A stretch of 64,000 bases of DNA from Candidatus Sumerlaeota bacterium. GTDB lineage: Bacteria; Sumerlaeota; Sumerlaeia; MWCT01; JAUWMI01. Numbering within the stretch: position 1 is the first letter of the stretch; the number at the start of each line of letters is the position of its first letter. Made by a program: the position numbers and the translations under genes. Under the pieces are notes generated by a model. It saw nothing but the letters and a program-made list of their open reading frames with translations. It was not told the DNA's origin and ran no database searches. Below are positions 1-64,000 of the stretch, piece by piece. The DNA is taken from contig JAUWMI010000022.1 in assembly GCA_030613245.1 (NCBI GenBank), positions 1-64,000 of the forward strand, read 5' to 3'.

Positions 1-40
1 TCAGTCCATCCGTCAGCCATAGCTGTCGGGGGACCCGCAT

Positions 41-373
41 TTGCAGAGTGATCCGCCACACCCGAGGTCGGCGGAGCGCCAGCTTCGTCCTCGCGGCCAG
101 GTTGGCCAGGCTTCTGTACGTACAGGGCAGCTATACGAGCCGGTTCCAGACAGGATGAATCGCCGAGATCGCGGGCGCGTGCTCCAAAGATTGGATCGGC
201 AGCAGAGGATGCGCGACCAGACGTGTGAGCCGCAATGGCAGAGACAACGGCCCGTCCGGGGTGCTGCGCAGCAGTCGCCGTTTGCAGCTCGCGGCCAGCA
301 GTATCGCACTGGACATGCGGGACGCTATTCCCGGTTCGACGCGCCGTTTCCCAGGGTTCCTACTGCTCCCTAG
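41..373 (+). CDS. Possible Arg/Gln-rich basic protein tail (doubtful)
   Basis: An open plus-strand frame of about 110 codons follows an in-frame TAG at 20-22 and ends at a TAG near 371. It could start at TTG 41 or at an internal ATG near 154. The product is rich in Arg, Gln and Pro, with no domain I recognise. Support is indirect: a strong intrinsic terminator (455-485) lies about 80 nt downstream in the same orientation, so some plus-strand transcript ends here. The minus strand is also open here (13-309) but gives a Cys/Trp-rich, protein-unlike product. It may instead be the decayed 3' end of a gene lying mostly outside the window. Confidence 0.25.
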   Translation: MQSDPPHPRSAERQLRPRGQVGQASVRTGQLYEPVPDRMNRRDRGRVLQRLDRQQRMRDQTCEPQWQRQRPVRGAAQQSPFAARGQQYRTGHAGRYSRFDAPFPRVPTAP

Positions 374-454
374 GACCTGAAAGCTGAGTAAACCTGAGAG
401 CAGCGGAAAGTCCCCATTGCAACTCTAACTGAGGCTCTTTCTATTACGCCAACT

Positions 455-485
455 GGGGGATCTCGTGGATCCCCCGGTTTTTTTT
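455..485 (+). terminator. Rho-independent terminator
   Basis: An 8-bp GC-rich stem (GGGGGATC / GATCCCCC) with a 5-nt loop is followed directly by a run of T on the plus strand. It ends whatever plus-strand transcript lies upstream and insulates rsmD. Confidence 0.85.
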
Positions 486-668
486 GTGCTGACTGTCTGC
501 TCATTCTGTTCCGGCTGCATTGCCTTCAGGCGGGCTAGCAGATGCCTCTTCGTTGATCCACCTTGCCCATAAACTCCTTGCGCTGTAGTCGTGTCTACGC
601 TAAAGGATGAAAGCAGATTTCTTAGTACATTATTCACTGCGATTTGGTCAAACCTTAGTACAACAAAT

Positions 669-1247
669 ATGCCGCATCTCAGGGTCATTGGAGGCACAAA
701 GAAAGGAGCCCGCCTCAGAACGCCCAGCGGGCTTGGCACGCGTCCATTGCTGGGAAGGATAAAAGAAGCACTGTTCAGCATTCTGGATCCTCTCATCGGA
801 TCATGCGAGTTTCTTGATTTGTTCGCGGGAAGTGGCAGTGTGGGGATCGAAGCGCTCAGCCGTGGTGCTGCTGCGTGTACTTTTGTTGAGCAGGACGCCG
901 CATGTGTACGGATTATCAAAGAGAATCTGCGCACCTTGGAGTTGCATAATCAGTCTAGCGTCATGCGAGCTTACGTACAAAGCGCCCTGCGTCGCCTCGA
1001 TAAAGCGGCTCGACAATTTGATCTGATTTTCATTGGCCCGCCTTACGGTCAGAACCTGGCCCATCAAACCCTTATCCAGCTTGCGCGGCTATGCGTCGTT
1101 GCCCCTGACGGTGTTGTTATTGCGCAGATCGGAAGGCGCGAGACACTGGACAAGTGCTACGGCGACTTGCTCATGTTCAGAGCCAAAACCTATGGAGATA
1201 CCACTCTGCGATTTTATCGCAGGCATCATAACCAGCCCTGTAGTTAA
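669..1247 (+). CDS. rsmD: 16S rRNA (guanine(966)-N2)-methyltransferase RsmD
   Basis: This is a class I SAM-dependent methyltransferase of about 192 residues, the usual length for RsmD. The family methylates G966 of 16S rRNA during 30S assembly. The family start RVIGG is present, followed by the charged segment GTRPLLGRIKEALFSIL. The SAM-binding motif is FLDLFAGSGSVGIEALSRGA. ATG 669 is chosen because it places the start just ahead of RVIGG; an upstream GTG at 591 would add 26 residues that look non-homologous. One oddity is that the catalytic motif normally written (D/N)PPY reads GPPY here (GGC codon at 1035-1037), so the residue expected to hold the target amino group is missing. The gene stands alone, facing rpoD. 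Confidence 0.88.
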   Translation: MPHLRVIGGTKKGARLRTPSGLGTRPLLGRIKEALFSILDPLIGSCEFLDLFAGSGSVGIEALSRGAAACTFVEQDAACVRIIKENLRTLELHNQSSVMRAYVQSALRRLDKAARQFDLIFIGPPYGQNLAHQTLIQLARLCVVAPDGVVIAQIGRRETLDKCYGDLLMFRAKTYGDTTLRFYRRHHNQPCS

Positions 1248-1345
1248 ACGCGAATAACAAGGCAGACCGAATTCATGAAAAAAAACACGTGCGCAAACCA
1301 TGAAAAAGATGTCAGCAAGTACAAGATCTGCTTCAATTTTGGTTG

Positions 1346-1372
1346 GTAGGGGCGATTCATGAATCGCCCTAC
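1346..1372. repeat. GTAGGGGCG-type palindromic repeat, copy 1
   Basis: A 27-nt near-perfect palindrome begins GTAGGGGCGATTC and ends GAATCGCCCTAC. It sits between the convergent rsmD and rpoD genes. Relatives occur at 10502, 19620, 22581, 28686 and 62372. Confidence 0.8.
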
Positions 1373-1430
1373 ATTTAAGACAATCGAATGCTCGCCGCCG
1401 TAGAACGCATGCCACAATTGAAAAGAGACA

Positions 1431-1451
1431 GGAGCCTCACCTTGAGGCTCC
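1431..1451. terminator. Bidirectional terminator between rsmD and rpoD
   Basis: A 9-bp perfect stem (GGAGCCTCA / TGAGGCTCC) with a 3-nt loop is followed by CGTTTTG on the plus strand. On the minus strand it is followed by a T-rich stretch (TGTCTCTTTTC). It can therefore end both rsmD and the minus-strand rpoD transcript. Confidence 0.75.
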
Positions 1452-1484
1452 CGTTTTGTAGTGAAATACTCTGGAAGCGTCCGC

Positions 1485-3251
1485 CTATTCCATGAACTCG
1501 ATTAGCCTCTTGCGCCTGCTGGGATGGCGCAGCTTATTCAGGGCCTTGGTTTCAATCTGTCGCACTCGCTCGCGCGTAACGTTAAAAATTGTGCCGACCT
1601 CTTCGAGGGTACGCGGGAAGTCACTGCCGCCGATGCCGAAGCGTAAGCGCAGCACCTTCTCTTCTCGTTCGGTCAGCGTTTTCAGCACTTTCTCAATTTG
1701 TTCCTGCATCAGGCGATATGCTGTGGCAGTGACTGGCGACGTCGCTTCCTGGTCTTCAATAAAGTCTCCAAAGTGGCTGTCACCGTCTTCGCCAATTGGT
1801 GTCTCAAGCGAAATGGGCTGCTGCGCGATCTTAAATACACGGCGGATTTTCTCCACCGGTATCCCCATCTTTTCAGCGATCTCTTCGGGCGTCGGCTCAC
1901 GGCCCAGTTCCTGAACCAGGAAACGCGACACGCGCGACAGCTTGTTGATTGTCTCGATCATATGCACGGGAATTCGGATGGTGCGAGCCTGATCCGCGAT
2001 GGCGCGCGTCACTGCCTGGCGAATCCACCAGGTGGCGTACGTACTGAATTTGTAGCCGCGCTGGTACTCGAACTTATCAACCGCGCGCATGAGGCCTATG
2101 TTGCCCTCCTGAATCAGATCCAGGAATTGCAGTCCCCGGTTGGTGTACTTCTTCGCAATACTTACCACCAGCCTGAGGTTAGCCTCGACCACCTTCATTT
2201 TTGCTTCGTGCGCTTCTTTTTCGCCCTTATTAATGGCGATGACGATATCGCGCAATTCATCGTACGTGTTACCAGCCTCTTTCTCGAGCCGCTTAATCAG
2301 GTGCTGGGCATTGCGTACTTGCTTGTCCATCTTGATAAAGTCGTCCAGATTGAACCCAAACTTCCTTTGAAGGGCACGTGCCTCAGGACTGTTCTTCCTG
2401 GTGCGTTTTACGATCCGCCTTAGCTCTTCCTCGCTCAACATAGTCTTTAGAATGATTTCGCGGATTTCACGATTTGCTTCGTCGAGCTTGATGAAAATCG
2501 TGCGGATCTTATTAGCGATCTGTTCGATGATGCTGAAATTCAGATCAACTTTGAGGAGGTGCTGGTAAATCTGTGCCCGTTTCTCCGTGATGTCCTTGAC
2601 GATCTTCTCTCGTTGCTTCTGTGATAATGTCGGGTCTTCCAACACATCCAACTGCTTGAGCACCTCGTTGTAGAGATTGAGAATGATATCGAGGTTTTCC
2701 AGGACGAACTTCACCATTCGGTTTCGCTCGTCAATGTCATTTTCATCCACATTTGCCCGGAGGATGTCATTCAGATTAAAAGCTCCGCTTTCGATACGTG
2801 CGTAGATTTTCTTTAGTTCGCCAGCGGTAGCACTGGCACGCGAAATGGCTTCCGTGATCTCGTGGCGCCCTTTTTCAATCTGCTTGGCAAGCGCAACTTC
2901 CTCTTCGCGCGTCAACAATGGCACCTTGCCCATTTCCATTAGGTAGAGCCGTACGGGATCATCAATACGGGAACTCTCGGCCGCGGTCGTAGTAGTTTCC
3001 TCTTGTATCGCCACCATTCCCGCACTGATGTCTTGGCCTTCTCGCTCGGTCGCTTCCACCGCACCCTTTAAATCTTTCTCGTCGTAGACGCCAATATGCA
3101 GCTCTTCCAGCTCTTCCAGAAGGTTTTCCATATCTGCCGACGTAATATTATCCGGAAGATTCTGGTTGATCTCTTCGTACGTTAAATGCCCTTTTTCCTT
3201 ACCAAGGTTAATCAGACGCTCAAATTCAGAGAACTTTGTACTGCTTTTCAT
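1485..3251 (-). CDS. rpoD: RNA polymerase primary sigma factor RpoD (sigma-70)
   Basis: This is the housekeeping sigma factor, about 588 residues. Region 1.1 is at the N-terminus. Region 1.2 ([11 protein letters not shown]) begins near residue 98 and is followed by a roughly 200-residue non-conserved region. Region 2, with the core-binding and -10 recognition helices ([34 protein letters not shown]), spans about 355-435. Region 3 is about 440-515. Region 4, the -35-binding helix-turn-helix ([18 protein letters not shown]), is at the end. ATG 3251 is preferred because a GGGA lies 9 nt upstream; a GTG 15 nt further upstream sits almost on the AAGGAG sequence. dnaG lies upstream in the same orientation, the classic dnaG-rpoD macromolecular synthesis arrangement; rpsU is not visible. 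Confidence 0.97.
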
Positions 3252-3498
3252 AGCCAATCGTCCCACGCTCCTTTTCTGGTTTATCTTTTGTTTGTATTAG
3301 TATTTATGTTCTTAGATTCTTAGACTGGCAGTGCCGCCTATCGGTTGGCATGCGCTACGTTCACTTTCGTGCTCTGATGTTTTGCCAACAAACCGCGGGA
3401 CAGCAATACTCTTTTGTCCCCGCGCCATTAATCCTGACTCACTTTTCCCAACTGAAGTTTGCTTCGCCAATAATGCTGCTCGCTCAGTATGTGAAGCC

Positions 3499-5421
3499 CT
3501 ATAGGCCTAGCTGATCCTTAAGCTGTTTCACAATTCTCTGAGAGTCGCTATGCATGGAAACCAGAAGGGGAAGAATTTGATCCTGATTTCCTTGAGTATA
3601 GGACTGCTGGATTTCTTCAGACAATCGTGCAGTCTTAGCCTTTTCAAACCTAAGCCGCAAGCGAAGTATAATTTCCTCGAGAATACTCGGGTAATCCTCA
3701 ATGGCTTCGTCCCACAGTGCAACCTCGCGCAGAAACGCAGCCTCTTCTTCATCTTCACAGCGATCTAGTAAATCAGCCAGCAGGCCTTGCGCGCTGTCCG
3801 TCTGGCAAACATAATCGCCGGAAAGGAGCAACCTGACCCACTTCTTTACGCGCGCATCAAATATCCACTCGGGATCGAAGTCCGTACAGAAGCTCTGGCG
3901 CGTGTCAGTCTTGACCGATGCCTCTCCGAGCTCTTTCAGCTGATCGCGAACATCTGTATGCTCGACCAGGATTCGCAATAATCCTTTTTCAGCCGAGTGA
4001 AGCTGATCTAATCGCTTCTCCTGAATCCCCTGTGCCAGTTTATCTGTGGCGTTCCGTACGGAAGTTGTGGCCCCAACCCCAACATCTTTCAAATACATAT
4101 TAATGAGATGTTCATGGATACCGAGAAATTCCGCCAGCCGATGAACGTAGTTCTGCAGATAGATGGGATTGCCAACACTTCTTAGCAGTGGTCGCACCAG
4201 GTCAATTGCCTTTACCTTGCCTTCCACGCCATCCACGCTGGCGAGATCATATTTTGCAGCCGCTGCAGATAGAAAGAACTGGAGAAAATCCTCTTTTGCG
4301 TCAAGCAGCGCGGCAAAGGCCTCTTTGCCGCTTGTGCGCAAAAAACTGTCCGGATCCTCGCCTTGCGGAAGTGTAACCACAAAAATCTGAAAATCACGCT
4401 TCAGTAATACTTCGCATCCGCGAAGCATGGCATTCTGGCCTGCTTCATCCCCATCGTACAGGAAGAAGACATCAGAGCAGTAGCGCTTCAGCAATCGTGC
4501 CTGAGGCTCTGTCAGTGCGGTGCCCAGCGTGGCGACTGCATTTGCAAATCCAAACTGGTGTGCCGTGATGACATCGGTGTAGCCTTCGAGCAGCAGGGCA
4601 CTCTGCGTCTGTTTCAGCGCGTCTTTTGCCCGATGCAGGCCGTACAGCACCTGTCCCTTCTTGTAGATGTGCGTCTCGGGTGAATTGATGTACTTTGGCT
4701 CACTGTCATCAAGCACACGCCCGCCGAACCCTACACAGCGCTCAAGAGCGTCGAATATGGGAAAAATCAGCCGGTCGCGAAACCTGTCGTAGTATCCTCG
4801 TGTCTCCCCCTCGGCAGCAGCCATGCGACCGTCTGTATGAACGGGTTCGCGCTGGCTGCGGATTATCAGCCCTGCGTCTTCCAGTGCCTTCTCCGAGTAG
4901 CCTTTCTGCTTGGCTAGCCTAAGGAAGTTCTTCCATCCCGCGGGAGCATAGCCGATCTGAAAATCATGAAAGACCTTATCGCCTATTCCGCGTCTCTTGA
5001 GATATTCGCGCGCTTTCCTACCTCTGGATTCCTTTAGTTGTGCTGCGAAAAACTCCGCCGCGAGCGTATGGATTTCGTACAAAATGGTTCTATGCTGATC
5101 CAGCTCCGCATCGTACGAGCTCACTGCAAATCGGGGAACCGCCAGCCCGAGCTTCTTGGCAAGGATCTCCAGCGCGTCCTTAAATCCCACCTTCTCATAC
5201 TGGCGGACAAAGCCAATGACGTCTCCCCCCACATTACACCCAAAGCAGTGGAATATTTGCTTGGCAGGGCTAACCATGAAGGATGGGGTTTTCTCTTGAT
5301 GAAACGGGCACAAGGCCTTGTAATTGGCGCCGCCTTTCTTCAATGTCAGGTAGGAGCCAATAATATCTACTATACTGGCAGTCTCTCTAACCTTATCGGC
5401 AAACTCTTTCAGACTCGCCAT
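3499..5421 (-). CDS. dnaG: DNA primase DnaG
   Basis: DnaG makes the RNA primers for chromosome replication. The N-terminal CHC2 zinc finger is complete (CPFHQEKTPSF, then HCFGC). The RNA-polymerase and TOPRIM core shows the conserved Glu in LLLEGYTDVI, the acidic DGDEAG signature and the GEDPDSFLR motif. A helical C-terminal region follows, where DnaB helicase would dock. Length is about 640 residues, normal for the family. ATG 5421 is chosen because family members begin close to the KEFADKVRE segment; an upstream ATG at 5445 would add eight residues. About 250 nt separate it from rpoD, and no clear terminator is seen between them. Confidence 0.96.
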   Translation of the reverse strand: MASLKEFADKVRETASIVDIIGSYLTLKKGGANYKALCPFHQEKTPSFMVSPAKQIFHCFGCNVGGDVIGFVRQYEKVGFKDALEILAKKLGLAVPRFAVSSYDAELDQHRTILYEIHTLAAEFFAAQLKESRGRKAREYLKRRGIGDKVFHDFQIGYAPAGWKNFLRLAKQKGYSEKALEDAGLIIRSQREPVHTDGRMAAAEGETRGYYDRFRDRLIFPIFDALERCVGFGGRVLDDSEPKYINSPETHIYKKGQVLYGLHRAKDALKQTQSALLLEGYTDVITAHQFGFANAVATLGTALTEPQARLLKRYCSDVFFLYDGDEAGQNAMLRGCEVLLKRDFQIFVVTLPQGEDPDSFLRTSGKEAFAALLDAKEDFLQFFLSAAAAKYDLASVDGVEGKVKAIDLVRPLLRSVGNPIYLQNYVHRLAEFLGIHEHLINMYLKDVGVGATTSVRNATDKLAQGIQEKRLDQLHSAEKGLLRILVEHTDVRDQLKELGEASVKTDTRQSFCTDFDPEWIFDARVKKWVRLLLSGDYVCQTDSAQGLLADLLDRCEDEEEAAFLREVALWDEAIEDYPSILEEIILRLRLRFEKAKTARLSEEIQQSYTQGNQDQILPLLVSMHSDSQRIVKQLKDQLGL

Positions 5422-5638
5422 AAAAAATTTTGGCCTTGTTCGCACCCTGTTATTTTAGAAGATCAATTAAGTATTATAAGACAATATCCAGATTTTGTCA
5501 AGCCCCGCAAGACGAAAATTTTCTATAAAAGAGGAACGAGCTATATCACTATTACTACGTAACTTACGACGTCTCACAATGATACTTGATCCAAAAAAGC
5601 TTTCAGAGATAGAAGAAGAGAATCGTCCATTTTGTAGA

Positions 5639-6412
5639 TTAGTTAGCCTCCAGTCGAACTGGAACCCCCCTGGCTTTCAAGTATTCCTTGACATCGCGGA
5701 CCGTAACTTCCCTGAAATGAAATATTGACGCCGCCAATACCGCGTCAGCTTTCCCTTCCGTTAGTGCCTGGTAGAGATGCTCCATATTCCCTGCTCCACC
5801 GGAGGCTATTACCGGAATGCTGACGGCTTCTGCGATCTTCCGCGTAAGCTCGAGATCGTAGCCTTCCTTGGTTCCGTCAGCATCAATGCTGGTGGGAAGG
5901 AGCTCCCCAGCTCCGAATGTTTCAACTCGCCTGACCCACTCAATGACGTCCATGCCGGTCGGTGTGCGCCCTCCATTAATAAAGACCTCGTAGCCTGACG
6001 GCGTTTTACTGGTTTTTTGGGCATCCACAGCGACTATGATGGCTGACTGGCCAAATTCCTTCGACGCCTGCCGGACGAACTCGGGGTTCTTGACTGCCGC
6101 TGTGTTGATTGAAACCTTTGATGCACCCGCGTTGACCAGCTTGCTAATATCGTCAAGCTCCGAAATGCCACCGCCAACGGCCAGTGGCACGCTAATCGCC
6201 TTAACTGTACGTTTCACCAGATCAATCATGGTTTTGCGACCTTCGACAGTGGCCATGATGTCTAGAAAGGCGATCTCATCTGCCCCTTCCCGACTGTAAA
6301 GAGCTCCCGCTTCAACAGGATCAGCCGTATCACGCAGATTCACAAAATGTACGCCCTTTACCACGCGTCCCTCTTTAATGTCTAAACAGGGAATGATTCT
6401 CTTGTACTTCAT
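5639..6412 (-). CDS. hisF: Imidazole glycerol phosphate synthase subunit HisF
   Basis: HisF is the cyclase half of the HisFH complex of histidine biosynthesis. It uses ammonia from HisH glutaminase to make imidazole glycerol phosphate and AICAR. The 257-residue (beta/alpha)8 barrel is full length. Both catalytic aspartates are present, Asp11 in [14 protein letters not shown] and the second in VAVDAQ. The [18 protein letters not shown] and SGGAG phosphate-binding segments are intact. Neither hisH nor hisI is adjacent; hisA lies 50 kb away, so the histidine genes are dispersed. Confidence 0.96.
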
Positions 6413-6463
6413 GATTTAATCATCCTCTCTCCGGTTCTCAAGTTTTGGGTAGCTTCGTGTCAA

Positions 6464-7033
6464 TTATTTCTTCGCTTTTTGTTTCTTCAGGCGTTTTTTG
6501 CCGTAGAACTCGTTGCGCAAAATGGCCATGACATAGAAATCAAAGTACCGGTCGTTCTGGTACATGGCCTGCCGCAGGAGCCCTTCTCTGCGAAAGCCCA
6601 CCTTTTCGTAAGCCTTTATACCTCGGCTATTGTGTGCTGTTACATGTAGTTGAATCCGATTGAGATTCAGCACGTTAAATCCGTACTCAACCATCAGTTG
6701 GGTAACCTCAGAGCCATAGCCTTTACCCCATTCACTCGGCTCAGTAATTATGATTGAATATATTGCTACGCGGCTCGCCAGATCCACGCGATGGAACGCG
6801 GCAATCCCGATCGACTTGTCGGTCTTTTTGACCACGATGGTGAAAGGGATGAAATCCTTCTGCTTATAGAGACTTTTGATCATCTCCTCTTGCTGAATAA
6901 GATTAATGGGGAAGATCGTAAAGAACGTCAACCTGACCTCTGGACTATTCATGCACTGGCAATAGATCATGGCGTCTTTTAATTCTACAGGCCGAAGGTA
7001 CACGGCCTTGCCAACGATAAATTCGTTCTCCAT
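6464..7033 (-). CDS. GNAT family N-acetyltransferase (RimJ/RimL-like)
   Basis: This 189-residue protein belongs to the GNAT fold group that acetylates ribosomal protein N-termini, antibiotics or small molecules. The N-terminal VYLRPVELKDA and the acetyl-CoA-binding segment WGKGYGSEVTQLMVEYGF (a Q/RxxGxG/A-type loop) are visible. They are followed by the family phrase NSRGIKAYEKVGFRREG. A Lys-rich tail closes the protein. AAGGAG lies 8 nt before the ATG. The substrate cannot be told from sequence. Confidence 0.85.
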   Translation of the reverse strand: MENEFIVGKAVYLRPVELKDAMIYCQCMNSPEVRLTFFTIFPINLIQQEEMIKSLYKQKDFIPFTIVVKKTDKSIGIAAFHRVDLASRVAIYSIIITEPSEWGKGYGSEVTQLMVEYGFNVLNLNRIQLHVTAHNSRGIKAYEKVGFRREGLLRQAMYQNDRYFDFYVMAILRNEFYGKKRLKKQKAKK

Positions 7034-7359
7034 CTCCTCACTCCTTTGCTAGCAGAATTTGCATACGCCGCTATTACCAGAAGCGATCCCTGGCGAAGCT
7101 GCCAGCGTGGGTTAACCGATTTGCTCACGGCAAAATACGTGCAAGTTCGAATGGGGATTTGATACCCTAGCCGCTGAGCCTTTGCAACGGTTATTATTCG
7201 AACTTATTGACGGAATCTCATGGCCCTTGTTTGCAACCAGAGAAAGTCCGTTATCCAGGGTGTCAGTGCACGGTCCTCTCAAACGCTACAGGTTGTCCGA
7301 ATGCATGCTTGACCAGATTTTTATTGTCTTTTGCAAGCCGGTATTTTATAGGAAAGGCT
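7034..7359. other. Divergent intergenic region
   Basis: This 326-nt spacer separates the minus-strand GNAT gene from the plus-strand zinc-ribbon trio, so it should hold promoters in both directions. I see no convincing -35/-10 pair, hairpin or RNA gene. Confidence 0.5.
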
Positions 7360-8178
7360 ATGAAAATTCGTTGTCCCCAGTGCGGAAGCGATAACACAAT
7401 TGATCAGAAGGATGTCATCTACATCCAATGTGCCTTTTGTGGGTCATCGCTCTATTTCGCTCGCGGACAGGCGGTGAAGCACTACTTCCTCGTTCCCAAC
7501 ATCCCTCCCAAAACGGTGCCTGGCCTGCTCCAGACCTGGTGCAAGGAGCAGGAGATCCATGGTAAACTCGACATAACGCAGCTGGAGCGTGTGTACGTTC
7601 CGGTGTGGAAGATAACGTTCAACGACGGTACGAGTCGGGTGGTCAGTGCATCACTTCAATATTTTAGCGGTCTGAGCGACCTGGGAATTCCTTCGGGCAG
7701 TTTGCGCTATTTTGAGCCTCATCTGCTTCAGGAGGAGCAGGTTCTGGACGTAGATATAGACCTTGAGCCCGTGCTGGCCCGGATAGATCAAAGATCGGAT
7801 ATGATCAGCCGGAATGTCCAGGATGTTTTTCAGGTGCCGGTTGAGGAGAAAGGGCAAGACAGTGATACAGAGACCGACATCCGAGAAGCAATCCTGTTTC
7901 ATCTTCCATTTTACATGATTGATTACACGTATAATGGCACGCCGTATACAGTAACGATGGAGGCAGCCACTGGCCGGTTTATTGCCTCAGAGACACCCCC
8001 GTCGTTTAAGGATATCCGTACTATGACGTATGGCTTGATTACAGTGGCCTCGCTATTGGTGTTTGTGGTTGAAGGTTTGCTGATACCCGATTTCTGGCTC
8101 GCTGTAGCCGTTGGAGGATGCACGTTCCTGGGATTTTATCTTCCGGTCACGATCTATCATACGTTGCAGCAGCGCTAA
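7360..8178 (+). CDS. Zinc-ribbon membrane protein 1 of a three-gene set
   Basis: I do not recognise the family. The 272-residue product starts with a four-cysteine ribbon (CPQC at residues 5-8, CAFC at 24-27). Then come a segment ending VYVPVWKITFNDG, and a second similar unit FHLPFYMIDYTYNGTPY followed by EAATGRF. Two hydrophobic helices lie near the C-terminus (YGLITVASLLVFVVEGLLI and the FWLAVAVGG to LPVTIY stretch). ATG 7360 has GGAAAGG at good spacing; the open frame upstream lacks protein-like character. It is the first gene of a plus-strand set with the genes at 8240 and 9546. All three share the ribbon and a beta-rich Y-x-P-x-W unit, so the ribbon plus duplicated beta unit looks like a modular fold anchored to the membrane. 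Confidence 0.75.
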   Translation: MKIRCPQCGSDNTIDQKDVIYIQCAFCGSSLYFARGQAVKHYFLVPNIPPKTVPGLLQTWCKEQEIHGKLDITQLERVYVPVWKITFNDGTSRVVSASLQYFSGLSDLGIPSGSLRYFEPHLLQEEQVLDVDIDLEPVLARIDQRSDMISRNVQDVFQVPVEEKGQDSDTETDIREAILFHLPFYMIDYTYNGTPYTVTMEAATGRFIASETPPSFKDIRTMTYGLITVASLLVFVVEGLLIPDFWLAVAVGGCTFLGFYLPVTIYHTLQQR

Positions 8179-8239
8179 CACAGCCACAACCGGAGGCCTG
8201 GGCTGAATTCTTAACGTAGGGAATTACTCATAGAGAACA

Positions 8240-9412
8240 ATGCGTGTAGAAGCTTCAGATGAACGTAATGCACTAACGGTGCTCAGCTGCAGCTCATGCG
8301 GGGGCGCTCTGGATTTTGGCCGCGGCTCGCATATTGCTCGCTGTTCCTACTGCAGTACCGCGCATCTTGTTATTGATCCAACCGGTGTGTTGCAATTTTA
8401 CTATCCCGCGCTCCAGACCCAGCAAGATGCACTACGCTGCATCTATGCAAAGGTTTTTCTTGATTCCGATGTCAACCAAGGGGTGAGCAAAAAGGCAGTG
8501 GTCCGGGATATTCAGCTTCTCTACGTGCCGTTTGTTGAATATCGCGCGAAACTAGTAATGAAAAAGCTGAAGAGAGGCGTTGTCGAGGATCCATATCGGC
8601 TTCACCAGATTACGAATTTCAGAGAAGATACAGAGGTGCGCTACGAGCGCTACGCACGCTACGAAGTCGGCTGCGACTTCAAGGAGATTCTCAACATTCC
8701 GATTGGCTGGGTGCGCGAGTTTGGCGAGTCGATTGACCAGCTCCGCGAGCCCGATCCTCAGCACCGCGTGTGTCTCTACCCGTATGACATCCAGAAGATG
8801 CAGCAGCAAGGACTGGTCTTTAACCTCAACAAGTCGCTCACACACTATATTGCTCAGTTCAAGAAGATCGAGCGCGATTTCGCTGATCATGATACGATCA
8901 TATTCGATAAAAATATGCGGGTGCTCTATTATCCCCTGTGGCGGGTGGTGTATGAGCACCGCGGGGATCTCTACACGGTCTATGCGGACGGTTTGCGTCC
9001 GACAATTATCCGGGCCAGTGCGCCGGAACGCCAGCGCTCACCAGTCTTCTCACTGCTTCTGGCAACGTTTCTGCTTGGGCTTGCAATATCACAGACGATC
9101 CATCACAGCCATGTATTGCTCAGGTGGATGGAGCAAGGAGTGGTGAATCCAATATATCGCTGGATGCTCGTTGGCACTTGTTTGCTCGGTTTTCTTGGAT
9201 TCATTACCCTGCTCGGCTTTCTCTCGGTGGCATGGACTCAGTTTCGCTACACAGGAAAGGTGGTCTTTGAACGTACTCAGAAGCAGATTATCCGTATCAA
9301 TAAACCTCCTCAGACGTTTTTGGAACGCGTGGTGGATGTTGCAATTGACATTTTTGGGAAGATTCTGGATCTCATTGTGAAGATCCAACAGAGACGCTTT
9401 CGATATTGGTGA
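8240..9412 (+). CDS. Zinc-ribbon membrane protein 2 of a three-gene set
   Basis: This 390-residue protein of unknown function has a four-cysteine ribbon (C17xxC20, C35xxC38). A first beta unit (IQLLYVPFVEYRAKL) follows. A roughly 120-residue middle region carries ERYARYEVGCDFKEI and YDIQKMQQQGL. A second unit reads LYYPLWRVVYEHRGDLY followed by YADG. Two hydrophobic helices follow at about 275-292 and 310-335. After the second helix comes a 50-residue tail of alternating basic and hydrophobic residues. It is the largest and best-developed member of the trio. The gap to the previous gene is 61 nt and to the next 133 nt, which suits co-transcription. No enzyme motif is visible. Confidence 0.78.
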   Translation: MRVEASDERNALTVLSCSSCGGALDFGRGSHIARCSYCSTAHLVIDPTGVLQFYYPALQTQQDALRCIYAKVFLDSDVNQGVSKKAVVRDIQLLYVPFVEYRAKLVMKKLKRGVVEDPYRLHQITNFREDTEVRYERYARYEVGCDFKEILNIPIGWVREFGESIDQLREPDPQHRVCLYPYDIQKMQQQGLVFNLNKSLTHYIAQFKKIERDFADHDTIIFDKNMRVLYYPLWRVVYEHRGDLYTVYADGLRPTIIRASAPERQRSPVFSLLLATFLLGLAISQTIHHSHVLLRWMEQGVVNPIYRWMLVGTCLLGFLGFITLLGFLSVAWTQFRYTGKVVFERTQKQIIRINKPPQTFLERVVDVAIDIFGKILDLIVKIQQRRFRYW

Positions 9413-9545
9413 GTCAATAGTTGTCGCTGGATTGCTTGATTCCCGACAGGGGCCGTTTTCGCCAGCAGAAAATGAGGTAATAGAATTTGCATGAAAGAAC
9501 CATTGGGCTTAGACTCTGATTATTTCTAAATCCAGGGAAAGGCTT

Positions 9546-10157
9546 ATGCCACAGGCTGACGCCCAAGCTGGCTTACAGGTTATTCCGCTCAAGTGTCCTC
9601 GGTGTAAGACGCAGCTTAATGCTGAGGATCGAGACGTTGTATACTATTGCGCTCAATGCCGTGAGGGATTTGAGCTGGCGGGGAATAAATTCTTTCCTGT
9701 ACAGGTGCGGTTTGCGCTTCCCCAGTGTTCCCGGCAAGGCACGCCTGTCTACCTTCCGCTGTGGTGCTTCAGTGTTGCGCCAGAGTTCCAGAGTAAGAAC
9801 CGGTTCAAATTGACGCGAATTAATCAGTTCGGCTTCGCGTTCCGGAAGGTCTATGTTGAGGGGTTCTCAAGACAGGCAACCAGTTTGCGATTGGACATTG
9901 GCCTTCTCTATACCAATGCACAGCTCGAGTTCGAAACTGTTCAATACAATACGTTACGAGGGTGCAGTCGCTATCGCAAAGATGCGCTGCAATTTGCCAA
10001 GATTATTGTGCTCGCCCTTATTGATCAAAAGGTGGACATTACGGGGGTGGACGTTCAGCTGAACGTACAAGATTGGAATCTTGTCGGGTTTCCGTTCTAC
10101 AAGGAGGGAATTGCCTACTACGACGGTATACTCGGCAAGAAGTTCTATATTGATTGA
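9546..10157 (+). CDS. Zinc-ribbon protein 3 of a three-gene set (soluble)
   Basis: This 203-residue member lacks membrane helices. It has the same N-terminal ribbon (C17xxC20, C35xxC38), and the phrase before the second pair (DRDVVYYC) resembles gene 1 (KDVIYIQC). The beta unit TPVYLPLWCFSV follows. The C-terminal half ends in a conserved-looking NLVGFPFYKEGIAYYDG stretch, which may be a second degenerate unit. GGGAAAGG precedes the ATG at good spacing. It looks like a cytosolic partner of the two membrane-bound paralogues. Confidence 0.75.
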   Translation: MPQADAQAGLQVIPLKCPRCKTQLNAEDRDVVYYCAQCREGFELAGNKFFPVQVRFALPQCSRQGTPVYLPLWCFSVAPEFQSKNRFKLTRINQFGFAFRKVYVEGFSRQATSLRLDIGLLYTNAQLEFETVQYNTLRGCSRYRKDALQFAKIIVLALIDQKVDITGVDVQLNVQDWNLVGFPFYKEGIAYYDGILGKKFYID

Positions 10158-10292
10158 GCAGTCGGGGAGTTTTCTATAACGCCGACTGCTCATCCTGAGG
10201 AGCGAAGCGACGAAGGATCTCTATAATGGTTTGACAGGAGATCCCTCGTTTCGCTCGGGATGAGGGGTCGGAGGTAAAACTCCCCGACCCCT
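10156..10292. repeat. Composite nested-hairpin repeat, copy 1
   Basis: Three hairpins stand head to tail. The first is a 10-bp stem, GAGCAGTCGG / CCGACTGCTC (10156-10191). The second is a long imperfect stem built on CATCCTGAGGAGCGAAGCG against CGTTTCGCTCGGGATG (10191-10264). The third has a GGGGTCGG / CCGACCCC stem (10265-10292). The same module order, the second hairpin then the CGGGTC...GACCCG hairpin, recurs at 62574-62710. The first hairpin starts at the stop codon of the third zinc-ribbon gene and may stop its transcript, although no T-tract follows. Confidence 0.75.
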
Positions 10293-10494
10293 CATATTGA
10301 TTGATACTGTAAGCGCGGCTTAGCCAGACGTCATTCGCCGCAATGATTGCTCTTGTTACGGCCATCCGGCGATTTGCCGATGGCGGGATGCACATCGGTT
10401 CGATCTGTCTATCTATAGGATTTGGAGCGCATAGCAAAAAGCAATATCGAACCACGACGACACGACGTGGACAGGTCTTAGGCGCATTAGCAAT

Positions 10495-11835
10495 TCAAAC
10501 CGTAGGGGCGATCCGGCGGGTCGCCCTCGCTTCCTTCAGCCGTTGAGCCACAAGATGAAAAGTAGTTGCGCGCGTGATTTGCACGCGCAGCCGGTCGCCA
10601 GGCTGTAGAGCATTCTTCTCCCTGAGCTCCGCTCCATCATCCTTGTCTTGAGGAATGACTACTGGCTTGTACGCAGTATTGCGCGCCAGCCAGCTTCCAG
10701 CCTTGCGTTGCTCGCTTATCAAGACCTCACCTTCCCAGCCAACCCAACTGAGATTACTAGCCAGCGCAAGGTCTTTTACGAGCTCAGTGAGACGGCGCGA
10801 ACGCTGCGCCACGATCTTTGCCGGCACTGGAGGGAGAGCGGCAGCCTCAGTTCCCGGACGTGGGCTGAATCGCGAGCGGTTGATCGTCGCAGGCTTGACC
10901 TTTCGCAGCAGTGCCAGAGTTTGCTCGAAATCCTGATCCGTCTCTCCCGGGAATCCCACAATCACGTCGGTTGCAATTGTGCCGCGCGGAAACGCCTGGC
11001 GAAACTGCTGGCAGATGTCATGGAAGTCTGCAACCCGATAAGCCCGATACATTGCCCGCAGCATGCGATCGCTGCCTGATTGCACGGGAACGTGGAGGAA
11101 TTTGTACATCCTGTCGCTTTGGAAGATCTGAAGCAGCTCGGGAAGAACGTGCTGGATGTGATTTGGATTTGCCATACCAAGGCGTATGAAAAATTGTCCG
11201 GGCAGGGTGACGAGCCGGCGTAGCAGCTTGGTGATATTAGTTCCAATGTCCTGTCCATACGCGCCAGTGTCTTGCGCTGTAAGCCAGAATTCCTTTACCC
11301 CGTCTTGCAAGGCGCAGCGCGCCTGCTGCACTATTTCGTCCTCGGGATAAGAGACCAGTTCGCCCCGCGCAAGCCTCGTCTGGCAATATGCACATCGTCC
11401 CAGGCAGCCTTTACAGATAGGCAGGATTTCGACGACAGAGTTGCGCCGGAGCTTCGGGAGATTGAGACGCTTATTGTCGCCGCCGTCAAGGTGCTGAAAC
11501 CGCTTTCCGGTCAGAGTAGCGGTCACCGCCTCAGCAATCTGGCTAATGTTGTCGGTCCCAATACATGAATGGCGATTCAAAAGCGCCGAGTGCCGGTAGG
11601 CCTTTGGGATACACCCGGCAACAACAAGCGGTCTTGCGGCAAGTTCCCGCAAGCGCTTTTCAAAATTTCGAAACGTCCCGTCCTTGACTGTGCAGGAATT
11701 CAGCACAACAATATCCGCATGCTCCGGATTGCCGACAATGCGGTAGCCCGCCTGGCTGAGCAGACCAGCCATCAGCTCGCCATCAGCAACATTCAGGCTG
11801 CATCCATAGGTTTCGATGTAGACGCTTTGTGACAT
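10495..11835 (-). CDS. Archaeal/eukaryotic-type tRNA t6A37 methylthiotransferase (CDKAL1/e-MtaB-like)
   Basis: This 446-residue radical SAM enzyme should convert t6A37 to ms2t6A37 in ANN-decoding tRNAs. The N-terminal UPF0004 domain has the three cluster cysteines (ETYGCS, LNSCTVKD, VAGCIPKA). The radical SAM motif is CLGRCAYC, followed by ARGELVSYP. The phrases QDTGAYGQDIG, GMANPNH, YKFLHVPVQSGSD and TDVIVGFPGET are those of the archaeal/CDKAL1 branch rather than bacterial MiaB or MtaB. A TRAM RNA-binding domain closes the protein. The last nine or so codons are formed by a GTAGGGGCG-type repeat (10502-10527), so the native C-terminus has been replaced or extended. Confidence 0.9.
   Translation of the reverse strand: MSQSVYIETYGCSLNVADGELMAGLLSQAGYRIVGNPEHADIVVLNSCTVKDGTFRNFEKRLRELAARPLVVAGCIPKAYRHSALLNRHSCIGTDNISQIAEAVTATLTGKRFQHLDGGDNKRLNLPKLRRNSVVEILPICKGCLGRCAYCQTRLARGELVSYPEDEIVQQARCALQDGVKEFWLTAQDTGAYGQDIGTNITKLLRRLVTLPGQFFIRLGMANPNHIQHVLPELLQIFQSDRMYKFLHVPVQSGSDRMLRAMYRAYRVADFHDICQQFRQAFPRGTIATDVIVGFPGETDQDFEQTLALLRKVKPATINRSRFSPRPGTEAAALPPVPAKIVAQRSRRLTELVKDLALASNLSWVGWEGEVLISEQRKAGSWLARNTAYKPVVIPQDKDDGAELREKNALQPGDRLRVQITRATTFHLVAQRLKEARATRRIAPTV
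10502..10527. repeat. GTAGGGGCG-type palindromic repeat, copy 2, inside a coding end
   Basis: GTAGGGGCGATCCGGCGGGT followed by CGCCCTC is an imperfect palindrome of the family at 1346 and 22581. It overlaps the 3' end of the CDKAL1-like gene and supplies its stop codon context. Confidence 0.7.
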
Positions 11836-11853
11836 TAGTGAAGGGAAAGAAGA

Positions 11854-13359
11854 TTATGGAATCTGCTTGATGTGAGACAGAAATTCATCCGCAGGCGTAA
11901 AGCCATTAATGGTAAACTCACTCAACAGCTTGCCGCTTGGGCTGAAAAAGGCAATTGTTGGGATTACCGCCACGCTGTATTTTTCAGTCAGCCGTGTGCC
12001 TTCTTCTGTGCTTTCCGTGAGATCCACACGAATGCTCACGAAGCGCCCGAGCTGACTGATCACGCGCGGGTCTGTGAATGTCTCACGGTCCATTTTCACA
12101 CAGGGAAGACACCAATCAGCGTAAAAGTCAATCATGATCGGCTTCTGCGCTTGCCTGGCCAGGGCGAGGCCTTCGGGTTCCGAGGTTATCCATTGGATTT
12201 CCTTCGGTGCTGCTGGTTCTGGAGATGGCGTTTCACCTGCATCAACCTGAACTGCTGCTGGCGGGCCAGCTTCTGGGCTGACGGATGCGTGTTGCACTTG
12301 CAGTGTATCAAAGAGCAGGGCCACACCAGCTACAAGAAACACAATTCCAAATGCCTTGTGCAACTTGTCAAGGCCTGTGCTGTCCCGTGCCAGAGTCGCA
12401 AATGCACCCGTGAACACACCAAGCAGAATGAGGCTTACTGCAACCAAAAGGAGATAGATAAACGGCTGTTGATACAATACGAAGCTAAGATAGTAAAATG
12501 CGACACCTAACAGGAGCAGGCCGAAAAACTTCTTCACCTCGTCCATCCACACTCCGGCTTTAGGCAATGCCCCAAGAAAGTTCGGAAATGTTCCAATGGC
12601 AATGAAAAGAAGACCCATCCCGATTGCGAAGGTGAAGAACATGATAAACCCATGCGCGGGATTCTGCGTCGCGCTGACGTAGAGCAGCAGGCTTGCCAGC
12701 ACAGGACTGCTGCAGGGCGAGGCCACGATGCCGGCAACAATACCTAATACGAACACCCCGACTAGCCCTTTTTTCTTTTTGCCTGCGAGTTTCGACGACA
12801 CAACTGATGGAACAGCTATATCGTACAGGCCGAACATACTCAGCGCCATGGCCGTAAAGATCAGCACGATGGCGAGCAGAACAGTTTTGCTTTGCATCAG
12901 TGCGCCGAATAGCGAACCGGTCAGCGCTGCCGCGACTCCGAGCGACGAGTACGTTATCACGATGCCAAGAACAAACACGGATGATAGCAGGAGCCCTTTG
13001 AGCGGTTTTCCCTCTCCCCTTGCGCCAATGAGACCAAGCGTAATAGGGATCATCGGATAAACGCAGGGCGTAAAGCTGAGCAAAATTCCTGCAATAAAGA
13101 TCCCCACCAGTGTAAGAAGCAGTCCTTTTTCTTGTATCTGCTGGGCAATGGACAGCTTCGCGATTGTTGCACTCTGCGAATTCATGGCCGCATCGCCCGA
13201 CGAAGCTCTCCCCTCTTGCTGGCTCACGACACCACCGGGGTTATTCGTCTGCAAGACGCTCCCCTCCTGCGCCCCTGCCTGAAGCGTTAGGTCAGGCCAC
13301 ATAAAAATCATCCAGCCTGCCACCGCAATTACTAACGCAATGAGGATTCGTTTTTTCAT
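11854..13359 (-). CDS. dsbD: Thiol:disulfide interchange protein DsbD, short form
   Basis: DsbD carries electrons from cytoplasmic thioredoxin across the inner membrane to periplasmic disulfide reductases. This copy has a signal-like helix, a 60-residue linker, and the eight-helix beta domain with both redox cysteines (TPCVYPMIP and SPCSSPVLA). A Pro/Ala-rich linker follows, then a C-terminal periplasmic thioredoxin domain with CLPC (DFYADWCLPCVKM) and the cis-Pro segment AVIPTIAFF. The N-terminal alpha domain of E. coli DsbD is missing. ATG 13359 starts right at the basic MKKRILIA signal region. A GTG immediately before it is an alternative start and is better spaced from AAAGG. trxA, a possible electron donor, lies at 56 kb. 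Confidence 0.93.
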   Translation of the reverse strand: MKKRILIALVIAVAGWMIFMWPDLTLQAGAQEGSVLQTNNPGGVVSQQEGRASSGDAAMNSQSATIAKLSIAQQIQEKGLLLTLVGIFIAGILLSFTPCVYPMIPITLGLIGARGEGKPLKGLLLSSVFVLGIVITYSSLGVAAALTGSLFGALMQSKTVLLAIVLIFTAMALSMFGLYDIAVPSVVSSKLAGKKKKGLVGVFVLGIVAGIVASPCSSPVLASLLLYVSATQNPAHGFIMFFTFAIGMGLLFIAIGTFPNFLGALPKAGVWMDEVKKFFGLLLLGVAFYYLSFVLYQQPFIYLLLVAVSLILLGVFTGAFATLARDSTGLDKLHKAFGIVFLVAGVALLFDTLQVQHASVSPEAGPPAAVQVDAGETPSPEPAAPKEIQWITSEPEGLALARQAQKPIMIDFYADWCLPCVKMDRETFTDPRVISQLGRFVSIRVDLTESTEEGTRLTEKYSVAVIPTIAFFSPSGKLLSEFTINGFTPADEFLSHIKQIP

Positions 13360-13548
13360 CACTGCTGGTACCTTTCTGTCCATTGATCCTCGCACGTTCA
13401 TAAATACTCATTACAAGAAGCGCGAGGTAAACTCAGTAAGCAAGATTACATCTAGCATGTGTGATTGTGCCTTGCCATGCAAAACTGTATGTGAACCCCG
13501 CGCCGAATTGCAAGCCAGGAAACGCCGGGCGGTTTCCAATGCAAATGG

Positions 13549-13623
13549 CGTCCCCAATGGGATTCGAACCCATGTTGCAGGATCGAAAATCCTGTGTCCT
13601 AGGCCTGACTAGACGATGGGGAC
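13549..13623 (-). tRNA. tRNA-Glu (anticodon UUC)
   Basis: The minus strand folds into a full cloverleaf. The acceptor is GTCCCCA/TGGGGAC, the anticodon stem CAGGA/TCCTG with loop TTTTCGA (anticodon TTC), and the T-arm carries GGTTCGAATCC. The discriminator is G and an encoded CCA lies at 13546-13548. It stands about 17 nt from the tRNA-Lys scar, so before the island arrived the order was tRNA-Lys then tRNA-Glu, probably on one transcript. The island now separates this tRNA from that upstream context by 5.5 kb. Confidence 0.95.
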
Positions 13624-13639
13624 GCCGGGCAAAAACTTG

Positions 13640-13679
13640 GTGAGCGTGGCAGGAGTCGAACCTGCGACCAACGGCTTAA
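13640..13679. other. Attachment-site scar, outer copy (tRNA-Lys 3' fragment)
   Basis: These 40 nt are identical to the 3' part of the intact tRNA-Lys at 19128-19167, running from the anticodon loop to the 3' end. The rest of the tRNA is absent. This is the expected direct repeat left at the far end of an element that integrated into a tRNA gene. It marks the left edge of the island. Confidence 0.85.
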
Positions 13680-13784
13680 GATTCTTACAAATACATTAAA
13701 GCACCATCAGATGAACTAAGGAATAATGGCAAAAGTGGCTTCCAAAAATCAAGGGGAAAATGCACCTTGGCTTTACAATCGTGA
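13680..13784 (+). pseudogene. 34-codon coding remnant next to the attachment site (unit A)
   Basis: Directly after the att core is an open stretch of 34 codons ending in TGA, with IKAPSDELRNN at its middle and LALQS at its end. It has no start codon, and an in-frame TAA lies within the core just upstream. The same stretch follows the second scar (15797-15901). By my count 15 bases differ between the copies, 11 of them at third codon positions of this frame, and 8 codons differ silently against 5 that change the residue. That pattern implies the frame was once translated and selected. I read it as the severed C-terminal end of an element gene, family unknown. Confidence 0.5.
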
Positions 13785-13852
13785 AGTTGGAGCTGACCAT
13801 TATGGTGTTTTAGAAATAGAAAGTGATAAAAGCCTGAGCGGGATTATGAGGA

Positions 13853-14599
13853 TTACAGCTTATCAAGCAAGGTAAACATATGTTTAATGTTTGAGCCCTT
13901 CAAATAGTTTTTGAAATCCCATTTTATTTGCATAGCAATGACTTTAGCCAAATTTGGTGTCCATATTTTTTCTTGTTCGCCCAAATATCTAGTCACCTTG
14001 AGTACGAAAGAGCCACTCAATCCTGGTGCTCGTGGTAACTTAATCTTGGACCCGCTAGAAGTTTCTATATTTTCTAGTTCCATAGGGTACGCGCAGTAGA
14101 GGAAATCTTTATCTGAAGGCTTTTTGCTATATGGAATGGTGTGATAGCTCATCGGCATATTGTAAACACCATTCTCTCTTTCATCCTTAAGCTGTGACGG
14201 ATATCCGCAAACCACTAGATTTGTATTGTCGAAGGAATACGCGCTGAAATCATCAATCAACTCGAAATCTTTAAATTCGTACGCAGCGGGCAACTCGCAC
14301 TCACCGATAACCTCTATAATGCCTATGTCAGTTTCATCATCAGTAAAAGCTGCATAGCGGAGCTGTTTATCATAGATTCTCTTATTTTTCTGAAGAATTA
14401 TATAGCGGCCGCTTTGCATCTGAAAAAACTCGTCCGCCACGTGCCTACAGGTCGCAATGAATACACGACCATCATACCTGAGAAGGTTTCCTGTCCCGAT
14501 TGCACGTACATAACAGCTTCTTGACTTCACCCACAGATTAAGCGCGTGTCGTGTTTGTCTATCGAGTTGGACTTGTTTGTCAGGCAAATCTTTGCCCAT
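13853..14599 (-). CDS. Trypsin-like serine protease domain protein (island unit A)
   Basis: This 248-residue protein has no signal peptide, so it is probably cytoplasmic. It carries a recognisable chymotrypsin-fold triad: His53 in FIATCRHVAD, Asp91 in DETDIGIIEV and Ser195 in PGLSGSFVL. GTGNLL sits where the family usually has its first beta strand. Proteins of this kind often occur beside mobile elements and in defence loci, but the target here is unknown. The C-terminal half is repeated as a truncated copy at 15970-16272. Base composition is more AT-rich than the flanking chromosome, which fits its island location. Confidence 0.7.
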   Translation of the reverse strand: MGKDLPDKQVQLDRQTRHALNLWVKSRSCYVRAIGTGNLLRYDGRVFIATCRHVADEFFQMQSGRYIILQKNKRIYDKQLRYAAFTDDETDIGIIEVIGECELPAAYEFKDFELIDDFSAYSFDNTNLVVCGYPSQLKDERENGVYNMPMSYHTIPYSKKPSDKDFLYCAYPMELENIETSSGSKIKLPRAPGLSGSFVLKVTRYLGEQEKIWTPNLAKVIAMQIKWDFKNYLKGSNIKHMFTLLDKL

Positions 14600-14774
14600 A
14601 TCATTGCCGTTAATGGCTAGTATTTATGCCGAACTGATTATACGGTCCAGTATAAGACCTTAAGAGCGCCAGTTGTGTGCCTACACTTGTGGGCGCTAGT
14701 GTGCCCATTTCTCATCTGTTCCATGTTTTGTTTCATTCAGTCCCAACGATTTCTGCATACGTACTACAACAATC

Positions 14775-14850
14775 GTGGCAAGAGTTGTATGGCAAAATCA
14801 AGGGAAAACGCACCTTGCCTTTGCAGTGCAGGTGTCGATTAGGAGCGATT
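14775..14850 (+). repeat. Decayed third copy of the island 'KAPSDELRNN' segment
   Basis: The stretch around GGCAAAATCAAGGGAAAACG and the following bases aligns by eye with the segments at 13725-13800 and 15850-15915, with at least one single-base deletion and an early stop. It lies beside the 3' end of the gene at 14864, in the same relative position as the other copies beside the protease genes. No tRNA-derived core is attached. Confidence 0.4.
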
Positions 14851-14863
14851 TATTAGGTGAGAA

Positions 14864-15592
14864 TTAGTACCGACTGCGGACCTCTCCTAGATTCTTGCTG
14901 AGCTTTTCTACATCTCCCCAATACCCAGTGTTAAAAAACTTATGAATCTTCATCGAGGCATCCACTAGTAGAGCTGCGGTTGGGTCGATATAGGCAAGGT
15001 AACTTGCTAGCGGCTCTTCTTTGTAATAGATGATGGAGAAGTCATTGCCATGTATTTCTGTATGCCTATCTACCAGAGCCTGAATGTTGCAATGTACATA
15101 GTTGCTCACGTAACTGTAGAATGACCTATATTCGTCCGCCATTCCAGCACGGTCAAAACGCTCATAGACATTTAGAGGGACGTATCCTTTATCCTTAAGT
15201 TTTGCGAGTTGTGTTTCATGCCTCTTTATTTCCGCGTCGAGGTCCTCCAGCTGCGATAGGTCCTTAAGATACGGGTTTGGCTTGTTCTTGGCTTCTTTGA
15301 GAATCTTTATCCATTGGTATTCGAAGATAGCCTCCATGTGGTAGCCATAATCTGCTTTGGCATGGAGGTTCTTCAGCTCAACATACGCTTCAAGTATTGA
15401 GCGGAAAATGGGAGGCACGCCAGTTCCGAGGTTGCGTTCAATTAATCTGATGAGGCATCCACTAAGCTCAATCAAGGTTCCATATAGCCCTACCAAATAG
15501 AGCTGCCGAGGATGCTTATGGTCAAGCCGAATATTTTGTGAGAGCCGGATGCATTCATCATGCAGGTTCTTGAGATATCTAAAAATCTCCAT
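14864..15592 (-). CDS. Hypothetical protein, DUF5677-like
   Basis: This 242-residue, mostly helical, soluble protein resembles the DUF5677 group in outline. It has an N-terminal helical region, the segment PPIFRSILEAYVELKNLHAK, a coiled-coil-like stretch (LEDLDAEIKRHETQLAKLKD) near the middle, and a later YVSNYVHCNIQALVDRH. DUF5677-type proteins are of unknown function and are common in variable regions. It shares unit A of the island with the trypsin-like gene, 264 nt away and in the same orientation. The family assignment is from memory of the motif pattern and is uncertain; the reading frame itself is convincing. Confidence 0.6.
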   Translation of the reverse strand: MEIFRYLKNLHDECIRLSQNIRLDHKHPRQLYLVGLYGTLIELSGCLIRLIERNLGTGVPPIFRSILEAYVELKNLHAKADYGYHMEAIFEYQWIKILKEAKNKPNPYLKDLSQLEDLDAEIKRHETQLAKLKDKGYVPLNVYERFDRAGMADEYRSFYSYVSNYVHCNIQALVDRHTEIHGNDFSIIYYKEEPLASYLAYIDPTAALLVDASMKIHKFFNTGYWGDVEKLSKNLGEVRSRY

Positions 15593-15756
15593 TTTTGCGT
15601 TCTTGTGCGTAATTTTTCTGTCTAACTACTGCTTATCTCGCGCGTCCAAAACGCGTCCAAACCTTGTATCAAACCATCCGTTTTTGTCCTATTTGACCGA
15701 GACAATGCAAGAAATTAGTTGCTATATATGTCATTGAAACTATTGAAATTGCGCTA

Positions 15757-15798
15757 GTGAGCGTGGCAGGAGTCGAACCTGCGACCAACGGCTTAAAA
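15757..15798. other. Attachment-site scar, inner copy (tRNA-Lys 3' fragment)
   Basis: These 42 nt match the intact tRNA-Lys at 19128-19169 from the 3' end to just past the anticodon, then diverge. It divides the island into unit A (left) and unit B (right), as two successive integrations at the same tRNA would leave. Confidence 0.85.
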
Positions 15799-15901
15799 TT
15801 CTTATAAACAAATTAAAGCACCATCAGATGAACTAAGAAATAATGCCAAGAGTGGCTTACAGAAATCAAGAGGAAAATGCAGATTGGCTTTGCAGTCCTG
15901 A
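15797..15901 (+). pseudogene. 34-codon coding remnant next to the attachment site (unit B)
   Basis: This is the counterpart of 13680-13784, with the same length, frame and stop. It differs from that copy mostly by silent third-position changes. It lies between the inner scar and the truncated protease copy. Confidence 0.5.
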
Positions 15902-15969
15902 AGTTGGAGGTGACTATTACATTGTTCTAGAAATAGAAAGTGATAAAAGCCTGAGCGGGATTATGAGGA

Positions 15970-16272
15970 TTACAGCTTATCAAGCAAGGCAAACATCAGT
16001 TTAATGTTTGAGGACCTTAGAAAGTTTGCCTCATCCCATTCTATTTGCATAGCAATGACTTTAGCCAAATCTGGTGTCCAAATTTTCTTCTGCTTGCCGG
16101 CAAATTTAGGCACCTTGAGTACAAAAGAGCCGCTCAAGCCTAGTGCTGGTGGCAGCTTAATCTTGGACCTGTTAGCAGTATCTATATTTTCTAGTTCCAT
16201 AGGGTATGCGTAGTGCAGGAAATTTTCATCTGAAGGCTTTTTGCTATCAGGTGCAGTGAAATGTTGGAGCAA
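15970..16272 (-). pseudogene. 5'-truncated copy of the trypsin-like gene (unit B)
   Basis: The 100-residue frame matches the last 95 or so residues of the gene at 13853 (shared SKKPSD, YAYPMELENI, GLSGSFVLKV, IWTP, LAKVIAMQI and a common LLDKL end). It keeps the serine motif but has lost the regions that carry His and Asp. The break falls near 16255, six to twenty bases from the stop of the PLP-enzyme gene, so the two genes were joined by a deletion or recombination. An in-frame ATG exists, but a protein without two thirds of the triad is unlikely to be a protease. Confidence 0.75.
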
Positions 16273-16278
16273 ATACGT

Positions 16279-17397
16279 TCATTGACTGCATCCTCTAAGA
16301 TCAATTAGCCATGTGCCTGTTACTTTTTCACCTCTTGTAAGAAAATATCTGTCAAATAAATTGATAGTTGGGTCACAATGAGAAGTGATCAGTTCTAGGA
16401 CAGTGCCAATCGAGGGGAGCTTTGAATTGTCGAAGCATGTAATCTTACCGTATTCGTCGCCAAACCAGTCATACTTCAATCCGGAATTTTCAGGAACGAT
16501 AACTTGTGGCTTTCCACCATCTTGGTAGAGTGCCTTTAGTCCTGCGTCTACAGTCACAAAACTTTCGTGGTTGACACTAATAACCGTTGTGAGCAGTCGT
16601 AAGGCTGGGCCAAATGATTCAAATCGCGTACCCTTATCATCTGACTCGATTTCAAGATACTCTGTGTCCATGCACACATACGATCCGACCTGAAGCTCCG
16701 ATACCTCGGGAACAGCGAGATCAATATCAAACGTTCCTGTACCTGAAGCGCTAAAGATCGTGCAGGTTGGTACGGAGGTGTTCAAATCGCGGAAAACATG
16801 AACAGCTTCCTGCAGGCACTGATGAGAAGTGTGCTTTCTCTTCTCATAAGAACGAATGTGTTGGACATGACCTGCGTATGCCTGAATTCCCTGAAGACGC
16901 AGGTTTGGACAGGAAACAATTTGCTCTGCCAAAGCTAGTGCATCGGACGGCCTCGCTCCAGTCCGATGCATGCCGACATCCACATCAAGGAGCACGCCCA
17001 TGGACATTCTTCTGGCACGTAGCGCCGTGTCGAGTAAAGCAATATTGCCGGGGTGATCCACAACGACCATCAGGGAAGAAGCCGTTGTTAGCAGATTGAT
17101 GAGTTTTTCTACTTTACTTGGTGTTACAACCGGCCCGGTGATGAGGATATTTTCAAGCCCTGCTTTTACCAATGCCTCAGCTTCAGAGACTTTTGCGGCA
17201 CAAACACCGATTGCCCCAACCTCAATTTGCCTCTGGGCTAGGGCCGAGCACTTGTGCGTCTTGACATGGGGACGGATATTTTTGCCGGCATGCTCAACAA
17301 CAGCTTGCATCTTCTTAAGGTTTCGCTCAAGGACGTCCACATCCAGAACCAAACAAGGTGTTTCAAGGTCAGATTTGTATTTCTCTGTAGTAGTCAT
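16279..17397 (-). CDS. PLP-dependent D-threonine aldolase / D-serine dehydratase-like protein
   Basis: This fold-type III (alanine racemase N-terminal domain) enzyme has about 372 residues. The PLP lysine is in RPHVKTHK near the N-terminus. GVLLDVDVGMHRTG and the SASGTGT phosphate-binding segment follow. Near the C-terminus is the metal-binding motif TSHCDPTINLFD typical of D-threonine aldolase and eukaryotic-type D-serine dehydratase. The expected reaction is cleavage or dehydration of a D-beta-hydroxy amino acid. The start is uncertain: ATG 17406 is only 3 nt from GGAGG and ATG 17397 is 12 nt from it; both precede the family-like YKSDLETPCLVLD. It is cargo of unit B, and its relation to the other island genes is unclear. 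Confidence 0.88.
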   Translation of the reverse strand: MTTTEKYKSDLETPCLVLDVDVLERNLKKMQAVVEHAGKNIRPHVKTHKCSALAQRQIEVGAIGVCAAKVSEAEALVKAGLENILITGPVVTPSKVEKLINLLTTASSLMVVVDHPGNIALLDTALRARRMSMGVLLDVDVGMHRTGARPSDALALAEQIVSCPNLRLQGIQAYAGHVQHIRSYEKRKHTSHQCLQEAVHVFRDLNTSVPTCTIFSASGTGTFDIDLAVPEVSELQVGSYVCMDTEYLEIESDDKGTRFESFGPALRLLTTVISVNHESFVTVDAGLKALYQDGGKPQVIVPENSGLKYDWFGDEYGKITCFDNSKLPSIGTVLELITSHCDPTINLFDRYFLTRGEKVTGTWLIDLRGCSQ

Positions 17398-17478
17398 CTG
17401 ATTCATCAACCTCCAACGGCGCTCTTCAGCCGTGGCGTCCTCGCCGTCGGCTGGAAGAGTTGGTTGGGGCATCCCCGT

Positions 17479-18000
17479 TCATTTCATATTCTTCTCGATC
17501 GTGTCCCATTTGTCCCGGTATGGGCGCAGCGTCTTTTCCGCAATGGCCGAGTGCAGGGAATCCCACCGCTGGGGGCGGACTCCATCATGCCTTTGTAGGA
17601 ATGCGATGTGTCCTTTGATCAGCAAGTCGCGCAGTCTCTGCCATGTGAGAATGTAGAACCGATCTTGTCCGTCCTCCTCAATCTTGACGAACGTCACGAT
17701 AAGCCGTCGCACCGGACAAGACCTTGGTTTCCCGACGACCTGACGTTTGCCGTCGAACGCGATGTCACAGAACTGCCGGATGTCGCCGAACTGCCAAGAT
17801 GCACCCCGGCTGGCCTTGACTTGGACGGAGACGTGTCTGCCGGTTTCGTCGGACGCGATGATGTCGTAATGAGGGACGTTGCCGGTGAACGTGGTAGCGA
17901 TCAGCCCGCGGCGCGAGAGCTCCGCCGCGACGAGGTACTCACCGGTTTGCCCGACAAGCTTGTTGCTGCGTCCTGTTCCCATTATCTCGTCGTGCCCCAA
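17479..18000 (-). CDS. PD-(D/E)XK nuclease-fold-like protein (island unit B)
   Basis: The 173-residue product has a helix with Glu (GQTGEYLVAAELSRRG), then Asp in PHYDIIASD, then VQVKAS, which reads as a PD-(D/E)XK-type core with Gln in place of the second acidic residue. The remainder is basic and Trp-containing. Similar small proteins with this core occur in mobile elements, some without proven nuclease activity. It is markedly more GC-rich than the genes to its left in the island, as is the adjoining RusA-like gene (15 nt upstream), so the two probably arrived together. Confidence 0.55.
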   Translation of the reverse strand: MGHDEIMGTGRSNKLVGQTGEYLVAAELSRRGLIATTFTGNVPHYDIIASDETGRHVSVQVKASRGASWQFGDIRQFCDIAFDGKRQVVGKPRSCPVRRLIVTFVKIEEDGQDRFYILTWQRLRDLLIKGHIAFLQRHDGVRPQRWDSLHSAIAEKTLRPYRDKWDTIEKNMK

Positions 18001-18015
18001 CGACCCGCGCAGAAA

Positions 18016-18459
18016 TCAGCGGGCTCGCTTATACAGCCGGCGATCCTTGCTGATCTGCAGAGGCCAGCGCCGCGCCCTGTAGGGTCGAATCAACAGCCTG
18101 CCGCCCACATCCTTCCGGTACTTCTTGGGGATGGGTTGTTTCTCCATTACCACGCGGCAGACCTGGTTGTCGTTCTCGATTAGCCGCTGTTTGGCGCGCG
18201 CCGATTTCGGGCCCCCAAAACGTCCCTGTAGAGCATCCAGGATGTCCTTGAGCCGGTTGTCAATATCATGAATGGCGATGCGCTTCCCCTTCTTAAGGTA
18301 AAGGAGTACGACAACCTCAAGCTTGTCATCGGGGCCAAAGCGAGATCCCGCTTTGGCCTGGGCACCCAGGACACTGGCCAGGATCCTCTTTCGCCACCGC
18401 CTCCGATTCTTCTCGTAGGTCGGGATGTTCGCGGTGAGAGTTCGGCGAGTCTTTGCCAT
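18016..18459 (-). CDS. RusA-like Holliday junction resolvase family protein
   Basis: This 147-residue basic protein carries the RusA signature: an acidic cluster with Asn and Lys (HDIDNRLKDILDALQG, residues 64-79) and a later IENDNQV (94-100). In RusA these aspartates and the lysine form the metal site that cuts four-way junctions. RusA family genes are typical of prophages and integrative elements. The motif's second acidic group is ENDNQV where DDxxV is more usual, so activity is likely but not certain. The C-terminus is strongly basic. Confidence 0.75.
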   Translation of the reverse strand: MAKTRRTLTANIPTYEKNRRRWRKRILASVLGAQAKAGSRFGPDDKLEVVVLLYLKKGKRIAIHDIDNRLKDILDALQGRFGGPKSARAKQRLIENDNQVCRVVMEKQPIPKKYRKDVGGRLLIRPYRARRWPLQISKDRRLYKRAR

Positions 18460-18680
18460 TCACGGACCTCATGAGGCAACTGGCGCATCAAACTCAACGG
18501 GTGGTCTACTCAGGTAACACCGTTGCTCTTCGCGCGGTCTAACTACTGTATATATAGTTCTGTATAAAACCATATAGACAGCGGTTTGCTTCTGTATAAC
18601 ACTCAATAATGCATGCGATCTTACTTTGCATAAGTCTCTTATATTAAGCTCCATATGCATAAATTCCCCTTGAAGCTCCT

Positions 18681-18707
18681 GCGTCTTATACAGTCTGCAT
18701 AAGACGC
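18681..18707. repeat. Hairpin in the island right end
   Basis: Perfect 9-bp inverted repeat GCGTCTTAT / ATAAGACGC with a 9-nt loop. It may be structural or a leftover element feature. Confidence 0.5.
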
Positions 18708-18739
18708 ATTCTCACAGGGCCTTTCAGAGCAAGTCCACC

Positions 18740-18839
18740 GGACTTCGTACCCCTTTTCTCCACCATTCAAAACGTGTGTATAAATCATAGTGAATTTAGC
18801 ACCCTTATCCATATATCCTAATCCCAAAGGTGCTATCAA
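18740..18839 (-). pseudogene. Tyrosine recombinase (integrase) C-terminal relic
   Basis: The minus strand encodes TMIYTHVLNGGEKG (Tyr codon at 18780-18782). This is the C-terminal phrase of XerC/integron-type integrases, in which the tyrosine before THV is the catalytic nucleophile. A broken LGxxD-like segment precedes it (LGYMDKGAKF). Upstream the frame is closed and the catalytic Arg/His box (HxLRHxxA-type) cannot be found. The relic sits beside tRNA-Lys, where an integrase gene normally lies, and accounts for the scars. Confidence 0.6.
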
Positions 18840-19128
18840 GCTTTTTTCTTCTTTTGGAATCGGGGCGAGAGCATTCCATAGTGCTTTCCTCCTTTGACTA
18901 TTTCGATCTGGCTAGTCAGTTGCCAGCAAACGATGTAAGAGTCTTTAAGCCGCGTGCTTAGCCCTAGCAATATTCAAAACAAGGCTAGATGAAAGTAAAT
19001 AGAGTGCTAAATTCGCTAGCTCAATGAGGGGATCTTCGCATGGCAAGCAGGCAAGATTCTGGATTTGCAATTATGAGAAGTCTACATGAGACGAAAGCAC
19101 CGGATTGGTATAATTAAAAATAAAAAAG

Positions 19129-19201
19129 TGAGCGTGGCAGGAGTCGAACCTGCGACCAACGGCTTAAAAGGCCGCTGCTCTACCGACTGAGCTACACGCC
19201 C
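19129..19201 (-). tRNA. tRNA-Lys (anticodon UUU), island integration site
   Basis: The minus strand folds completely. The acceptor is GGGCGTG/CACGCTC, the D-arm GCTCAGTCGGTAGAGC, the anticodon stem GCGGC/GCCGT with loop CTTTTAA, and the T-arm GCAGG/CCTGC. The discriminator is A, and CCA is not encoded, unlike in the Glu and Ser tRNAs here. That suggests the present 3' end was supplied by the integrated element. Its last 40-42 nt are repeated at 13640 and 15757. Confidence 0.95.
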
Positions 19202-19209
19202 AAACTTGC

Positions 19210-19242
19210 CCGCCTGCGGCGGACTTGTCCGCCTCAGGCGGA
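19210..19242. repeat. CCGCCTGCGGCGGA / TCCGCCTCAGGCGG inverted repeat
   Basis: Two 14-nt arms, complementary at 12 of 14 positions, separated by 4 nt. It lies just upstream of tRNA-Lys on that gene's strand. Confidence 0.6.
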
Positions 19243-19619
19243 GTGGACTATTTCGTTTGTACATCCCCCCCTATCCCGTAAAACAGAAAGGAATGATACG
19301 CAGCCCCTGTCTGGGTTGTCAAATCTTTTTCAAGGCGCAACTATTCTTCTGCTCCTTAGGTTGGAAGCGTTCTTGGTGACAATTAAAAATGGCGAAAATT
19401 TTCCGCAACTATTCGTCATTTGTTTTTTCTTCTTTTTGCCATTCTTCTTTTGCGCTGCAACGAGTTTTTTCACACAGATTGAGCAACGGGGATGCCTTTT
19501 CTCGGCCACTGGTTCTGTCTTTTAATGTGGTGCCTGAGCTGAGTGCGCTAAAAGATTGGTTCTTGGAATTTCATGGTGGGGGGGGTAATAGTATTTATTT
19601 GGTGATCACGTTATCAGTT

Positions 19620-19686
19620 GTAGAGGCGGGGTTACCCCGCCCTGGGGCGAGGTTTATCCGCCTCAGGAGGGAGACCTCGCCCCTAC
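19620..19686. repeat. Long GTAG...CTAC hairpin repeat (family of 1346)
   Basis: The unit begins GTAGAGGCGGGGTTACCCCG and ends ACCTCGCCCCTAC. Nested stems are visible: GGCGGGG/CCCCGCC and GGGGCGAGGT/ACCTCGCCCC. It is a longer relative of the GTAGGGGCG palindromes. Confidence 0.65.
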
Positions 19687-19891
19687 AAAGTCATGTCGCA
19701 AACCCTATATGCATTCTTAAATAGTGCCTAAAGGCCGACAGTTTTACTGACAGATGGTCCACTACAGATTGCGAAGAGCTAAAAGATTCACGTTGACAAA
19801 TTACACGAGTCTCTCCATTTTCTGCTATGTGGAGTTTTGCAAAACCCTTCCTGGACATTGATCATAAGGTAATTTCAAGGAGGTTGTTGTC

Positions 19892-21616
19892 ATGAGCTGT
19901 ATGTATCATGATGGTGTAAGGCTGTACTGGCGGAGCGTATGGGCACTGCTGTTTGTTTTTATGACCTTCCTCGGCGTCGCTCGCGCGGCTGACTCTCCCT
20001 GGCTGTACGGGATTTACTGGTATGGCGATACAGGAGCCAGCGACGTTGAGGATATGTCCGAAGGAAAGCCGATCTACGTGCTGGACCAAGTGCTCCCATA
20101 CGGCAAGCACATGGACGATCCGGCTACGGAGTATGTCGAGGAGCAGGCATGGTGGCGTGCGGCGAATCTCTACAACTACGTTGCTGCCAAAGGGCACACC
20201 TTAATTGTTCGTCTGCAACCGAGCTGGGATCGCAGCATCCCGCGCCCTGGAGATCCGTACACAACCACAACCTTTGCACAGGATTGCAAAGATTCCGCTG
20301 AGCTGTTGAAAAACTACGTGCATATCTGGCATCTTGGCAATGAGATCAACGTGTACGAGGAGGCAAGTAACTACGTGTACGCCCCGGCGTATTACGCAGA
20401 AGCGTATAAGCTCGTGCACGAGAAGATACACGAAGTTACAAGCCCACTCGGGCCGCAGCTGCTCTTGTTGTGCCCGATGTCTCCAGGCATTGCAGAGGGC
20501 ATAAGGCATACGGACGCCTGGGAGTGCCTGTACGAACTGCTGCAGCACCTGACGCCAGAGGAAGTTGATGGATTCACCCTGAATTCTTATGCTGCACCAT
20601 CGAGTGATGTGTCTGCTGCGCTCGAGGGATTTGTAAATGGCTATCGCGAGCAGCTGATGGTGATCGATGGGGAGGGTTTTGGCGCCAAGCCGGTCTACAT
20701 CACCGAGTGGAACAAACAGATTCCTATTGCAGGAGGCGAGTCTGTAGCCGCGCAATTTCTCTACCAGGCTTTCGCCAGGATGCACCAGTGGAACCAGACG
20801 CCTGGAAATCACAATATTATCGCTGCCTGCTGGTTCGTTTATCCGACGAATCCGCAGTGGAATAATTACTCCCTCCTCTACTATAAGACCCCAACTGGCA
20901 CGCCTGATACAGACGTGTGGAAGGCTTATGAATACGCAACCACGCAGAATTATCCGGCTGGTCAGGTGGGAGGCGGTGCCGCACCTCTGGCAAACGCGCT
21001 TTACTGGGAAGATGAATTTGACGGTAGCAGTCTGGATACCGCTGAGCCGATGCCTGACTGGACAGTTACAACCGGAAGCGGTGGCAGTGTTACCGTGGAA
21101 GATGGGCAGCTCGTACTGAAAGGTAACGGTTTAACCGGGGCATATAGCGGTATTGTGACTGCAGGGTACGTGTACAAGGATTTCACGCTTCTTGCGCGAG
21201 TAGAATTCACTGATCCGACTTCTCTTCATCCGACTCTGGCACAGGCAAATACGGAAGTGCGTTTTCGTGAGGGCTCGCGCGGTTATTCGCTGACTCTGGA
21301 TGCGCAGCAGGACAAGATCTCCCTGCGCCGCGTAAATGCGTGGACTACCATTCTTGAGCAGCCGGTAAGTATTGCACAGGGTGATCAGTTTGACATTCGC
21401 GTGCACGCAGAAGAGGCGCAACTTGCTATCAGTGTGACCCGCACAGCCACGGGCGAGCAGGTAGTTGACTGGTCTATCGCCAATAATCAATACCACTGGG
21501 GATGGATTCGTCTGAATGCTTATACGATTCAGGAGGTGCGTTACGATTACGTTCGCGTTGGAGGGCCGAATTACCTGGGCCCGTCCCTGACGCGCGGGTG
21601 GCACTTGTATTATTAG
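19892..21616 (+). CDS. Secreted glycoside hydrolase-like protein (clan A-like barrel plus C-terminal jelly-roll)
   Basis: This 574-residue exported protein has a signal peptide (LLFVFMTFLGVARA, cleaved about residue 32). A TIM-barrel-like domain to about residue 370 shows two glutamates in clan GH-A positions: Glu151 in HLGNEINVYEE (acid/base) and Glu272 in VYITEWNK (nucleophile). A C-terminal beta-rich domain from about 380 (WEDEFDGSSLD, then FRE, RRV, YDYVRVGG) resembles LamG/3-keto-glucoside-type jelly rolls that bind glycans. GGAGG lies 8 nt before the ATG. The substrate is unknown. Placement near the GHL10 and CPBP genes suggests envelope or extracellular polysaccharide turnover. Confidence 0.75.
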   Translation: MSCMYHDGVRLYWRSVWALLFVFMTFLGVARAADSPWLYGIYWYGDTGASDVEDMSEGKPIYVLDQVLPYGKHMDDPATEYVEEQAWWRAANLYNYVAAKGHTLIVRLQPSWDRSIPRPGDPYTTTTFAQDCKDSAELLKNYVHIWHLGNEINVYEEASNYVYAPAYYAEAYKLVHEKIHEVTSPLGPQLLLLCPMSPGIAEGIRHTDAWECLYELLQHLTPEEVDGFTLNSYAAPSSDVSAALEGFVNGYREQLMVIDGEGFGAKPVYITEWNKQIPIAGGESVAAQFLYQAFARMHQWNQTPGNHNIIAACWFVYPTNPQWNNYSLLYYKTPTGTPDTDVWKAYEYATTQNYPAGQVGGGAAPLANALYWEDEFDGSSLDTAEPMPDWTVTTGSGGSVTVEDGQLVLKGNGLTGAYSGIVTAGYVYKDFTLLARVEFTDPTSLHPTLAQANTEVRFREGSRGYSLTLDAQQDKISLRRVNAWTTILEQPVSIAQGDQFDIRVHAEEAQLAISVTRTATGEQVVDWSIANNQYHWGWIRLNAYTIQEVRYDYVRVGGPNYLGPSLTRGWHLYY

Positions 21617-21673
21617 GCCACGTGGCCGGCGCATCTGTTTCCTCTCCTGTATTTAAACTACAGACTGTTCTTC

Positions 21674-22510
21674 TTGGCATACCTCATGTATGATTACGTC
21701 ACACAGGGCATATACATTGCCGTAGTCTTTTGCGTCCTAATCATTGCAGTTATCAACTACTATCAACACCATCGCTACACGCGTCGCGCTCGCCGATTGG
21801 GAACTGTAATTTATGTTGCTCTGTTTGCAGCGGCTTGCGGTGTATGGGCACTAGGACTTCTCTCCGCCCTCCCCATGAAGATCCTCCGGGTGTCGTTTCT
21901 GAATATTTCTTTTCATGTTATTCTTGTCCTCTATCTTGTTCCCGCGGGTCTGTATTGGGCCTGGCGCAATAGGGTACGGGGAATGCCGCTGGTGCGCGCA
22001 TGCGCTCGGAGGAAGCGAGGGCAGCCCTTGCCCACACCGCAGCGTGCCTACCCGTGGAAATGGGTGCTTCTGGCTGGCGTTCTGGTTAACCTTTACACGT
22101 ATGGCATTTTTGCGCTGTTTAGGCCGGGCGTGACAGAAAACTTCAGATTATCATTTCTCAAGCCTGAGTTTGATACCCTTTCCTTTCTCATCCTGGTTTT
22201 AATTATAAGTACAGCGGCTCCATTCTACGAAGAGGTGATTTTCCGTCTGGCTTTTCAGAATCTCGTTGCCATCTTTCTGCGCAAGCGTGGCATTTCGACC
22301 TCCTGGGCCATTGTGCTGAGTGCAGGTGTTTGGACATTGGGCCACACCGGGCTGGTAGTGCCTGTTGGTGTGAAGGAATTGCAGATATTTGGCGTGGGTC
22401 TTGTACTGGGCAAGGTAATGGAAAAGGCAGGATTAGAAGGATGTATAGCGGTTCACCTGATGCTAAATCTTTGCGCCATATTATACGCACCGACAGTCGT
22501 TAGCCTTTAG
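21674..22510 (+). CDS. CPBP family intramembrane metalloprotease (CAAX/Abi type)
   Basis: This integral membrane protein of 278 residues (274 if ATG 21686 is used) has about seven hydrophobic helices. All three CPBP motifs are present in the C-terminal half: EExxxR (FYEEVIFRLAF), WxxxH (WTLGH) and HxxxN (HLMLNL). The family includes glutamic-type CAAX proteases, peptide-processing enzymes and bacteriocin self-immunity proteins. No bacteriocin or pheromone gene is visible next to it. It starts 57 nt after the glycosidase gene and may share its transcript. No good Shine-Dalgarno sequence separates the TTG and ATG candidates. Confidence 0.85.
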   Translation: MAYLMYDYVTQGIYIAVVFCVLIIAVINYYQHHRYTRRARRLGTVIYVALFAAACGVWALGLLSALPMKILRVSFLNISFHVILVLYLVPAGLYWAWRNRVRGMPLVRACARRKRGQPLPTPQRAYPWKWVLLAGVLVNLYTYGIFALFRPGVTENFRLSFLKPEFDTLSFLILVLIISTAAPFYEEVIFRLAFQNLVAIFLRKRGISTSWAIVLSAGVWTLGHTGLVVPVGVKELQIFGVGLVLGKVMEKAGLEGCIAVHLMLNLCAILYAPTVVSL

Positions 22511-22580
22511 ATCTGGCAATTGCGTAAATCAACTAGAACACTACTATAGCCTCCCTCCCAACCCCATTCCTATATTGATT

Positions 22581-22608
22581 GCAGGGGCGTTCAATTGAAC
22601 GCCCCTAC
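22581..22608. repeat. GTAGGGGCG-type palindromic repeat, copy 3
   Basis: The 28-nt palindrome GCAGGGGCGTTCAATTGAAC followed by GCCCCTAC, perfect except at the ends. It lies between the convergent CPBP and GHL10 genes. Confidence 0.85.
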
Positions 22609-22746
22609 TTTTGAGGATCGAAAATGGCCATGCCAGGTGCTTTATTACTGTAACTATTTCACATTCAGCGAGCGTGAAATTGGGGAGTTTGAGAGTTTCG
22701 GCGGGAACGAGAAGGGCACCTATGAATCACTTCACCCGGAGTAGAT

Positions 22747-24180
22747 TCAAGGAGTGAAGTTAAAATTTAGCGTGATGACCTGACCTGCGGGGACGTATGA
22801 GGTTTTGGTTATCGGTGAATGGCCATATGCGTTTACTGTGACTGTGTAATTGGCCGGCGTGAGGCGAGTGAACCCGTAGAATCCAGTGCCATCGGCGGCG
22901 AGGGATTTCTGGACAGGCCCGGTAAGAGTCACCAGAGCGCCATCCACTGGTACGCTACCATTGCTCACAGTGCCGCAGAGAATCCCCTCGGTCGGTGCAG
23001 AGAGCCATGGTGCGGAGGGCACAGCAGCCGGGCTAGAGAAGATCTGATTCTTCACCGCCTGGAAGAAATCGTCTTGAGGCTGGCCATCTTTATTCGTTGT
23101 GGCGTAGCTGAAAATAATCGTGCCGTCAACACTTGGATGATTTTGGGCAACGCTTAACTGAGTGATAGAATCAGGAATGGAATGGAGATAGGCAGCCTGG
23201 CCGATCAGGCAATGGTGGCCATACTTGGCACTGGCCGCAAAGTCCATCCAGAGGCGGTAGTCCGCTGCCTGATCCGTATCATATTCGCGCTTGTAGTTCA
23301 TGAGGCAATTCATATCCAGAATGCCTTCCTCCATCCACCCACGCCAATCCTGATAAACCCGCACATAGGGACTTGACTGGGTGAAATCGCCTGGATACGT
23401 ACCCCATTGAATTGTTGCTGCCGACACTTTGACATGCGGCTTGATAGCCTTGATGCGGATGTAGGTCTTACGAACCAGGGCGGTCACCTGGTTTCGCCGA
23501 AACTGGCACCAATCGGAATCGTCTGATGATGGAGTGCCGCTACGACCATACAGCGAGTTAAATCGGTTGACGCTGATCGAATTGTAGCCCCAATCCCGGT
23601 CAGGGTAGCGGATGTAGTCATAGTGAATCCCATCCACGTCGTATTTCTTCACTACTTCCACTGCAACGTTTACCGTGTAGTCAATTACGTCAGGAACCCC
23701 AGGGTCCAGGAACCTGCTGGAGTAGTGGAACGTGCTGCCGCTCGAGTTTCGGCACACCCATTCGGGGTGTAGGGAGAGGATGTGGGCCGGTGGAATCGTC
23801 GTAGAGATAGCAACCCGGTAGGCAACTAGCCAGGCGTGGACTTCAATGTACGGCTTACCATTGGAGGTATCATGAGCTTGCGCGATCAGGTCAGCCAGGG
23901 AATCGTAGTCAGGCGGCGACACTTCGGGAGCTTTCGGCTCAATGTCAGAATCATGAAACGCCTCGGCGGTTTTTCGATTCTCAATGAAGATTGCATTATA
24001 ATTGTAAGTTCGGGCGCGTTGTACGAGGAGGGCCGTCTCGGAGGCATTCATGAACCCGGCGTGAAATGCGTCAACCCACATGCCCCGGTACTCGGCCTGG
24101 GCATACGCAGTATCTGCCACGAATACCGCGATGCTCGTGAGCATAAGTCCGAGAACACAACCCAAGTGAACTCTGGTCAT
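22747..24180 (-). CDS. Secreted GHL10/DUF187 glycoside hydrolase-like protein with carboxypeptidase-regulatory domain
   Basis: This protein has about 477 residues, an N-terminal signal peptide (LGCVLGLMLTSIAVFVADTAYAQ, ending near residue 28) and a GHL10 (YddW/YngK-like) barrel. The barrel shows EYRGMWVDAFH at the start, IEVHAWLVAYR, the loop LDPGVPDVIDY and the strongly conserved VDGIHYDYIRYP. A C-terminal carboxypeptidase-regulatory-like beta domain follows (GTVSNGSVPVDGALVTL, YGFTRLTPANYTVTV). GHL10 proteins are thought to act on peptidoglycan-related or other glycans, but few are tested. ATG 24180 gives a clean signal peptide; an upstream ATG at 24309 would overlap the neighbouring TPR gene. 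It lies 43 nt after that gene and is probably co-transcribed. Confidence 0.85.
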   Translation of the reverse strand: MTRVHLGCVLGLMLTSIAVFVADTAYAQAEYRGMWVDAFHAGFMNASETALLVQRARTYNYNAIFIENRKTAEAFHDSDIEPKAPEVSPPDYDSLADLIAQAHDTSNGKPYIEVHAWLVAYRVAISTTIPPAHILSLHPEWVCRNSSGSTFHYSSRFLDPGVPDVIDYTVNVAVEVVKKYDVDGIHYDYIRYPDRDWGYNSISVNRFNSLYGRSGTPSSDDSDWCQFRRNQVTALVRKTYIRIKAIKPHVKVSAATIQWGTYPGDFTQSSPYVRVYQDWRGWMEEGILDMNCLMNYKREYDTDQAADYRLWMDFAASAKYGHHCLIGQAAYLHSIPDSITQLSVAQNHPSVDGTIIFSYATTNKDGQPQDDFFQAVKNQIFSSPAAVPSAPWLSAPTEGILCGTVSNGSVPVDGALVTLTGPVQKSLAADGTGFYGFTRLTPANYTVTVNAYGHSPITKTSYVPAGQVITLNFNFTP

Positions 24181-24223
24181 TCTCCTAATCCAGCAGAAGA
24201 GATAACCCGAAAGGCACAGCCCG

Positions 24224-25321
24224 CTATGGAACAGTGTCAGGTGATGGCGTGAGAACCGGTAGCGAAGGAGAAGAGGCCTCAGCGGCGTCCCGCAGACGAA
24301 TCGTTTCATTTATGCGAAATCGGGCACTGGCTTCCAGCTGGGTCTGTGGATAGGTCGCTTCAATCTTCTGGAACCATTCGATCGCTTTATCGTATTCGCG
24401 ATTCTGTTGGTAAATCCCTCCGATTTCAAATAAGGCTTCGGGAACCCTTGAAGAATGCGGGAAATCATTAATGATACGATTGAGTTCCACGAGTGCCTTA
24501 TCGGGTTCTGCGCGCAACAAGTAAGCTCGGCCCAGTTGATAGATCAGGTCCACCTTTGCTTCGGTCTCCAAGGTTTCATCAATCACGACTTTGAACTCTT
24601 TGATGCTCTGTTCATACAGCTCCTCTGCTTTACTATCCTCGCCTTTCTTCTCCGTGAAAAAGGCAATACCATAAAGGAGCACTGGCCTGAGATTTGTATC
24701 GGGATGCCTATCCAAAAACTGTTCATACACGGAAATGGCTTCGTCATATTGCTCATTTTTGGAATAAGTGGCTGTGAGTCTCTCCATGGTTGCACTCAGG
24801 GCATCTTGATCGGTCTCATGCTCGAGGATGTACCGGTAGATGTCACGAGCCTTATCAAGCAGATCGCGAGATTCATATAACCCGGCAAGCCTTAGCTGCA
24901 GCGACCGATAGAAAGGCGAATCTTCTGGTATTTTGCTCATTGCGTTCAGCACAACGGTGGTGCCAGCGTCGTGCCTTCCTTCAATGACGTACGTCGTCAG
25001 GGAGTTCTCTAGTGCTTCCTGAGCTTTGGCATTGCTCAATCCGAGCTTTTCAATCACGACGTTAAGATGTTTCCGGCATTGCTCCAGGTCGCGACTCCAA
25101 TAATAGCAGTCCGCCAGCAGCAAGTGCGCATCCAATGCCACTGGATCGTCAGGATAATCTCTAATAACCTTCTTGGCCTTGATGATCGCATCAAGTGGTT
25201 CTTGTTTCTCCAGCGCCAATTGGGCTTGGTACAGTTTGTCTTCAGGACTCTTCTTCGTACAGGAAATGAAGAAGGCGGCTAGGATGCTCACCACCAAAAG
25301 CAGGGCTGCGTATCGGTTCAT
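24224..25321 (-). CDS. TPR-repeat lipoprotein
   Basis: A 365-residue exported lipoprotein: the lipobox AFFISC places the lipidated cysteine at residue 21. Six or more TPR-like units follow (for example DAIIKAKKVIRDYPDDPVA, YDEAISVYEQFLDRHPDTN, YDKAIEWFQKIEATYP). Such lipoproteins scaffold outer-membrane or polysaccharide-export machinery. AAAGGAG precedes the ATG at 10 nt. It heads a two-gene unit with the GHL10 gene, so the pair may act together at the envelope. Confidence 0.85.
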   Translation of the reverse strand: MNRYAALLLVVSILAAFFISCTKKSPEDKLYQAQLALEKQEPLDAIIKAKKVIRDYPDDPVALDAHLLLADCYYWSRDLEQCRKHLNVVIEKLGLSNAKAQEALENSLTTYVIEGRHDAGTTVVLNAMSKIPEDSPFYRSLQLRLAGLYESRDLLDKARDIYRYILEHETDQDALSATMERLTATYSKNEQYDEAISVYEQFLDRHPDTNLRPVLLYGIAFFTEKKGEDSKAEELYEQSIKEFKVVIDETLETEAKVDLIYQLGRAYLLRAEPDKALVELNRIINDFPHSSRVPEALFEIGGIYQQNREYDKAIEWFQKIEATYPQTQLEASARFRINETIRLRDAAEASSPSLPVLTPSPDTVP

Positions 25322-25576
25322 TGCAGTCCATCTCCTTTGCTTGAGTTAATAATGCGAGTAAAATACGGGCTTTACTACCTATTTATTGCAAATATGTCAA
25401 AGAAAATATTGCCGTTTCACCTTATCGCTTCCTTTATAATCCCATGAATTGGATTTAAAAGCCATTAACCGCATATGAACGCGGATATAACAACAGGGTA
25501 TATTTTTCAGAGAAAATGCGTATCACATACCGTATTGCGTTTCGAAAAAAAATATCACCTGGAATGCCTGATGGAT

Positions 25577-27001
25577 CTACTCCGATCTTCCTGGCGACTT
25601 CAGTGTTGTAGTGAGCAGAGCGATCCCTTCTATAAAGAGGGTTTTCAACTCGTAGAGGCTCTTCACGCCAAGCAGTCGCCGGATGATAAACCCTGGACGT
25701 AAGTGAAACGTGCGAATGGCCTTGTTACGCAGTTGCCAGAGCTTCTCCCGGGATAATTGTGGAGTCTCGTAAACAGGAAATGAAATGGAATTATCAAGCG
25801 TTGTTACATCCGAACTGACCAGCCCATCATGTAAGGCCTTTTGGCGGAATTGTGTGCCCATGCGGGGCATGGCAACGTTAAAGGAGGCAAATTCGGGCTT
25901 CAGCTCAAGGGCAAGCCTGATGGTGGCGTTTATATTCTCCTCTGTGTCGCCAGGTAAACCAAGGATAAAATGAGCGAGGATGCGAATGCCTAACTTCTTG
26001 CACATTGCCACAGTGTGCTCAACCTGCTCGCGGGTAAAGGGCTTTGAGTATTGGCCTAATAGCTTCTCGTCCGCAGTTTCAATGCCGAGTTGAAGTGTAT
26101 GACATCCGGCGAGCTTCATCAGGGTCAATAATTCCTCATCCAGGACATTAACGCGCGACAGGCAAACCCAGGTGAATCGCAGCCGTTCGTCAAGCATCCG
26201 ATTCAGGAGACGCCGCGTGCGTTCCTTGTTTGCGCCGAACGTAAGATCTTTGAACCAGAGCTCTTTAATTCCAAGCGATTTAAGATAATACATCTCTTCT
26301 ATCACATTATCAATGTTGCGGAACTTAAACCCCAGCTCGCCGCCAATGCAGTAGTCGCATCGGAACGGACATCCGTAGTCGGTCAGAATACCTGCATAAG
26401 GAATCCTGCGGCCGTGCGGAATGCGATAGCGCTCGTACGGAAACAGATCGTAGCGCGGTGGTGGCAGTGAAAATTCTCCGCGCGGAAACTCCCGGGTTCC
26501 CGGCACAATAGCGCCTGAGTGCGCCCGATAGCTGAGCGCCGCAAACGGCCGCTCCTCGCCGTTGAGAAAATCAACTACCTCAGAAGACGTGAAGTCGAGT
26601 ATCACTGCGTGCAAATACGGATGTTCCTCCAGAAACTTCTTATCCTCGGCGAAAAGGATATCACCATTACCAATAAACGTGTAGCGATTTGGATGCGTCT
26701 GGGTGAGCTGACGCAGGAGGTCAAAATCCTCCACCCAGGAGACTGCACCCGTCAGAAACACAATGATTTCGCATCCTGAAGCCTCAATCTGCTTCAGTGT
26801 TTCCTGCGGTGTGAGGCGGTCGGCAATCGCATCAATAACGCAAAGATCAAAGTGCGGATTTAGAATGCCGCTGAGTACAATGAGATCATAAGGTCCCCAG
26901 TAGTAGTGTGCCTTTGAGGTGTGACTGCAATAGTAGTCGCGCATATAAATGTTTTTACCCGGCGGGTTCAGCAGCAAAATTTTTAGCCGTGCGTTCGACA
27001 T
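25577..27001 (-). CDS. B12-binding domain radical SAM protein, first of a pair
   Basis: About 474 residues. An N-terminal cobalamin-binding-like Rossmann domain begins KILLLNPPG. The radical SAM core has CPFRCDYC (4Fe-4S cysteines) and downstream TLQLGIETADEKLL and ILAHFILGLPGDTEE. A basic helical C-terminus follows. The layout is that of class B methyltransferases and HpnJ-type enzymes. DxHxxG, the corrinoid lower-ligand motif, is not visible, as in many members. It lies 57 nt downstream of the related gene at 27059, and both have matching RxFxLRP tails, so they probably act in one pathway. The start is uncertain (ATG 27001, 27004 or 27031). Confidence 0.85.
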   Translation of the reverse strand: MSNARLKILLLNPPGKNIYMRDYYCSHTSKAHYYWGPYDLIVLSGILNPHFDLCVIDAIADRLTPQETLKQIEASGCEIIVFLTGAVSWVEDFDLLRQLTQTHPNRYTFIGNGDILFAEDKKFLEEHPYLHAVILDFTSSEVVDFLNGEERPFAALSYRAHSGAIVPGTREFPRGEFSLPPPRYDLFPYERYRIPHGRRIPYAGILTDYGCPFRCDYCIGGELGFKFRNIDNVIEEMYYLKSLGIKELWFKDLTFGANKERTRRLLNRMLDERLRFTWVCLSRVNVLDEELLTLMKLAGCHTLQLGIETADEKLLGQYSKPFTREQVEHTVAMCKKLGIRILAHFILGLPGDTEENINATIRLALELKPEFASFNVAMPRMGTQFRQKALHDGLVSSDVTTLDNSISFPVYETPQLSREKLWQLRNKAIRTFHLRPGFIIRRLLGVKSLYELKTLFIEGIALLTTTLKSPGRSE

Positions 27002-27058
27002 CATTTGCAGTATGTTTCCATTGAAATACACATTGCGCCTTGGCCGTAAGGCACAAGG

Positions 27059-28480
27059 CTATTGATTCTGGATGAGGTCTTTCAATTGAATCAGACCATA
27101 TTTCACGTAGTTATACAGCATTCTTGGCGATCGGGCCCGTAGGATTGTCTTCCATATCACCTTTGGCCTGAGATAGAATCGGCGCATTGCAATGCGTCGC
27201 CACCTGCGCAGCTCCTCCAGACTCATGGTGAGGGTCGCCATGGCTGGCTGCGAATATGCCGCCGTTGGGATCTCGCCTGGTCGGAGCAAACCTTCTTTTA
27301 CGGCCATCTCGTATAGTTCAGTCCCCGGGAATGGATACACATAGAATATTTCGAGAAAATCCGGGTCGAGCTGCTTTGCGAATGTGATATCCTCCTGAAG
27401 TATGTCCGGAGTATCCCAGGGCAGGCCGAATAGCAAATAGATGCTCGACAGAATGCCGGCTTCGCGCGTCAGTTGCATTGCGCGGTACGCGTCTTCCAGT
27501 GTGGCGCGCTTGTTCATCTTTTCCAGGATCTCTCGGTTGCCCGTTTCCACACCATAAGCGATCAACCAGCAGTGAGCCTTTTTCATCCACGCCAGCATTT
27601 CCTCGTCAATGGTATCCACCCGGCTGTTACAGACCCATTCGATATCGAGCCCTCTGTTCAGAATCTCCTGACAGAGTTCAATAACCCAGGCTTTGTCGGT
27701 CGTAAAGAGGTCCGAGCGAAAGAGAAAGTTACGAATGTGGTAACGCTCAAGGCATTCCTCCATCTCGGCGACGATATTTCCTACCGAGCGAATGCGATTT
27801 TTCCGTCCTGCAACCTGCGTGGCCAGACAGAAAATGCAATCATAGGGACACCCGCGATTTGTGATAATCGTGGTTTGTGGCTCGCCAGTGTCAGGGCGAA
27901 CATAGAGTTCGTTCCGCGCCAGATGACGCGATGGAAATGGTAAGGTATCCAGGTCGTCAATAAAGGGTCGCGGCGGGTTCCGTACGATCTCTCCCCTGCT
28001 ATTGCGGTACGTAAGCCCCAGGATTTCCTCCCTGGGTTTTCCTCCACCGAGTTCTCGGCACGTTTCTTCATATTCGCCGCGAAGTACTATGTCGAGCACA
28101 GGATGCTGGTCAAGCGTGGAAACGTCGAGCGCATTAAAGTGCGCGCCCTTGGCAATAGTCACAATGTTCGTGTTAACCTGTTTGGCGACTTCAGCGGCGC
28201 GAAGGTCCTGCTCTAGCGACGGCGTGGTAATGCTCAGCACAAGAAAATCCGGCGCATAAGATTTGAGCTCAGCCTCCAGCTCGCTCCACCCAAACTGCTC
28301 GCCCGGATAATCCACAATCCGACACTCGCATCCTGCGTGTTCGAATTCGGCGGCTGCATACATGAGGTCAATGGGAGGACGAAGGGAAACGGTCTTGAGA
28401 TCTTCGATTGGGGTCTGGCAGCGATCCTCGCGGATGTACAATCCCGTAGGTGGGACTATTAGCAGCACCTTAGGTGTCAT
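27059..28480 (-). CDS. B12-binding domain radical SAM protein, second of a pair
   Basis: A 473-residue paralogue of the gene at 25577. It has an N-terminal cobalamin-binding-like domain (KVLLIVPPTGLYI, and DFLVLSITTPSLEQD near residue 90). The radical SAM core has CPYDCIFC, IAYGVETGNREIL and IYLLFGLPWDTPD. The helical tail again contains RRFYLRPKVIWK. The product is unknown. It is upstream of its paralogue on the same strand. A flavoprotein and a DPM1-like glycosyltransferase lie further upstream, so modification of a lipid or glycan is plausible but is an inference from context only. Confidence 0.87.
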   Translation of the reverse strand: MTPKVLLIVPPTGLYIREDRCQTPIEDLKTVSLRPPIDLMYAAAEFEHAGCECRIVDYPGEQFGWSELEAELKSYAPDFLVLSITTPSLEQDLRAAEVAKQVNTNIVTIAKGAHFNALDVSTLDQHPVLDIVLRGEYEETCRELGGGKPREEILGLTYRNSRGEIVRNPPRPFIDDLDTLPFPSRHLARNELYVRPDTGEPQTTIITNRGCPYDCIFCLATQVAGRKNRIRSVGNIVAEMEECLERYHIRNFLFRSDLFTTDKAWVIELCQEILNRGLDIEWVCNSRVDTIDEEMLAWMKKAHCWLIAYGVETGNREILEKMNKRATLEDAYRAMQLTREAGILSSIYLLFGLPWDTPDILQEDITFAKQLDPDFLEIFYVYPFPGTELYEMAVKEGLLRPGEIPTAAYSQPAMATLTMSLEELRRWRRIAMRRFYLRPKVIWKTILRARSPRMLYNYVKYGLIQLKDLIQNQ

Positions 28481-28781
28481 AGGTGTACTTCAAAAGTTCT
28501 CTAAAATCATACGTTTCATTCCAGATATATTATCGGAGCGTATTGAACCATTGGGGTACAGTCAAGCGTTTATTCACCAAGGAGCGTTGCGTAATGGCTG
28601 CTTCTTGCTCGTGAGCAGTCGGAGCAAAAACAGGAGTATGTTTCGTCTCATAGAATTATGATTCTTGGGATTCCATTCATCAATTGTAGGGGCGTTTAAT
28701 TAAACGCCCCTAAAAGGCCAAAAATTTTGCCCCCAAATAGTCCGCTACAGATTCCGAAGAACCAGAATTATTCCGGGTTTA
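28481..28781. other. Intergenic region with two repeats
   Basis: This 301-nt spacer holds a GTAGGGGCG palindrome (28686-28712) and a TCCGCTACAGATTCCGAAGA motif (28741-28760). The combination, including a CTAAAAGGCC link, also occurs at 19680-19777. No gene or clear promoter is seen. Confidence 0.6.
28686..28712. repeat. GTAGGGGCG-type palindromic repeat, copy 4
   Basis: GTAGGGGCGTTTAATTAAAC followed by GCCCCTA is a perfect palindromic core. It is 30 nt from the shared CTACAGATT motif. Confidence 0.85.
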
Positions 28782-30200
28782 TTAATCAATGATCCTGAGC
28801 CGTTTGAATTGCCCGACGTCCTGATACCACGCTGCAGTGGGATTTGGCTTCGTATGCAGATAATCCGCTGCCTGGAGGCCCATGTAAATTGAATGATCCA
28901 TGTTATTATGATGAAAGAGGCCCTGGCGACCGATCGTCATGAGGCCGGGGAATTGCTGGAAGAACTGCCAGAGACATCCCAGGCGAGTGCTGTATTCAAG
29001 GTCGTAGAGCGGATATGCGTGCTGAATAGAGAAGACAGAAGTTGCGACAACGTCCTCGATTCGATACCGGCCGGTTTGAGCAATTTGGCCAGATACCTTC
29101 GCGGCCAGCTCATCCGAAGGCATGGTCCAGATCTTGTCTCCCTCGTAGCACGTCACCTCGGCACAAAGCATGGCTTTGTCCGCTGGGCCAAGCGACGGAT
29201 CGAAATTCTTCGTTTCATAGGCCCGGTTGACCAGCATGTCTGGCTCCGGGAAGTAGAGCCAGCTATTAGGACTGATCTGGGACTTTCCAACCACAATGAA
29301 GACCAGCCGCATGGCAATATATTTAAAATCACGGAGCAGACCCCTGATACTCTCATCAGGATGATGTTGCACAAGCATTCCGGCAAGCTCGGTAACCGGG
29401 ATGGAGGAGATGCAGAACTCCCCTTCCGCGTGGCGTTCCTGACCATTGGCTTGGTATGTCACGCGGCAGCCGTTTGCTCGATCATGATCAACGTGTGTGA
29501 CAGTTGCGGACGTCCGGATTTGCCCTACATTGGCACGCACAAGCTCTGCCAGCCGCTCAGGCAGCTTTGCAATCCCCCCTTTCACGTAGGTGAACGTCTT
29601 GAGCGTTGTGGAAGAGTTATCGCGCTTGCCTGATACAATTTCTTTAGCGAGTGTGAGCAGTCCACCAGCCGAGACTCTCACGCTGACGATATCAGCCGAG
29701 AGTTGGCGCGGGTCGATTCCCCAGACTTTTTTCGTATAGGGCAGAATCATTGCTTGATAAAGGGCTGGCCCGAAGGCCTTTCGCATGGCTGTGTCGTAAT
29801 TATGGTAATGAGATTTCTTCCCGCCTCCGCGTACCCGTTCGAATAAATAGCTCAGCATGAAACGGCTCAACGCGATTGGCCCAAGATGGCGCAGCAGCTC
29901 CAATGGCGAAATGGGGTACGCCAGGTATCGTCCGCGAAAATACATCTGACTCTTTCGCACGACGGTCAGGAGATGATCGCCGAGGAGCTCGTCGAGAAAG
30001 TCGCGAATCTCGGGCAGTTCGGTATGAAAGCGATGCGGGCCCAGGTCGGTCACAATGTCCTGGATCTGAAGACTTCGAGCGAGGCCGCCAACCTCGCTTT
30101 CTTTCTCCAGCACCAGCACGTCGTACTCCCCGAGCCTCGTGAGACGATAGGCTGCTGCGAGTCCTGCAAGACCAGCACCAAGGATAATAACGCGCTTCAC
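28782..30200 (-). CDS. FAD-dependent amine-oxidase-fold protein, UDP-galactopyranose mutase/protoporphyrinogen oxidase-like
   Basis: A 472-residue flavoprotein with the Rossmann motif GAGLAGLAAAYRL at the N-terminus, EKESEVGGLARS (FAD ribose Glu and GG loop) and TDLGPHRFHTE. The middle includes YTKKVWGIDPRQL and the C-terminal HNNMDHSIYMGLQAA. This layout is shared by UDP-galactopyranose mutases and PPOX-like enzymes that act in cell-surface sugar metabolism. No haem genes are nearby. It starts 32 nt after the stop of the DPM1-like glycosyltransferase gene upstream (minus strand), so they are likely co-transcribed and act on the same surface glycan. Confidence 0.8.
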   Translation of the reverse strand: MKRVIILGAGLAGLAAAYRLTRLGEYDVLVLEKESEVGGLARSLQIQDIVTDLGPHRFHTELPEIRDFLDELLGDHLLTVVRKSQMYFRGRYLAYPISPLELLRHLGPIALSRFMLSYLFERVRGGGKKSHYHNYDTAMRKAFGPALYQAMILPYTKKVWGIDPRQLSADIVSVRVSAGGLLTLAKEIVSGKRDNSSTTLKTFTYVKGGIAKLPERLAELVRANVGQIRTSATVTHVDHDRANGCRVTYQANGQERHAEGEFCISSIPVTELAGMLVQHHPDESIRGLLRDFKYIAMRLVFIVVGKSQISPNSWLYFPEPDMLVNRAYETKNFDPSLGPADKAMLCAEVTCYEGDKIWTMPSDELAAKVSGQIAQTGRYRIEDVVATSVFSIQHAYPLYDLEYSTRLGCLWQFFQQFPGLMTIGRQGLFHHNNMDHSIYMGLQAADYLHTKPNPTAAWYQDVGQFKRLRIID

Positions 30201-30232
30201 TATATCAATTCCACCTGTGGGTTAATGGCGAG

Positions 30233-30913
30233 TTAGCGAAAGAAGCGGTATTTGAACAGCACATATACGGCGATAAGGAAGTCGCGCCAGCCGATCTTCT
30301 TGCCTTCTTCCACGGACCGGGCTGTAAACGTGACCGGCACCTCAATAATCCGTTCGCCCTGGCGCATAACTTTTGCGGTTACCTCAGGACAGAATTCAAA
30401 TCGGCGACACGTGAGGTGAAGTCCCTGAACCACCTCACGGCGGAAGGCTTTGTAGGCCGTGGCTTCGTCGGTGATTCTCTGGCCGTAGAGAATAGTGACG
30501 AGGAAGGCCAGGAATTTGTTTGCCACGTAGTTTGCCAAACGCATGCGTTTCACTTCGCCAAGGAATCGCGATCCGTAGGCCACCCGCGTTCGGCCGTCCA
30601 CAATTGGCTGAATCACCGCAGGAATCTCTTTGGGATTATACTCCAGATCTGCGTCCTGGATAATGACAATATCGCCGGTCGCGTGTTTGAGGCCTGTGCG
30701 GATTGATGCACCCTTTCCCCGGTTTTCTGTATGGGTAATTACGAGCGTATCGGGCTTCAATGCTTCCTTTTTCAGAATCTCGGCCGTGCCATCAGTGGAA
30801 CAATCGTCCACCAAAATGAGCTCCTTCTCGATGGGTAAGGCGCGAACCCGCTTAAGAACTGTTTCAATCAGATCTGCCTCGTTATAGATAGGAATAATGA
30901 ACGAAAGTTTCAT
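30233..30913 (-). CDS. Family 2 glycosyltransferase, DPM1-like
   Basis: A 226-residue GT-A enzyme starting MKLSFIIPIYNEAD, with the nucleotide-binding VDDCSTDGT and the metal-binding DADLEYNP (DxD-type). The acceptor region contains YGSRFLG and TDEATAYKAFRR. It has the length and motif order of polyprenyl-phosphate sugar synthases such as dolichol-phosphate mannosyltransferase. It should load mannose or glucose on undecaprenyl phosphate at the inner face of the membrane. ATG 30913 is preferred; the open frame upstream adds 24 residues unlike the family. Confidence 0.9.
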   Translation of the reverse strand: MKLSFIIPIYNEADLIETVLKRVRALPIEKELILVDDCSTDGTAEILKKEALKPDTLVITHTENRGKGASIRTGLKHATGDIVIIQDADLEYNPKEIPAVIQPIVDGRTRVAYGSRFLGEVKRMRLANYVANKFLAFLVTILYGQRITDEATAYKAFRREVVQGLHLTCRRFEFCPEVTAKVMRQGERIIEVPVTFTARSVEEGKKIGWRDFLIAVYVLFKYRFFR

Positions 30914-31339
30914 CGCGGGGAGTCTGTGGCCTTTACGTGGGTCTCGGCAGTGCCCGGGTTGTTCCTCTTGTCTTTCAAATTGCAAACAATGACAGGCACG
31001 ACATGACGCCTGTTGTCAGCGCCGTGATACCATTTCTGGTTATGCAATATGGGCGCAGTACAATGGAAAAGCCTCAGGCGCACCTTCGTAAGATTCAAGC
31101 AACCGGCTTTTTGAATTTCAACTGATAGTGGAGGGGCTGAGATTTGTCAATTGCTTTTGTCGTAGGGTAAGGGCTAGTTTTGTCATTGAGCATTTTCTTG
31201 GTAGGGAATGAAAAATCACGGGCATGTTGAAAATGCGCCTGGTGCGTGATGCCCGTGCCACTGCTACTATTTTTGGTGGAACGGGCATCCTGCCCGTTGG
31301 CATCCGGCTGAATCCTTTAGAGAAGGAACGTTTTCTGCG
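30914..31339. other. Intergenic region with two hairpins
   Basis: This 426-nt region holds a CACGGGCAT / ATGCCCGTG hairpin at 31217-31257 and, 22 nt on, AACGGGCA / TGCCCGTT (31280-31298). Both are variants of one GGGCAT-type repeat. Nothing else is recognisable. Confidence 0.6.
31280..31298. repeat. AACGGGCATCCTGCCCGTT hairpin
   Basis: Perfect 8-bp stem with a 3-nt loop, 41 nt after the hsp20 stop on the minus strand. There is no T-tract, so it is more likely a dispersed repeat than a terminator. A related CAGGCA...TGCCTG hairpin lies inside the coding end at 59104. Confidence 0.7.
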
Positions 31340-31789
31340 CTATGACTCCTTCAGATTCACTTTAATCTTCTTGGGCAACGCCACCTCGGCTTTCGGCATC
31401 TTGATCTCAAGGACCCCTTTCTTATAGTTGGCCTTTATCTCCTTTTCTTTGACCTCAACAGGCAGAGGGATGGAGCGGTAGAAAGAGCCGTGGCTGCATT
31501 CCATAATGTGGTAGTTTTTCTTCTTCTCTTCTTTCTTGAACTTCTTCTTGCCCTGAATGATCAGATTGTTGCCCGAGAGTTCAACGTCAATATCCTCAGG
31601 ATTCATGCCGGGTAATTCGGCTTTGACGATAATATCTTTGTCCGTCTCTTCGAGATCCACGACCGGGGCTATCAGATCGGCAGCTTCTTTACCTTTACCG
31701 CGGCCAAAGAAACTATCGAAGAGGCGATCCATCTCCTTGCGCAAATCGGCCAATGGCCCGAAAATTGGCTTCCATGGCAATCGTTCCAT
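31340..31789 (-). CDS. Small heat shock protein Hsp20
   Basis: A 149-residue alpha-crystallin family chaperone that holds unfolding proteins in a refoldable state. The N-terminal arm is amphipathic (RKEMDRLFDSFF). The alpha-crystallin domain runs from about 40 to 140 (VDLEETDKDIIVKAELPGM, IQGKKKFKKE, SFYRSIPLP) and includes the conserved Y/FKKGVLEIKMPKAE strand. The C-terminal extension reads KKIKVN, an IxI/V-like anchoring motif. It stands alone on the minus strand. No CIRCE or ROSE-type element could be identified by eye. Confidence 0.93.
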   Translation of the reverse strand: MERLPWKPIFGPLADLRKEMDRLFDSFFGRGKGKEAADLIAPVVDLEETDKDIIVKAELPGMNPEDIDVELSGNNLIIQGKKKFKKEEKKKNYHIMECSHGSFYRSIPLPVEVKEKEIKANYKKGVLEIKMPKAEVALPKKIKVNLKES

Positions 31790-31933
31790 TTCCTCAGCCC
31801 CCTTTTTGACTGGAATGCTTTATCGAATGCTACTTAATTCTTAACGCCTGAATCGTTTTGACTATTGTACGGCCAAAGCTGATTCAGCTAATGTTTCCAG
31901 GCTCTGTACAGAACTCCTGTTTATCATAATTGG

Positions 31934-32020
31934 CGGAGAGGGAGGGATTCGAACCCTCGGGGCAGTTCCCCACCCACACGCTCTCCAGGCGTGCTCCTTC
32001 AACCACTCGGACACCTCTCC
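31934..32020 (-). tRNA. tRNA-Ser (anticodon GGA)
   Basis: A class II tRNA on the minus strand with a long variable arm. The acceptor is GGAGAGG, the anticodon loop CTGGAGA (anticodon GGA) lies between CACGC and GCGTG, and the T-arm carries GGTTCGAATCC. The discriminator is G and CCA is encoded at 31931-31933. Confidence 0.95.
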
Positions 32021-32165
32021 GCGCGATTCTCCAAAAAGCCCAAAATCGAAATACCTGCAATCGGCTTTTCTTATTATTGATTCCAATTTTTATTGAAAGG
32101 TTAGCATTGGCTGCGTATTTTTCAACTGTTTTCTTATGCTGTCTTCACCTTATTATGAATAAATA

Positions 32166-32192
32166 TTGCCACAGAGACACAGAGGCACAGAG
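32166..32192. repeat. Left arm of CACAGAG-type inverted repeat
   Basis: TTGCCACAGAGACACAGAGG followed by CACAGAG. It is the near-exact reverse complement (one mismatch) of 32323-32349. Confidence 0.8.
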
Positions 32193-32322
32193 ATTTTCAA
32201 AGATTTCAATCACTTCGCCTGCTAAAGACATGTATTGACAACTTTTTGCTTTGCCCAATAGAATCCCTTGTAGATTTCTTATCAACCTGCCGATACTATT
32301 AATGGCGTGCTTGGATTTAATG

Positions 32323-32349
32323 CTCTGTGCCTCTGTGCCTCTGTGGCAA
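32323..32349. repeat. Right arm of CACAGAG-type inverted repeat
   Basis: CTCTGTGCCTCTGTGCCTCT followed by GTGGCAA. It pairs with 32166-32192 across 130 nt, forming a MITE-like unit of 184 nt. Confidence 0.8.
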
Positions 32350-32426
32350 TCTTTAATGAACCTCAGGCTCATTGATCAAAATACGCCATAAGGCGATATC
32401 GTAATAAAGAGATTTTCTGCTCCGCA

Positions 32427-33542
32427 ATGAACATTGCACTCGACATTCGTATGATCAACTATTCAGGGATCGGAACGTACGTTCGTGGGCTCCTGGAGGG
32501 CTTTTCAGCGCTTGCGGATGAAGATGTGAGCCTCTATTTGCTTGGCAATGAGCCGCAAGTACCTCGTGTTCCATCAAAGCTGTGCTGCGAGTATCGCTGC
32601 CTTTCACTGCCGATTTACAGTTTTCGCGAACATCTCTTCTATCCGCGCACCGTGCCGCAGGTCGTATGTCTCCACCACCCACATTACCATTGTCCAGTAT
32701 CTTATCGGGGCCGGCTAGTTGTGACGATTCACGATTTGAACCATTTTCTCTTTCCCGAGTACTTACCCACACATTTGCACCATATCGTGGCCAAGTGGAT
32801 TCTGAAGCGTTCAATCCGTCGTGCAAGCAGAATCATTACGGTTTCTGAGTATATTAAGGGCCAATTGGTGGAATATCTTCACACTGAGGCAGAGAAGATT
32901 GATGTAATCCCTAACGCAGTGAGCGAAGAGCTCAGACCATGCGACGATCAGGAGCGTGTTGTCCAGTTTCAGAAAAAGCATCAGCTGCCAGCTCAGTATT
33001 TGCTCACCGTGGGGATCAACAAGCCGCATAAGAATTATGAATTTTTGCTGCGGGTGATGGCCCACTGCTGGCAGAGCAAGGCGGTCGAGCTCCCGCTTGT
33101 GTTTTGTGGTATTTCGGAGCGGAGCAGGGCGAATCTTGTAGCAACTATTGAATCGCTGAATATAGGGCCGCGTGTGATCTTTCTGCCGTATGTTGCTCAC
33201 CCTGAGCTGGCGCTGGTATATGCAGGGGCAACGGCTCTGGTTTTTCCGTCGTTGTACGAAGGGTTTGGTTTGCCGCTGCTTGAGGCCATGAAGATGGGTG
33301 TTCCTATTGCCGCATCAAAACGACCACCCATGCCTGAGGTTGCAGGCGATGCAGCGGTTTGGTTTGACCCAACCGACATGGATGAGGCAGGGGCAGCAAT
33401 TCAGCGTGTGGTCGGCGACCAGACGTTGCGCATGTCGCTCATCAAACAGGGCCGCGAGCGGGCTCAGACGTTTAGCTGGGAGAAAAGTGCCCGCGCAACT
33501 CTGGATGTCTATAAACACATTCAAAACACGAGTGGCGTATAA
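32427..33542 (+). CDS. GT4 family glycosyltransferase (mannosyltransferase-like)
   Basis: A 371-residue GT-B enzyme that transfers a sugar from a nucleotide donor during surface polysaccharide assembly. The N-terminal half shows the acceptor-side glycine loop YSGIGTYVRGLLEG, then VVTIHDL and ITVSEYIKGQL. The donor domain has LLTVGINKPHKNYE and the family motif FPSLYEGFGLPLLEAM (an E-x7-E pair). It opens a plus-strand operon: its stop overlaps the next start by one base. Confidence 0.93.
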   Translation: MNIALDIRMINYSGIGTYVRGLLEGFSALADEDVSLYLLGNEPQVPRVPSKLCCEYRCLSLPIYSFREHLFYPRTVPQVVCLHHPHYHCPVSYRGRLVVTIHDLNHFLFPEYLPTHLHHIVAKWILKRSIRRASRIITVSEYIKGQLVEYLHTEAEKIDVIPNAVSEELRPCDDQERVVQFQKKHQLPAQYLLTVGINKPHKNYEFLLRVMAHCWQSKAVELPLVFCGISERSRANLVATIESLNIGPRVIFLPYVAHPELALVYAGATALVFPSLYEGFGLPLLEAMKMGVPIAASKRPPMPEVAGDAAVWFDPTDMDEAGAAIQRVVGDQTLRMSLIKQGRERAQTFSWEKSARATLDVYKHIQNTSGV

Positions 33543-34642
33543 TGAGAGTAGCACTTGTTCACGACTGGCTCAATGCAATGCGCGGTGGCGAGAAGATTCT
33601 GGAGCTCTTGTGTGAGCTCTTTCCAGAGGCCGAAATTTTTACATTGTTCTACGAGCCGGACAACGTTTCGGCCTTAATTGCGTCCAAGCCAGTGCACGCA
33701 TCTCCACTTCAGCGGTTTCCGTGGGCGCGCAAAGCATATCGTCATTACTTGCCGCTTTACCCTTGGGCGATTGAGCGCTTCCGGCTGCAGGGATTTGACC
33801 TGGTAATCTCAACAAGCCACTGTGCGGCAAAGGGCATCCGGGTTCCGCCGCCAGCCCGCCACGTGTGTTACTGTCTGACGCCCATGCGCTACATTTGGGA
33901 TTTGTTTGATGTCTATTTTCCGCGCCACGGACCGCGGCCATTGAGCTCGCTGGCTATGCGGCTAATGGTCAAGCGCCTGAGGCGGTGGGACGTGGCGACT
34001 GCTCAGAGAGTAGATTTTTTTATTGCAATTTCCGAGTACATTGCTAAAAAGATTTCCAGGTACTACGGGCAGAGCGCAGCCGTTATCTATCCGCCGGTTG
34101 ATACGGAGTTTTTCACACCGGGCAGTGTAAAGAAGTCCAGACAGTATCTTATCGTTTCAGCCTTGGTTCCGTACAAACGCACTGAAATTGCTATTGCAGC
34201 TTTTAATAAACTCGGGCTTCCTCTGGTGATTGTTGGGGAAGGCCCTGAGGCGCGGCGACTGCACGCAATCGCGAAGAAGAATATTACATTCCTGGGGTGG
34301 GTTAAAAACGAGTGGCTGCGGCAGCTTTATCGCGAGAGTCAGGCGCTTATATTCCCGGGCGAGGAAGATTTCGGCTTAGTGCCCGTTGAGGCGCAAGCGT
34401 GTGGGATACCGGTGATTGCTTATAAGAAGGGCGGAGTCCTGGAGAGCGTTGTGGATAGCATTACGGGTTGTTTTTTTGAGCCACAAACTGCGGATGCACT
34501 CCGAGAAGCTGTAGAGCGGTTTGACCCGATCCGCTACGAGACCGCGACTGTCCGGAAGAATGCAGAGCAATTCTCAAAGCAACGCTGCGCCGAGCAGCTG
34601 CGCGAATTTGTTGCATTGAAAATGGCGGAGAAGAATGGCTAG
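33542..34642 (+). CDS. GT4 family glycosyltransferase (WbaZ-like)
   Basis: A 366-residue GT-B protein starting RVALVHDWLNAMRGGEKILE, the N-terminal pattern of WbaZ/RfaG-like mannosyl or rhamnosyl transferases. The middle has YCLTPMRYIWDL and ISEYIAKKI. The donor domain has LIVSALVPYKRTEIAI, IVGEGPEARRL and PGEEDFGLVPVEAQACG. It is translationally coupled at both ends, by a 1-nt overlap upstream and an 8-nt overlap downstream, so the three genes act together in building one glycan. Confidence 0.93.
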   Translation: MRVALVHDWLNAMRGGEKILELLCELFPEAEIFTLFYEPDNVSALIASKPVHASPLQRFPWARKAYRHYLPLYPWAIERFRLQGFDLVISTSHCAAKGIRVPPPARHVCYCLTPMRYIWDLFDVYFPRHGPRPLSSLAMRLMVKRLRRWDVATAQRVDFFIAISEYIAKKISRYYGQSAAVIYPPVDTEFFTPGSVKKSRQYLIVSALVPYKRTEIAIAAFNKLGLPLVIVGEGPEARRLHAIAKKNITFLGWVKNEWLRQLYRESQALIFPGEEDFGLVPVEAQACGIPVIAYKKGGVLESVVDSITGCFFEPQTADALREAVERFDPIRYETATVRKNAEQFSKQRCAEQLREFVALKMAEKNG

Positions 34643-36032
34643 ACGAGACCATAACATGAATATTCTGGGGGCAATTGTGTTAACGGATTTTGCTGCTACT
34701 GCTATTGCACTGATCGTAGCTTACTTCTTCCGATTCCATGCCAATATTATTCCGGTGACCAAGGGTTACTGCCCAGAGGACTACCTGCGGCTCCTGCCGT
34801 TTGCCGTGATCCTCTGGATGGTATCATTGTATTTTGTTCACATGTATAGGCCTGAGTCACGGGTGTTTAACATGCGCGTGTTCGTGAAGATTGTTAAGGG
34901 CTCGCTGCTTGCTATCGTTCTGGTGATCGCCGGGAACTTCTTTGTTCGAGAGGCGGAATATGCACGAGTGCTCTTTCCCATTGCTTTGGTGTTTAGCATT
35001 GTCAGCCTGACTACCAGCCGCTTTGCTGTCGAACGATTCCTTATGTATCTACGCCGTAAGCACGGGATTGGCATTTCGCGGGTTATCATTGTGGGTGCTG
35101 GCCAGGTGGCCCACGGAATTGGCGACAAAATATGCCAGTATCCTCAGTACGGATTTTCGCTGCAAGGTTATGTGTCCGACAAACCCGAGGACGTAGGGCA
35201 AACGATCGGTTCGGTGAAGGTGATTGGCACAACCGACGAGTTGAGTGATCTCGTGAAGCGCTACAATGTTGATCAGGTGCTTGTAGCTCAGCCAGGGCTT
35301 GTACGGGATCGTATTCTGACGATGATTGACGAATGCGAGCGCGAATTTGTTGAACTCAAGGTTGTTCCTGATCTGCTTGAGATAGTGGCAAGCGAAATAA
35401 ACGTTGAGGAAATTCACGGCATCCCCTTTTTCAGCATAAAGGCCACTCCGCTGCAAGGCTGGAATTTGATTCTGAAGCGAGTGTTTGACGTAGCTGTTTC
35501 GGCTTTCTTGCTGGTGGTAATGTCTCCTGTTATTCTGTTTATTTCGATTCTGGTCAAGCGCGACTCGGCTGGCCCCGCCTTTTACAAGCAGGAGCGCATT
35601 GGCCTGGACGGGAAACGGTTTTTGCTCGTTAAATTTCGGACGATGATTTACGATGCCGAGCGCGAGACTGGCCCGGTCTGGGCAAAACACAACGACTTGC
35701 GTATTACATGTATTGGCAAGTGGCTGCGAGCCTATGATCTGGATGAATTGCCTCAGCTCATTAACGTCTTGCACGGTGATATGAGCCTGGTAGGGCCGCG
35801 ACCTGAACGTCCCTTCTTTGTCGAGCAGTTCAAGGAACAGCTCCCTCGCTATATGGCTCGCCATAATGTTAAGTCTGGCATCACCGGGTGGGCACAGGTG
35901 AATGGCTATCGACAGAATAGTTCAATCACCCAGCGCCTGAAGTACGATCTCTTTTACGTTAAGAATTGGACGCTGTGGTTCGACATCAAAATCATTCTAA
36001 TGACCCTGTTGAAGAAAAAGGTTATAGAGTAG
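34635..36032 (+). CDS. Polyprenyl-phosphate sugar-1-phosphate transferase (WcaJ/EpsE type)
   Basis: This membrane enzyme is expected to put the first sugar-1-phosphate on undecaprenyl phosphate, starting an exopolysaccharide repeat unit. It has four or five N-terminal helices and a Rossmann-like CoA-binding-type domain (RVIIVGAGQVAHGIGDKI). The catalytic domain begins KRVFDVAVSAFLLVVMSPVI and carries GPAFYKQERIG, the conserved LVKFRTM and the C-terminal DELPQLINVLHGDMSLVGPR. The family Asp-Glu pair is present in DLDELPQL. Length (465) is typical. It is the third gene of the operon begun at 32427. Confidence 0.94.
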   Translation: MARRDHNMNILGAIVLTDFAATAIALIVAYFFRFHANIIPVTKGYCPEDYLRLLPFAVILWMVSLYFVHMYRPESRVFNMRVFVKIVKGSLLAIVLVIAGNFFVREAEYARVLFPIALVFSIVSLTTSRFAVERFLMYLRRKHGIGISRVIIVGAGQVAHGIGDKICQYPQYGFSLQGYVSDKPEDVGQTIGSVKVIGTTDELSDLVKRYNVDQVLVAQPGLVRDRILTMIDECEREFVELKVVPDLLEIVASEINVEEIHGIPFFSIKATPLQGWNLILKRVFDVAVSAFLLVVMSPVILFISILVKRDSAGPAFYKQERIGLDGKRFLLVKFRTMIYDAERETGPVWAKHNDLRITCIGKWLRAYDLDELPQLINVLHGDMSLVGPRPERPFFVEQFKEQLPRYMARHNVKSGITGWAQVNGYRQNSSITQRLKYDLFYVKNWTLWFDIKIILMTLLKKKVIE

Positions 36033-36160
36033 GAAACACGAAGTCTTTTCTACCGTGGACTAGTCTTCACTCATTTATACCTTTGCTATAAACCAAATGA
36101 TACAGCTTACATCGGCGTGTTTTTCCAGGTCGAGAAAAGCTTGCCATTGAGGTCTTGCCA

Positions 36161-36877
36161 ATGAAACGGCTGCAGTCGAAAGTAGCGCTGGTAACAGGGG
36201 CAAGCAAAGGGATTGGTTTTGCCATTGCTCGCAGCTTTGCCGAAGAGGGCTGTGGCGTTATGTTATGTGCCCGAACAGAGCAATCTCTGCGCGATGTCGC
36301 GAAGACCCTGCAGTCGCTGGGTTCACCGATAGATTTTCTTGCGGCAGACGTCTCTGTTCCGGCTGATGTTGACCGTCTGGTCGAATCAACGCTGAAGCAA
36401 TTTGGCCACATAGACATTCTGGTAAACAACGCGGGTATCGGCATATTTAAAGGGGTTGATCAGCTTTCGGACGAGGAATGGAATCAGACGCTGTCAATTA
36501 ATCTCACCGGGCCGTTCTATCTTATGCGGGCTTGCTTGCCCCTGATGAAAAAGCAGCGCAGCGGACACATTATCAACATTTCATCACTAGCCGGGCAAAA
36601 TCCCTTCGCTGGAGGGTCTGCCTACTGTGCCTCAAAATTTGGCCTGAACGGCCTGACCGAATGCGTCATGCTTGAGGCTCGATCTCATAATATTAAAGTC
36701 ACGCTTGTATGCCCGGGCTCAGTCAATACCACCTTTGCTGGCGGCCACAAGGAAAATCTCTCATGGAAAGTTGTACCGGAAGACATTGGCAGGTTATGTG
36801 TAGAGATTGTTTTGCTCTCCGGTCCTACCCTGGTCTCGAAATACGAAGTTCGTCCTGTCAGTCCGCCGAAAAAGTAG
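36161..36877 (+). CDS. SDR family oxidoreductase (3-oxoacyl-ACP reductase-like)
   Basis: A 238-residue short-chain dehydrogenase. The NAD(P) motif is VTGASKGIGFAIA. NNAG is at LVNNAGIG. The catalytic Ser is in IINISSLAG, with Tyr and Lys in YCASKFG. An Arg (CARTEQ) after beta-2 suggests NADPH. It resembles FabG-like reductases or sepiapterin-type SDRs. The substrate is unclear, and no fatty-acid gene is nearby. ATG 36161 has GAGG at 9 nt; a TTG six bases earlier is less likely. It faces hslV. Confidence 0.88.
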   Translation: MKRLQSKVALVTGASKGIGFAIARSFAEEGCGVMLCARTEQSLRDVAKTLQSLGSPIDFLAADVSVPADVDRLVESTLKQFGHIDILVNNAGIGIFKGVDQLSDEEWNQTLSINLTGPFYLMRACLPLMKKQRSGHIINISSLAGQNPFAGGSAYCASKFGLNGLTECVMLEARSHNIKVTLVCPGSVNTTFAGGHKENLSWKVVPEDIGRLCVEIVLLSGPTLVSKYEVRPVSPPKK

Positions 36878-37005
36878 GACATTTGCTGGTCTTGCGCCTA
36901 CGGTTAAGCGAATCCACCGGCAACAACTTGTGTGGTAGCGTGTAACGAGGAGTGTAGGAACATGAATCAACCTAGGCGCCAGAGAGGTAAAACCGAAGAA
37001 TGGAA

Positions 37006-37542
37006 TCAGAGGGTTTCAACGGTGATGAAATCATTCGTATGTACGCAAATAGAGGCAGCGATTTTAATAGACTGTGTTGCAATCTCCTGGGCACTCAGCT
37101 TCGTATACTGGGTAAGGGCTCGAGCAGCAGCCAGGGCATAACCTCCCCCCGAACCAATCGCCGCGAGATTATCATCCGGCTCGATTACGTCGCCATTACC
37201 CGAAAGAACAAGAATACTTTCCTTATTGGCCGCGACCAAGAGCGCCTCCAGACGACGGAGGTACTTATCGGTGCGCCAATCCTTTGCCAGCTCAACCGCG
37301 GCTCGTCCCAGATTCCCGCTATACTGTTCGAGCTTTGCCTCTAGCTTCTCAAAGAGTGCAAGGGCGTCTGCCGCTGCTCCTGCAAATCCTGCGATAATGG
37401 TATCATTATATAGGCGTCGCACCTTTCGCGCTTTGCTCTTCAATATTTCCGACTGGTGAGACACCATTCCGTCACCAGCCACGGCAACCTGATCGCCATG
37501 TTTTACCACAATTATGGTTGTTCCCTTTATGCTGGCGGGCAT
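37006..37542 (-). CDS. hslV: ATP-dependent protease subunit HslV
   Basis: The proteasome-like peptidase of the HslVU protease, 178 residues. The N-terminal threonine nucleophile lies in KGTTIIVV, so about seven residues must be removed. [43 protein letters not shown] and AIGSGGGYA are the family landmarks. It belongs to the topA-hslV part of the block. Its usual neighbour hslU is absent: the convergent SDR gene lies immediately downstream, so the ATPase must be elsewhere. Confidence 0.95.
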
Positions 37543-37706
37543 CTTCTGCTTTCTCCTACGCAGGCACTCGGACTGAATCACTCTGGCCTATGGCGACCGA
37601 GCCCCTGCTCTAGTTCTCAGTTAGCATCAATTTTCTCAAGCATAGTATTGTCAAATTGAAGAGAGAGATGTAATGGACGCAGCCTTTAGGCTCGCGCGAC
37701 CCTCTG

Positions 37707-40070
37707 TTATTCGTCGGCCTGCATAATCTGAACATAGTCGCACTCGGTGCGATAGCATTTTATAATGCGCCGATTATTTCGCTGCTTCTGAAGCAAAAAG
37801 GGACTGTGGCACTTTGGGCATTCTTGGCTCAAAGGCATTTCCCACAGGATAAACTTGCATTGGGGATAGCAGTTACAGGCATAAAACGTCTTTCCCTTTT
37901 TTGACTGGCGCTCAATCAGCTCGCCAGAACAATTGGGCGCCGGGCAGGCAATGCCCAGGGTCAAAGGCTTAGAATTACGACACTTCGGGTAGCCCGGACA
38001 CGCCAGGAAACGCCCTTTCTTGCCGACTTTGATGACCATCCGACGGCCACACTTCTCGCAAAGCGTGTCGGTCTCTTCACTCTGGACAATCCGGATTTCT
38101 CCATTCTTATCGCTGACGTATTCCTTTGTGTTACGGCACTCGGGGTAGTTTGGACATGCCAGAAATCGTCCCTTCTTTCCCCAGCGAATAATCATATTCG
38201 CACCGCACTTTTCACATTTAATCTCCGTTGCTGTGAATTCCTGCTTGAGATTTCGCATAGAATAACGGGCTTCATCGAGGCGTTGCCGGAAGAGTCGGTA
38301 GAAGTTCTCCAACAACTCGGCCCAGTTGACGCTCCCTTCCTCGACCTTGTCCAGCTGGTCTTCCATGATGGCTGTGAATTTGACATCCATCACCTCAGGA
38401 AAGCTCTTAATCAGAATATCCGTGACCAGGGTGCCCAGCTCTGTGGGCTTGAATAAACCCGATTCTCGAAGAACGTATTCCTTTTCTTGAATAATGCTGA
38501 CAATGCTGGCGTAAGTGGAGGGCCGGCCGATTCCCCGGCGCTCAAGCTCCTTGATGAGCGAGCTTTGGGTGAATCGCGGAGGAGGCTTGGTGAAGTTTTG
38601 CTTTGGCTTGAGGCCAATGAGGCGCAGCTGTTCGCCCTCCGCTACTGGGGGAAGGCGTCTTTTCTCCTCCTTTTCGGACGACTCCGCTGACGCTTGCTCA
38701 TCTGTTCCCTCTTCGTAAACCGTAAGGAACCCGGGGAATTCGAGAATCCTTTCTGTTTTTGAGAAGATGTACTTCTTCTTTACCTTGACATCAATCTCCG
38801 TCTGATCATATACCGCAGGGCTCATTTGAGATGCCACGAACCGATTCCAGATCAGCTGATAAAGGGGATAGAGATCCTCATCGAGATGCACCTTCACAAC
38901 CTCGGGAGGGAAGTCCATGGAAGTTGGCCGAATAGCCTCGTGGGCATCCTGAGCAGATCTTTTGCTCTTATATATATTTGGCGATGTGGGCAGATGCTCT
39001 TTGGAGTATGTCTTTTCAATGTATGCCCTGACGTGTTTGAGTGCCTCCTCAGACACCCGCATCGAGTCGGTGCGCATGTAGGTAATGAGCCCAATAGCAC
39101 CCAGATCTCCGAGTTCTACCCCATTATAGAGCCGCTGGGCCAGGAACATGGTTCTTTTGGCCGACAAGCGCAGCTTGCGTGCGGCCTCCTGTTGAAGTGT
39201 GCTGGTGATAAATGGGGGTGCAGGATTAATCTCTACCTTTTTCCGCTCTACCTCAGTAACGACAAATGGCTCACCCTCTATATCGCTAATGATTGCCTGA
39301 GCATTTGCTTCCGTGACAATGTTCGCTTTCTTCTTGTCAATCGTAGTAATGTTCACTTTCTTCTTGTCAATCGTAGTAAGGCGCAGATTGAATTGTGGAG
39401 GTTGTGCTGCTTCAACTAGGGCGTCAATTGTCCAGTATTCTTGCGGAACAAAGGTGGTGATTTCCCGCTCGCGATCGCAAATGAGCCGTACAGCAACTGA
39501 TTGAACCCTACCTGCGCTCAAACCCCGGCGCACGTTTTTCCACAGCAAGGGACTTATTTGGTAGCCAACCAACCGATCGAGCACGCGTCGGGCTTGCTGT
39601 GCCTCGAAGAGATCGCGGTTCAAGGATCCAGGGTTCTCAATTGCTCTAAGGACAGAGGCTTTAGTAATTTCATGAAAAATCGCACGGTAAATATTCTGAT
39701 CCTTGTTTTTGAGCTCTTCTGCGATATGCCATGCAATTGCTTCCCCCTCACGATCTGGATCCGGGGCAAGGTAGATCTTGTCAGCTTTGCGGGCCGCTTG
39801 GACGATATGAGCGATGATCTTTTCTTTGTTCTTAATAATCTCGTACTGAGGCTCAAATCCTTTGTCGATGTCAACGCCCAGTCGGCTCGTGGGAAGATCC
39901 TTGACATGACCAATCGAGGCTTTAACGATAAAGTCGCTACCAAGGTACTTTTTGATCGTGCGAGCTTTTGCGGGCGACTCGACAATCACCAGCGATTTTT
40001 TTCTGTTTCGCACAGCCGTACGGGTAGTGCTGTTCTTTCTTTTTACTCTTTTTTTAGTGTCTTGCTTCAT
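37707..40070 (-). CDS. topA: DNA topoisomerase I
   Basis: A type IA topoisomerase that relaxes negative supercoils, 787 residues. The TOPRIM domain has VIVESPAKARTI and DPDREGEAIAWH. The active-site tyrosine is in GLITYMRTDS. Four C-terminal zinc-ribbon modules follow (CEKCGANM...CPNYPEC, CEKCGRRM...CPGYPKC, CPAPNCSGEL...CYPQC, CPKCHSPF...CYRTEC). A 30-bp direct tandem repeat at 39321-39380 gives the sequence TTIDKKK twice near residue 235, a small recent duplication in the linker before the central domain. It is upstream of hslV. Confidence 0.97.
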   Translation of the reverse strand: MKQDTKKRVKRKNSTTRTAVRNRKKSLVIVESPAKARTIKKYLGSDFIVKASIGHVKDLPTSRLGVDIDKGFEPQYEIIKNKEKIIAHIVQAARKADKIYLAPDPDREGEAIAWHIAEELKNKDQNIYRAIFHEITKASVLRAIENPGSLNRDLFEAQQARRVLDRLVGYQISPLLWKNVRRGLSAGRVQSVAVRLICDREREITTFVPQEYWTIDALVEAAQPPQFNLRLTTIDKKKVNITTIDKKKANIVTEANAQAIISDIEGEPFVVTEVERKKVEINPAPPFITSTLQQEAARKLRLSAKRTMFLAQRLYNGVELGDLGAIGLITYMRTDSMRVSEEALKHVRAYIEKTYSKEHLPTSPNIYKSKRSAQDAHEAIRPTSMDFPPEVVKVHLDEDLYPLYQLIWNRFVASQMSPAVYDQTEIDVKVKKKYIFSKTERILEFPGFLTVYEEGTDEQASAESSEKEEKRRLPPVAEGEQLRLIGLKPKQNFTKPPPRFTQSSLIKELERRGIGRPSTYASIVSIIQEKEYVLRESGLFKPTELGTLVTDILIKSFPEVMDVKFTAIMEDQLDKVEEGSVNWAELLENFYRLFRQRLDEARYSMRNLKQEFTATEIKCEKCGANMIIRWGKKGRFLACPNYPECRNTKEYVSDKNGEIRIVQSEETDTLCEKCGRRMVIKVGKKGRFLACPGYPKCRNSKPLTLGIACPAPNCSGELIERQSKKGKTFYACNCYPQCKFILWEMPLSQECPKCHSPFLLQKQRNNRRIIKCYRTECDYVQIMQADE
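39321..39380. repeat. 30-bp tandem duplication inside topA
   Basis: Two adjacent 30-bp units (39321-39350, 39351-39380) differ at two positions. They add ten codons and keep the reading frame. Confidence 0.85.
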
Positions 40071-40145
40071 GCCAAAGATTTCTCGTCCCCCTTAAAAGCA
40101 AGTATATAGCAGAATTCGTAAAAATCCAAATTTTTACACTCTATT

Positions 40146-41279
40146 TCATACTTTTGCCGTGAAGACCTTTCCCGGCAACTGACGAACCAGCCCTTGCATT
40201 TCCAGCTTTAGCAAAATTGTAGACAGCAAGCCTACTCGTTGTCTCTGCGGTACCCTATCGTAGAGAGGCAAGAGACTTTCGAACGAGAGCGGTTCGCCTT
40301 GGATGAGCGAGTAGACGTAGCGCTCCTCCACTGAGAGGCGTGTTTCCGGCTTGGCTTCTATGCGCGCCTCAGGCTCTTCTTCCTTGAGCAGACCCCTCAG
40401 AAGAAAGTGCAAGTCTTCCAGAATATCGTCACCCGACTGAACAAGCTTTGCTCCGGCCTGGATCAGTGCGTTTGTGCCCTGGCTGTTGCGCCGCGTAATA
40501 TCGCCAGGGACAGCGTAGACCGCGCGATTCTCCTCCAGCGCACATTGTGCTGTGATCAGAGCGCCGCTCTTGCGTGACGCTTCGACAATCAGTGTCCCCA
40601 AACTGAGACTGGCAATTACCGCATTACGTTCGGGAAAGTTGCCTTTGTTCGGCGGAGTCTCCATAGGATAAGTCGAAATAACCGCCCCATGCTTGGTTAT
40701 AGCGTTCATCAGTCGGCGATTTTCCGCCGGGTAGCAACGGGCCAGGCCACTACCTAAAACGGCGATGGTTCGCGCCCCGTTTTCCAGCGCTGCCTCATGC
40801 GCAATCCCATCAATGCCTTTAGCCATGCCACTGACAATGATAAAGCCCACTTCCGCCAGCCGTTTGCAAATGTCCTTGCACACACTTTTCCCGTACTGTG
40901 TGTTAATCCGTGAGCCAACTACCGAAATCGCAAAACGATCCTGATGATTAAGTGTCCCTTTAACATAAAGCAGCGGTGGCGGCAAGGAACCATTCTTGAG
41001 GTTCATGGGGTAGTGATCGTCATAATAGCAGACGAGCTGCACACTATGCTCTTCAATCAGCTCGAGCTCGTGCTCGAGATGCACGCTGCCCTCATGCCCA
41101 ACTACATTGCGGGCAGTAATCGCATCCATACCCGGAACAGCTACCAGCTCTTCGTACCCGGCTTGGAGCACCTGCTGAGGAGTCCCTAACTGTTCAATCA
41201 GCGCGAACAACCGCCTTGGGGTCATACCCGGCACGAAGCTCAATGTTAACCATGCAATCTGGCTGCTGCTATGGGCCAT
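40146..41279 (-). CDS. dprA: DNA processing protein DprA
   Basis: A 377-residue recombination mediator that loads RecA on incoming single-stranded DNA during natural transformation. It has an N-terminal helix-hairpin-like domain. The Rossmann core (RAISVVGSR-type segment AISVVGSRINTQYG, SGMAKGIDGIAHEAAL, TIAVLGSGL, FPERNAVIASLS, GALITA) is complete. A winged-helix-like C-terminal domain follows. It precedes topA on the minus strand, the common dprA-topA order. Together with pilB and pilC it is part of what a competence apparatus needs. Confidence 0.95.
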   Translation of the reverse strand: MAHSSSQIAWLTLSFVPGMTPRRLFALIEQLGTPQQVLQAGYEELVAVPGMDAITARNVVGHEGSVHLEHELELIEEHSVQLVCYYDDHYPMNLKNGSLPPPLLYVKGTLNHQDRFAISVVGSRINTQYGKSVCKDICKRLAEVGFIIVSGMAKGIDGIAHEAALENGARTIAVLGSGLARCYPAENRRLMNAITKHGAVISTYPMETPPNKGNFPERNAVIASLSLGTLIVEASRKSGALITAQCALEENRAVYAVPGDITRRNSQGTNALIQAGAKLVQSGDDILEDLHFLLRGLLKEEEPEARIEAKPETRLSVEERYVYSLIQGEPLSFESLLPLYDRVPQRQRVGLLSTILLKLEMQGLVRQLPGKVFTAKV

Positions 41280-41688
41280 CGGCGTTGAACAACCTCTCCC
41301 CTGGCACCCCAGACCCGAGCTACTCGAGCAGCCGTTTCCGTCCAGTTGCTACATAAGAATACTAGGCGCCACGCATTAACTAATGCTCACCGGCCTGGCG
41401 TGCTTCTTATCAGGCACTGCCGAACCATCTTCTTATATTCCAAGGCTGACTCTGCATGATGAGGTCAGCAAACAAAAAAAACGTCCTGTCCTCCGAAGGA
41501 ACCGGATATATCTCGTCAGATACAGGAGAGGAGATATTGGCTATTGAGACGGGAAAACGCAACTTCACAAAATACCTTGGCGTATGTAAAAGCGGAGTCG
41601 GGGTACCATGCCGAAAATCTTTTTCCGATCCGAATTAGCTCGGTCTCAGCTCGCCAGAAAGATTACCTTTCTCCCCAGGAGACCTGTC
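41280..41688. other. Intergenic region, nothing recognised
   Basis: This 409-nt gap lies between dprA and the unknown membrane protein. A 60-codon open frame at 41456-41638 shows no protein-like signature. I see no repeat or terminator. Confidence 0.5.
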
Positions 41689-42714
41689 CTAAAGCGCCTT
41701 GAATACCTCGGATTTGATCCGCTGTTGTGAATCCTTGTTTGAAGAGCGTAAAAAGACCAGTATATTAATCTTGCAAAATACGGTTGTCAGGTACGGGGTC
41801 CCGGTTGGGTCATTTTTTGCCTCCGGGGGGAGAAGTCCGATCCACTTCTGGTACTTGGCAAGGACATTCTCAGCGTCTCCAGACATCTGGAACAGGAATA
41901 TGTGGGCTTGTATTGACTCATTTCTGATCCTGAATATGCGGAATTCAAACTCATTGCTGCTCATAAGGTCGTTCCTAATGTTGAGGAGAGGATCGCTATA
42001 GATCATATCCACAATTTCTTTACGAGTATACTCGCCTGTTGTCCCTCTCGCAATGCCCGGAATTTCTACCTCGTCCAATTTGAAGTCCTCAAGGCGATCC
42101 CAAGGGATATTACTATTGATATGTTGTCGGTAGAAATCCTGAAATGAGTAGTAAAGCTTTTTGGTATACTTATAGTTTTTAAGATTATGATAATCATAAA
42201 TGCCGAATGCCGGGATGCCCCAGATGACAAACAAAACGCCAATGGCTATGAGCACGAGCCTCATATAAATACTTTTAACAGCGGCCACTGCAAAGGTGAC
42301 TAGTTTCTTCTGGAAGCCTGACATTGCATACTGGAAGCCACTGACGGTCGCTAGCTTGTCCTTCTTTTCTTCCAGATAACCGATGGTTTCGTTCAGCAGG
42401 AGGTATGACTCGTGCCATTCAATTTCGATCTTTTTGATCTCGGCAATGCTTAGCTTGTTGATGTGTCGCAAGGTGATGCACCGCGCGACGATACTCAAGA
42501 CATTCTGGCCGATATTTTGATCATGCGTGAGTGCTTCCATGAAGGCGTCGTGCAGCATAGCGATGTTGCTCTTATTTTCGAGGAACGTGGCTTCTTTGTC
42601 GGGGGTGACGTCGGTTCCTTTGACGCCGATGGCAAAGAAGTCGTGGAATTTCCGCCATGCCGCAGCGAGGCTTCTGCAATCTTCAAGCTGTTTCTCTACC
42701 TTCAGGTCAATCAT
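41689..42714 (-). CDS. Hypothetical membrane protein
   Basis: I do not recognise this 341-residue protein. Residues 1-120 are helical and charged. One clear membrane helix lies at about 150-175 (LVLIAIGVLFVIWGIPAFG). A 165-residue C-terminal domain follows with SFQDFYRQHINSNIPWDRL, DEVEIPGIARGTTGEY and several aromatic residues. It lies on the same strand as pilB and pilC with a 176-nt gap, so it may or may not be part of that unit. No cysteine pairs or nucleotide motifs are seen. Confidence 0.65.
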   Translation of the reverse strand: MIDLKVEKQLEDCRSLAAAWRKFHDFFAIGVKGTDVTPDKEATFLENKSNIAMLHDAFMEALTHDQNIGQNVLSIVARCITLRHINKLSIAEIKKIEIEWHESYLLLNETIGYLEEKKDKLATVSGFQYAMSGFQKKLVTFAVAAVKSIYMRLVLIAIGVLFVIWGIPAFGIYDYHNLKNYKYTKKLYYSFQDFYRQHINSNIPWDRLEDFKLDEVEIPGIARGTTGEYTRKEIVDMIYSDPLLNIRNDLMSSNEFEFRIFRIRNESIQAHIFLFQMSGDAENVLAKYQKWIGLLPPEAKNDPTGTPYLTTVFCKINILVFLRSSNKDSQQRIKSEVFKAL

Positions 42715-42890
42715 AGCTTCTTAGAGGAATGCCAGTTTGCGAAAAAGCACCGCACATCTTGTGTTTCTCAAGGTGCGCAGACGCCATAATTTCCTCGACG
42801 CACTCTGTTGTCAAGAGCGTCCCGCATATCCTTGCAATACTTGGCCTGCTTAACACGCAGGGTCTTCACCTAAGGGGATGCTGGCCTGTG

Positions 42891-44108
42891 CTACTGGGAC
42901 ACCATTTCCACCATTTTGAACAAGGGCATGAACATTGAGATGACGATGAAGCCAACTACTACGCCAAGAAACACAATCAGGAGAGGTTCTATCATGGACG
43001 TAAGGCCAGCCACTGACGCATTAACCTGATCTTCGTAAAAATCGGCAATCTTTGTCAACATACTTTCTAACGCGCCTGTCCGTTCGCCAACGTCAATCAT
43101 GCGCGTTACCATGGGCGGAAACACCTGCGACTCGACTAAAGGTTTCGTGATACTGTCCCCGCCCTGAATACTCGTTCGAGTGCGATACAGGGCCTCTTCA
43201 ATCACAGCGTTGCCCGAAGTCTTTGCGACGATTTCAAGTGCATAGAGAATATTTACGCCTGCCCGGATAAGGGTGCCCAGCGTACGGGTGAATTTGGCAA
43301 TAGCTGCCTTGAGTATCAGCGGTCCAAATATTGGAAGCTTTAATTTGACTGCATCAATCTTCGCTCGACCCGTCTTGGTCTTCCCCCATTGCCACAGCCC
43401 TATGCAGCAACCTCCGAGAATCAGGCCTACTACTAGCCAGTTCTCCTTGACTAAATTGCTTAATCCGACGGTAATTCGCGTCGGGAGCGGAAGCTCTCCA
43501 CCGAGATCTATGAAAATGTTCTCGAACACAGGGACAACTTTGACCAGCAAGAAGGTAGTTATGAGCAGGGCAACACTGGAGACTACCGCTGGATACATAG
43601 TCGCCGACTTAATCTTGCGTTGGATCGAAACCAGTTTCTCCAAGTAAAGGGCCACCTGATCCAAAATAGTATCCAGCATACCGCTCGCTTCTCCCGCTTT
43701 TATCATACTGATAAAGAAGGGGTTGAAAACCTTTGGGTGCTTTTGAATGGCTTCGGTCAATGACGAGCCGCCCTCGATATCCCGTTCAATCTCTCGCAGG
43801 ATATCTCTGAACACCTTCTTTTCCACCTGTTCGGCAAGGATGTTAATTACCTCAATCAGGGGAAGGCCTGCGCGAATCATGGTTGCCATCTGTCGGCTGA
43901 AAATGACGAGGTCGTCAAGCTTTACCCGACCGCGGCGCCCAGCTTTCTTGCGCGCGACCTGTGCCCCAGCGCTTGCTTGTTGGATAGTCGTGGGTATTAG
44001 GCCTTGGTCGCGGAGCATCTTGACCACCGCCGACTGAGTCGAGGCTTCTGTTGAACCGGTGACTGTTTTCCCCTGAGGACTTCGGGCAACATACTGATAG
44101 AATGGCAT
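42891..44108 (-). CDS. pilC: Type IV pilus/type II secretion inner-membrane protein PilC/GspF
   Basis: A 405-residue polytopic platform protein of a type IV pilus or type II secretion system. It has two homologous cytoplasmic GspF domains (FSRQMATMIRAGLPL near residue 70, FTRTLGTLIRAGVNI near 270). Each is followed by the LxExxxxxxxxIxxG segment and hydrophobic helices. The N-terminus (FYQYVARSPQGKTVTGS) matches family members. It begins 24 nt after pilB. No pilin, pilT or secretin is in the window. Confidence 0.94.
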   Translation of the reverse strand: MPFYQYVARSPQGKTVTGSTEASTQSAVVKMLRDQGLIPTTIQQASAGAQVARKKAGRRGRVKLDDLVIFSRQMATMIRAGLPLIEVINILAEQVEKKVFRDILREIERDIEGGSSLTEAIQKHPKVFNPFFISMIKAGEASGMLDTILDQVALYLEKLVSIQRKIKSATMYPAVVSSVALLITTFLLVKVVPVFENIFIDLGGELPLPTRITVGLSNLVKENWLVVGLILGGCCIGLWQWGKTKTGRAKIDAVKLKLPIFGPLILKAAIAKFTRTLGTLIRAGVNILYALEIVAKTSGNAVIEEALYRTRTSIQGGDSITKPLVESQVFPPMVTRMIDVGERTGALESMLTKIADFYEDQVNASVAGLTSMIEPLLIVFLGVVVGFIVISMFMPLFKMVEMVSQ

Positions 44109-44132
44109 CAGATCCTCCTGTAAACGTTAAAC

Positions 44133-45842
44133 TTAATCCGCAACAGTAGAAGCGAGAACTTCTTCTGGCGTCGTTAGGCCTTCAAGCACCTTTTTCGTGC
44201 CGGATTGACGTAATGTTTCCATACCCTCTTCTATCGCCACTTTCTTCATATTGGTAGAAGAGATACCTTCTATTATCAGGTCACGCATTCTGTCTGAGAC
44301 CACCATTACCTCATAGAGTGCGATGCGGCCTTTGTAGCCGGTCATGCGGCACCGGTCGCATCCGATCCCCTTGTATATCTTGATCTCTTTGGAGTCCTGA
44401 ATTTTCAGAGCCGTCATGAGGTCTGCGGAGAGCTTATAGACCTCTTTACAGTTTTCGCAAATGCGTCGTACCAGGCGCTGAGCCACTACCATGTTGATTG
44501 ATGCCGTGACCAGAAACGGCTCGACCCCCATGTTTGTCAAGCGGTTGATACTGCTGGGAGCATCGTTGGTGTGGAGCGTACTGAGCACCAGATGGCCTGT
44601 GAGTGCGGCCTTGACTGCAATTTCCGCAGTTTCGAGATCCCGCACCTCGCCAACCATGATAATGTCAGGATCCTGACGAAGGAAAGAGCGGAGTCCCTCG
44701 GCAAAGGTCAGGCCGATTTCAGGCTTTGCCTGGACTTGATTGATTCCCTTTATCTGATATTCAATTGGGTCTTCAACGGTAATGATGTTCTTGCGCGGAT
44801 CGTTGATGGTGGTAAGAGCAGAATAGAGGGTAGTTGATTTTCCGCTTCCTGTTGGCCCGGTGACCAGCATCATTCCCCACGGCTGCCGGATTTGCTCTTC
44901 AAACTTCTTCAAAGCATCTGGCTCAAATCCCAGATCTGAAAGGCCTAAACTCAAGATGCTCTGGTCCAGAATACGCATAACCACCTTCTCTCCGAACGCG
45001 GTCGGACAGACTGACACCCGGAAATCGATTGGCCGATTCTGTATCCGTACCTTAAAGCGTCCGTCCTGTGGAAGGCGCCGCTCAGCAATGTCCAGCTCAG
45101 AAAGTATTTTAATGCGCGAGATAATTGCGTTCTGGAACTTTTTTGGAGGCGATGTCATTTCCTGGAGCACGCCATCAATCCGGTAGCGCAACCGAAGGCT
45201 CTTTTCGTACGGCTCGACGTGAATATCACTTGCCTTGGCCTTAATGGCTTCTGAAATGATCAGATTTACCAGCTGGATTACCGGTGCATCATTAACCTCC
45301 ACCGCCAGGTCGGCATCATCTTCTTCTTCGATCTCGTCCTCTTCTTTGATAATCTCCATCTCCTGGTCGGTAATATCCTTCAGCATCTCCTCGAAGTTGT
45401 CCTCTTCCCGGGAATAATAACGACTAATCGCTTCGGCGATATCGGATTCAAAACTGATTACCGGAATGATTTGACATTTCGTTAGGAGCCGAAGTTCGTC
45501 GAGCAGGTAGATGTTTGATGGATCCGAAAGGGCGATAGTCAGCGTGTCGCCTGTTTTATCAACTGGGACAATTTTATATTTCCTGACAATTGACTCCGGG
45601 ATACTTTCAAGCACCTGGCGGTCAATTTCATAGTGTGCAAGCGTAATAAAAGGAACGTTTAGCTGCTTGCCAAGTGCTGCAGCCATCTCCCATTCTGAGG
45701 CTAAACCGAGCTCCACCAGAATGTGGCCCAAACTGATGCCGCTTTCCTCTTGTTTTTCAAGTGCGCCCTCGAGATCTTCCTGCGTGATGATAGAATCCTT
45801 CACCAGCATCTCGCCCAGTTTGCGTTCCATCGCTGTCGGCAT
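44133..45842 (-). CDS. pilB: Type IV pilus/type II secretion assembly ATPase PilB/GspE
   Basis: A 569-residue hexameric ATPase that drives pilus extension or secretion. The N-terminal MshEN-like domain has the LGxxLvxxGl pattern (LGEMLVKDSIITQEDLEGAL, LGHILVELGLASEWEMAAAL), which in some homologues binds cyclic di-GMP. An acidic linker (EEDEIEEEDDADLAVE) follows. The core has Walker A GPTGSGKSTTLY, the Asp box TVEDPIEY, Walker B MVGEVRDLETA and the His box TLHTND. Four cysteines form a zinc site (CENC, CDRC). ATG 45842 has GGAG at 8 nt. The partner pilC follows. Confidence 0.95.
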   Translation of the reverse strand: MPTAMERKLGEMLVKDSIITQEDLEGALEKQEESGISLGHILVELGLASEWEMAAALGKQLNVPFITLAHYEIDRQVLESIPESIVRKYKIVPVDKTGDTLTIALSDPSNIYLLDELRLLTKCQIIPVISFESDIAEAISRYYSREEDNFEEMLKDITDQEMEIIKEEDEIEEEDDADLAVEVNDAPVIQLVNLIISEAIKAKASDIHVEPYEKSLRLRYRIDGVLQEMTSPPKKFQNAIISRIKILSELDIAERRLPQDGRFKVRIQNRPIDFRVSVCPTAFGEKVVMRILDQSILSLGLSDLGFEPDALKKFEEQIRQPWGMMLVTGPTGSGKSTTLYSALTTINDPRKNIITVEDPIEYQIKGINQVQAKPEIGLTFAEGLRSFLRQDPDIIMVGEVRDLETAEIAVKAALTGHLVLSTLHTNDAPSSINRLTNMGVEPFLVTASINMVVAQRLVRRICENCKEVYKLSADLMTALKIQDSKEIKIYKGIGCDRCRMTGYKGRIALYEVMVVSDRMRDLIIEGISSTNMKKVAIEEGMETLRQSGTKKVLEGLTTPEEVLASTVAD

Positions 45843-46112
45843 CACAACCACTCCAACAAAAAATTGATCATCAGCCTAAGAATCAGACAATTTATCTATA
45901 ATACAGGTATATTAGATATTGCAGTTTTGCTCGGGTGTCAATTCAAAAGATGGTAACAAAGTATTCCATCTTCACGCTATGGTCTATCACTGCCTTCAAC
46001 AGCGAGATCCTCATTTCCTTGGGGTTACGATCAGAAATCCCACACTGGAGATGAAATTAATCGTCAGGATCGGCCTTTCGCAATGGGCTTTGGTGCCAAT
46101 GCCCCGAGGTGC

Positions 46113-47369
46113 CTATTCACGGGTGTGCCCGGAACCAAAGACGATGAATTTTGACGTCGTGAGCTCCTTAAGGCCCATGGGCCCGCGGGCATGCAGCTTA
46201 TCTGTACTAATGCCAACCTCGCAGCCCATACCAAATTCACCACCATCGCTAAATCTGGTCGAGGCATTGACGAACACACATGCCGAATCAACCTGGTTGA
46301 GAAAGGCCATGGCACTGTTGTGGTCCTGCGTAATAATAGCATCTGTGTGATGCGAGCCATAAGTATTGATGAATGTAATGGCCGCCTCAGTGCTTTCGAT
46401 AGTTTTAACCGAGAGAATAAGAGCGAGATACTCGGTAATCCAATCCTCTTGTGTGGCTTGCTTGAGCTGAGGGAAATGTGCGCGCACCTGTTCACAAGCC
46501 CGAATTTCCACACCTGCTTTTTCCAAAGCCGGAATCAGAACGGGCAGCAGCTTATCGGCGACCTGCTGATGGATCAAGAGCGACTCTACAGCGTTGCACA
46601 CTCCAGGGCGTTGCGTCTTGGCGTTCAGAATGATGCGGTTGGCCATTGTCACGTCGGCCGATGCATCAATGTAGATGTAGCAATTGCCATCGTAATGCTT
46701 GATCACCGGAATGGTAGAGTTCTTGACCACTGTTTCGATTAATGCGCGTCCTCCTCGAGGAATAATCAGATCAATGTATTCGTTCAGCCTGAGCATTTCG
46801 CTTACTACTTCGCGCTCTGTTACGGGAACGAGTTGAATAGCTCCCCCAGGGAGTCCGGTGCGGGTGCCAGCCTCTGCAATGACATCGGCAATCTTGCGGT
46901 TCGAATTAATGGCCTCCGAGCCCCCGCGCAGAATTACGACATTTCCTGATTTTACACACAGAGAGGCGGCATCCGACGTGACATTGGGACGCGATTCGTA
47001 AATGAAACCAATTACCCCGATGGGAACTCGCATGCGTCCAACCCTCAGGCCGTTGGGGCGGGTACGCATATCGTAGATCTCCCCTACCGGGTCGTCCAGA
47101 GCCGCAACCTGGCGAATTGAGTCTGCCATGGCCTGGATGCGTTTCTCATTGAGAAGCAGCCGATCAAGCAATGCTGCTGATCTTCCCTGGGCTTTCCCCT
47201 TCTCAAGATCCTGTTGATTTGTTGCCTGCAGCTCTGCCTGGTTATCCTGGAGTGCATCTGCCATGGCGAGCAAAGCCCTATTCTTCACCTTTGGCTCTAG
47301 CGCTGCAAGAATCGCGGCTGCGGCTTTTGCGTTCTTCGCCAACTCGAGGATCAACTCGCGCGGCTTCAT
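46113..47369 (-). CDS. proA: Gamma-glutamyl phosphate reductase
   Basis: Second step of proline synthesis: NADPH-dependent reduction of gamma-glutamyl phosphate to the semialdehyde. The 418-residue aldehyde-dehydrogenase-fold enzyme has the VGRMRVPIGVIGFIYESRPN segment, LRGGSEA, the LIIPRGG strand and the active-site cysteine in QRPGVCNAVE. It is the last gene of the rplU-rpmA-obgE-proB-proA run, 17 nt after proB. Confidence 0.96.
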   Translation of the reverse strand: MKPRELILELAKNAKAAAAILAALEPKVKNRALLAMADALQDNQAELQATNQQDLEKGKAQGRSAALLDRLLLNEKRIQAMADSIRQVAALDDPVGEIYDMRTRPNGLRVGRMRVPIGVIGFIYESRPNVTSDAASLCVKSGNVVILRGGSEAINSNRKIADVIAEAGTRTGLPGGAIQLVPVTEREVVSEMLRLNEYIDLIIPRGGRALIETVVKNSTIPVIKHYDGNCYIYIDASADVTMANRIILNAKTQRPGVCNAVESLLIHQQVADKLLPVLIPALEKAGVEIRACEQVRAHFPQLKQATQEDWITEYLALILSVKTIESTEAAITFINTYGSHHTDAIITQDHNSAMAFLNQVDSACVFVNASTRFSDGGEFGMGCEVGISTDKLHARGPMGLKELTTSKFIVFGSGHTRE

Positions 47370-47386
47370 TTGCTTCTCCTTCTTGC

Positions 47387-49592
<2,206 letters not shown>

Positions 49593-49725
49593 TTATTGTG
49601 CATTCGGATCCGGTACGGTCATGCCTAAGCACGCATTACAAAAAACTACCCCCTCATCTGGTGTCACATCGCAAACCACTCGCAAATCTATGCCATACAT
49701 GGCAATGCGTACCGGAGAGGAGGAG

Positions 49726-49995
49726 CTAGTTAGTTGTGGAAGGTGCTATTATGTTAATAATACGTTTCTTGCCATTCTGACGGCGGACAAATTTGACTAT
49801 TCCGCTTATCTTGGCAAAGAGCGTATCGTCTTTGCCCTGGCCGACGTTTTGACCAGGAAAAAATCGAGTGCCTCGCTGGCGTACCAGAATTGTTCCACCG
49901 GTCACCATCTGACCGTCAGAAGATTTCACACCCAGTCGCTGCGAGTGGCTATCACGTCCGTTTCTTGAACTGCCTACGCCTTTCTTGTGTGCCAT
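49726..49995 (-). CDS. rpmA: 50S ribosomal protein bL27
   Basis: An 89-residue ribosomal protein near the peptidyl transferase centre. It starts [20 protein letters not shown], with no cleavable N-terminal extension of the Firmicutes kind. [19 protein letters not shown] and GKDDTLFA are typical. GGGAGG lies 10 nt before ATG 49995. The longer open frame upstream overlaps rplU and is not used. It sits 72 nt after rplU. Confidence 0.96.
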
Positions 49996-50067
49996 ATTTC
50001 TTACGCCTCCCGTAAAACGCTGCGTCAGGCAACGTGCTGCCCGCGTGCCATGGCTTGTCGGCAATGT

Positions 50068-50412
50068 CTAGGCTTCCTGCGCTGCTTTCTGGCGAGCCTG
50101 ACGCAACTTGATTTTGTCAATCGTAATTTCAGTGAAATCTTGCCGATGCCCTCGTCGCTTCTCGTATCCCTTACGCCGCTTATAGGTATAGACGAGAATC
50201 TTTCGTCCACGGCCGTGTCGCACAATGGTGCCTTCGATCTTGGCATTGGCCACTTTGGGGTTTCCAATAAGGACGTCATTGTCCTTCTTCACCATCAACA
50301 CGGTATTCAGCGTTACCTTGCTTCCAACATCACCGGGGATCTTCTCAATACGAAGCCTCTCCCCTTCCTTGATGCGGTATTGTTTTCCGCCGGTCTGAAC
50401 AATAGCGTACAT
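50068..50412 (-). CDS. rplU: 50S ribosomal protein bL21
   Basis: A 114-residue ribosomal protein starting MYAIVQTGGKQYRIKEGE. The beta-barrel core is followed by the basic KILVYTYKRRKGYEKRRGHR loop and a short Ala/Lys tail. It begins the rplU-rpmA-obgE gene series found in most bacteria. The nearest upstream gene is aspS on the same strand, 98 nt away. Confidence 0.96.
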   Translation of the reverse strand: MYAIVQTGGKQYRIKEGERLRIEKIPGDVGSKVTLNTVLMVKKDNDVLIGNPKVANAKIEGTIVRHGRGRKILVYTYKRRKGYEKRRGHRQDFTEITIDKIKLRQARQKAAQEA

Positions 50413-50510
50413 TCCGTAGGAGCCTCCACACGATTCGCGTATTCAAAAATAAAAAAGCGCTAGCACATTCTGGTACTTGTCCAACAAATCGGGTTCTAGT
50501 TAAAATCAAA

Positions 50511-52304
50511 TTACTTCAGATTGTCAACAATTGTTTTAATATAGAGCTCGCGCAGCTGGCCCTCGTCCACATCCGATGGCGCTCCGGTTAGCGGGCACAG
50601 CCCACTCTGGGTCTTTGGAAATGGGATCACTTCGCGAATGGATTGTTCTCCCAATAGAATCATAAGAATCCGATCAAAGCCAAATGCGATGCCGCCGTGC
50701 GGCGGTGCCCCAAAACTCAGTGCTTCAAGCAGAAAACCGAACCTCCTCTGGGATTCTTCGGGCGATATGCCAATTGCGCCAAAAACCTTTTCCTGCACGT
50801 CTCGGCGGTGAATTCTGATGCTTCCTCCGCCAATTTCTTCACCATTCAATACCAGATCGTACGCAAGGGCGCGAGCCTTTCCAGGCGCCGTTTCCAGTAA
50901 GGAAATGTCCTCGGGAACCGGCGAGGTGAACGGGTGATGCATGGCCGCGAAACGTCTCTCCTTTTCGTCCCATTCAAGCATTGGGAAATCGACAATCCAG
51001 ACAAATGTCACCTTCTTTGGATCAATAAGCGACAACTCTTTGCCAAGTCTGAGTCGTAAGCTGTCTAGAGCAGCGCAGACTACCTTTTCACTATCAGCGA
51101 TGAAGAGAAGGAGGTCGTTCGGCTTTGCCTTCATCCGATCGGTGAGCGCCTTGAGTGTGTCAGAGGTAAAGAATTTTGCGATCGGTGAGCTCAATCCCTC
51201 AGTGGTCACCCGAAACCATGCAAGCCCTTTTGCCCCGTAGGTGCCAACAAAAGAAGTGAGATCATCCAGCTGCTTACGGCTGAATTTGCTCTCGCCCGGT
51301 ACGCAAATCCCCCGGATAACACCTCCAGCCTTACTTACTTCGCTAAAAATTCGAAATTCGCAGCCATGCTGGACAACGTCAGTTGCATCTTCAATTGTCA
51401 TCCCGAAGCGTATGTCTGGCTTGTCTGTTCCATATTTCAGCATTGCCTCCGAGTAGGGAAGCCGGGCAAAAGGTACTGAAATGGCAATATCGCAAATCTC
51501 GCGATAAATAGTCTGCATCATCCCTTCAATTACAGCAAAGAGTTCATCCGGTTGGATGAATGACATTTCAATGTCGATCTGGGTGAACTCCGGCTGTCGG
51601 TTGGCGCGGAAGTCTTCGTCACGGAAACAGCGTGCAATCTGGTAGTATTTGTCGTAGCACGCGACCATGAGGAGCTGCTTGAAGAGCTGCGGCGATTGTG
51701 GCAGGGCATAGAACTGCCCGGGACTCAGCCGGCTTGGTACCAGAAAATCGCGAGCTCCTTCCGGGGTACTCTTAGTCAAAATGGGGGTTTCAATCTCAAT
51801 AAATCCCCCGGCGTTCAAGTAGTTTCGGACAACGCTGTAGAGCTTCGCGCGAGTCCGAATATTGCGCTGCATCTCCTCGCGCCGCAAATCCAGATAGCGA
51901 TAGCGCAGCCGAATCTCCTCATTGATAGTTGTATACTCGTCGAGCCGAAAAGGCAGTGGCGCAGCCGTGTTTAGCAACTCGAAAATACTCACACGGACTT
52001 CGATCTCGCCTGTAGCAATATTGGGATTCACGGTTCCTTCGGGACGAGCAGTAACGCTACCTTCAACAGCCAGCACACCCTCATTGCGCAAAGCATGTGC
52101 CTTATTAAAATCCTCGCGACTCATGGTTTCCGGATTCAGAACCACCTGACAAAGTCCCGTGCGATCTCGCAGGTCAATGAAAATTAAGCCCCCATGGTCG
52201 CGACGGCGATGTATCCAGCCTTTCAGGACAACCACTTCTCCGATATTATCAGACCGCAGCTCGCCGCAGTAATACGTACGTCTTTTCGTTGCCAGTTCAC
52301 CCAC
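50511..52304 (-). CDS. aspS: Aspartyl-tRNA synthetase (bacterial type)
   Basis: A class IIb synthetase of 597 residues. The N-terminal OB anticodon-binding fold begins with GWIHRRRDHGGLIFIDLRDR. Motif 2 is in CFRDEDFRANRQPEFTQID. The bacterial GAD insertion lies at about 300-420. Motif 3 reads GGIAFGFDRILMILLGE. It starts with GTG, 12 nt after GGAGG. It follows hisS at 75 nt, a common hisS-aspS pairing. I cannot tell from motifs alone whether it is discriminating or non-discriminating. Confidence 0.96.
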   Translation of the reverse strand: MGELATKRRTYYCGELRSDNIGEVVVLKGWIHRRRDHGGLIFIDLRDRTGLCQVVLNPETMSREDFNKAHALRNEGVLAVEGSVTARPEGTVNPNIATGEIEVRVSIFELLNTAAPLPFRLDEYTTINEEIRLRYRYLDLRREEMQRNIRTRAKLYSVVRNYLNAGGFIEIETPILTKSTPEGARDFLVPSRLSPGQFYALPQSPQLFKQLLMVACYDKYYQIARCFRDEDFRANRQPEFTQIDIEMSFIQPDELFAVIEGMMQTIYREICDIAISVPFARLPYSEAMLKYGTDKPDIRFGMTIEDATDVVQHGCEFRIFSEVSKAGGVIRGICVPGESKFSRKQLDDLTSFVGTYGAKGLAWFRVTTEGLSSPIAKFFTSDTLKALTDRMKAKPNDLLLFIADSEKVVCAALDSLRLRLGKELSLIDPKKVTFVWIVDFPMLEWDEKERRFAAMHHPFTSPVPEDISLLETAPGKARALAYDLVLNGEEIGGGSIRIHRRDVQEKVFGAIGISPEESQRRFGFLLEALSFGAPPHGGIAFGFDRILMILLGEQSIREVIPFPKTQSGLCPLTGAPSDVDEGQLRELYIKTIVDNLK

Positions 52305-52379
52305 GTTGTGTTTGCTCCTCCTTCTTTCCTGGTGCTTTTTGAATCAGCAATTTGCGCAAGAAAGCCACTACGTCTCGCT

Positions 52380-53642
52380 CTATTTCGCCGAGCCCTGGAG
52401 AAAGGCTTCGCACTCCTTTATTGTCATGGTTTGCTGCTTCCCAGACTGTAGGCACTTTACAATTACCTGCTGCTGGTCCAGTTCATGCTTCCCGATGATA
52501 ACGACGTGTTGAGCCCCTGCCTTGTCAGCTGCCCGCAGTCCGCTTTTCAGGCTGCGCAGGATGCCATCAAATCGGGTGCGAACCGTGTTGTGCCGCGCGA
52601 GGTCAGCCAGCCGACCCGCCAGCGCCAGGGCTTCTTCATCAATGGCTAGGATGAACACCATGACGTCTTGTTCTGCTGGAACAGCAATATGTTGCTTCTG
52701 CATCGCGACGATAATGCGCTCAATGCCGAAACTGACTCCAACCGCCGGTGTTGGCGGCCCCCCGAGCTCTTCGATCAAATTGTCGTAGCGTCCTCCGCCC
52801 AAAACAGCATCCTGCGCTCCAAGGCCGCTGAGGCTGGTCTCGAAAACAGTTCTCGTGTAATAGTCAAAACCGCGAACCAGATTTCTGGAAACGGTGACAT
52901 TAACCTGAAAATCCCTGAGGAAATTGACAAGGGTGCTAAAGTGATGCTCACAGTCTTTGCACATAAAATCAGACATATCAGGCGCATGCATCAGTTCCGC
53001 CTTGCAGTCCATTTGCTTACAATCGAAAACTCGTAAGGGATTAACCTCAGCACGATGCTGGCAGTCTGCACACAGCTTCTGCTGGCGTTGACGCAAAAAG
53101 CCTTTCAGTGCCACATTGTACTTTGGCCGACATGTCTCGCAGCCTATGGTATTGATGGTTGTCGTAACGTTCTGGAAGCCAATGCCTTTTAGGAAATGAT
53201 TTGACAATGAAATCACTTCTGCATCAGCCGTTGGCTCGGCAACGCCGAAGAACTCCACGCCGAATTGCGTAAATTGCCGCTGGCGCCCGTACTGGGGCCG
53301 CTCGTAGCGAAACATCGGCCCAATATAGAAAAGCTTCACGGCCTGGTTGCTTTTCAGCAGATTGTGCTCAATCACAGCTCGCACTACAGGTGCAGTCCCT
53401 TCTGGCCGAAGCGTAAGACTTCTCCCCTTGCGGTCTGCAAAACTATACATCTCCTTTGATACAATGTCTGTCGAAGCTCCAATGCCTCGGACAAAGAGAT
53501 CGGTAGCTTCAAATATTGGCGTGCGAATTTCGCCATAATCGTATGCTGCAAATATCTTGCGCGCCGTGCGCTCGAGGAATTCGAAGCATGAGGCCTCGTT
53601 GGGAAGAATGTCTCTAGTACCTCTCTGGGCTTTGAGTTCCAT
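52380..53642 (-). CDS. hisS: Histidyl-tRNA synthetase
   Basis: A class IIa synthetase of about 420 residues. The N-terminus has the family phrase KAQRGTRDILP. Motif 2 lies in RYERPQYGRQRQFTQFGVE. The histidine-specific loops are RNLVRGFDYYTRTVFE (HisA) and GGGRYDNLIEELGG. The C-terminal anticodon-binding domain follows. ATG 53642 has GGGGA at 8 nt; ATG 53648 or 53657 are possible. The long frame further upstream runs into cimA and is not protein-like. Confidence 0.96.
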   Translation of the reverse strand: MELKAQRGTRDILPNEASCFEFLERTARKIFAAYDYGEIRTPIFEATDLFVRGIGASTDIVSKEMYSFADRKGRSLTLRPEGTAPVVRAVIEHNLLKSNQAVKLFYIGPMFRYERPQYGRQRQFTQFGVEFFGVAEPTADAEVISLSNHFLKGIGFQNVTTTINTIGCETCRPKYNVALKGFLRQRQQKLCADCQHRAEVNPLRVFDCKQMDCKAELMHAPDMSDFMCKDCEHHFSTLVNFLRDFQVNVTVSRNLVRGFDYYTRTVFETSLSGLGAQDAVLGGGRYDNLIEELGGPPTPAVGVSFGIERIIVAMQKQHIAVPAEQDVMVFILAIDEEALALAGRLADLARHNTVRTRFDGILRSLKSGLRAADKAGAQHVVIIGKHELDQQQVIVKCLQSGKQQTMTIKECEAFLQGSAK

Positions 53643-53781
53643 CCGCATTTTCCCCATTATTGCCCACGCGCGCGTGCTTGGCTTGCGTGCGATCGCTGCG
53701 ATCCTGCTGACTCTCTCATGATTGCTAGAAATTGATTTTCTGAAGATTTCCCTCTCAGCGGCTTGCCGCACTTTGAAACCT

Positions 53782-55392
53782 TCAGCTTGACCCTTTGTCC
53801 GTCTTACGGCGTTTGAATCGGCGCTCTTCATTCTTAAGCAGTGTATATTCCACACTGTCTACAATTGCGCGCCAGCTTGCCTCAATAATATTTTCTGATA
53901 CGCCGACAGTGCCCCATTCATTCTTCCCATCAGAGGTTTCGATCAGGACCCGCACCTTAGCAGCAGTTCCTTCTTTAGGGTCAATCACGCGCACTTTGAA
54001 ATCGGACAATTGAATGTTGCGCAATTCTGGATAGCTTTCACTCAGGGCCTTGCGTAGTGCGCGATCCAGAGCATTTACCGGGCCGTCGCCATCAGAGGCC
54101 GTGTGCTTGAGCTCACCGTTGATTAGAAGCTTAATCGTGGCTTCAGTTAAACAAGGCTCCTTCGGGCCACGTTTTTCGATAATCACCCGAAATCCCTGTA
54201 GATCGAAAAACGTTTTATGCTTACCCAGCGCCTTCTTTAGCAGCACTTCAAACGAGCCTTCGGCCGCCTCGAACTGATAGCCTTCATCTTCCATCTCTTT
54301 AATATCGGCCAACAATCCGCGCGTTTCCTCGCTCGCAGTGGACAGATCAATGCCTAACTCCTCGGCTTTTGACTGAATGTTGCTCTTGCCGGAAAGTTCC
54401 GATACCAGAATGTGCCGCTTATTGCCGACGAGCTCCGGCTTGATGTGCTCGTACGTTTGTGGATTGCGAAGTACCGCACTAACATGCACCCCACCCTTGT
54501 GGGAGAACACGTAGCGGCCAACGTAAGGATGGCGCGGATTTGGAATCAGGTTGGCCACTTCATTGACAAAATGCGAGACCTCGGTCAGTTTACGTAGCTG
54601 CACCCGCGGGATGCAGCGTTTCTTGTATTTGAGAACCAGGCTCGGAATGATTTGAATCAGGTCAGCATTTCCGCAACGCTCGCCAAAGCCGTTGATTGTA
54701 CCCTGCACGTGGTTTGCTCCATAATTAATCGCAATCAGGGAGTTCGACACAGCCAGGCCGGCATCGTTGTGGGCGTGGATACCCAGCGGGCTCCCTATCA
54801 CTCGTTGCACCTGCTCCATTATGGTGGGAATCTCGGTAGACATGGTGCCGCCATTAGTATCGCACAGAACAATGGTATCAGCGCCTGCCTCAGCAGCCAC
54901 TAGAATTGTTTTCAGCGCGTAGTCAGGATTGCTCTTGTAACCATCAAAAAAATGTTCCGCGTCATAAATCACTTCCTTGCCCTTGCTTTTCAGATAGGCA
55001 ATAGAGTCGTGAATAATATTTACATTTTCGTCGAGCGAGATGCGAAGGGCATCGCGCACGTGCAGATCCCAGGTTTTGCCAAAGATCGTGACCACAGGGG
55101 TGTCTGCCTCAATGAGGGCGGCAATATTGGAGTCAAGGGACGCTTTGGATTTTGCACGACAGGTACTCCCGAACGCCGAGAGGCGCGCCTTCTTGAGTTC
55201 TACTACCTTCATACGGTGGAAGAACCGAATGGCTTTGGGATTCGATCCAGGCCAGCCCCCTTCTATGTAATCCAGGCCAAATTCGTCCAGCTTCTGGGCT
55301 ATACGAATCTTGTCCTGCAGCGAAAATGAAATCCCTTCGCTTTGTTCGCCATCGCGCAACGTTGTGTCATACAGGTAGATGTCTTTTTTCAT
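53782..55392 (-). CDS. cimA: (R)-citramalate synthase CimA
   Basis: It condenses pyruvate and acetyl-CoA to citramalate, the threonine-independent entry to isoleucine synthesis. The 536-residue protein has a DRE-TIM metallolyase barrel (LYDTTLRDGEQSEGISFS; metal-site histidines in IHAHNDAG). The C-terminal LeuA-dimer-type regulatory domain from about 420 is the usual site of isoleucine feedback. Length and SFSLQDK identify CimA rather than 2-isopropylmalate synthase. ATG 55392 is preferred over a TTG at 55401. No ilv or leu genes are adjacent. Confidence 0.92.
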   Translation of the reverse strand: MKKDIYLYDTTLRDGEQSEGISFSLQDKIRIAQKLDEFGLDYIEGGWPGSNPKAIRFFHRMKVVELKKARLSAFGSTCRAKSKASLDSNIAALIEADTPVVTIFGKTWDLHVRDALRISLDENVNIIHDSIAYLKSKGKEVIYDAEHFFDGYKSNPDYALKTILVAAEAGADTIVLCDTNGGTMSTEIPTIMEQVQRVIGSPLGIHAHNDAGLAVSNSLIAINYGANHVQGTINGFGERCGNADLIQIIPSLVLKYKKRCIPRVQLRKLTEVSHFVNEVANLIPNPRHPYVGRYVFSHKGGVHVSAVLRNPQTYEHIKPELVGNKRHILVSELSGKSNIQSKAEELGIDLSTASEETRGLLADIKEMEDEGYQFEAAEGSFEVLLKKALGKHKTFFDLQGFRVIIEKRGPKEPCLTEATIKLLINGELKHTASDGDGPVNALDRALRKALSESYPELRNIQLSDFKVRVIDPKEGTAAKVRVLIETSDGKNEWGTVGVSENIIEASWRAIVDSVEYTLLKNEERRFKRRKTDKGSS

Positions 55393-55517
55393 GACTGCCA
55401 ATCCTCCCTATTCCCGCTGGCCGGTACTGTATGTATCATAGCGTATTTCATTAAAATCTCAGACGATCTCCGCTGGTTGGTCTGGTGAATCTACCGTGGG
55501 TGCTGAAGAAAGCCAGC

Positions 55518-55970
55518 TCATTTTTTCAGGAGGGCTTTCAATTCGTCGGAGAACTCACTGACGTCCCGGAACTGTCGGTAAACTGAGGCAAATCGTACGT
55601 AGGCGACCTCGTCGAGATCCTTCAATCGTTTCAAGATCATTTCGCCGATTTTCAGGGAGCTGACTTCTTTATCCATCTCATTATAGAGGGTTTTTTCGAC
55701 GAAGTTCACGATTTTCTCGATGTCCTGAAGCGCCACAGGACGTTTCTCGCACGCCTTACGAATCCCATTCAGAATTTTCTGTGGGTCAAAGGTCTCGCGT
55801 TTGCCGTCCCGCTTGATTACCATTAGCGGGATCTTTTCAATAACTTCAAATGTGGTGAAACGTCGGCGACAACTCAGACATTCGCGTCGGCGACGAACTG
55901 ATTCCCCATTCTGGCACAGCCGGGAGTTGACGACTTTATCCTTCACGTTACCGCAGTAAGGACATTGCAT
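55518..55970 (-). CDS. nrdR: Transcriptional repressor NrdR
   Basis: A 150-residue ATP/dATP-sensing repressor of ribonucleotide reductase genes. The N-terminal zinc ribbon is MQCPYCGN...[17 protein letters not shown]. The ATP-cone domain ([31 protein letters not shown]) fills the rest. No nrd gene is in the window. AGAGG precedes the ATG. Confidence 0.96.
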
Positions 55971-56104
55971 ATGGTACCTCTCTCTGTGCTGTTGAGCTTT
56001 ATGATCTCCTCTAAACGAACAAATACGCCGGGGATGTAAGACGACCTGCGCCTAAGCGCTTTATTGTCATTTAACATCAATGAAGAAAGATACAGCAGTA
56101 CATC

Positions 56105-56437
56105 TTAGCCACTATGCTTCTCTATTGCGCTTTTCAGCACCTCTTTTGGCACTGCACCTACAATGCGCTCCTTAACCTCGCCGCCTTTGACAAGGATGAC
56201 AGTTGGAATGCTCTGAATGCTGAAATGTATTGCTGTCTTCTGATTTTCGTCAACATTCAGCTTTCCCACTTTCAGTTTGCCCTGGTATTCGTTGGCCAGC
56301 TCCTCGATGATCGGTCCTACGCGCAGACACGGACCGCACCATGGTGCCCAAAAATCAATTAATACCGGTAACTCGCTTTTGACCACCTCGGCCTCAAAGT
56401 TATCGTCGGTAAATAACACAATATTTTCGCCCGCCAT
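56105..56437 (-). CDS. trxA: Thioredoxin
   Basis: A 110-residue cytoplasmic disulfide reductase with the active site WAPWCGPC and the cis-Pro in IQSIPTVIL. GGAGG lies 6 nt before ATG 56437; an in-frame ATG 24 nt earlier is less likely. It could supply electrons to the DsbD encoded at 11.9 kb. Confidence 0.95.
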   Translation of the reverse strand: MAGENIVLFTDDNFEAEVVKSELPVLIDFWAPWCGPCLRVGPIIEELANEYQGKLKVGKLNVDENQKTAIHFSIQSIPTVILVKGGEVKERIVGAVPKEVLKSAIEKHSG

Positions 56438-56558
56438 TTTTTCCTCCAGCCAGAAGTTCAAAGAATGTCTAGGTAACTGTAATAATTCTGGTCGTCAAGT
56501 CAAGTTAAATAACAGCAAATTCTCTTGTTAAGGAAAATCTATGAGCGGGAAACAAGTC

Positions 56559-57299
56559 TCACAGGGTCTCAATCGCTGATATTGCTTCCTCTAACCTTAT
56601 TCTGCCGCTGTATAATGCCTTTCCTACAATTACTCCTGTTATGTTAGGACGCTTCAGACGTCCGATCGCCAACACATCATCAATGCTGCTGATTCCGCCC
56701 GAAGCAATGACGCTGCACTGAACTTGCTGGGCCAGGGTGTCAATGCCGGCGAGGTTGGGGCCAGTGAGCATTCCATCGCACTTTATATCAGTATAAATAA
56801 TGGTAGAGACTCCTGAAGAGGCAACTCTGCCGGCGAAGCTAACTGCGTCATCGGCCTCCAGTTCCTGCCAGCCTTTTACCGCTACCTTCCCTTCTCGCGC
56901 GTCAATGCCCACTGCAATTTTCTCTCCGTATTGGGCGACTAAAGTACGCAAGAACTCAGGAGATTCGTATGCTTTAGTTCCCAGCACGACACGATCAATA
57001 CCTAAATGGAGCACCTTGGCGACATGCTCCAGATCGCGAAGCCCGCCGCCAAATTGTATGCGCACCTGCACGTTCTGGCGAATCTTTTTCACCACATCAA
57101 GATTCTGTGGCGTGCCCTGAAACGCCCCATCAAGGTCTACAATGTGGATTATTTCTGCTCCTGCCGCCTCCCAACGCCTTGCAATTTCCACCGGGTCGTT
57201 GGAGTAGATGGTCTTTTGTGTCTTCTGGCCCTGTATTAATCTGACACAATTGCCAGCCATAAGGTCAATGGCTGGGATGACCGTAAGGCCTTTTGCCAT
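56559..57299 (-). CDS. hisA: Phosphoribosylformimino-5-aminoimidazole carboxamide ribotide isomerase HisA
   Basis: Fourth step of histidine synthesis, an Amadori rearrangement of ProFAR to PRFAR. The 246-residue (beta/alpha)8 barrel has catalytic aspartates in IPAIDLMAGNCVRL and YTDIKCDGML, and phosphate loops QFGGGLR and ASGGISS. It supplies the substrate of HisF (5.6 kb), but the two genes are 50 kb apart in the same orientation. Confidence 0.96.
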   Translation of the reverse strand: MAKGLTVIPAIDLMAGNCVRLIQGQKTQKTIYSNDPVEIARRWEAAGAEIIHIVDLDGAFQGTPQNLDVVKKIRQNVQVRIQFGGGLRDLEHVAKVLHLGIDRVVLGTKAYESPEFLRTLVAQYGEKIAVGIDAREGKVAVKGWQELEADDAVSFAGRVASSGVSTIIYTDIKCDGMLTGPNLAGIDTLAQQVQCSVIASGGISSIDDVLAIGRLKRPNITGVIVGKALYSGRIRLEEAISAIETL

Positions 57300-57735
57300 A
57301 CCAGATCCTTTGTAAGGTTGTAAAATGTAAGGATTTATAGCACATTCGGGACAATGTCAAACCCTTTTTTTTGGACGTCCCAAAAGGCAACTGAATGAAG
57401 AGTTTTTCCTCGTGGTGCTAATGTGCGTTGTGACAGTTGAAGAACACCTTGTTCCAATAGCATGGGATGCACAAAGCCGCAACAGCGCCTTTCGTCAGTG
57501 AAAAAAGTGGATGAAGCTCCTGGCGAGAAAAGGTTGAAAACTGCGCCATTCTGGTTAGAGTATAAAAACAGTTGACTTATGGAACGCAAAAAGTTTTACT
57601 CGGATAGTTCATCTATAAAGAGTTAGCGCTTGTAAAGCGCGACATTCTCTAGGATCCGGATTGATTTGCCCTAATGGCTGCTTGCTTTAAGTTTTGCAGT
57701 AGTCGAATTACGCCTAATCAGAGGTCATCAGGCTC
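57300..57735. other. Divergent intergenic region
   Basis: This 436-nt region lies between hisA (-) and the plus-strand glycan cluster. It must carry promoters for both, but I cannot point to a convincing -35/-10 pair. An 84-codon minus frame at 57335-57589 has no protein-like features. Confidence 0.5.
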
Positions 57736-59157
57736 TTGAACGCCTCGGTCTCCCGATTGCTCCATAAGCTCCTCCTCGTTCACGTGGCGCTCCTACTGTT
57801 TTTAACGCCACTTTTCCTTTTGCCTCGTCTGGCGACATACAATCCTGTTATTGATTCCAAGAAGCTGATTGCATTATTTCTCCTGTGCTCCTTTTTTCTT
57901 TTCTATTGCATCCGTATTCTGGTTGTGGGCGTTCCGCGCTTTCAGGTGACGCTGGTGAACGTATCGGTAGGACTGTTGCTAGTGTCTGTGATAATTGCAT
58001 GTGTGGCGTCAGGAAACGTGATCTATTGCTTTCAAGAGGCGTTGATTTCCATCTTCCTGCTGGGATTGTTCTTTGTACTTCAACCGCTCCTGACAGGACA
58101 TCGGGAGATTAATAAGTTGCAACTGGTAGCGATACTGGCTGCCGTCCTCGTCAGCATATACGGCTTGCTTCAGTATTTCAATCTGAACGTGCTAGCCAGC
58201 GTGTTTCCCTACGTGCGTCCGAGCAAAGAGAGCCGGAACTTTATCTTATCAACCATCGGCAATCCTGAGTACCTGGGCGGCTACCTGGCGCCATTTGCCG
58301 TTATGTTGATTCCGCAGCTGCTGGCGCATCGCAAAGTAATGGCCCGCTTCATCAGGGCTCTAGCGTTTGTCCTGTTTGCATTCGTAATGCTTCTGACGGG
58401 TGCGCGCGGCGCATGGCTCGGGATGCTTGGCGGCGCTCTGTTTGTTGCATATTGGATAGTGCGCTGGAAGCCGTTGCGTATTTCGCTACGCGCTGGCTGG
58501 CTTTTTGTGATTTTAGGAGCGATAGTGGTTTTGCTGCTGGTTGTCTTTTCGTTTCCTAATCCAATTAATACGCGCGACGCACGGGTAATGGGTCGCTTCA
58601 AGGAGCTGACTGATCCGAGATCAGAATCCATCAAACAGCGCATTCTGTTTTATGCAATCTGTGCTGAGATGATTGGCGACCGTCCGATTGTGGGTTTTGG
58701 AGAGGGCATGTTTCAGGTTAACTTCTACGAGTACGTGAAGCGGCTCGTTGAGAAAGATGAACGAGCGGGTATGACACTATTTGCGATTGATCTGGAAAAC
58801 CGTGTGGCTGAACATGCGCATAATGATTATTTGCAATTTTGGGTCGAGCGTGGCAGCATTGGGCTTTTCCTCTTTGTCCTGTTGCTGCTGGCGTACTTTT
58901 TGGCGGTGAACGGTCAGCTGCGTACTGCTCATTGCGGCAGCGCGGTCTGGCTTCTTCAGCTGAGTCTGAGCGGCGCAATCGTCTGCCTGCTGATTAGCAG
59001 CACGTTTAGCTTTCCCCTGCATTTGCCTACTCGAGCGTCGCTCTTCTGGATTCTGCTTTGTATGAGTGTATGTTTAGCATTTCCGGCTTCTCGAAATGAT
59101 GCTACAGGCAGGGATGCCTGTGCTACTAATGTAGGGCCGCGAGGCGATGAGGCGTAG
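57736..59157 (+). CDS. O-antigen ligase/polymerase (WaaL-like) membrane protein
   Basis: A 473-residue polytopic protein with about ten membrane helices and a large periplasmic loop. The loop holds the O-antigen ligase signature EHAHNDYLQFWVERGSIGL, with the conserved His-Asn-Asp. It is predicted to join or polymerise glycans on the outer face of the inner membrane. The start is a TTG, 11 nt after GAGG; no ATG exists nearby. The last 18 or so residues (ATGRDACAT, NVGPRGDEA) are encoded by a palindromic repeat and are probably not ancestral. It begins the plus-strand run to the window end. Confidence 0.88.
   Translation: MNASVSRLLHKLLLVHVALLLFLTPLFLLPRLATYNPVIDSKKLIALFLLCSFFLFYCIRILVVGVPRFQVTLVNVSVGLLLVSVIIACVASGNVIYCFQEALISIFLLGLFFVLQPLLTGHREINKLQLVAILAAVLVSIYGLLQYFNLNVLASVFPYVRPSKESRNFILSTIGNPEYLGGYLAPFAVMLIPQLLAHRKVMARFIRALAFVLFAFVMLLTGARGAWLGMLGGALFVAYWIVRWKPLRISLRAGWLFVILGAIVVLLLVVFSFPNPINTRDARVMGRFKELTDPRSESIKQRILFYAICAEMIGDRPIVGFGEGMFQVNFYEYVKRLVEKDERAGMTLFAIDLENRVAEHAHNDYLQFWVERGSIGLFLFVLLLLAYFLAVNGQLRTAHCGSAVWLLQLSLSGAIVCLLISSTFSFPLHLPTRASLFWILLCMSVCLAFPASRNDATGRDACATNVGPRGDEA
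59104..59121. repeat. ACAGGCA/TGCCTGT hairpin forming a C-terminus
   Basis: A 7-bp perfect stem with a 4-nt loop inside the last codons of the ligase gene, followed by GTAGGGCCGCGAGGCG, a degenerate relative of the GTAGGGGCG family. Translation gives ATGRDACAT, a tail that I recall at repeat-extended protein ends in other uncultured-phylum genomes. Confidence 0.7.
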
Positions 59158-59159
59158 CT

Positions 59160-60311
59160 GTGAAAGTGCTTTTTCTTCTGAACGCTTATGAGGAAGACGG
59201 ACCTGGATTGTTGATCTTTTCAATTATTCAAGAAATGCAACGCTCTGGCGCAGTTGCATGTTCCACGGTGGCACTGTCGCGAGGAGGGCCGCTGCAAGAG
59301 CGATTTGACGCGCTCGGAGTGCCTACAGCCCTGGTGGGGATGAAAAGCGTTTGTGACATTGCAGCGATCGGGCGATTTATTCGGCATCTAAAACAGGAGC
59401 GCTGCAGCGTGCTTCATACAAACCTCATCCGGGCCGACCTGATTGGTCGGATGGCGGCCAAGCTGGCCGGGGTTCCAATTATCGTGACTACGGAGCACGG
59501 CATTCACACGTGGGATGTGAAAGGTCGGATTGTGAAATGGCTGGTGCGTTTTTTGTATCGTTTGACAACGCGGTTTACCGATCGAATTATTGCAGTCTCC
59601 GAGTTTGTAGCACAGGATCTCAGGCGTAATGGCATTTCGGATGTGAAGATCACACGCATCTATAACGGGATTAATACTGATCCGTACCATCCGCTGCCGG
59701 AGGAGCAACGGCATGAACTTAGCCCATACCTGGCAGACTGGGAGGTGCAGCATCTGGTCGGGGTTATAGGCAATATGGTGGCGCTGAAGGGACACGCCTG
59801 GTGTGTTCAGGCGATTCCTGCGATTGTCGCGCAGCACCCTGACACGCTCTTTGTCTTCGTTGGCAAAGGACCGCTGCGTCAGGAGATCCAGCAAATGGTG
59901 AGCTCTCTTGGTCTTGAGAAGCATGTGCGGTTTACGGGGCATCTGTCGGCATTGTTGCCACGGCTTATGGGATCGCTTGACGTGTTGGTTCAGCCGAGTC
60001 TGGTAGAATCGTTCGGATTGGCAGTTGTGGAAGCTCAGGCATGTGGGGTGCCGGTAGTTGCCACAAGAGTAGGAGGATTGCCCGAGATTGTTGTTGATGG
60101 TGAAACCGGGTTTTTGGTAGCATCAGAAGATTCTGGGGCACTGGCAGACAAGGTCAATGTGCTCCTGAGCAAGCCTGTGCTTGCGCGAAGTATGGGTAGA
60201 AAGGGACGGGAGAAAGTCCTGGCCCAGTTTCAGATTCAGCAGACAGCCAGTGCCTATGCGGAGATTTATCGAAAGTTGGCTAGGGAAAAAGCCATAGACA
60301 GCGAATCATGA
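59160..60311 (+). CDS. GT4 family glycosyltransferase
   Basis: A 383-residue GT-B enzyme for surface glycan assembly. The N-domain shows HTNLIRADLIGRMAAKLAGV and TTEHGIHTW. The C-domain has IGNMVALKGHAWCVQAI, FVGKGPLRQEIQ and QPSLVESFGLAVVEAQACG (the E-x7-E motif is intact). It starts with GTG 2 nt after the ligase stop, so it is translationally coupled. A PGLLIFSIIQEM acceptor-loop variant is near the N-terminus. Confidence 0.93.
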   Translation: MKVLFLLNAYEEDGPGLLIFSIIQEMQRSGAVACSTVALSRGGPLQERFDALGVPTALVGMKSVCDIAAIGRFIRHLKQERCSVLHTNLIRADLIGRMAAKLAGVPIIVTTEHGIHTWDVKGRIVKWLVRFLYRLTTRFTDRIIAVSEFVAQDLRRNGISDVKITRIYNGINTDPYHPLPEEQRHELSPYLADWEVQHLVGVIGNMVALKGHAWCVQAIPAIVAQHPDTLFVFVGKGPLRQEIQQMVSSLGLEKHVRFTGHLSALLPRLMGSLDVLVQPSLVESFGLAVVEAQACGVPVVATRVGGLPEIVVDGETGFLVASEDSGALADKVNVLLSKPVLARSMGRKGREKVLAQFQIQQTASAYAEIYRKLAREKAIDSES

Positions 60312-60331
60312 ATGCCAGGGATACATAACTA

Positions 60332-61330
60332 GTGGCAGACTATCAGGTGCACAGCATTCAGGAGCGACATTATCGGCTGTGGGATGACTTTGTTGCTGCT
60401 TCGCCGCAGGGATGTTTCTACCACACCAGCTGCTGGAAACAGATCATTGATACCGGGACAACGAATATCATGCGTTTGTACGGATGTTTCCTTGGTGGCA
60501 CGCTTGTGGGCGGCTGCACACTGACTGAGAAAGTTCAGCTGGGCCGTCATGCAGCGGTAAACGCCTTGACTACGCCGTATGCCGGGTTTCTGCTGCCGCC
60601 TGCTTCGGGGACGAAGATTTCCGATCAAACCTCCCACGAGCACGCAATTATCTCTGCTTTGAGTCGCTTCCTCGAAGCACGGTTTCATCAGATTACGCTG
60701 TACAATTCGCCGGGACTGGCAGACGTGCGGCCGCTGACGCAGAGCGGCTGGAGCGCGGTGCCGTGTTATACGTATGTGCTGGATATCAGCGAGCCGAGGC
60801 GAGTGTGGGAACGTATGGACGGAAGCGTGCGACAGGCAATTAGGAAAGCCGTGAAACAGCAGTTTCATGTTGGGACGTCCACAGATGTGGATAGCTTTTA
60901 TAGTCTTCTGGACAAGACGCTTGGCAGGCGCCGCTTGCCAAATTTGATTCCCAGGCGCCTGCTTGATACATTGATGCACACCGACAGTCTGAAAGATCGT
61001 CGGCTCTTCCTCACAGCGCAGCCCAAGAGCGGAGGGCTTGCGAGTGGCATTCTGGTGCTGTGGGATCAGACCACAGCCTACTACGCGCTTGCTGCCACTG
61101 ATCCTGCTCTGTACGGTAGCGGTGTCCACTCGCTCTTGATCTGGGAGCTGATTCAGCGTCTTTCACCGGTTGTTGGGATGCTGGATTTCGTTGGTGCGAA
61201 TATTCCCAGTATTGCACGATTTAAAGAAGGGTTCAACCCGCAGCTCGAGACCCATTATTGTGTTGAGAAATGGCGATCCCTTCTATTGAAATGGAGCAAA
61301 CGGCTGGTTCGTCGCCTCAGGGGTTACTGA
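60332..61330 (+). CDS. FemAB-like (GNAT_acetyltransf_6) transferase
   Basis: A 332-residue protein with two GNAT-like halves in the FemAB manner. The conserved segments are FYHTSCWKQII near residue 30, GGTLVGGCTLTEK, AIRKAVKQQFHVG, TTAYYALAATD and the C-terminal NIPSIARFKEGFNPQL (FKxGF is a family mark). Family members add amino acids to peptidoglycan or sugars of surface polymers, or help make exopolysaccharide. It is 20 nt after the GT4 gene and starts with GTG. The acceptor is probably the same glycan. Confidence 0.8.
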   Translation: MADYQVHSIQERHYRLWDDFVAASPQGCFYHTSCWKQIIDTGTTNIMRLYGCFLGGTLVGGCTLTEKVQLGRHAAVNALTTPYAGFLLPPASGTKISDQTSHEHAIISALSRFLEARFHQITLYNSPGLADVRPLTQSGWSAVPCYTYVLDISEPRRVWERMDGSVRQAIRKAVKQQFHVGTSTDVDSFYSLLDKTLGRRRLPNLIPRRLLDTLMHTDSLKDRRLFLTAQPKSGGLASGILVLWDQTTAYYALAATDPALYGSGVHSLLIWELIQRLSPVVGMLDFVGANIPSIARFKEGFNPQLETHYCVEKWRSLLLKWSKRLVRRLRGY

Positions 61331-61492
61331 GGTAGAAAAATTCCTAGCCATTCCCTGGTGCAATGGTGTATGAAGCTGCGCGCGATGTACGCCAAAGACC
61401 AGCAGTGATAAACTGAGCACATTTTTCATGTGGGAGAAAGAATTCATCGTGCGTATTGTCTTGAGAATCTTTCTACAAATGAGGCTGCACTC

Positions 61493-62269
61493 ATGAAGAT
61501 TCATCCGACGGCAATCGTCAGCCCAAAGGCACAGCTGGATACGACAGTGGAAGTTGGTCCATACGCGATAATTGAGGAGAACATAAAGATCGGAGCGCGA
61601 ACAACAGTAATGGCGCATGCTTACATTAGCGGATGGACGGAGATTGGCGAGGATAACCGAATTCACATCGGGGCCGTGATTGGTCATGTTCCGCAATACA
61701 TTGCGTTCAAAGGCCAGAGGTCTTATGTCCGGATCGGCAACGGGAATACGATTCGCGAGTATGTGACGATTCACCGGTCAATTGAAGAGGAGCATGCTAC
61801 GGTGATTGGTGATCGGAACTTTCTCATGGCCATGAGCCATGTGGCGCATGACTGCGTATTGGGGAATGAAATAATACTTGCGAACTCAGTGTTGCTCGCC
61901 GGCCATGTAGCCATTCAGGACAAGGTGATGATTTCAGGCAGTAGTGGGGTGCATCAGTATGTGCGGGTAGGAAGGATTGCCATGGTTTCCGGCCTGACGC
62001 GCGTGGTCAAAGACGTTCCACCGTTCATGATAGTCGAGGGCGAATCCACGGTGCGCGGGTTGAATGTTATCGGGATGCGGCGTGCGAATATCTCCGCAGA
62101 GAATCGCGAGGCCGTGAAGCGCGCATATCGGCTTCTCTACCGGAGCGGCCTAAACTTACCGCATGCGCTGGAGGCCATTCAGGCGGAACCCATATGTGAG
62201 GAAGTCCGGCTGATTGTCGAGTTCATACAGCAGTCGCAGCGGGGGATTTGCAAGCACTACGTGAAATAA
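61493..62269 (+). CDS. lpxA: Acyl-[ACP]-UDP-N-acetylglucosamine O-acyltransferase LpxA
   Basis: First step of lipid A synthesis. The 258-residue left-handed beta-helix protein starts MKIHPTAIVSPKAQLD, has hexapeptide repeats, GHVPQYIAFKG, the catalytic His in MSHVAHDC and the C-terminal helical domain SAENREAVKRAYRLLYRSG. GAGG lies 8 nt before the ATG. Alone among glycosyltransferase genes, with no lpxD, fabZ or lpxB adjoining, it is unusually placed but complete. It shows that the organism has an outer membrane with lipid A. Confidence 0.95.
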   Translation: MKIHPTAIVSPKAQLDTTVEVGPYAIIEENIKIGARTTVMAHAYISGWTEIGEDNRIHIGAVIGHVPQYIAFKGQRSYVRIGNGNTIREYVTIHRSIEEEHATVIGDRNFLMAMSHVAHDCVLGNEIILANSVLLAGHVAIQDKVMISGSSGVHQYVRVGRIAMVSGLTRVVKDVPPFMIVEGESTVRGLNVIGMRRANISAENREAVKRAYRLLYRSGLNLPHALEAIQAEPICEEVRLIVEFIQQSQRGICKHYVK

Positions 62270-62371
62270 CTGGACTTTAGAGCTTTTTCCAAGTGACTTG
62301 AGTGCGGTGAGGCTTTAATGGCGCTATATAAAGGGCATTAAGATACACGAATTTTGAACGATACCTTTATT

Positions 62372-62397
62372 GTAGGCCGCCTTGAGGCGGTCTCTAC
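62372..62397. repeat. GTAGGCCGCC...CTAC palindromic repeat (family of 1346)
   Basis: GTAGGCCGCCTTGAGGCGGT followed by CTCTAC. It shares the GTAG/CTAC ends with the GTAGGGGCG family but has a GCC core. Confidence 0.55.
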
Positions 62398-62417
62398 TTT
62401 GCACCCACCTTTCAAGG

Positions 62418-62501
62418 TGAACCTTCAGGTGGGGTGAAAGTGAAAGTTGGCTAAATAAGAACCACCAGGGTGGTTCACCCTGAAGGGTTCACTCTGAAGG
62501 G
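62418..62501. repeat. Cruciform-like inverted repeat with a 14-bp tandem
   Basis: GTGAACCTTCAGGTGGGGTG at 62418 faces TTCACCCTGAAGGGTTCAC at 62474 as imperfect inverted copies. The second arm is itself a tandem of TTCACCCTGAAGGG and TTCACTCTGAAGGG (62474-62501). ACCAC/GTGGT makes a short hairpin between them. Confidence 0.6.
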
Positions 62502-62573
62502 CGCTTTAGCGTCGCTTATCCACCCGCGGCTTTAGCCATTGAAATCTGAGCACTGAGAGCATATTCCAAAATT

Positions 62574-62710
62574 GTCATGCTGAACGGAATGAAGCATGTC
62601 CAGACGGCGAGATACTGAGCGAAACCGCAGTAGGCGGAGAGCGAAGAATCTTAATAATGAGATCCTTCACTTCGTTCAGGATGACGGGTCAGAAACTCTC
62701 CGACCCGTCA
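62574..62710. repeat. Composite nested-hairpin repeat, copy 2
   Basis: GTCATGCTGAACGGAATGAA pairs with TTCACTTCGTTCAGGATGAC over an interrupted 100-nt stem. A CGGGTC...GACCCG hairpin follows (62685-62708). The order matches the element at 10191-10292, but the sequence has drifted. Confidence 0.65.
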
Positions 62711-62814
62711 AATAAATGGGCAGCCAGGCAAAGCACGTTAGACCTTAGCACTGCAAGACCGGCAGATTCCGGCTGAAAGCCTAGTTCGAGGACGTGCCCT
62801 TTTTCGATCCTGAC

Positions 62815-63786
62815 ATGGAAGAAACTGAACAGACGCCGCTTGTTTCCGTCATTATAGTGAATTGGAATACGTATGCAGAGCTTCGACTGTGTCTTGAGGC
62901 CTTGCGCGGCCAGCAGGTAATTCCGCTTGAGATTATCGTGGTGGATAATAACTCTTCGAATGGTAGTGCCCGGAACTTGCCACATGAGTTTCCATCCGTC
63001 CGCTTGATTGCTAATCGAGAGAATCTCGGCTTCGCAGAGGGATGCAATCAGGGCTTGAGCATTAGCCAGGGGCACTACATGCTCTTGCTTAACCCAGATA
63101 CAGTTCCGAATCCCGATGCAATCAAGGCAATGGTTCGGTTCCTTGAGACGAATCAATCGGCTGGAGCTGTGGGGTGTCAACTCGTTTTGCCTGATGGCAC
63201 GCCGCAGATTACCTATAGCGCGTTCCCGAATTTCTGGACCTACCTGGTGCTGCATTCGCTGGTGAGTCCGATGATAAGGAAAGTGCGAAGAATCGCACGT
63301 GTGGTACGCCAGCGGCTTGGCATTCGTGAACGCATGGCTGGGCCAAAGCGAGTTGGCTGGCTGATGGGGGCCTGCCTGATGGTACGGCGGCAGGTGGTTG
63401 ATCAGGTAGGCTTGATGGACAGTGAGTTCTTCATGTATTGTGAAGATACGGATTGGTGCAAGCGCATGCACGACCACGGATGGCAGATTTTCTATCTTCC
63501 GTCGGCTTCGATTGTGCACTTGCATCAGCGCAGTAGCCGACAGCGGAAGTTTGCCACACTTGTCCAGCTCTATACATCGCTCCGCAGATACTATCTGAAG
63601 CAGAAGTCTGGTAATGCTTTGCGAGGACTGACAGTGCTTGTGACCGTTGATATGATATCCCGTCTTGTGTTGTTAACACTCGCGAGAGTGGTCACGTTTG
63701 ACCAGAGCGATGTGAATCGAGAGCGGCATCGCGCTGTGCGGGAAATCCTCCGGCGGTACTGGCTTCCACGGAGCTCAGAACCATGA
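62815..63786 (+). CDS. Family 2 glycosyltransferase (rhamnosyltransferase-like)
   Basis: A GT-A enzyme of 323 residues. It starts near VSVIIVNWNTYAELRLCLEA, with VDNNSSNGS, the ENLGFAEGCNQGLSIS segment, LLNPDT as the DxD-type metal site, and FMYCEDTDWCKRMHDHGW as the catalytic ED motif. A C-terminal helix (LTVLVTVDMISRLVLLTLA) suggests membrane attachment. ATG 62815 is preferred over GTG 62794. Its stop overlaps the next start by 4 bases (ATGA), so the two are coupled. Confidence 0.93.
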   Translation: MEETEQTPLVSVIIVNWNTYAELRLCLEALRGQQVIPLEIIVVDNNSSNGSARNLPHEFPSVRLIANRENLGFAEGCNQGLSISQGHYMLLLNPDTVPNPDAIKAMVRFLETNQSAGAVGCQLVLPDGTPQITYSAFPNFWTYLVLHSLVSPMIRKVRRIARVVRQRLGIRERMAGPKRVGWLMGACLMVRRQVVDQVGLMDSEFFMYCEDTDWCKRMHDHGWQIFYLPSASIVHLHQRSSRQRKFATLVQLYTSLRRYYLKQKSGNALRGLTVLVTVDMISRLVLLTLARVVTFDQSDVNRERHRAVREILRRYWLPRSSEP

Positions 63787-64000
63787 AGATCGCACTGAAT
63801 GCGCTTCAGGTACGGGGTGCAAAAAGCGGAGTCGGCCAGCACATCGCCTGCCTCCTTGAGGCGCTACTGGAAATTGATTCGACCAATTCGTATTTGGTCT
63901 TTGCCAGCCACTATAATTATTTTAACTACCAATTCTCCTCGCCACGCTATCAGCTCGAAATCTGGGGCAGCCGATCAAAAAGCAAGACAGTGCGGCTGCT
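63783..64000 (+). CDS. GT4 family glycosyltransferase, N-terminal part (cut by window end)
   Basis: The first 72 codons of a GT-B glycosyltransferase. MKIALNALQVRGAKSGVGQH has the acceptor-side glycine loop, then IACLLEALLEIDSTNSYLVF, matching the N-terminus of mannosyltransferase-like GT4 enzymes such as the one at 32427. It overlaps the preceding gene by 4 bases. The rest lies beyond 64000. Confidence 0.8.
   Translation, partial: MKIALNALQVRGAKSGVGQHIACLLEALLEIDSTNSYLVFASHYNYFNYQFSSPRYQLEIWGSRSKSKTVRL

Follow-up and report, generated by a model that had tools for sequence, protein, structure and literature searches.

Three adjacent genes in a 64,000-nucleotide stretch of contig JAUWMI010000022.1 of a Candidatus Sumerlaeota bacterium (hereafter the window) each encode a protein that begins with a zinc ribbon, which raises the question what such a set does and with which partner it works. 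The localisation of YdjI and PspA at the membrane of Bacillus subtilis requires YdjG and YdjH (PMC8581546), and the trio bears on how most bacterial SPFH (flotillin-like) proteins reach the membrane and what they do. It also gives a hint at the function of zinc-ribbon proteins for which neither Pfam nor NCBIfam has a named model. A search of open-access papers yielded no account of the trio; the three genes, here called A, B and C, probably encode a membrane-organising complex in a form that has not been described.

Genes and sequence features

An initial annotation, made from the sequence alone, reported three plus-strand genes, each with a ribbon and a Y-x-P-x-W-type strand, and all genes and all motifs quoted there are present. 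The genes are genuine open frames with the following features.

7360-8178, plus strand: gene A, 272 aa, with zinc ribbon, alpha/beta domain with two Y-x-P-x-W-type strands and C-terminal membrane helix pair
7372-7440, plus strand: zinc ribbon of A, C5-C27, cysteines invariant (n=17 homologues)
7591-7608, plus strand: strand motif 1 of A, VYVPVW (residue 78), by motif search and alignment
7894-7914, plus strand: strand motif 2 of A, LFHLPFY (residue 179), by motif search and alignment
8014-8154, plus strand: hydrophobic helices of A, about residues 219-265, by hydropathy
8240-9412, plus strand: gene B, 390 aa, with zinc ribbon, alpha/beta domain, two membrane helices and C-terminal helix
8288-8353, plus strand: zinc ribbon of B, C17-C38, by alignment; NCBIfam TIGR01053 above its cut-off
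8516-8536, plus strand: strand motif 1 of B, LLYVPFV (residue 93), by alignment and AlphaFold2 model
8921-8941, plus strand: strand motif 2 of B, VLYYPLW (residue 228), by alignment and AlphaFold2 model
9041-9247, plus strand: membrane helix pair of B, residues 268-298 and 304-336, by AlphaFold2 model and hydropathy
9546-10157, plus strand: gene C, 203 aa, soluble, with zinc ribbon and alpha/beta domain, by alignment and AlphaFold2
9594-9659, plus strand: zinc ribbon of C, C17-C38, by motif search and alignment
9747-9764, plus strand: strand motif 1 of C, VYLPLW (residue 68), by alignment and AlphaFold2 model
10080-10100, plus strand: strand motif 2 of C, LVGFPFY (residue 179), by alignment and AlphaFold2 model; absent from the initial annotation

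Each protein carries one C4 ribbon, inside its first 40 residues. When residues were shuffled 20,000 times per protein, no shuffle of A, B or C combined a ribbon in the first 60 residues with the observed number of motifs. Alignments of homologues (17 for A, 21 B-type and 16 for C, almost all of them from outside the window's genome) show no substitution of the four ribbon cysteines or of the proline in the motif. Gene A starts at the ATG at 7360, a start backed by an orthologue that begins with MKIRC; an A orthologue is present in the relative G001, and A-type homologues occur in 16 other genomes. By hydropathy, C-terminal hydrophobic helices are present in A and B and none is found in C, in agreement with the earlier description of the third member as soluble. 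Scans for promoters and terminators gave nothing better than shuffled sequence.

Elsewhere on the minus strand of the window, a 248-aa open reading frame (13853-14599) and a 100-aa fragment (15970-16272) have a common C-terminal sequence and could be a gene and its decayed duplicate; Pfam has no match to either.

Occurrence and gene order in other genomes

The sample comprised 386 genomes, among them that of the window (G000), which is 96% complete. A search with the single proteins found the trio, in the same gene order, in G000 and in G001, a relative from the same taxonomic order (a Candidatus Sumerlaeota MAG, with the trio locus on contig JAGHBZ010000309). A contig scan reached this sister Sumerlaeota MAG only, because its patterns were derived from two sequences. 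The loci of relatives of P0007, a paralogue described below, revealed the same set of three genes in families unrelated to one another. Profiles of A, B and C were then built from these loci and used to search the 386 genomes, and the fetched loci were annotated. With these profiles the confinement of the trio to two genomes proved to be an effect of sensitivity and was rejected. Whether the trio is kept as a unit elsewhere had been left by the initial annotation as a point to check: complete A-B-C trios with the order kept are neighbours in 14 of the 386 genomes, from 11 families (G000, G001, G068, G073, G142, G154, G168, G215, G223, G257, G278, G346, G350 and G355). Partial sets were also seen, with B and C together and A elsewhere in G279, B and C in G115, and A and B without C in G153 and G290.

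Other genes near these loci were recorded. A gene near the trio of G257 (L140, 8979-9758) and one near the B-C pair of G115 (L082, 6405-6995) each encode an FHA-domain-like protein, with a cysteine motif at the N-terminus. Glycosyltransferase genes adjoin the trio in G001, and two genes in the window (32427-34642) resemble the pair that directly follows it there (L007, 5443-7692). A functional link of the trio to these genes was considered but not upheld: in the window the similar genes are 22 kb distant, and they were not seen at the other trio loci that were read.

Kinship and predicted structures

Comparison of the A and B profiles gave an hhalign probability of 99.8 over 189 columns, spanning the ribbon and both strands, and A and B, as judged from sequence, are clearly paralogous. 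They are also clear paralogues of a one-gene family that is widespread, includes YdjG and combines ribbon(s), alpha/beta domain and membrane hairpin. The window's genome itself carries one of its relatives, P0007, on contig C4; this paralogue has relatives in 40 of the 386 genomes, and the B profile matches it at 1.5e-28 over most of its length. P0007 (L008, 5089-6144) has one ribbon and lies upstream of F-type ATP synthase genes, with no SPFH gene beside it.

The C to A comparison reached 97.5 across 30 columns, at that level the ribbon alone, and past the ribbon the C profile matches A and B weakly. The origin by gene duplication that had been suggested for the whole trio thus stands for A and B, and for C it extends to the ribbon and a short strand match. 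C appears to be homologous to A and B at least in the ribbon, and it is tied to them also by the strand and by natural fusions. These fusions join an A/B-type to a C-type protein (408-482 aa), directly follow an SPFH gene in G146, G282, G335 and G096, and so link C to A and B. Two of them, checked by hydropathy, have no membrane helix, which means that membrane anchoring is not general. The topology of the trio and the fusions fit the earlier proposal of a membrane-anchored complex with a soluble partner, in which A, B and C would be in physical contact.

A duplicated beta unit inside the proteins had also been proposed. The strand units compared within A and within B gave hhalign probabilities of 86-89 over only 17-24 columns, which is consistent with an internal duplication and is not proof of it. 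In the AlphaFold2 model of C, which is of good quality (pLDDT 87.6, pTM 0.84), the motifs lie after the ribbon, on one long strand each (68-83 and 168-187). In that of B (pLDDT 77.9, pTM 0.68) helix 61-73 is followed by strand 87-107 and helix 200-215 by strand 219-240 and two further strands, with membrane helices 268-298 and 304-336 and a helix at 360-389 in the C-terminal part. In these models the two motif units would be long strands within one alpha/beta domain, not separate domains.

Domain and fold searches

When A, B and C were scanned against Pfam and NCBIfam, all ribbon matches stayed below threshold except a generic LSD1-type finger on B, and sequence searches of solved structures with the trio matched mainly ribbons. 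The closest ribbon matches are those of RNA polymerase subunit P, TFIIB-type and ribosomal S27e ribbons, and a regulatory role has been suggested for the ribbon of YdjG (PMC9239133). The ribbons might accordingly bind nucleic acid, and the set would then be a membrane-tethered regulator, not an SPFH anchor. We consider this unlikely: short C4 ribbons match one another regardless of function, the TFIIB and RNA polymerase zinc-ribbon families gave only sub-threshold Pfam and NCBIfam matches to the trio, the same databases revealed no helix-turn-helix, cyclin or other nucleic-acid domain in A, B or C, and the gene that constantly accompanies the set across genomes encodes an SPFH protein (see below).

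Foldseek and VIA-align comparisons of the B and C models with solved structures gave no clear counterpart of the alpha/beta domain; the rows for B cover mostly the helix pair or the ribbon. B has a weak fold match to YycI (Z 2.6, rmsd 2.7 over 71 residues), and PepSY (PF03413) matches residues 183-211 of A with an E-value of 0.039, below its cut-off. Both would agree with the YpeB-related domain with which YdjG has been described (PMC11237479).

Relation to YdjG

B. subtilis YdjG was compared by means of an orthologous operon in G364, where the order of PspA, YdjG-type protein, TPM-domain protein and SPFH-ribbon protein is that of Bacillus pspA-ydjGHI. The YdjG-type protein of G364 starts with MPVIEYKCPNC and ends with MGGGFL, in agreement with residues read by hand from the ydjG primers (PMC8581546); the ends of its YdjH-type protein, in which the TPM domain was confirmed, likewise agree with hand-read cloning-primer residues (PMC8581546). 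Profiles A and B match the YdjG-type protein with E-values of 1e-17 to 1e-18 in the ribbon and strand regions. The initial annotation, which recognised no described family for the set, is corrected in this respect, as A and B share a wide family with the YdjG-type protein of pspA-ydjGHI operons. Taken together, A, B and C represent the YdjG-type SPFH partner in a three-gene form.

This kinship, together with the complete pspA-ydjGHI order in G364, could suggest that the trio is the anchor of a classical phage-shock (PspA) module. We regard this as very improbable, and for G000 as largely refuted, since a search for PspA (PF04012) came back empty for 13 of the 14 full-trio genomes, including that of the window, with a match in G257, and since the gene ahead of the SPFH gene codes for a separate coiled-coil protein instead. 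The same search, run as a control, gave a match in 9 of 14 control genomes. The system of the window therefore appears to be independent of a recognisable PspA.

Association with an SPFH protein

The arrangement of a fully linked operon is seen in G154 (L085), where A, B and C follow a gene for a coiled-coil protein of 166 aa and one for an SPFH protein of 349 aa. This SPFH protein gave a Band_7_1 match at 7e-62 and carries double zinc ribbons at its C-terminus. G257 has the same five-gene order. An SPFH-ribbon protein of this kind occurs in 68 of the 386 genomes overall. Every one of the 14 trio genomes has it, compared with 54 of the remaining 372 (Fisher p 8e-12, uncorrected for phylogeny), and so do 39 of 40 genomes with a B-type profile match, compared with 29 of the remaining 346 (Fisher p 1e-33, likewise uncorrected); the co-occurrence may be partly due to shared ancestry. 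Members of the one-gene family lie in the same locus as an SPFH gene, usually adjoining it, in about 18 of 40 fetched loci; a lone two-ribbon member beside the SPFH gene is common to many genomes other than those with the trio.

Several observations count against reading the trio as an SPFH anchor. The SPFH gene of the window's genome, 57% identical to the trio-linked copy of G154, is not beside the trio and sits on contig C70 (59311-60360), outside the stretch on which the initial annotation was based; in G115, which has B and C, the SPFH search gave no match; and C is missing from G153 and G290, where A and B are present. On balance, the partnership of trio and SPFH protein is well supported by gene context, and the anchoring step would follow by analogy with Bacillus.

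The coiled-coil gene lies directly upstream of the SPFH gene in G000 also (L132, 8381-8998, contig C70), and precedes it in 12 of the 14 trio genomes; the contig ends there in G001, and none was found in G346. It was further recorded at L085, L134-L136, L140, L146, L147 and L167-L175. The protein has 166-205 aa and the motif IPGYxGYxxxExRR...GYSGFFD, without any Pfam match above cut-off and, in NCBIfam, with only a sub-threshold match to the Leptospira LIMLP_15305 family.

In the operon of G146 (L146), the genes for an SPFH-ribbon protein and an A/B-C fusion are followed by those for an NfeD protein that contains a Clp-like protease domain and for an SPFH protein of the stomatin type (these last two at 8811-11075). 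Because the operon continues in this way, and because the SPFH protein matches HflC and HflK weakly, a role of the trio in membrane-protein quality control was weighed, in which it would act with NfeD and stomatin-like proteins and modulate a membrane protease as HflK/C do. This seems improbable to us: among the loci read, the NfeD linkage was seen at that of G146 only, and the fully linked trio operons of G154 and G257 show no protease gene.

Proposed mechanism

We propose, with a probability of about two in three, that the trio works with a YdjI-type SPFH protein, with A and B as membrane part and C as cytosolic part, and docks it without PspA. A and B would be inserted in the membrane by their C-terminal helix pair, with zinc ribbon and alpha/beta domain presumably facing the cytosol, where C would join them. 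Together A, B and C would dock the SPFH oligomer at the membrane, like YdjG and YdjH do for YdjI in Bacillus subtilis, and with it may help to organise or protect the bilayer under stress, again without PspA. A possible, rather doubtful extension is a five-part, PspA-independent machine for membrane organisation or repair that also includes the coiled-coil protein; here A and B would form the base, C would link the SPFH cage, and the coiled-coil protein would replace PspA, a member of the ESCRT-III family.

That the trio accompanies one class of SPFH proteins even without PspA suggests that the pairing of YdjG and YdjI is independent of PspA, and the trio supplies defined genes with which this can be tested.

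Comparison with known systems

The trio resembles YdjG in its N-terminal zinc ribbon, in an alpha/beta domain with P-x-W strands and in an SPFH partner with a C-terminal ribbon. A and B also have the C-terminal membrane segment of YdjG, whereas C does not. YdjG is one protein with two ribbons, while here there are three single-ribbon proteins, one of them soluble. It is paired with the TPM protein YdjH and with PspA, which was not found in the window's genome; the SPFH protein with zinc ribbon is present there, on another contig. The YdjI-type SPFH protein (Band_7_1 with C-terminal zinc ribbons) is accordingly the partner of the trio and not its homologue. Members of the one-gene family (for instance L054, L063 and L070) share the architecture of the trio and its Band_7_1 SPFH neighbour, but consist of a single gene, usually with two ribbons and two membrane helices, and lack a separate C protein.

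Follow-up and report, generated by a model that had tools for sequence, protein, structure and literature searches.

Tandem accretion of CIMEs, IMEs and ICEs at the 3′ ends of tRNA genes has been reviewed, with one example at tRNA-Lys of S. agalactiae (PMC5704250; Pavlovic et al. 2004, as cited in PMC5704250). A decayed CIME that retains its att sites can be entered by a second element at the att site containing the gene end, which produces a tandem; CIMEs lose their transfer genes as well as the integrase (PMC5704250). tRNA genes are common targets of tyrosine integrases, which leave the gene restored, so that a displaced gene fragment marks the far end of the island; about half of the catalogued tDNA sites are anticodon-centred, and in 2168 genomes Islander recorded 125 arrays of two or more islands and 4 of three or more (PMC4383910). 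Serial stacking at one RNA gene, with 3′-end repeats between the units and many units without an integration module, is also known from the ssrA islands of Dehalococcoides (PMC3146451).

We suggest, with a probability of roughly 0.87, that a 5.4-kb island described here represents at least two successive site-specific insertions into a single tRNA-Lys(TTT) gene, with subsequent loss of the integrase, i.e., a CIME-like tandem accretion. This kind of island is already well documented; the present one is unusually clear because only the displaced original gene end keeps its CCA. As in CIME/IME/ICE accretion, one target gene serves successive elements and the att sites are direct repeats of the tRNA 3′ end. 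Unlike in such cases, no conjugation or mobilization gene is visible, the parent is likely to have been phage-like, the units measure only 2–3 kb and the host lineage has no same-family reference genomes. The island shares with the Islander collection a regenerated gene and a displaced fragment at its ends, an anticodon-region crossover and an arrangement in tandem, but Islander demands an integrase for each island and would miss the tRNA-Lys array. The Dehalococcoides islands differ in using a serine recombinase, a tmRNA gene and 20-bp repeats (PMC3146451).

The window (the whole stretch of 64,000 nucleotides analysed) belongs to contig C25 of a draft genome (4.29 Mb, 97 contigs); other contig names below refer to the same genome. 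The tRNA features that delimit the island are as follows.

13546–13623, minus strand: tRNA-Glu(TTC), once the immediate downstream neighbour of tRNA-Lys (ARAGORN; adjacency in relatives)
13638–13679, minus strand: original 3′ end of tRNA-Lys, now displaced; CCA encoded at 13638–13640 (alignment, junction reading)
15757–15798, minus strand: second copy of the tRNA-Lys 3′ end, with CTA and no CCA (alignment, junction reading)
19128–19201, minus strand: intact tRNA-Lys(TTT) with an element-derived 3′ end lacking CCA (ARAGORN, Rfam, junction reading)

The three copies announced by the original prediction at 13640, 15757 and 19128 are all present. Identity to the tRNA-Lys 3′ part is 40/40 nt at 13640–13679 and 42/42 nt at 15757–15798, and the third copy belongs to the intact gene recognised by ARAGORN, whose Rfam score (76.2 bits) is the top tRNA score of the genome. 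A chance origin is excluded: away from these sites, no exact piece of the 42-mer longer than 11 nt occurs in the window, and core plus arm, searched against the 4.29-Mb genome, hit three places only, all in the island. The regenerated gene and its displaced 3′ fragment have the same orientation, and att sites are kept on both sides of each unit (2.1 kb for the left and 3.4 kb for the right).

Homology beyond the scars, predicted at about 500 bp, was likewise recovered: 13640–14130 aligns with 15757–16247, including the ATTCTTA start after the scars and the AAAGCACCATCAGATGAACTAAG run. The first 300 nt are about 88% identical and the remainder less so (about 85% overall across about 490 bp), and the shared distal arms differ at roughly 10–18% of sites, indels included. 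These 490 bp are the only extended similarity between the two units, whose tRNA-proximal ends have no detectable homology. The arm shows a coding-like pattern, as 10 of its 14 differences fall on third positions in one plus-strand frame; a gene split across the tRNA-Lys core was rejected because this frame has a stop inside the core.

The polarity of the array is given by the nucleotides that follow the tRNA-Lys core: CCA in the leftmost copy, CTA in the middle one and CTT in the intact gene. A missing CCA alone is weak evidence, since about 10 of the 43 tRNA genes of the genome do not encode it, and the telling observation is its presence on the displaced copy. With CCA on the leftmost copy and on neither of the others, the original chromosomal 3′ end adjoins tRNA-Glu; it has been displaced, and the working gene uses an end supplied by an element, as originally proposed for the intact tRNA-Lys. 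The same reversal occurs at tRNA-Leu(TAA) on contig C86, where CCA is lacking in the intact gene (159351–159440) but encoded by a 60-nt copy displaced 18 kb downstream (141426–141485). Encoded CCA is thus a natural tag that distinguishes original from element-supplied tRNA ends and reveals polarity without a close relative.

Joining 13679 to 19168 in silico gives an identical tRNA-Lys with encoded CCA and tRNA-Glu 14 nt after it. The joined sequence was used as a query, and the corresponding loci were fetched from 23 relatives of the same phylum, the same order included, and analysed with ARAGORN; the genomes searched included none of the same family. tRNA-Lys(TTT) lies directly before tRNA-Glu(TTC), without scars, in 11 of the 23, and uninterrupted target sites are thus present in relatives. 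The tRNA-Lys gene encodes CCA in 22/23 relatives and in 10/11 of those with the Lys–Glu pair. The view that the two genes were once neighbours therefore stands, and only the expected spacing of about 17 nt needs adjustment, to 14 nt after the CCA here and 8–130 nt in relatives. The island is a clean and testable record of serial insertion in a lineage without a same-family reference genome.

The left unit (13680–15756) includes the following features.

13680–14130: distal end of the unit, homologous to 15797–16247 (alignment)
13853–14599, minus strand: 248-aa protein whose trypsin-like peptidase match is weak (PF13365, E 0.045, under the cut-off)
14776–14825: third copy of the shared arm, degenerate (78%); a third unit may have its distal end here (alignment)
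14864–15592, minus strand: 242-aa DUF5677 protein (Pfam PF18928, E 2.9e-21)
15620–15626, minus strand: GTTAGAC motif, 27 nt before the DUF5677 start codon (motif search)
15640–15659, minus strand: TGGACGCGTTTTGGACGCGC, putative integrase arm-type repeats (repeat comparison)

The degenerate arm copy (E 8e-4 over the genome) is located between the 248-aa and DUF5677 genes, which is why the left unit may be a composite of two. Both this piece and the CCA of the leftmost copy had been overlooked in the original prediction. The TGGACGCGTTTTGGACGCGC region near the middle scar is a 20-mer of two TGGACGC repeats; an identical 20-mer is found beside the tRNA-Gly core on contig C52, and related repeats follow tRNA-Gly on C86. 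Judged by sequence, these repeats resemble the arm sites of an integrase. Searches of large collections found no relatives of the 248-aa, 242-aa or RusA proteins or of the C52 integrase in viral contigs, and none of the 248-aa or RusA proteins in genome contigs; PADLOC defence families gave no match.

The right unit (15799–19127) is composed differently.

15799–16247: distal end of the unit; homology to the left unit stops at 16247 (alignment)
15970–16272, minus strand: C-terminal 100 aa of a truncated homologue of the 248-aa protein (sequence comparison)
16279–17472, minus strand: Ala_racemase_N and D-ser_dehydrat protein, D-threonine/3-hydroxy-D-aspartate aldolase-like (profile matches)
17415–17508, minus strand: 94-bp block matching C52:10549–10642 at 96%, with an attC-like hairpin; homology stops at CCGTT
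17479–18000, minus strand: 173-aa PD-(D/E)XK-like protein, 36% over 58 aa to the protein of C86:11954–12454
18016–18459, minus strand: RusA-like resolvase with 77% protein and 79% DNA identity to RusA of the C52 element
18537–18543, minus strand: GTTAGAC bordering the RusA block; the island and C52:10056–10070 have GTAGTTAGACCGCGC in common
18549–18775, minus strand: 227 bp matching at 86% the DNA directly downstream of the C52 integrase gene
18787–18952: dispersed repeat, also on C86, C19, C30 and C37

The shared arm thus adjoins an intact 248-aa gene in the left unit and a truncated relative in the right one. The true start of the Ala_racemase_N/D-ser_dehydrat gene is probably inside the open reading frame, near 17400. 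For RusA, the class offered no more than a distant match in one genome, and phage records none. The 227-bp piece contains a palindrome (18681–18707) resembling a recombinase core site, present in the genome in two copies only (island and C52); its 20-nt core gave no match in viral contigs. The units are A+T-rich, with 39–43% G+C in most parts, except for the RusA block (59%); the window has 50%. A mir-933 match at 19616–19691 was disregarded, its score being far below the gathering score.

A profile search of the island found no integrase in either unit, and tblastn with the C52 and C67 integrases gave chance matches only. Integration genes are therefore missing from both units, as in CIMEs, and such arrays would escape catalogues in which an integrase is obligatory. 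The island has no relaxase or conjugation gene, and its nearest relative, the C52 element, is phage-like. Four tyrosine-recombinase matches occur in the genome, two of them beside tRNA cores: an integrase at C67:16590–17792, 22 nt before a 47-nt tRNA-Lys(CTT) core, and one at C52:7785–8915, upstream of a 50-nt tRNA-Gly(GCC) core. The C52 element also has terminase, helicase, tail-fibre-like and replication genes. The idea that C86 carries the remaining half of the C52 prophage was rejected, since the genes adjoining its tRNA-Gly do not look phage-like by eye. Sequence comparison presents the right unit as a mosaic whose other end is common to the C52 tRNA-Gly element; having the RusA, 227-bp and 94-bp blocks in common with it, the unit is best read as a C52-like element after integrase loss. 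Since part of the right-unit backbone is shared with C52, the donor type was probably phage-like. The expectation of related units inserted one after the other is thus upheld, with the qualifications that the units are related at their distal ends only, that the right one is a mosaic and that neither has an integrase.

The insertions would be of the tyrosine-integrase type, targeting the anticodon loop and 3′ half of tRNA-Lys(TTT); as the island holds no integrase or clear remnant of one, we only infer this enzyme. Each element would supply the 3′ part of the tRNA, so that the gene is rebuilt and the previous 3′ end is pushed downstream. The first insertion would have displaced the CCA end to 13640, and the second would have entered between the regenerated tRNA-Lys and the first unit, the right unit, which adjoins the intact gene, probably being the last to enter. 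Both units would then have lost the integrase, becoming remnants similar to cis-mobilizable elements. Number and order of these events are read from one genome, since no same-family genome was available. The tRNA-proximal ends speak against serial insertion, as related attP sites are expected to share both arms and no homology was detected between these ends.

The restriction of extended similarity to the distal 490 bp would also suit a single insertion, in which the second scar arose when ordinary recombination duplicated the distal end (core plus arm). This history is improbable: the arm copies differ at about 10–18% of sites with indels, the 248-aa gene is intact on the left while its relative on the right is truncated, which together indicate a long separation, and the left unit has arm-type repeats of its own beside its core. 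An artefact of assembly or binning might be feared in a draft of 97 contigs, and assembly duplication had been named beforehand as a possible source of the scars; it is hardly credible for copies that occupy one 69-kb contig, have diverged flanks and yield a restored site that agrees with relatives. Less remote, though still unlikely, is a non-autonomous nature of the units, which would then be satellite- or MITE-like rather than decayed autonomous elements and would owe their movement to an integrase acting in trans, such as the C52 enzyme. Their very small size (2.1 and 3.4 kb), the absence of an integrase remnant and the arm-type repeats common to the C52/tRNA-Gly sites all agree with this, but the C52 enzyme targets tRNA-Gly rather than tRNA-Lys, the right unit retains DNA that adjoins the integrase gene in C52, and the truncated gene looks like decay. 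We prefer serial insertion followed by integrase loss, for which the CCA polarity and the uninterrupted site of relatives are the strongest arguments.

A separate question concerns the interior of the island, which might have been shaped by integron-type exchange of cassettes, i.e., blocks bounded by GTTAGAC/GTTRRR and ending in attC-like hairpins, between tRNA elements; we regard this as doubtful. Like CALIN and integron arrays, the locus combines GTTRRRY-like block bounds and a hairpin with no integron integrase (IntegronFinder 2.0, PMC9024848), but unlike them it has one convincing type of attC-like hairpin and no array. No recombinase tested scores above 73 bits, where the cut-off is 265, so that the genome has no integron integrase and hence no complete integron; within the phylum, partial or decayed matches below the cut-off occur in three genomes, with no visible attC array. 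One good hairpin is present at each of two loci only, other gene ends fold poorly, and 7-bp repeats would also permit simple deletion. On the other side, homology between the island and C52 breaks at GTT motifs (GTTAGAC or GTTRRR), and an extra lipoprotein gene of C52 is located exactly between two GTTAGAC motifs, while in the island this segment is missing and GTAGTTAGACCGCGC joins directly. A still more tentative generalisation is that the tRNA-inserting phage-like elements of this lineage carry integron-like cassettes (G^TTAGAC–gene–hairpin) beside the integrase and swap them among tRNA loci in the absence of any recognised integron integrase, the blocks staying stacked behind tRNA scars after integrase loss. 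Such edges, if real, would link tRNA islands with integron-type cassettes. In both the island and C52, the RusA block ends at a stable hairpin followed by CCGTT, with the same two ends in different settings; the hairpin folds 3.9–4.5 sd below shuffles, and G+C jumps at the C52 block edge from about 0.39 to 0.58.

Encoded CCA is absent from about 10 of the 43 tRNA genes in the source genome, and several of the genes lacking it terminate in AC followed by T, which is also the case in the element-derived ends. The CCA-less genes are possibly fossils of further insertions. On contig C86, the interval 141426-159440 is bounded by tRNA-Leu(TAA), which lacks CCA, and by a displaced 60-nt copy 18 kb away that has it. 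Between them lie a sigma factor, a sulfatase and genes resembling those of type II secretion, as well as two tRNA-Lys(CTT)-like fragments:

C86:141823-141845
C86:156176-156222

No match to a tyrosine recombinase was found anywhere on contig C86.

A gap of 5.5 kb now separates the only tRNA-Glu(TTC) gene found in this genome, beside window positions 13624-13900, from the promoter region of tRNA-Lys; expression of this tRNA-Glu may depend on transcription out of the left unit of the island. Just past tRNA-Lys, G+C-rich inverted repeats of the CCGCCTCAGGCGG type and a long hairpin occur at 19206-19241 and 19616-19691.

The phage-like tRNA-Gly element on contig C52 (7785-10898) contains an integrase, a lipoprotein, RusA, an attC-like hairpin and TGGACGC arm repeats, and GTTAGAC motifs flank its gene blocks. 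A dispersed repeat family in the source genome (110-160 nt, copies 67-77% identical) includes:

window 18787-18952
C86:12478-12640
C19:12880-12991
C30:1381-1532
C37:52925-53069

Contig C86 begins (1-8000) with a row of small minus-strand genes, possibly a cassette array, with 58-nt repeats:

C86:3187-3244 and C86:7856-7913, a 97% identical pair
C86:884-941 and C86:2359-2416, a second pair, directly 3' of stop codons
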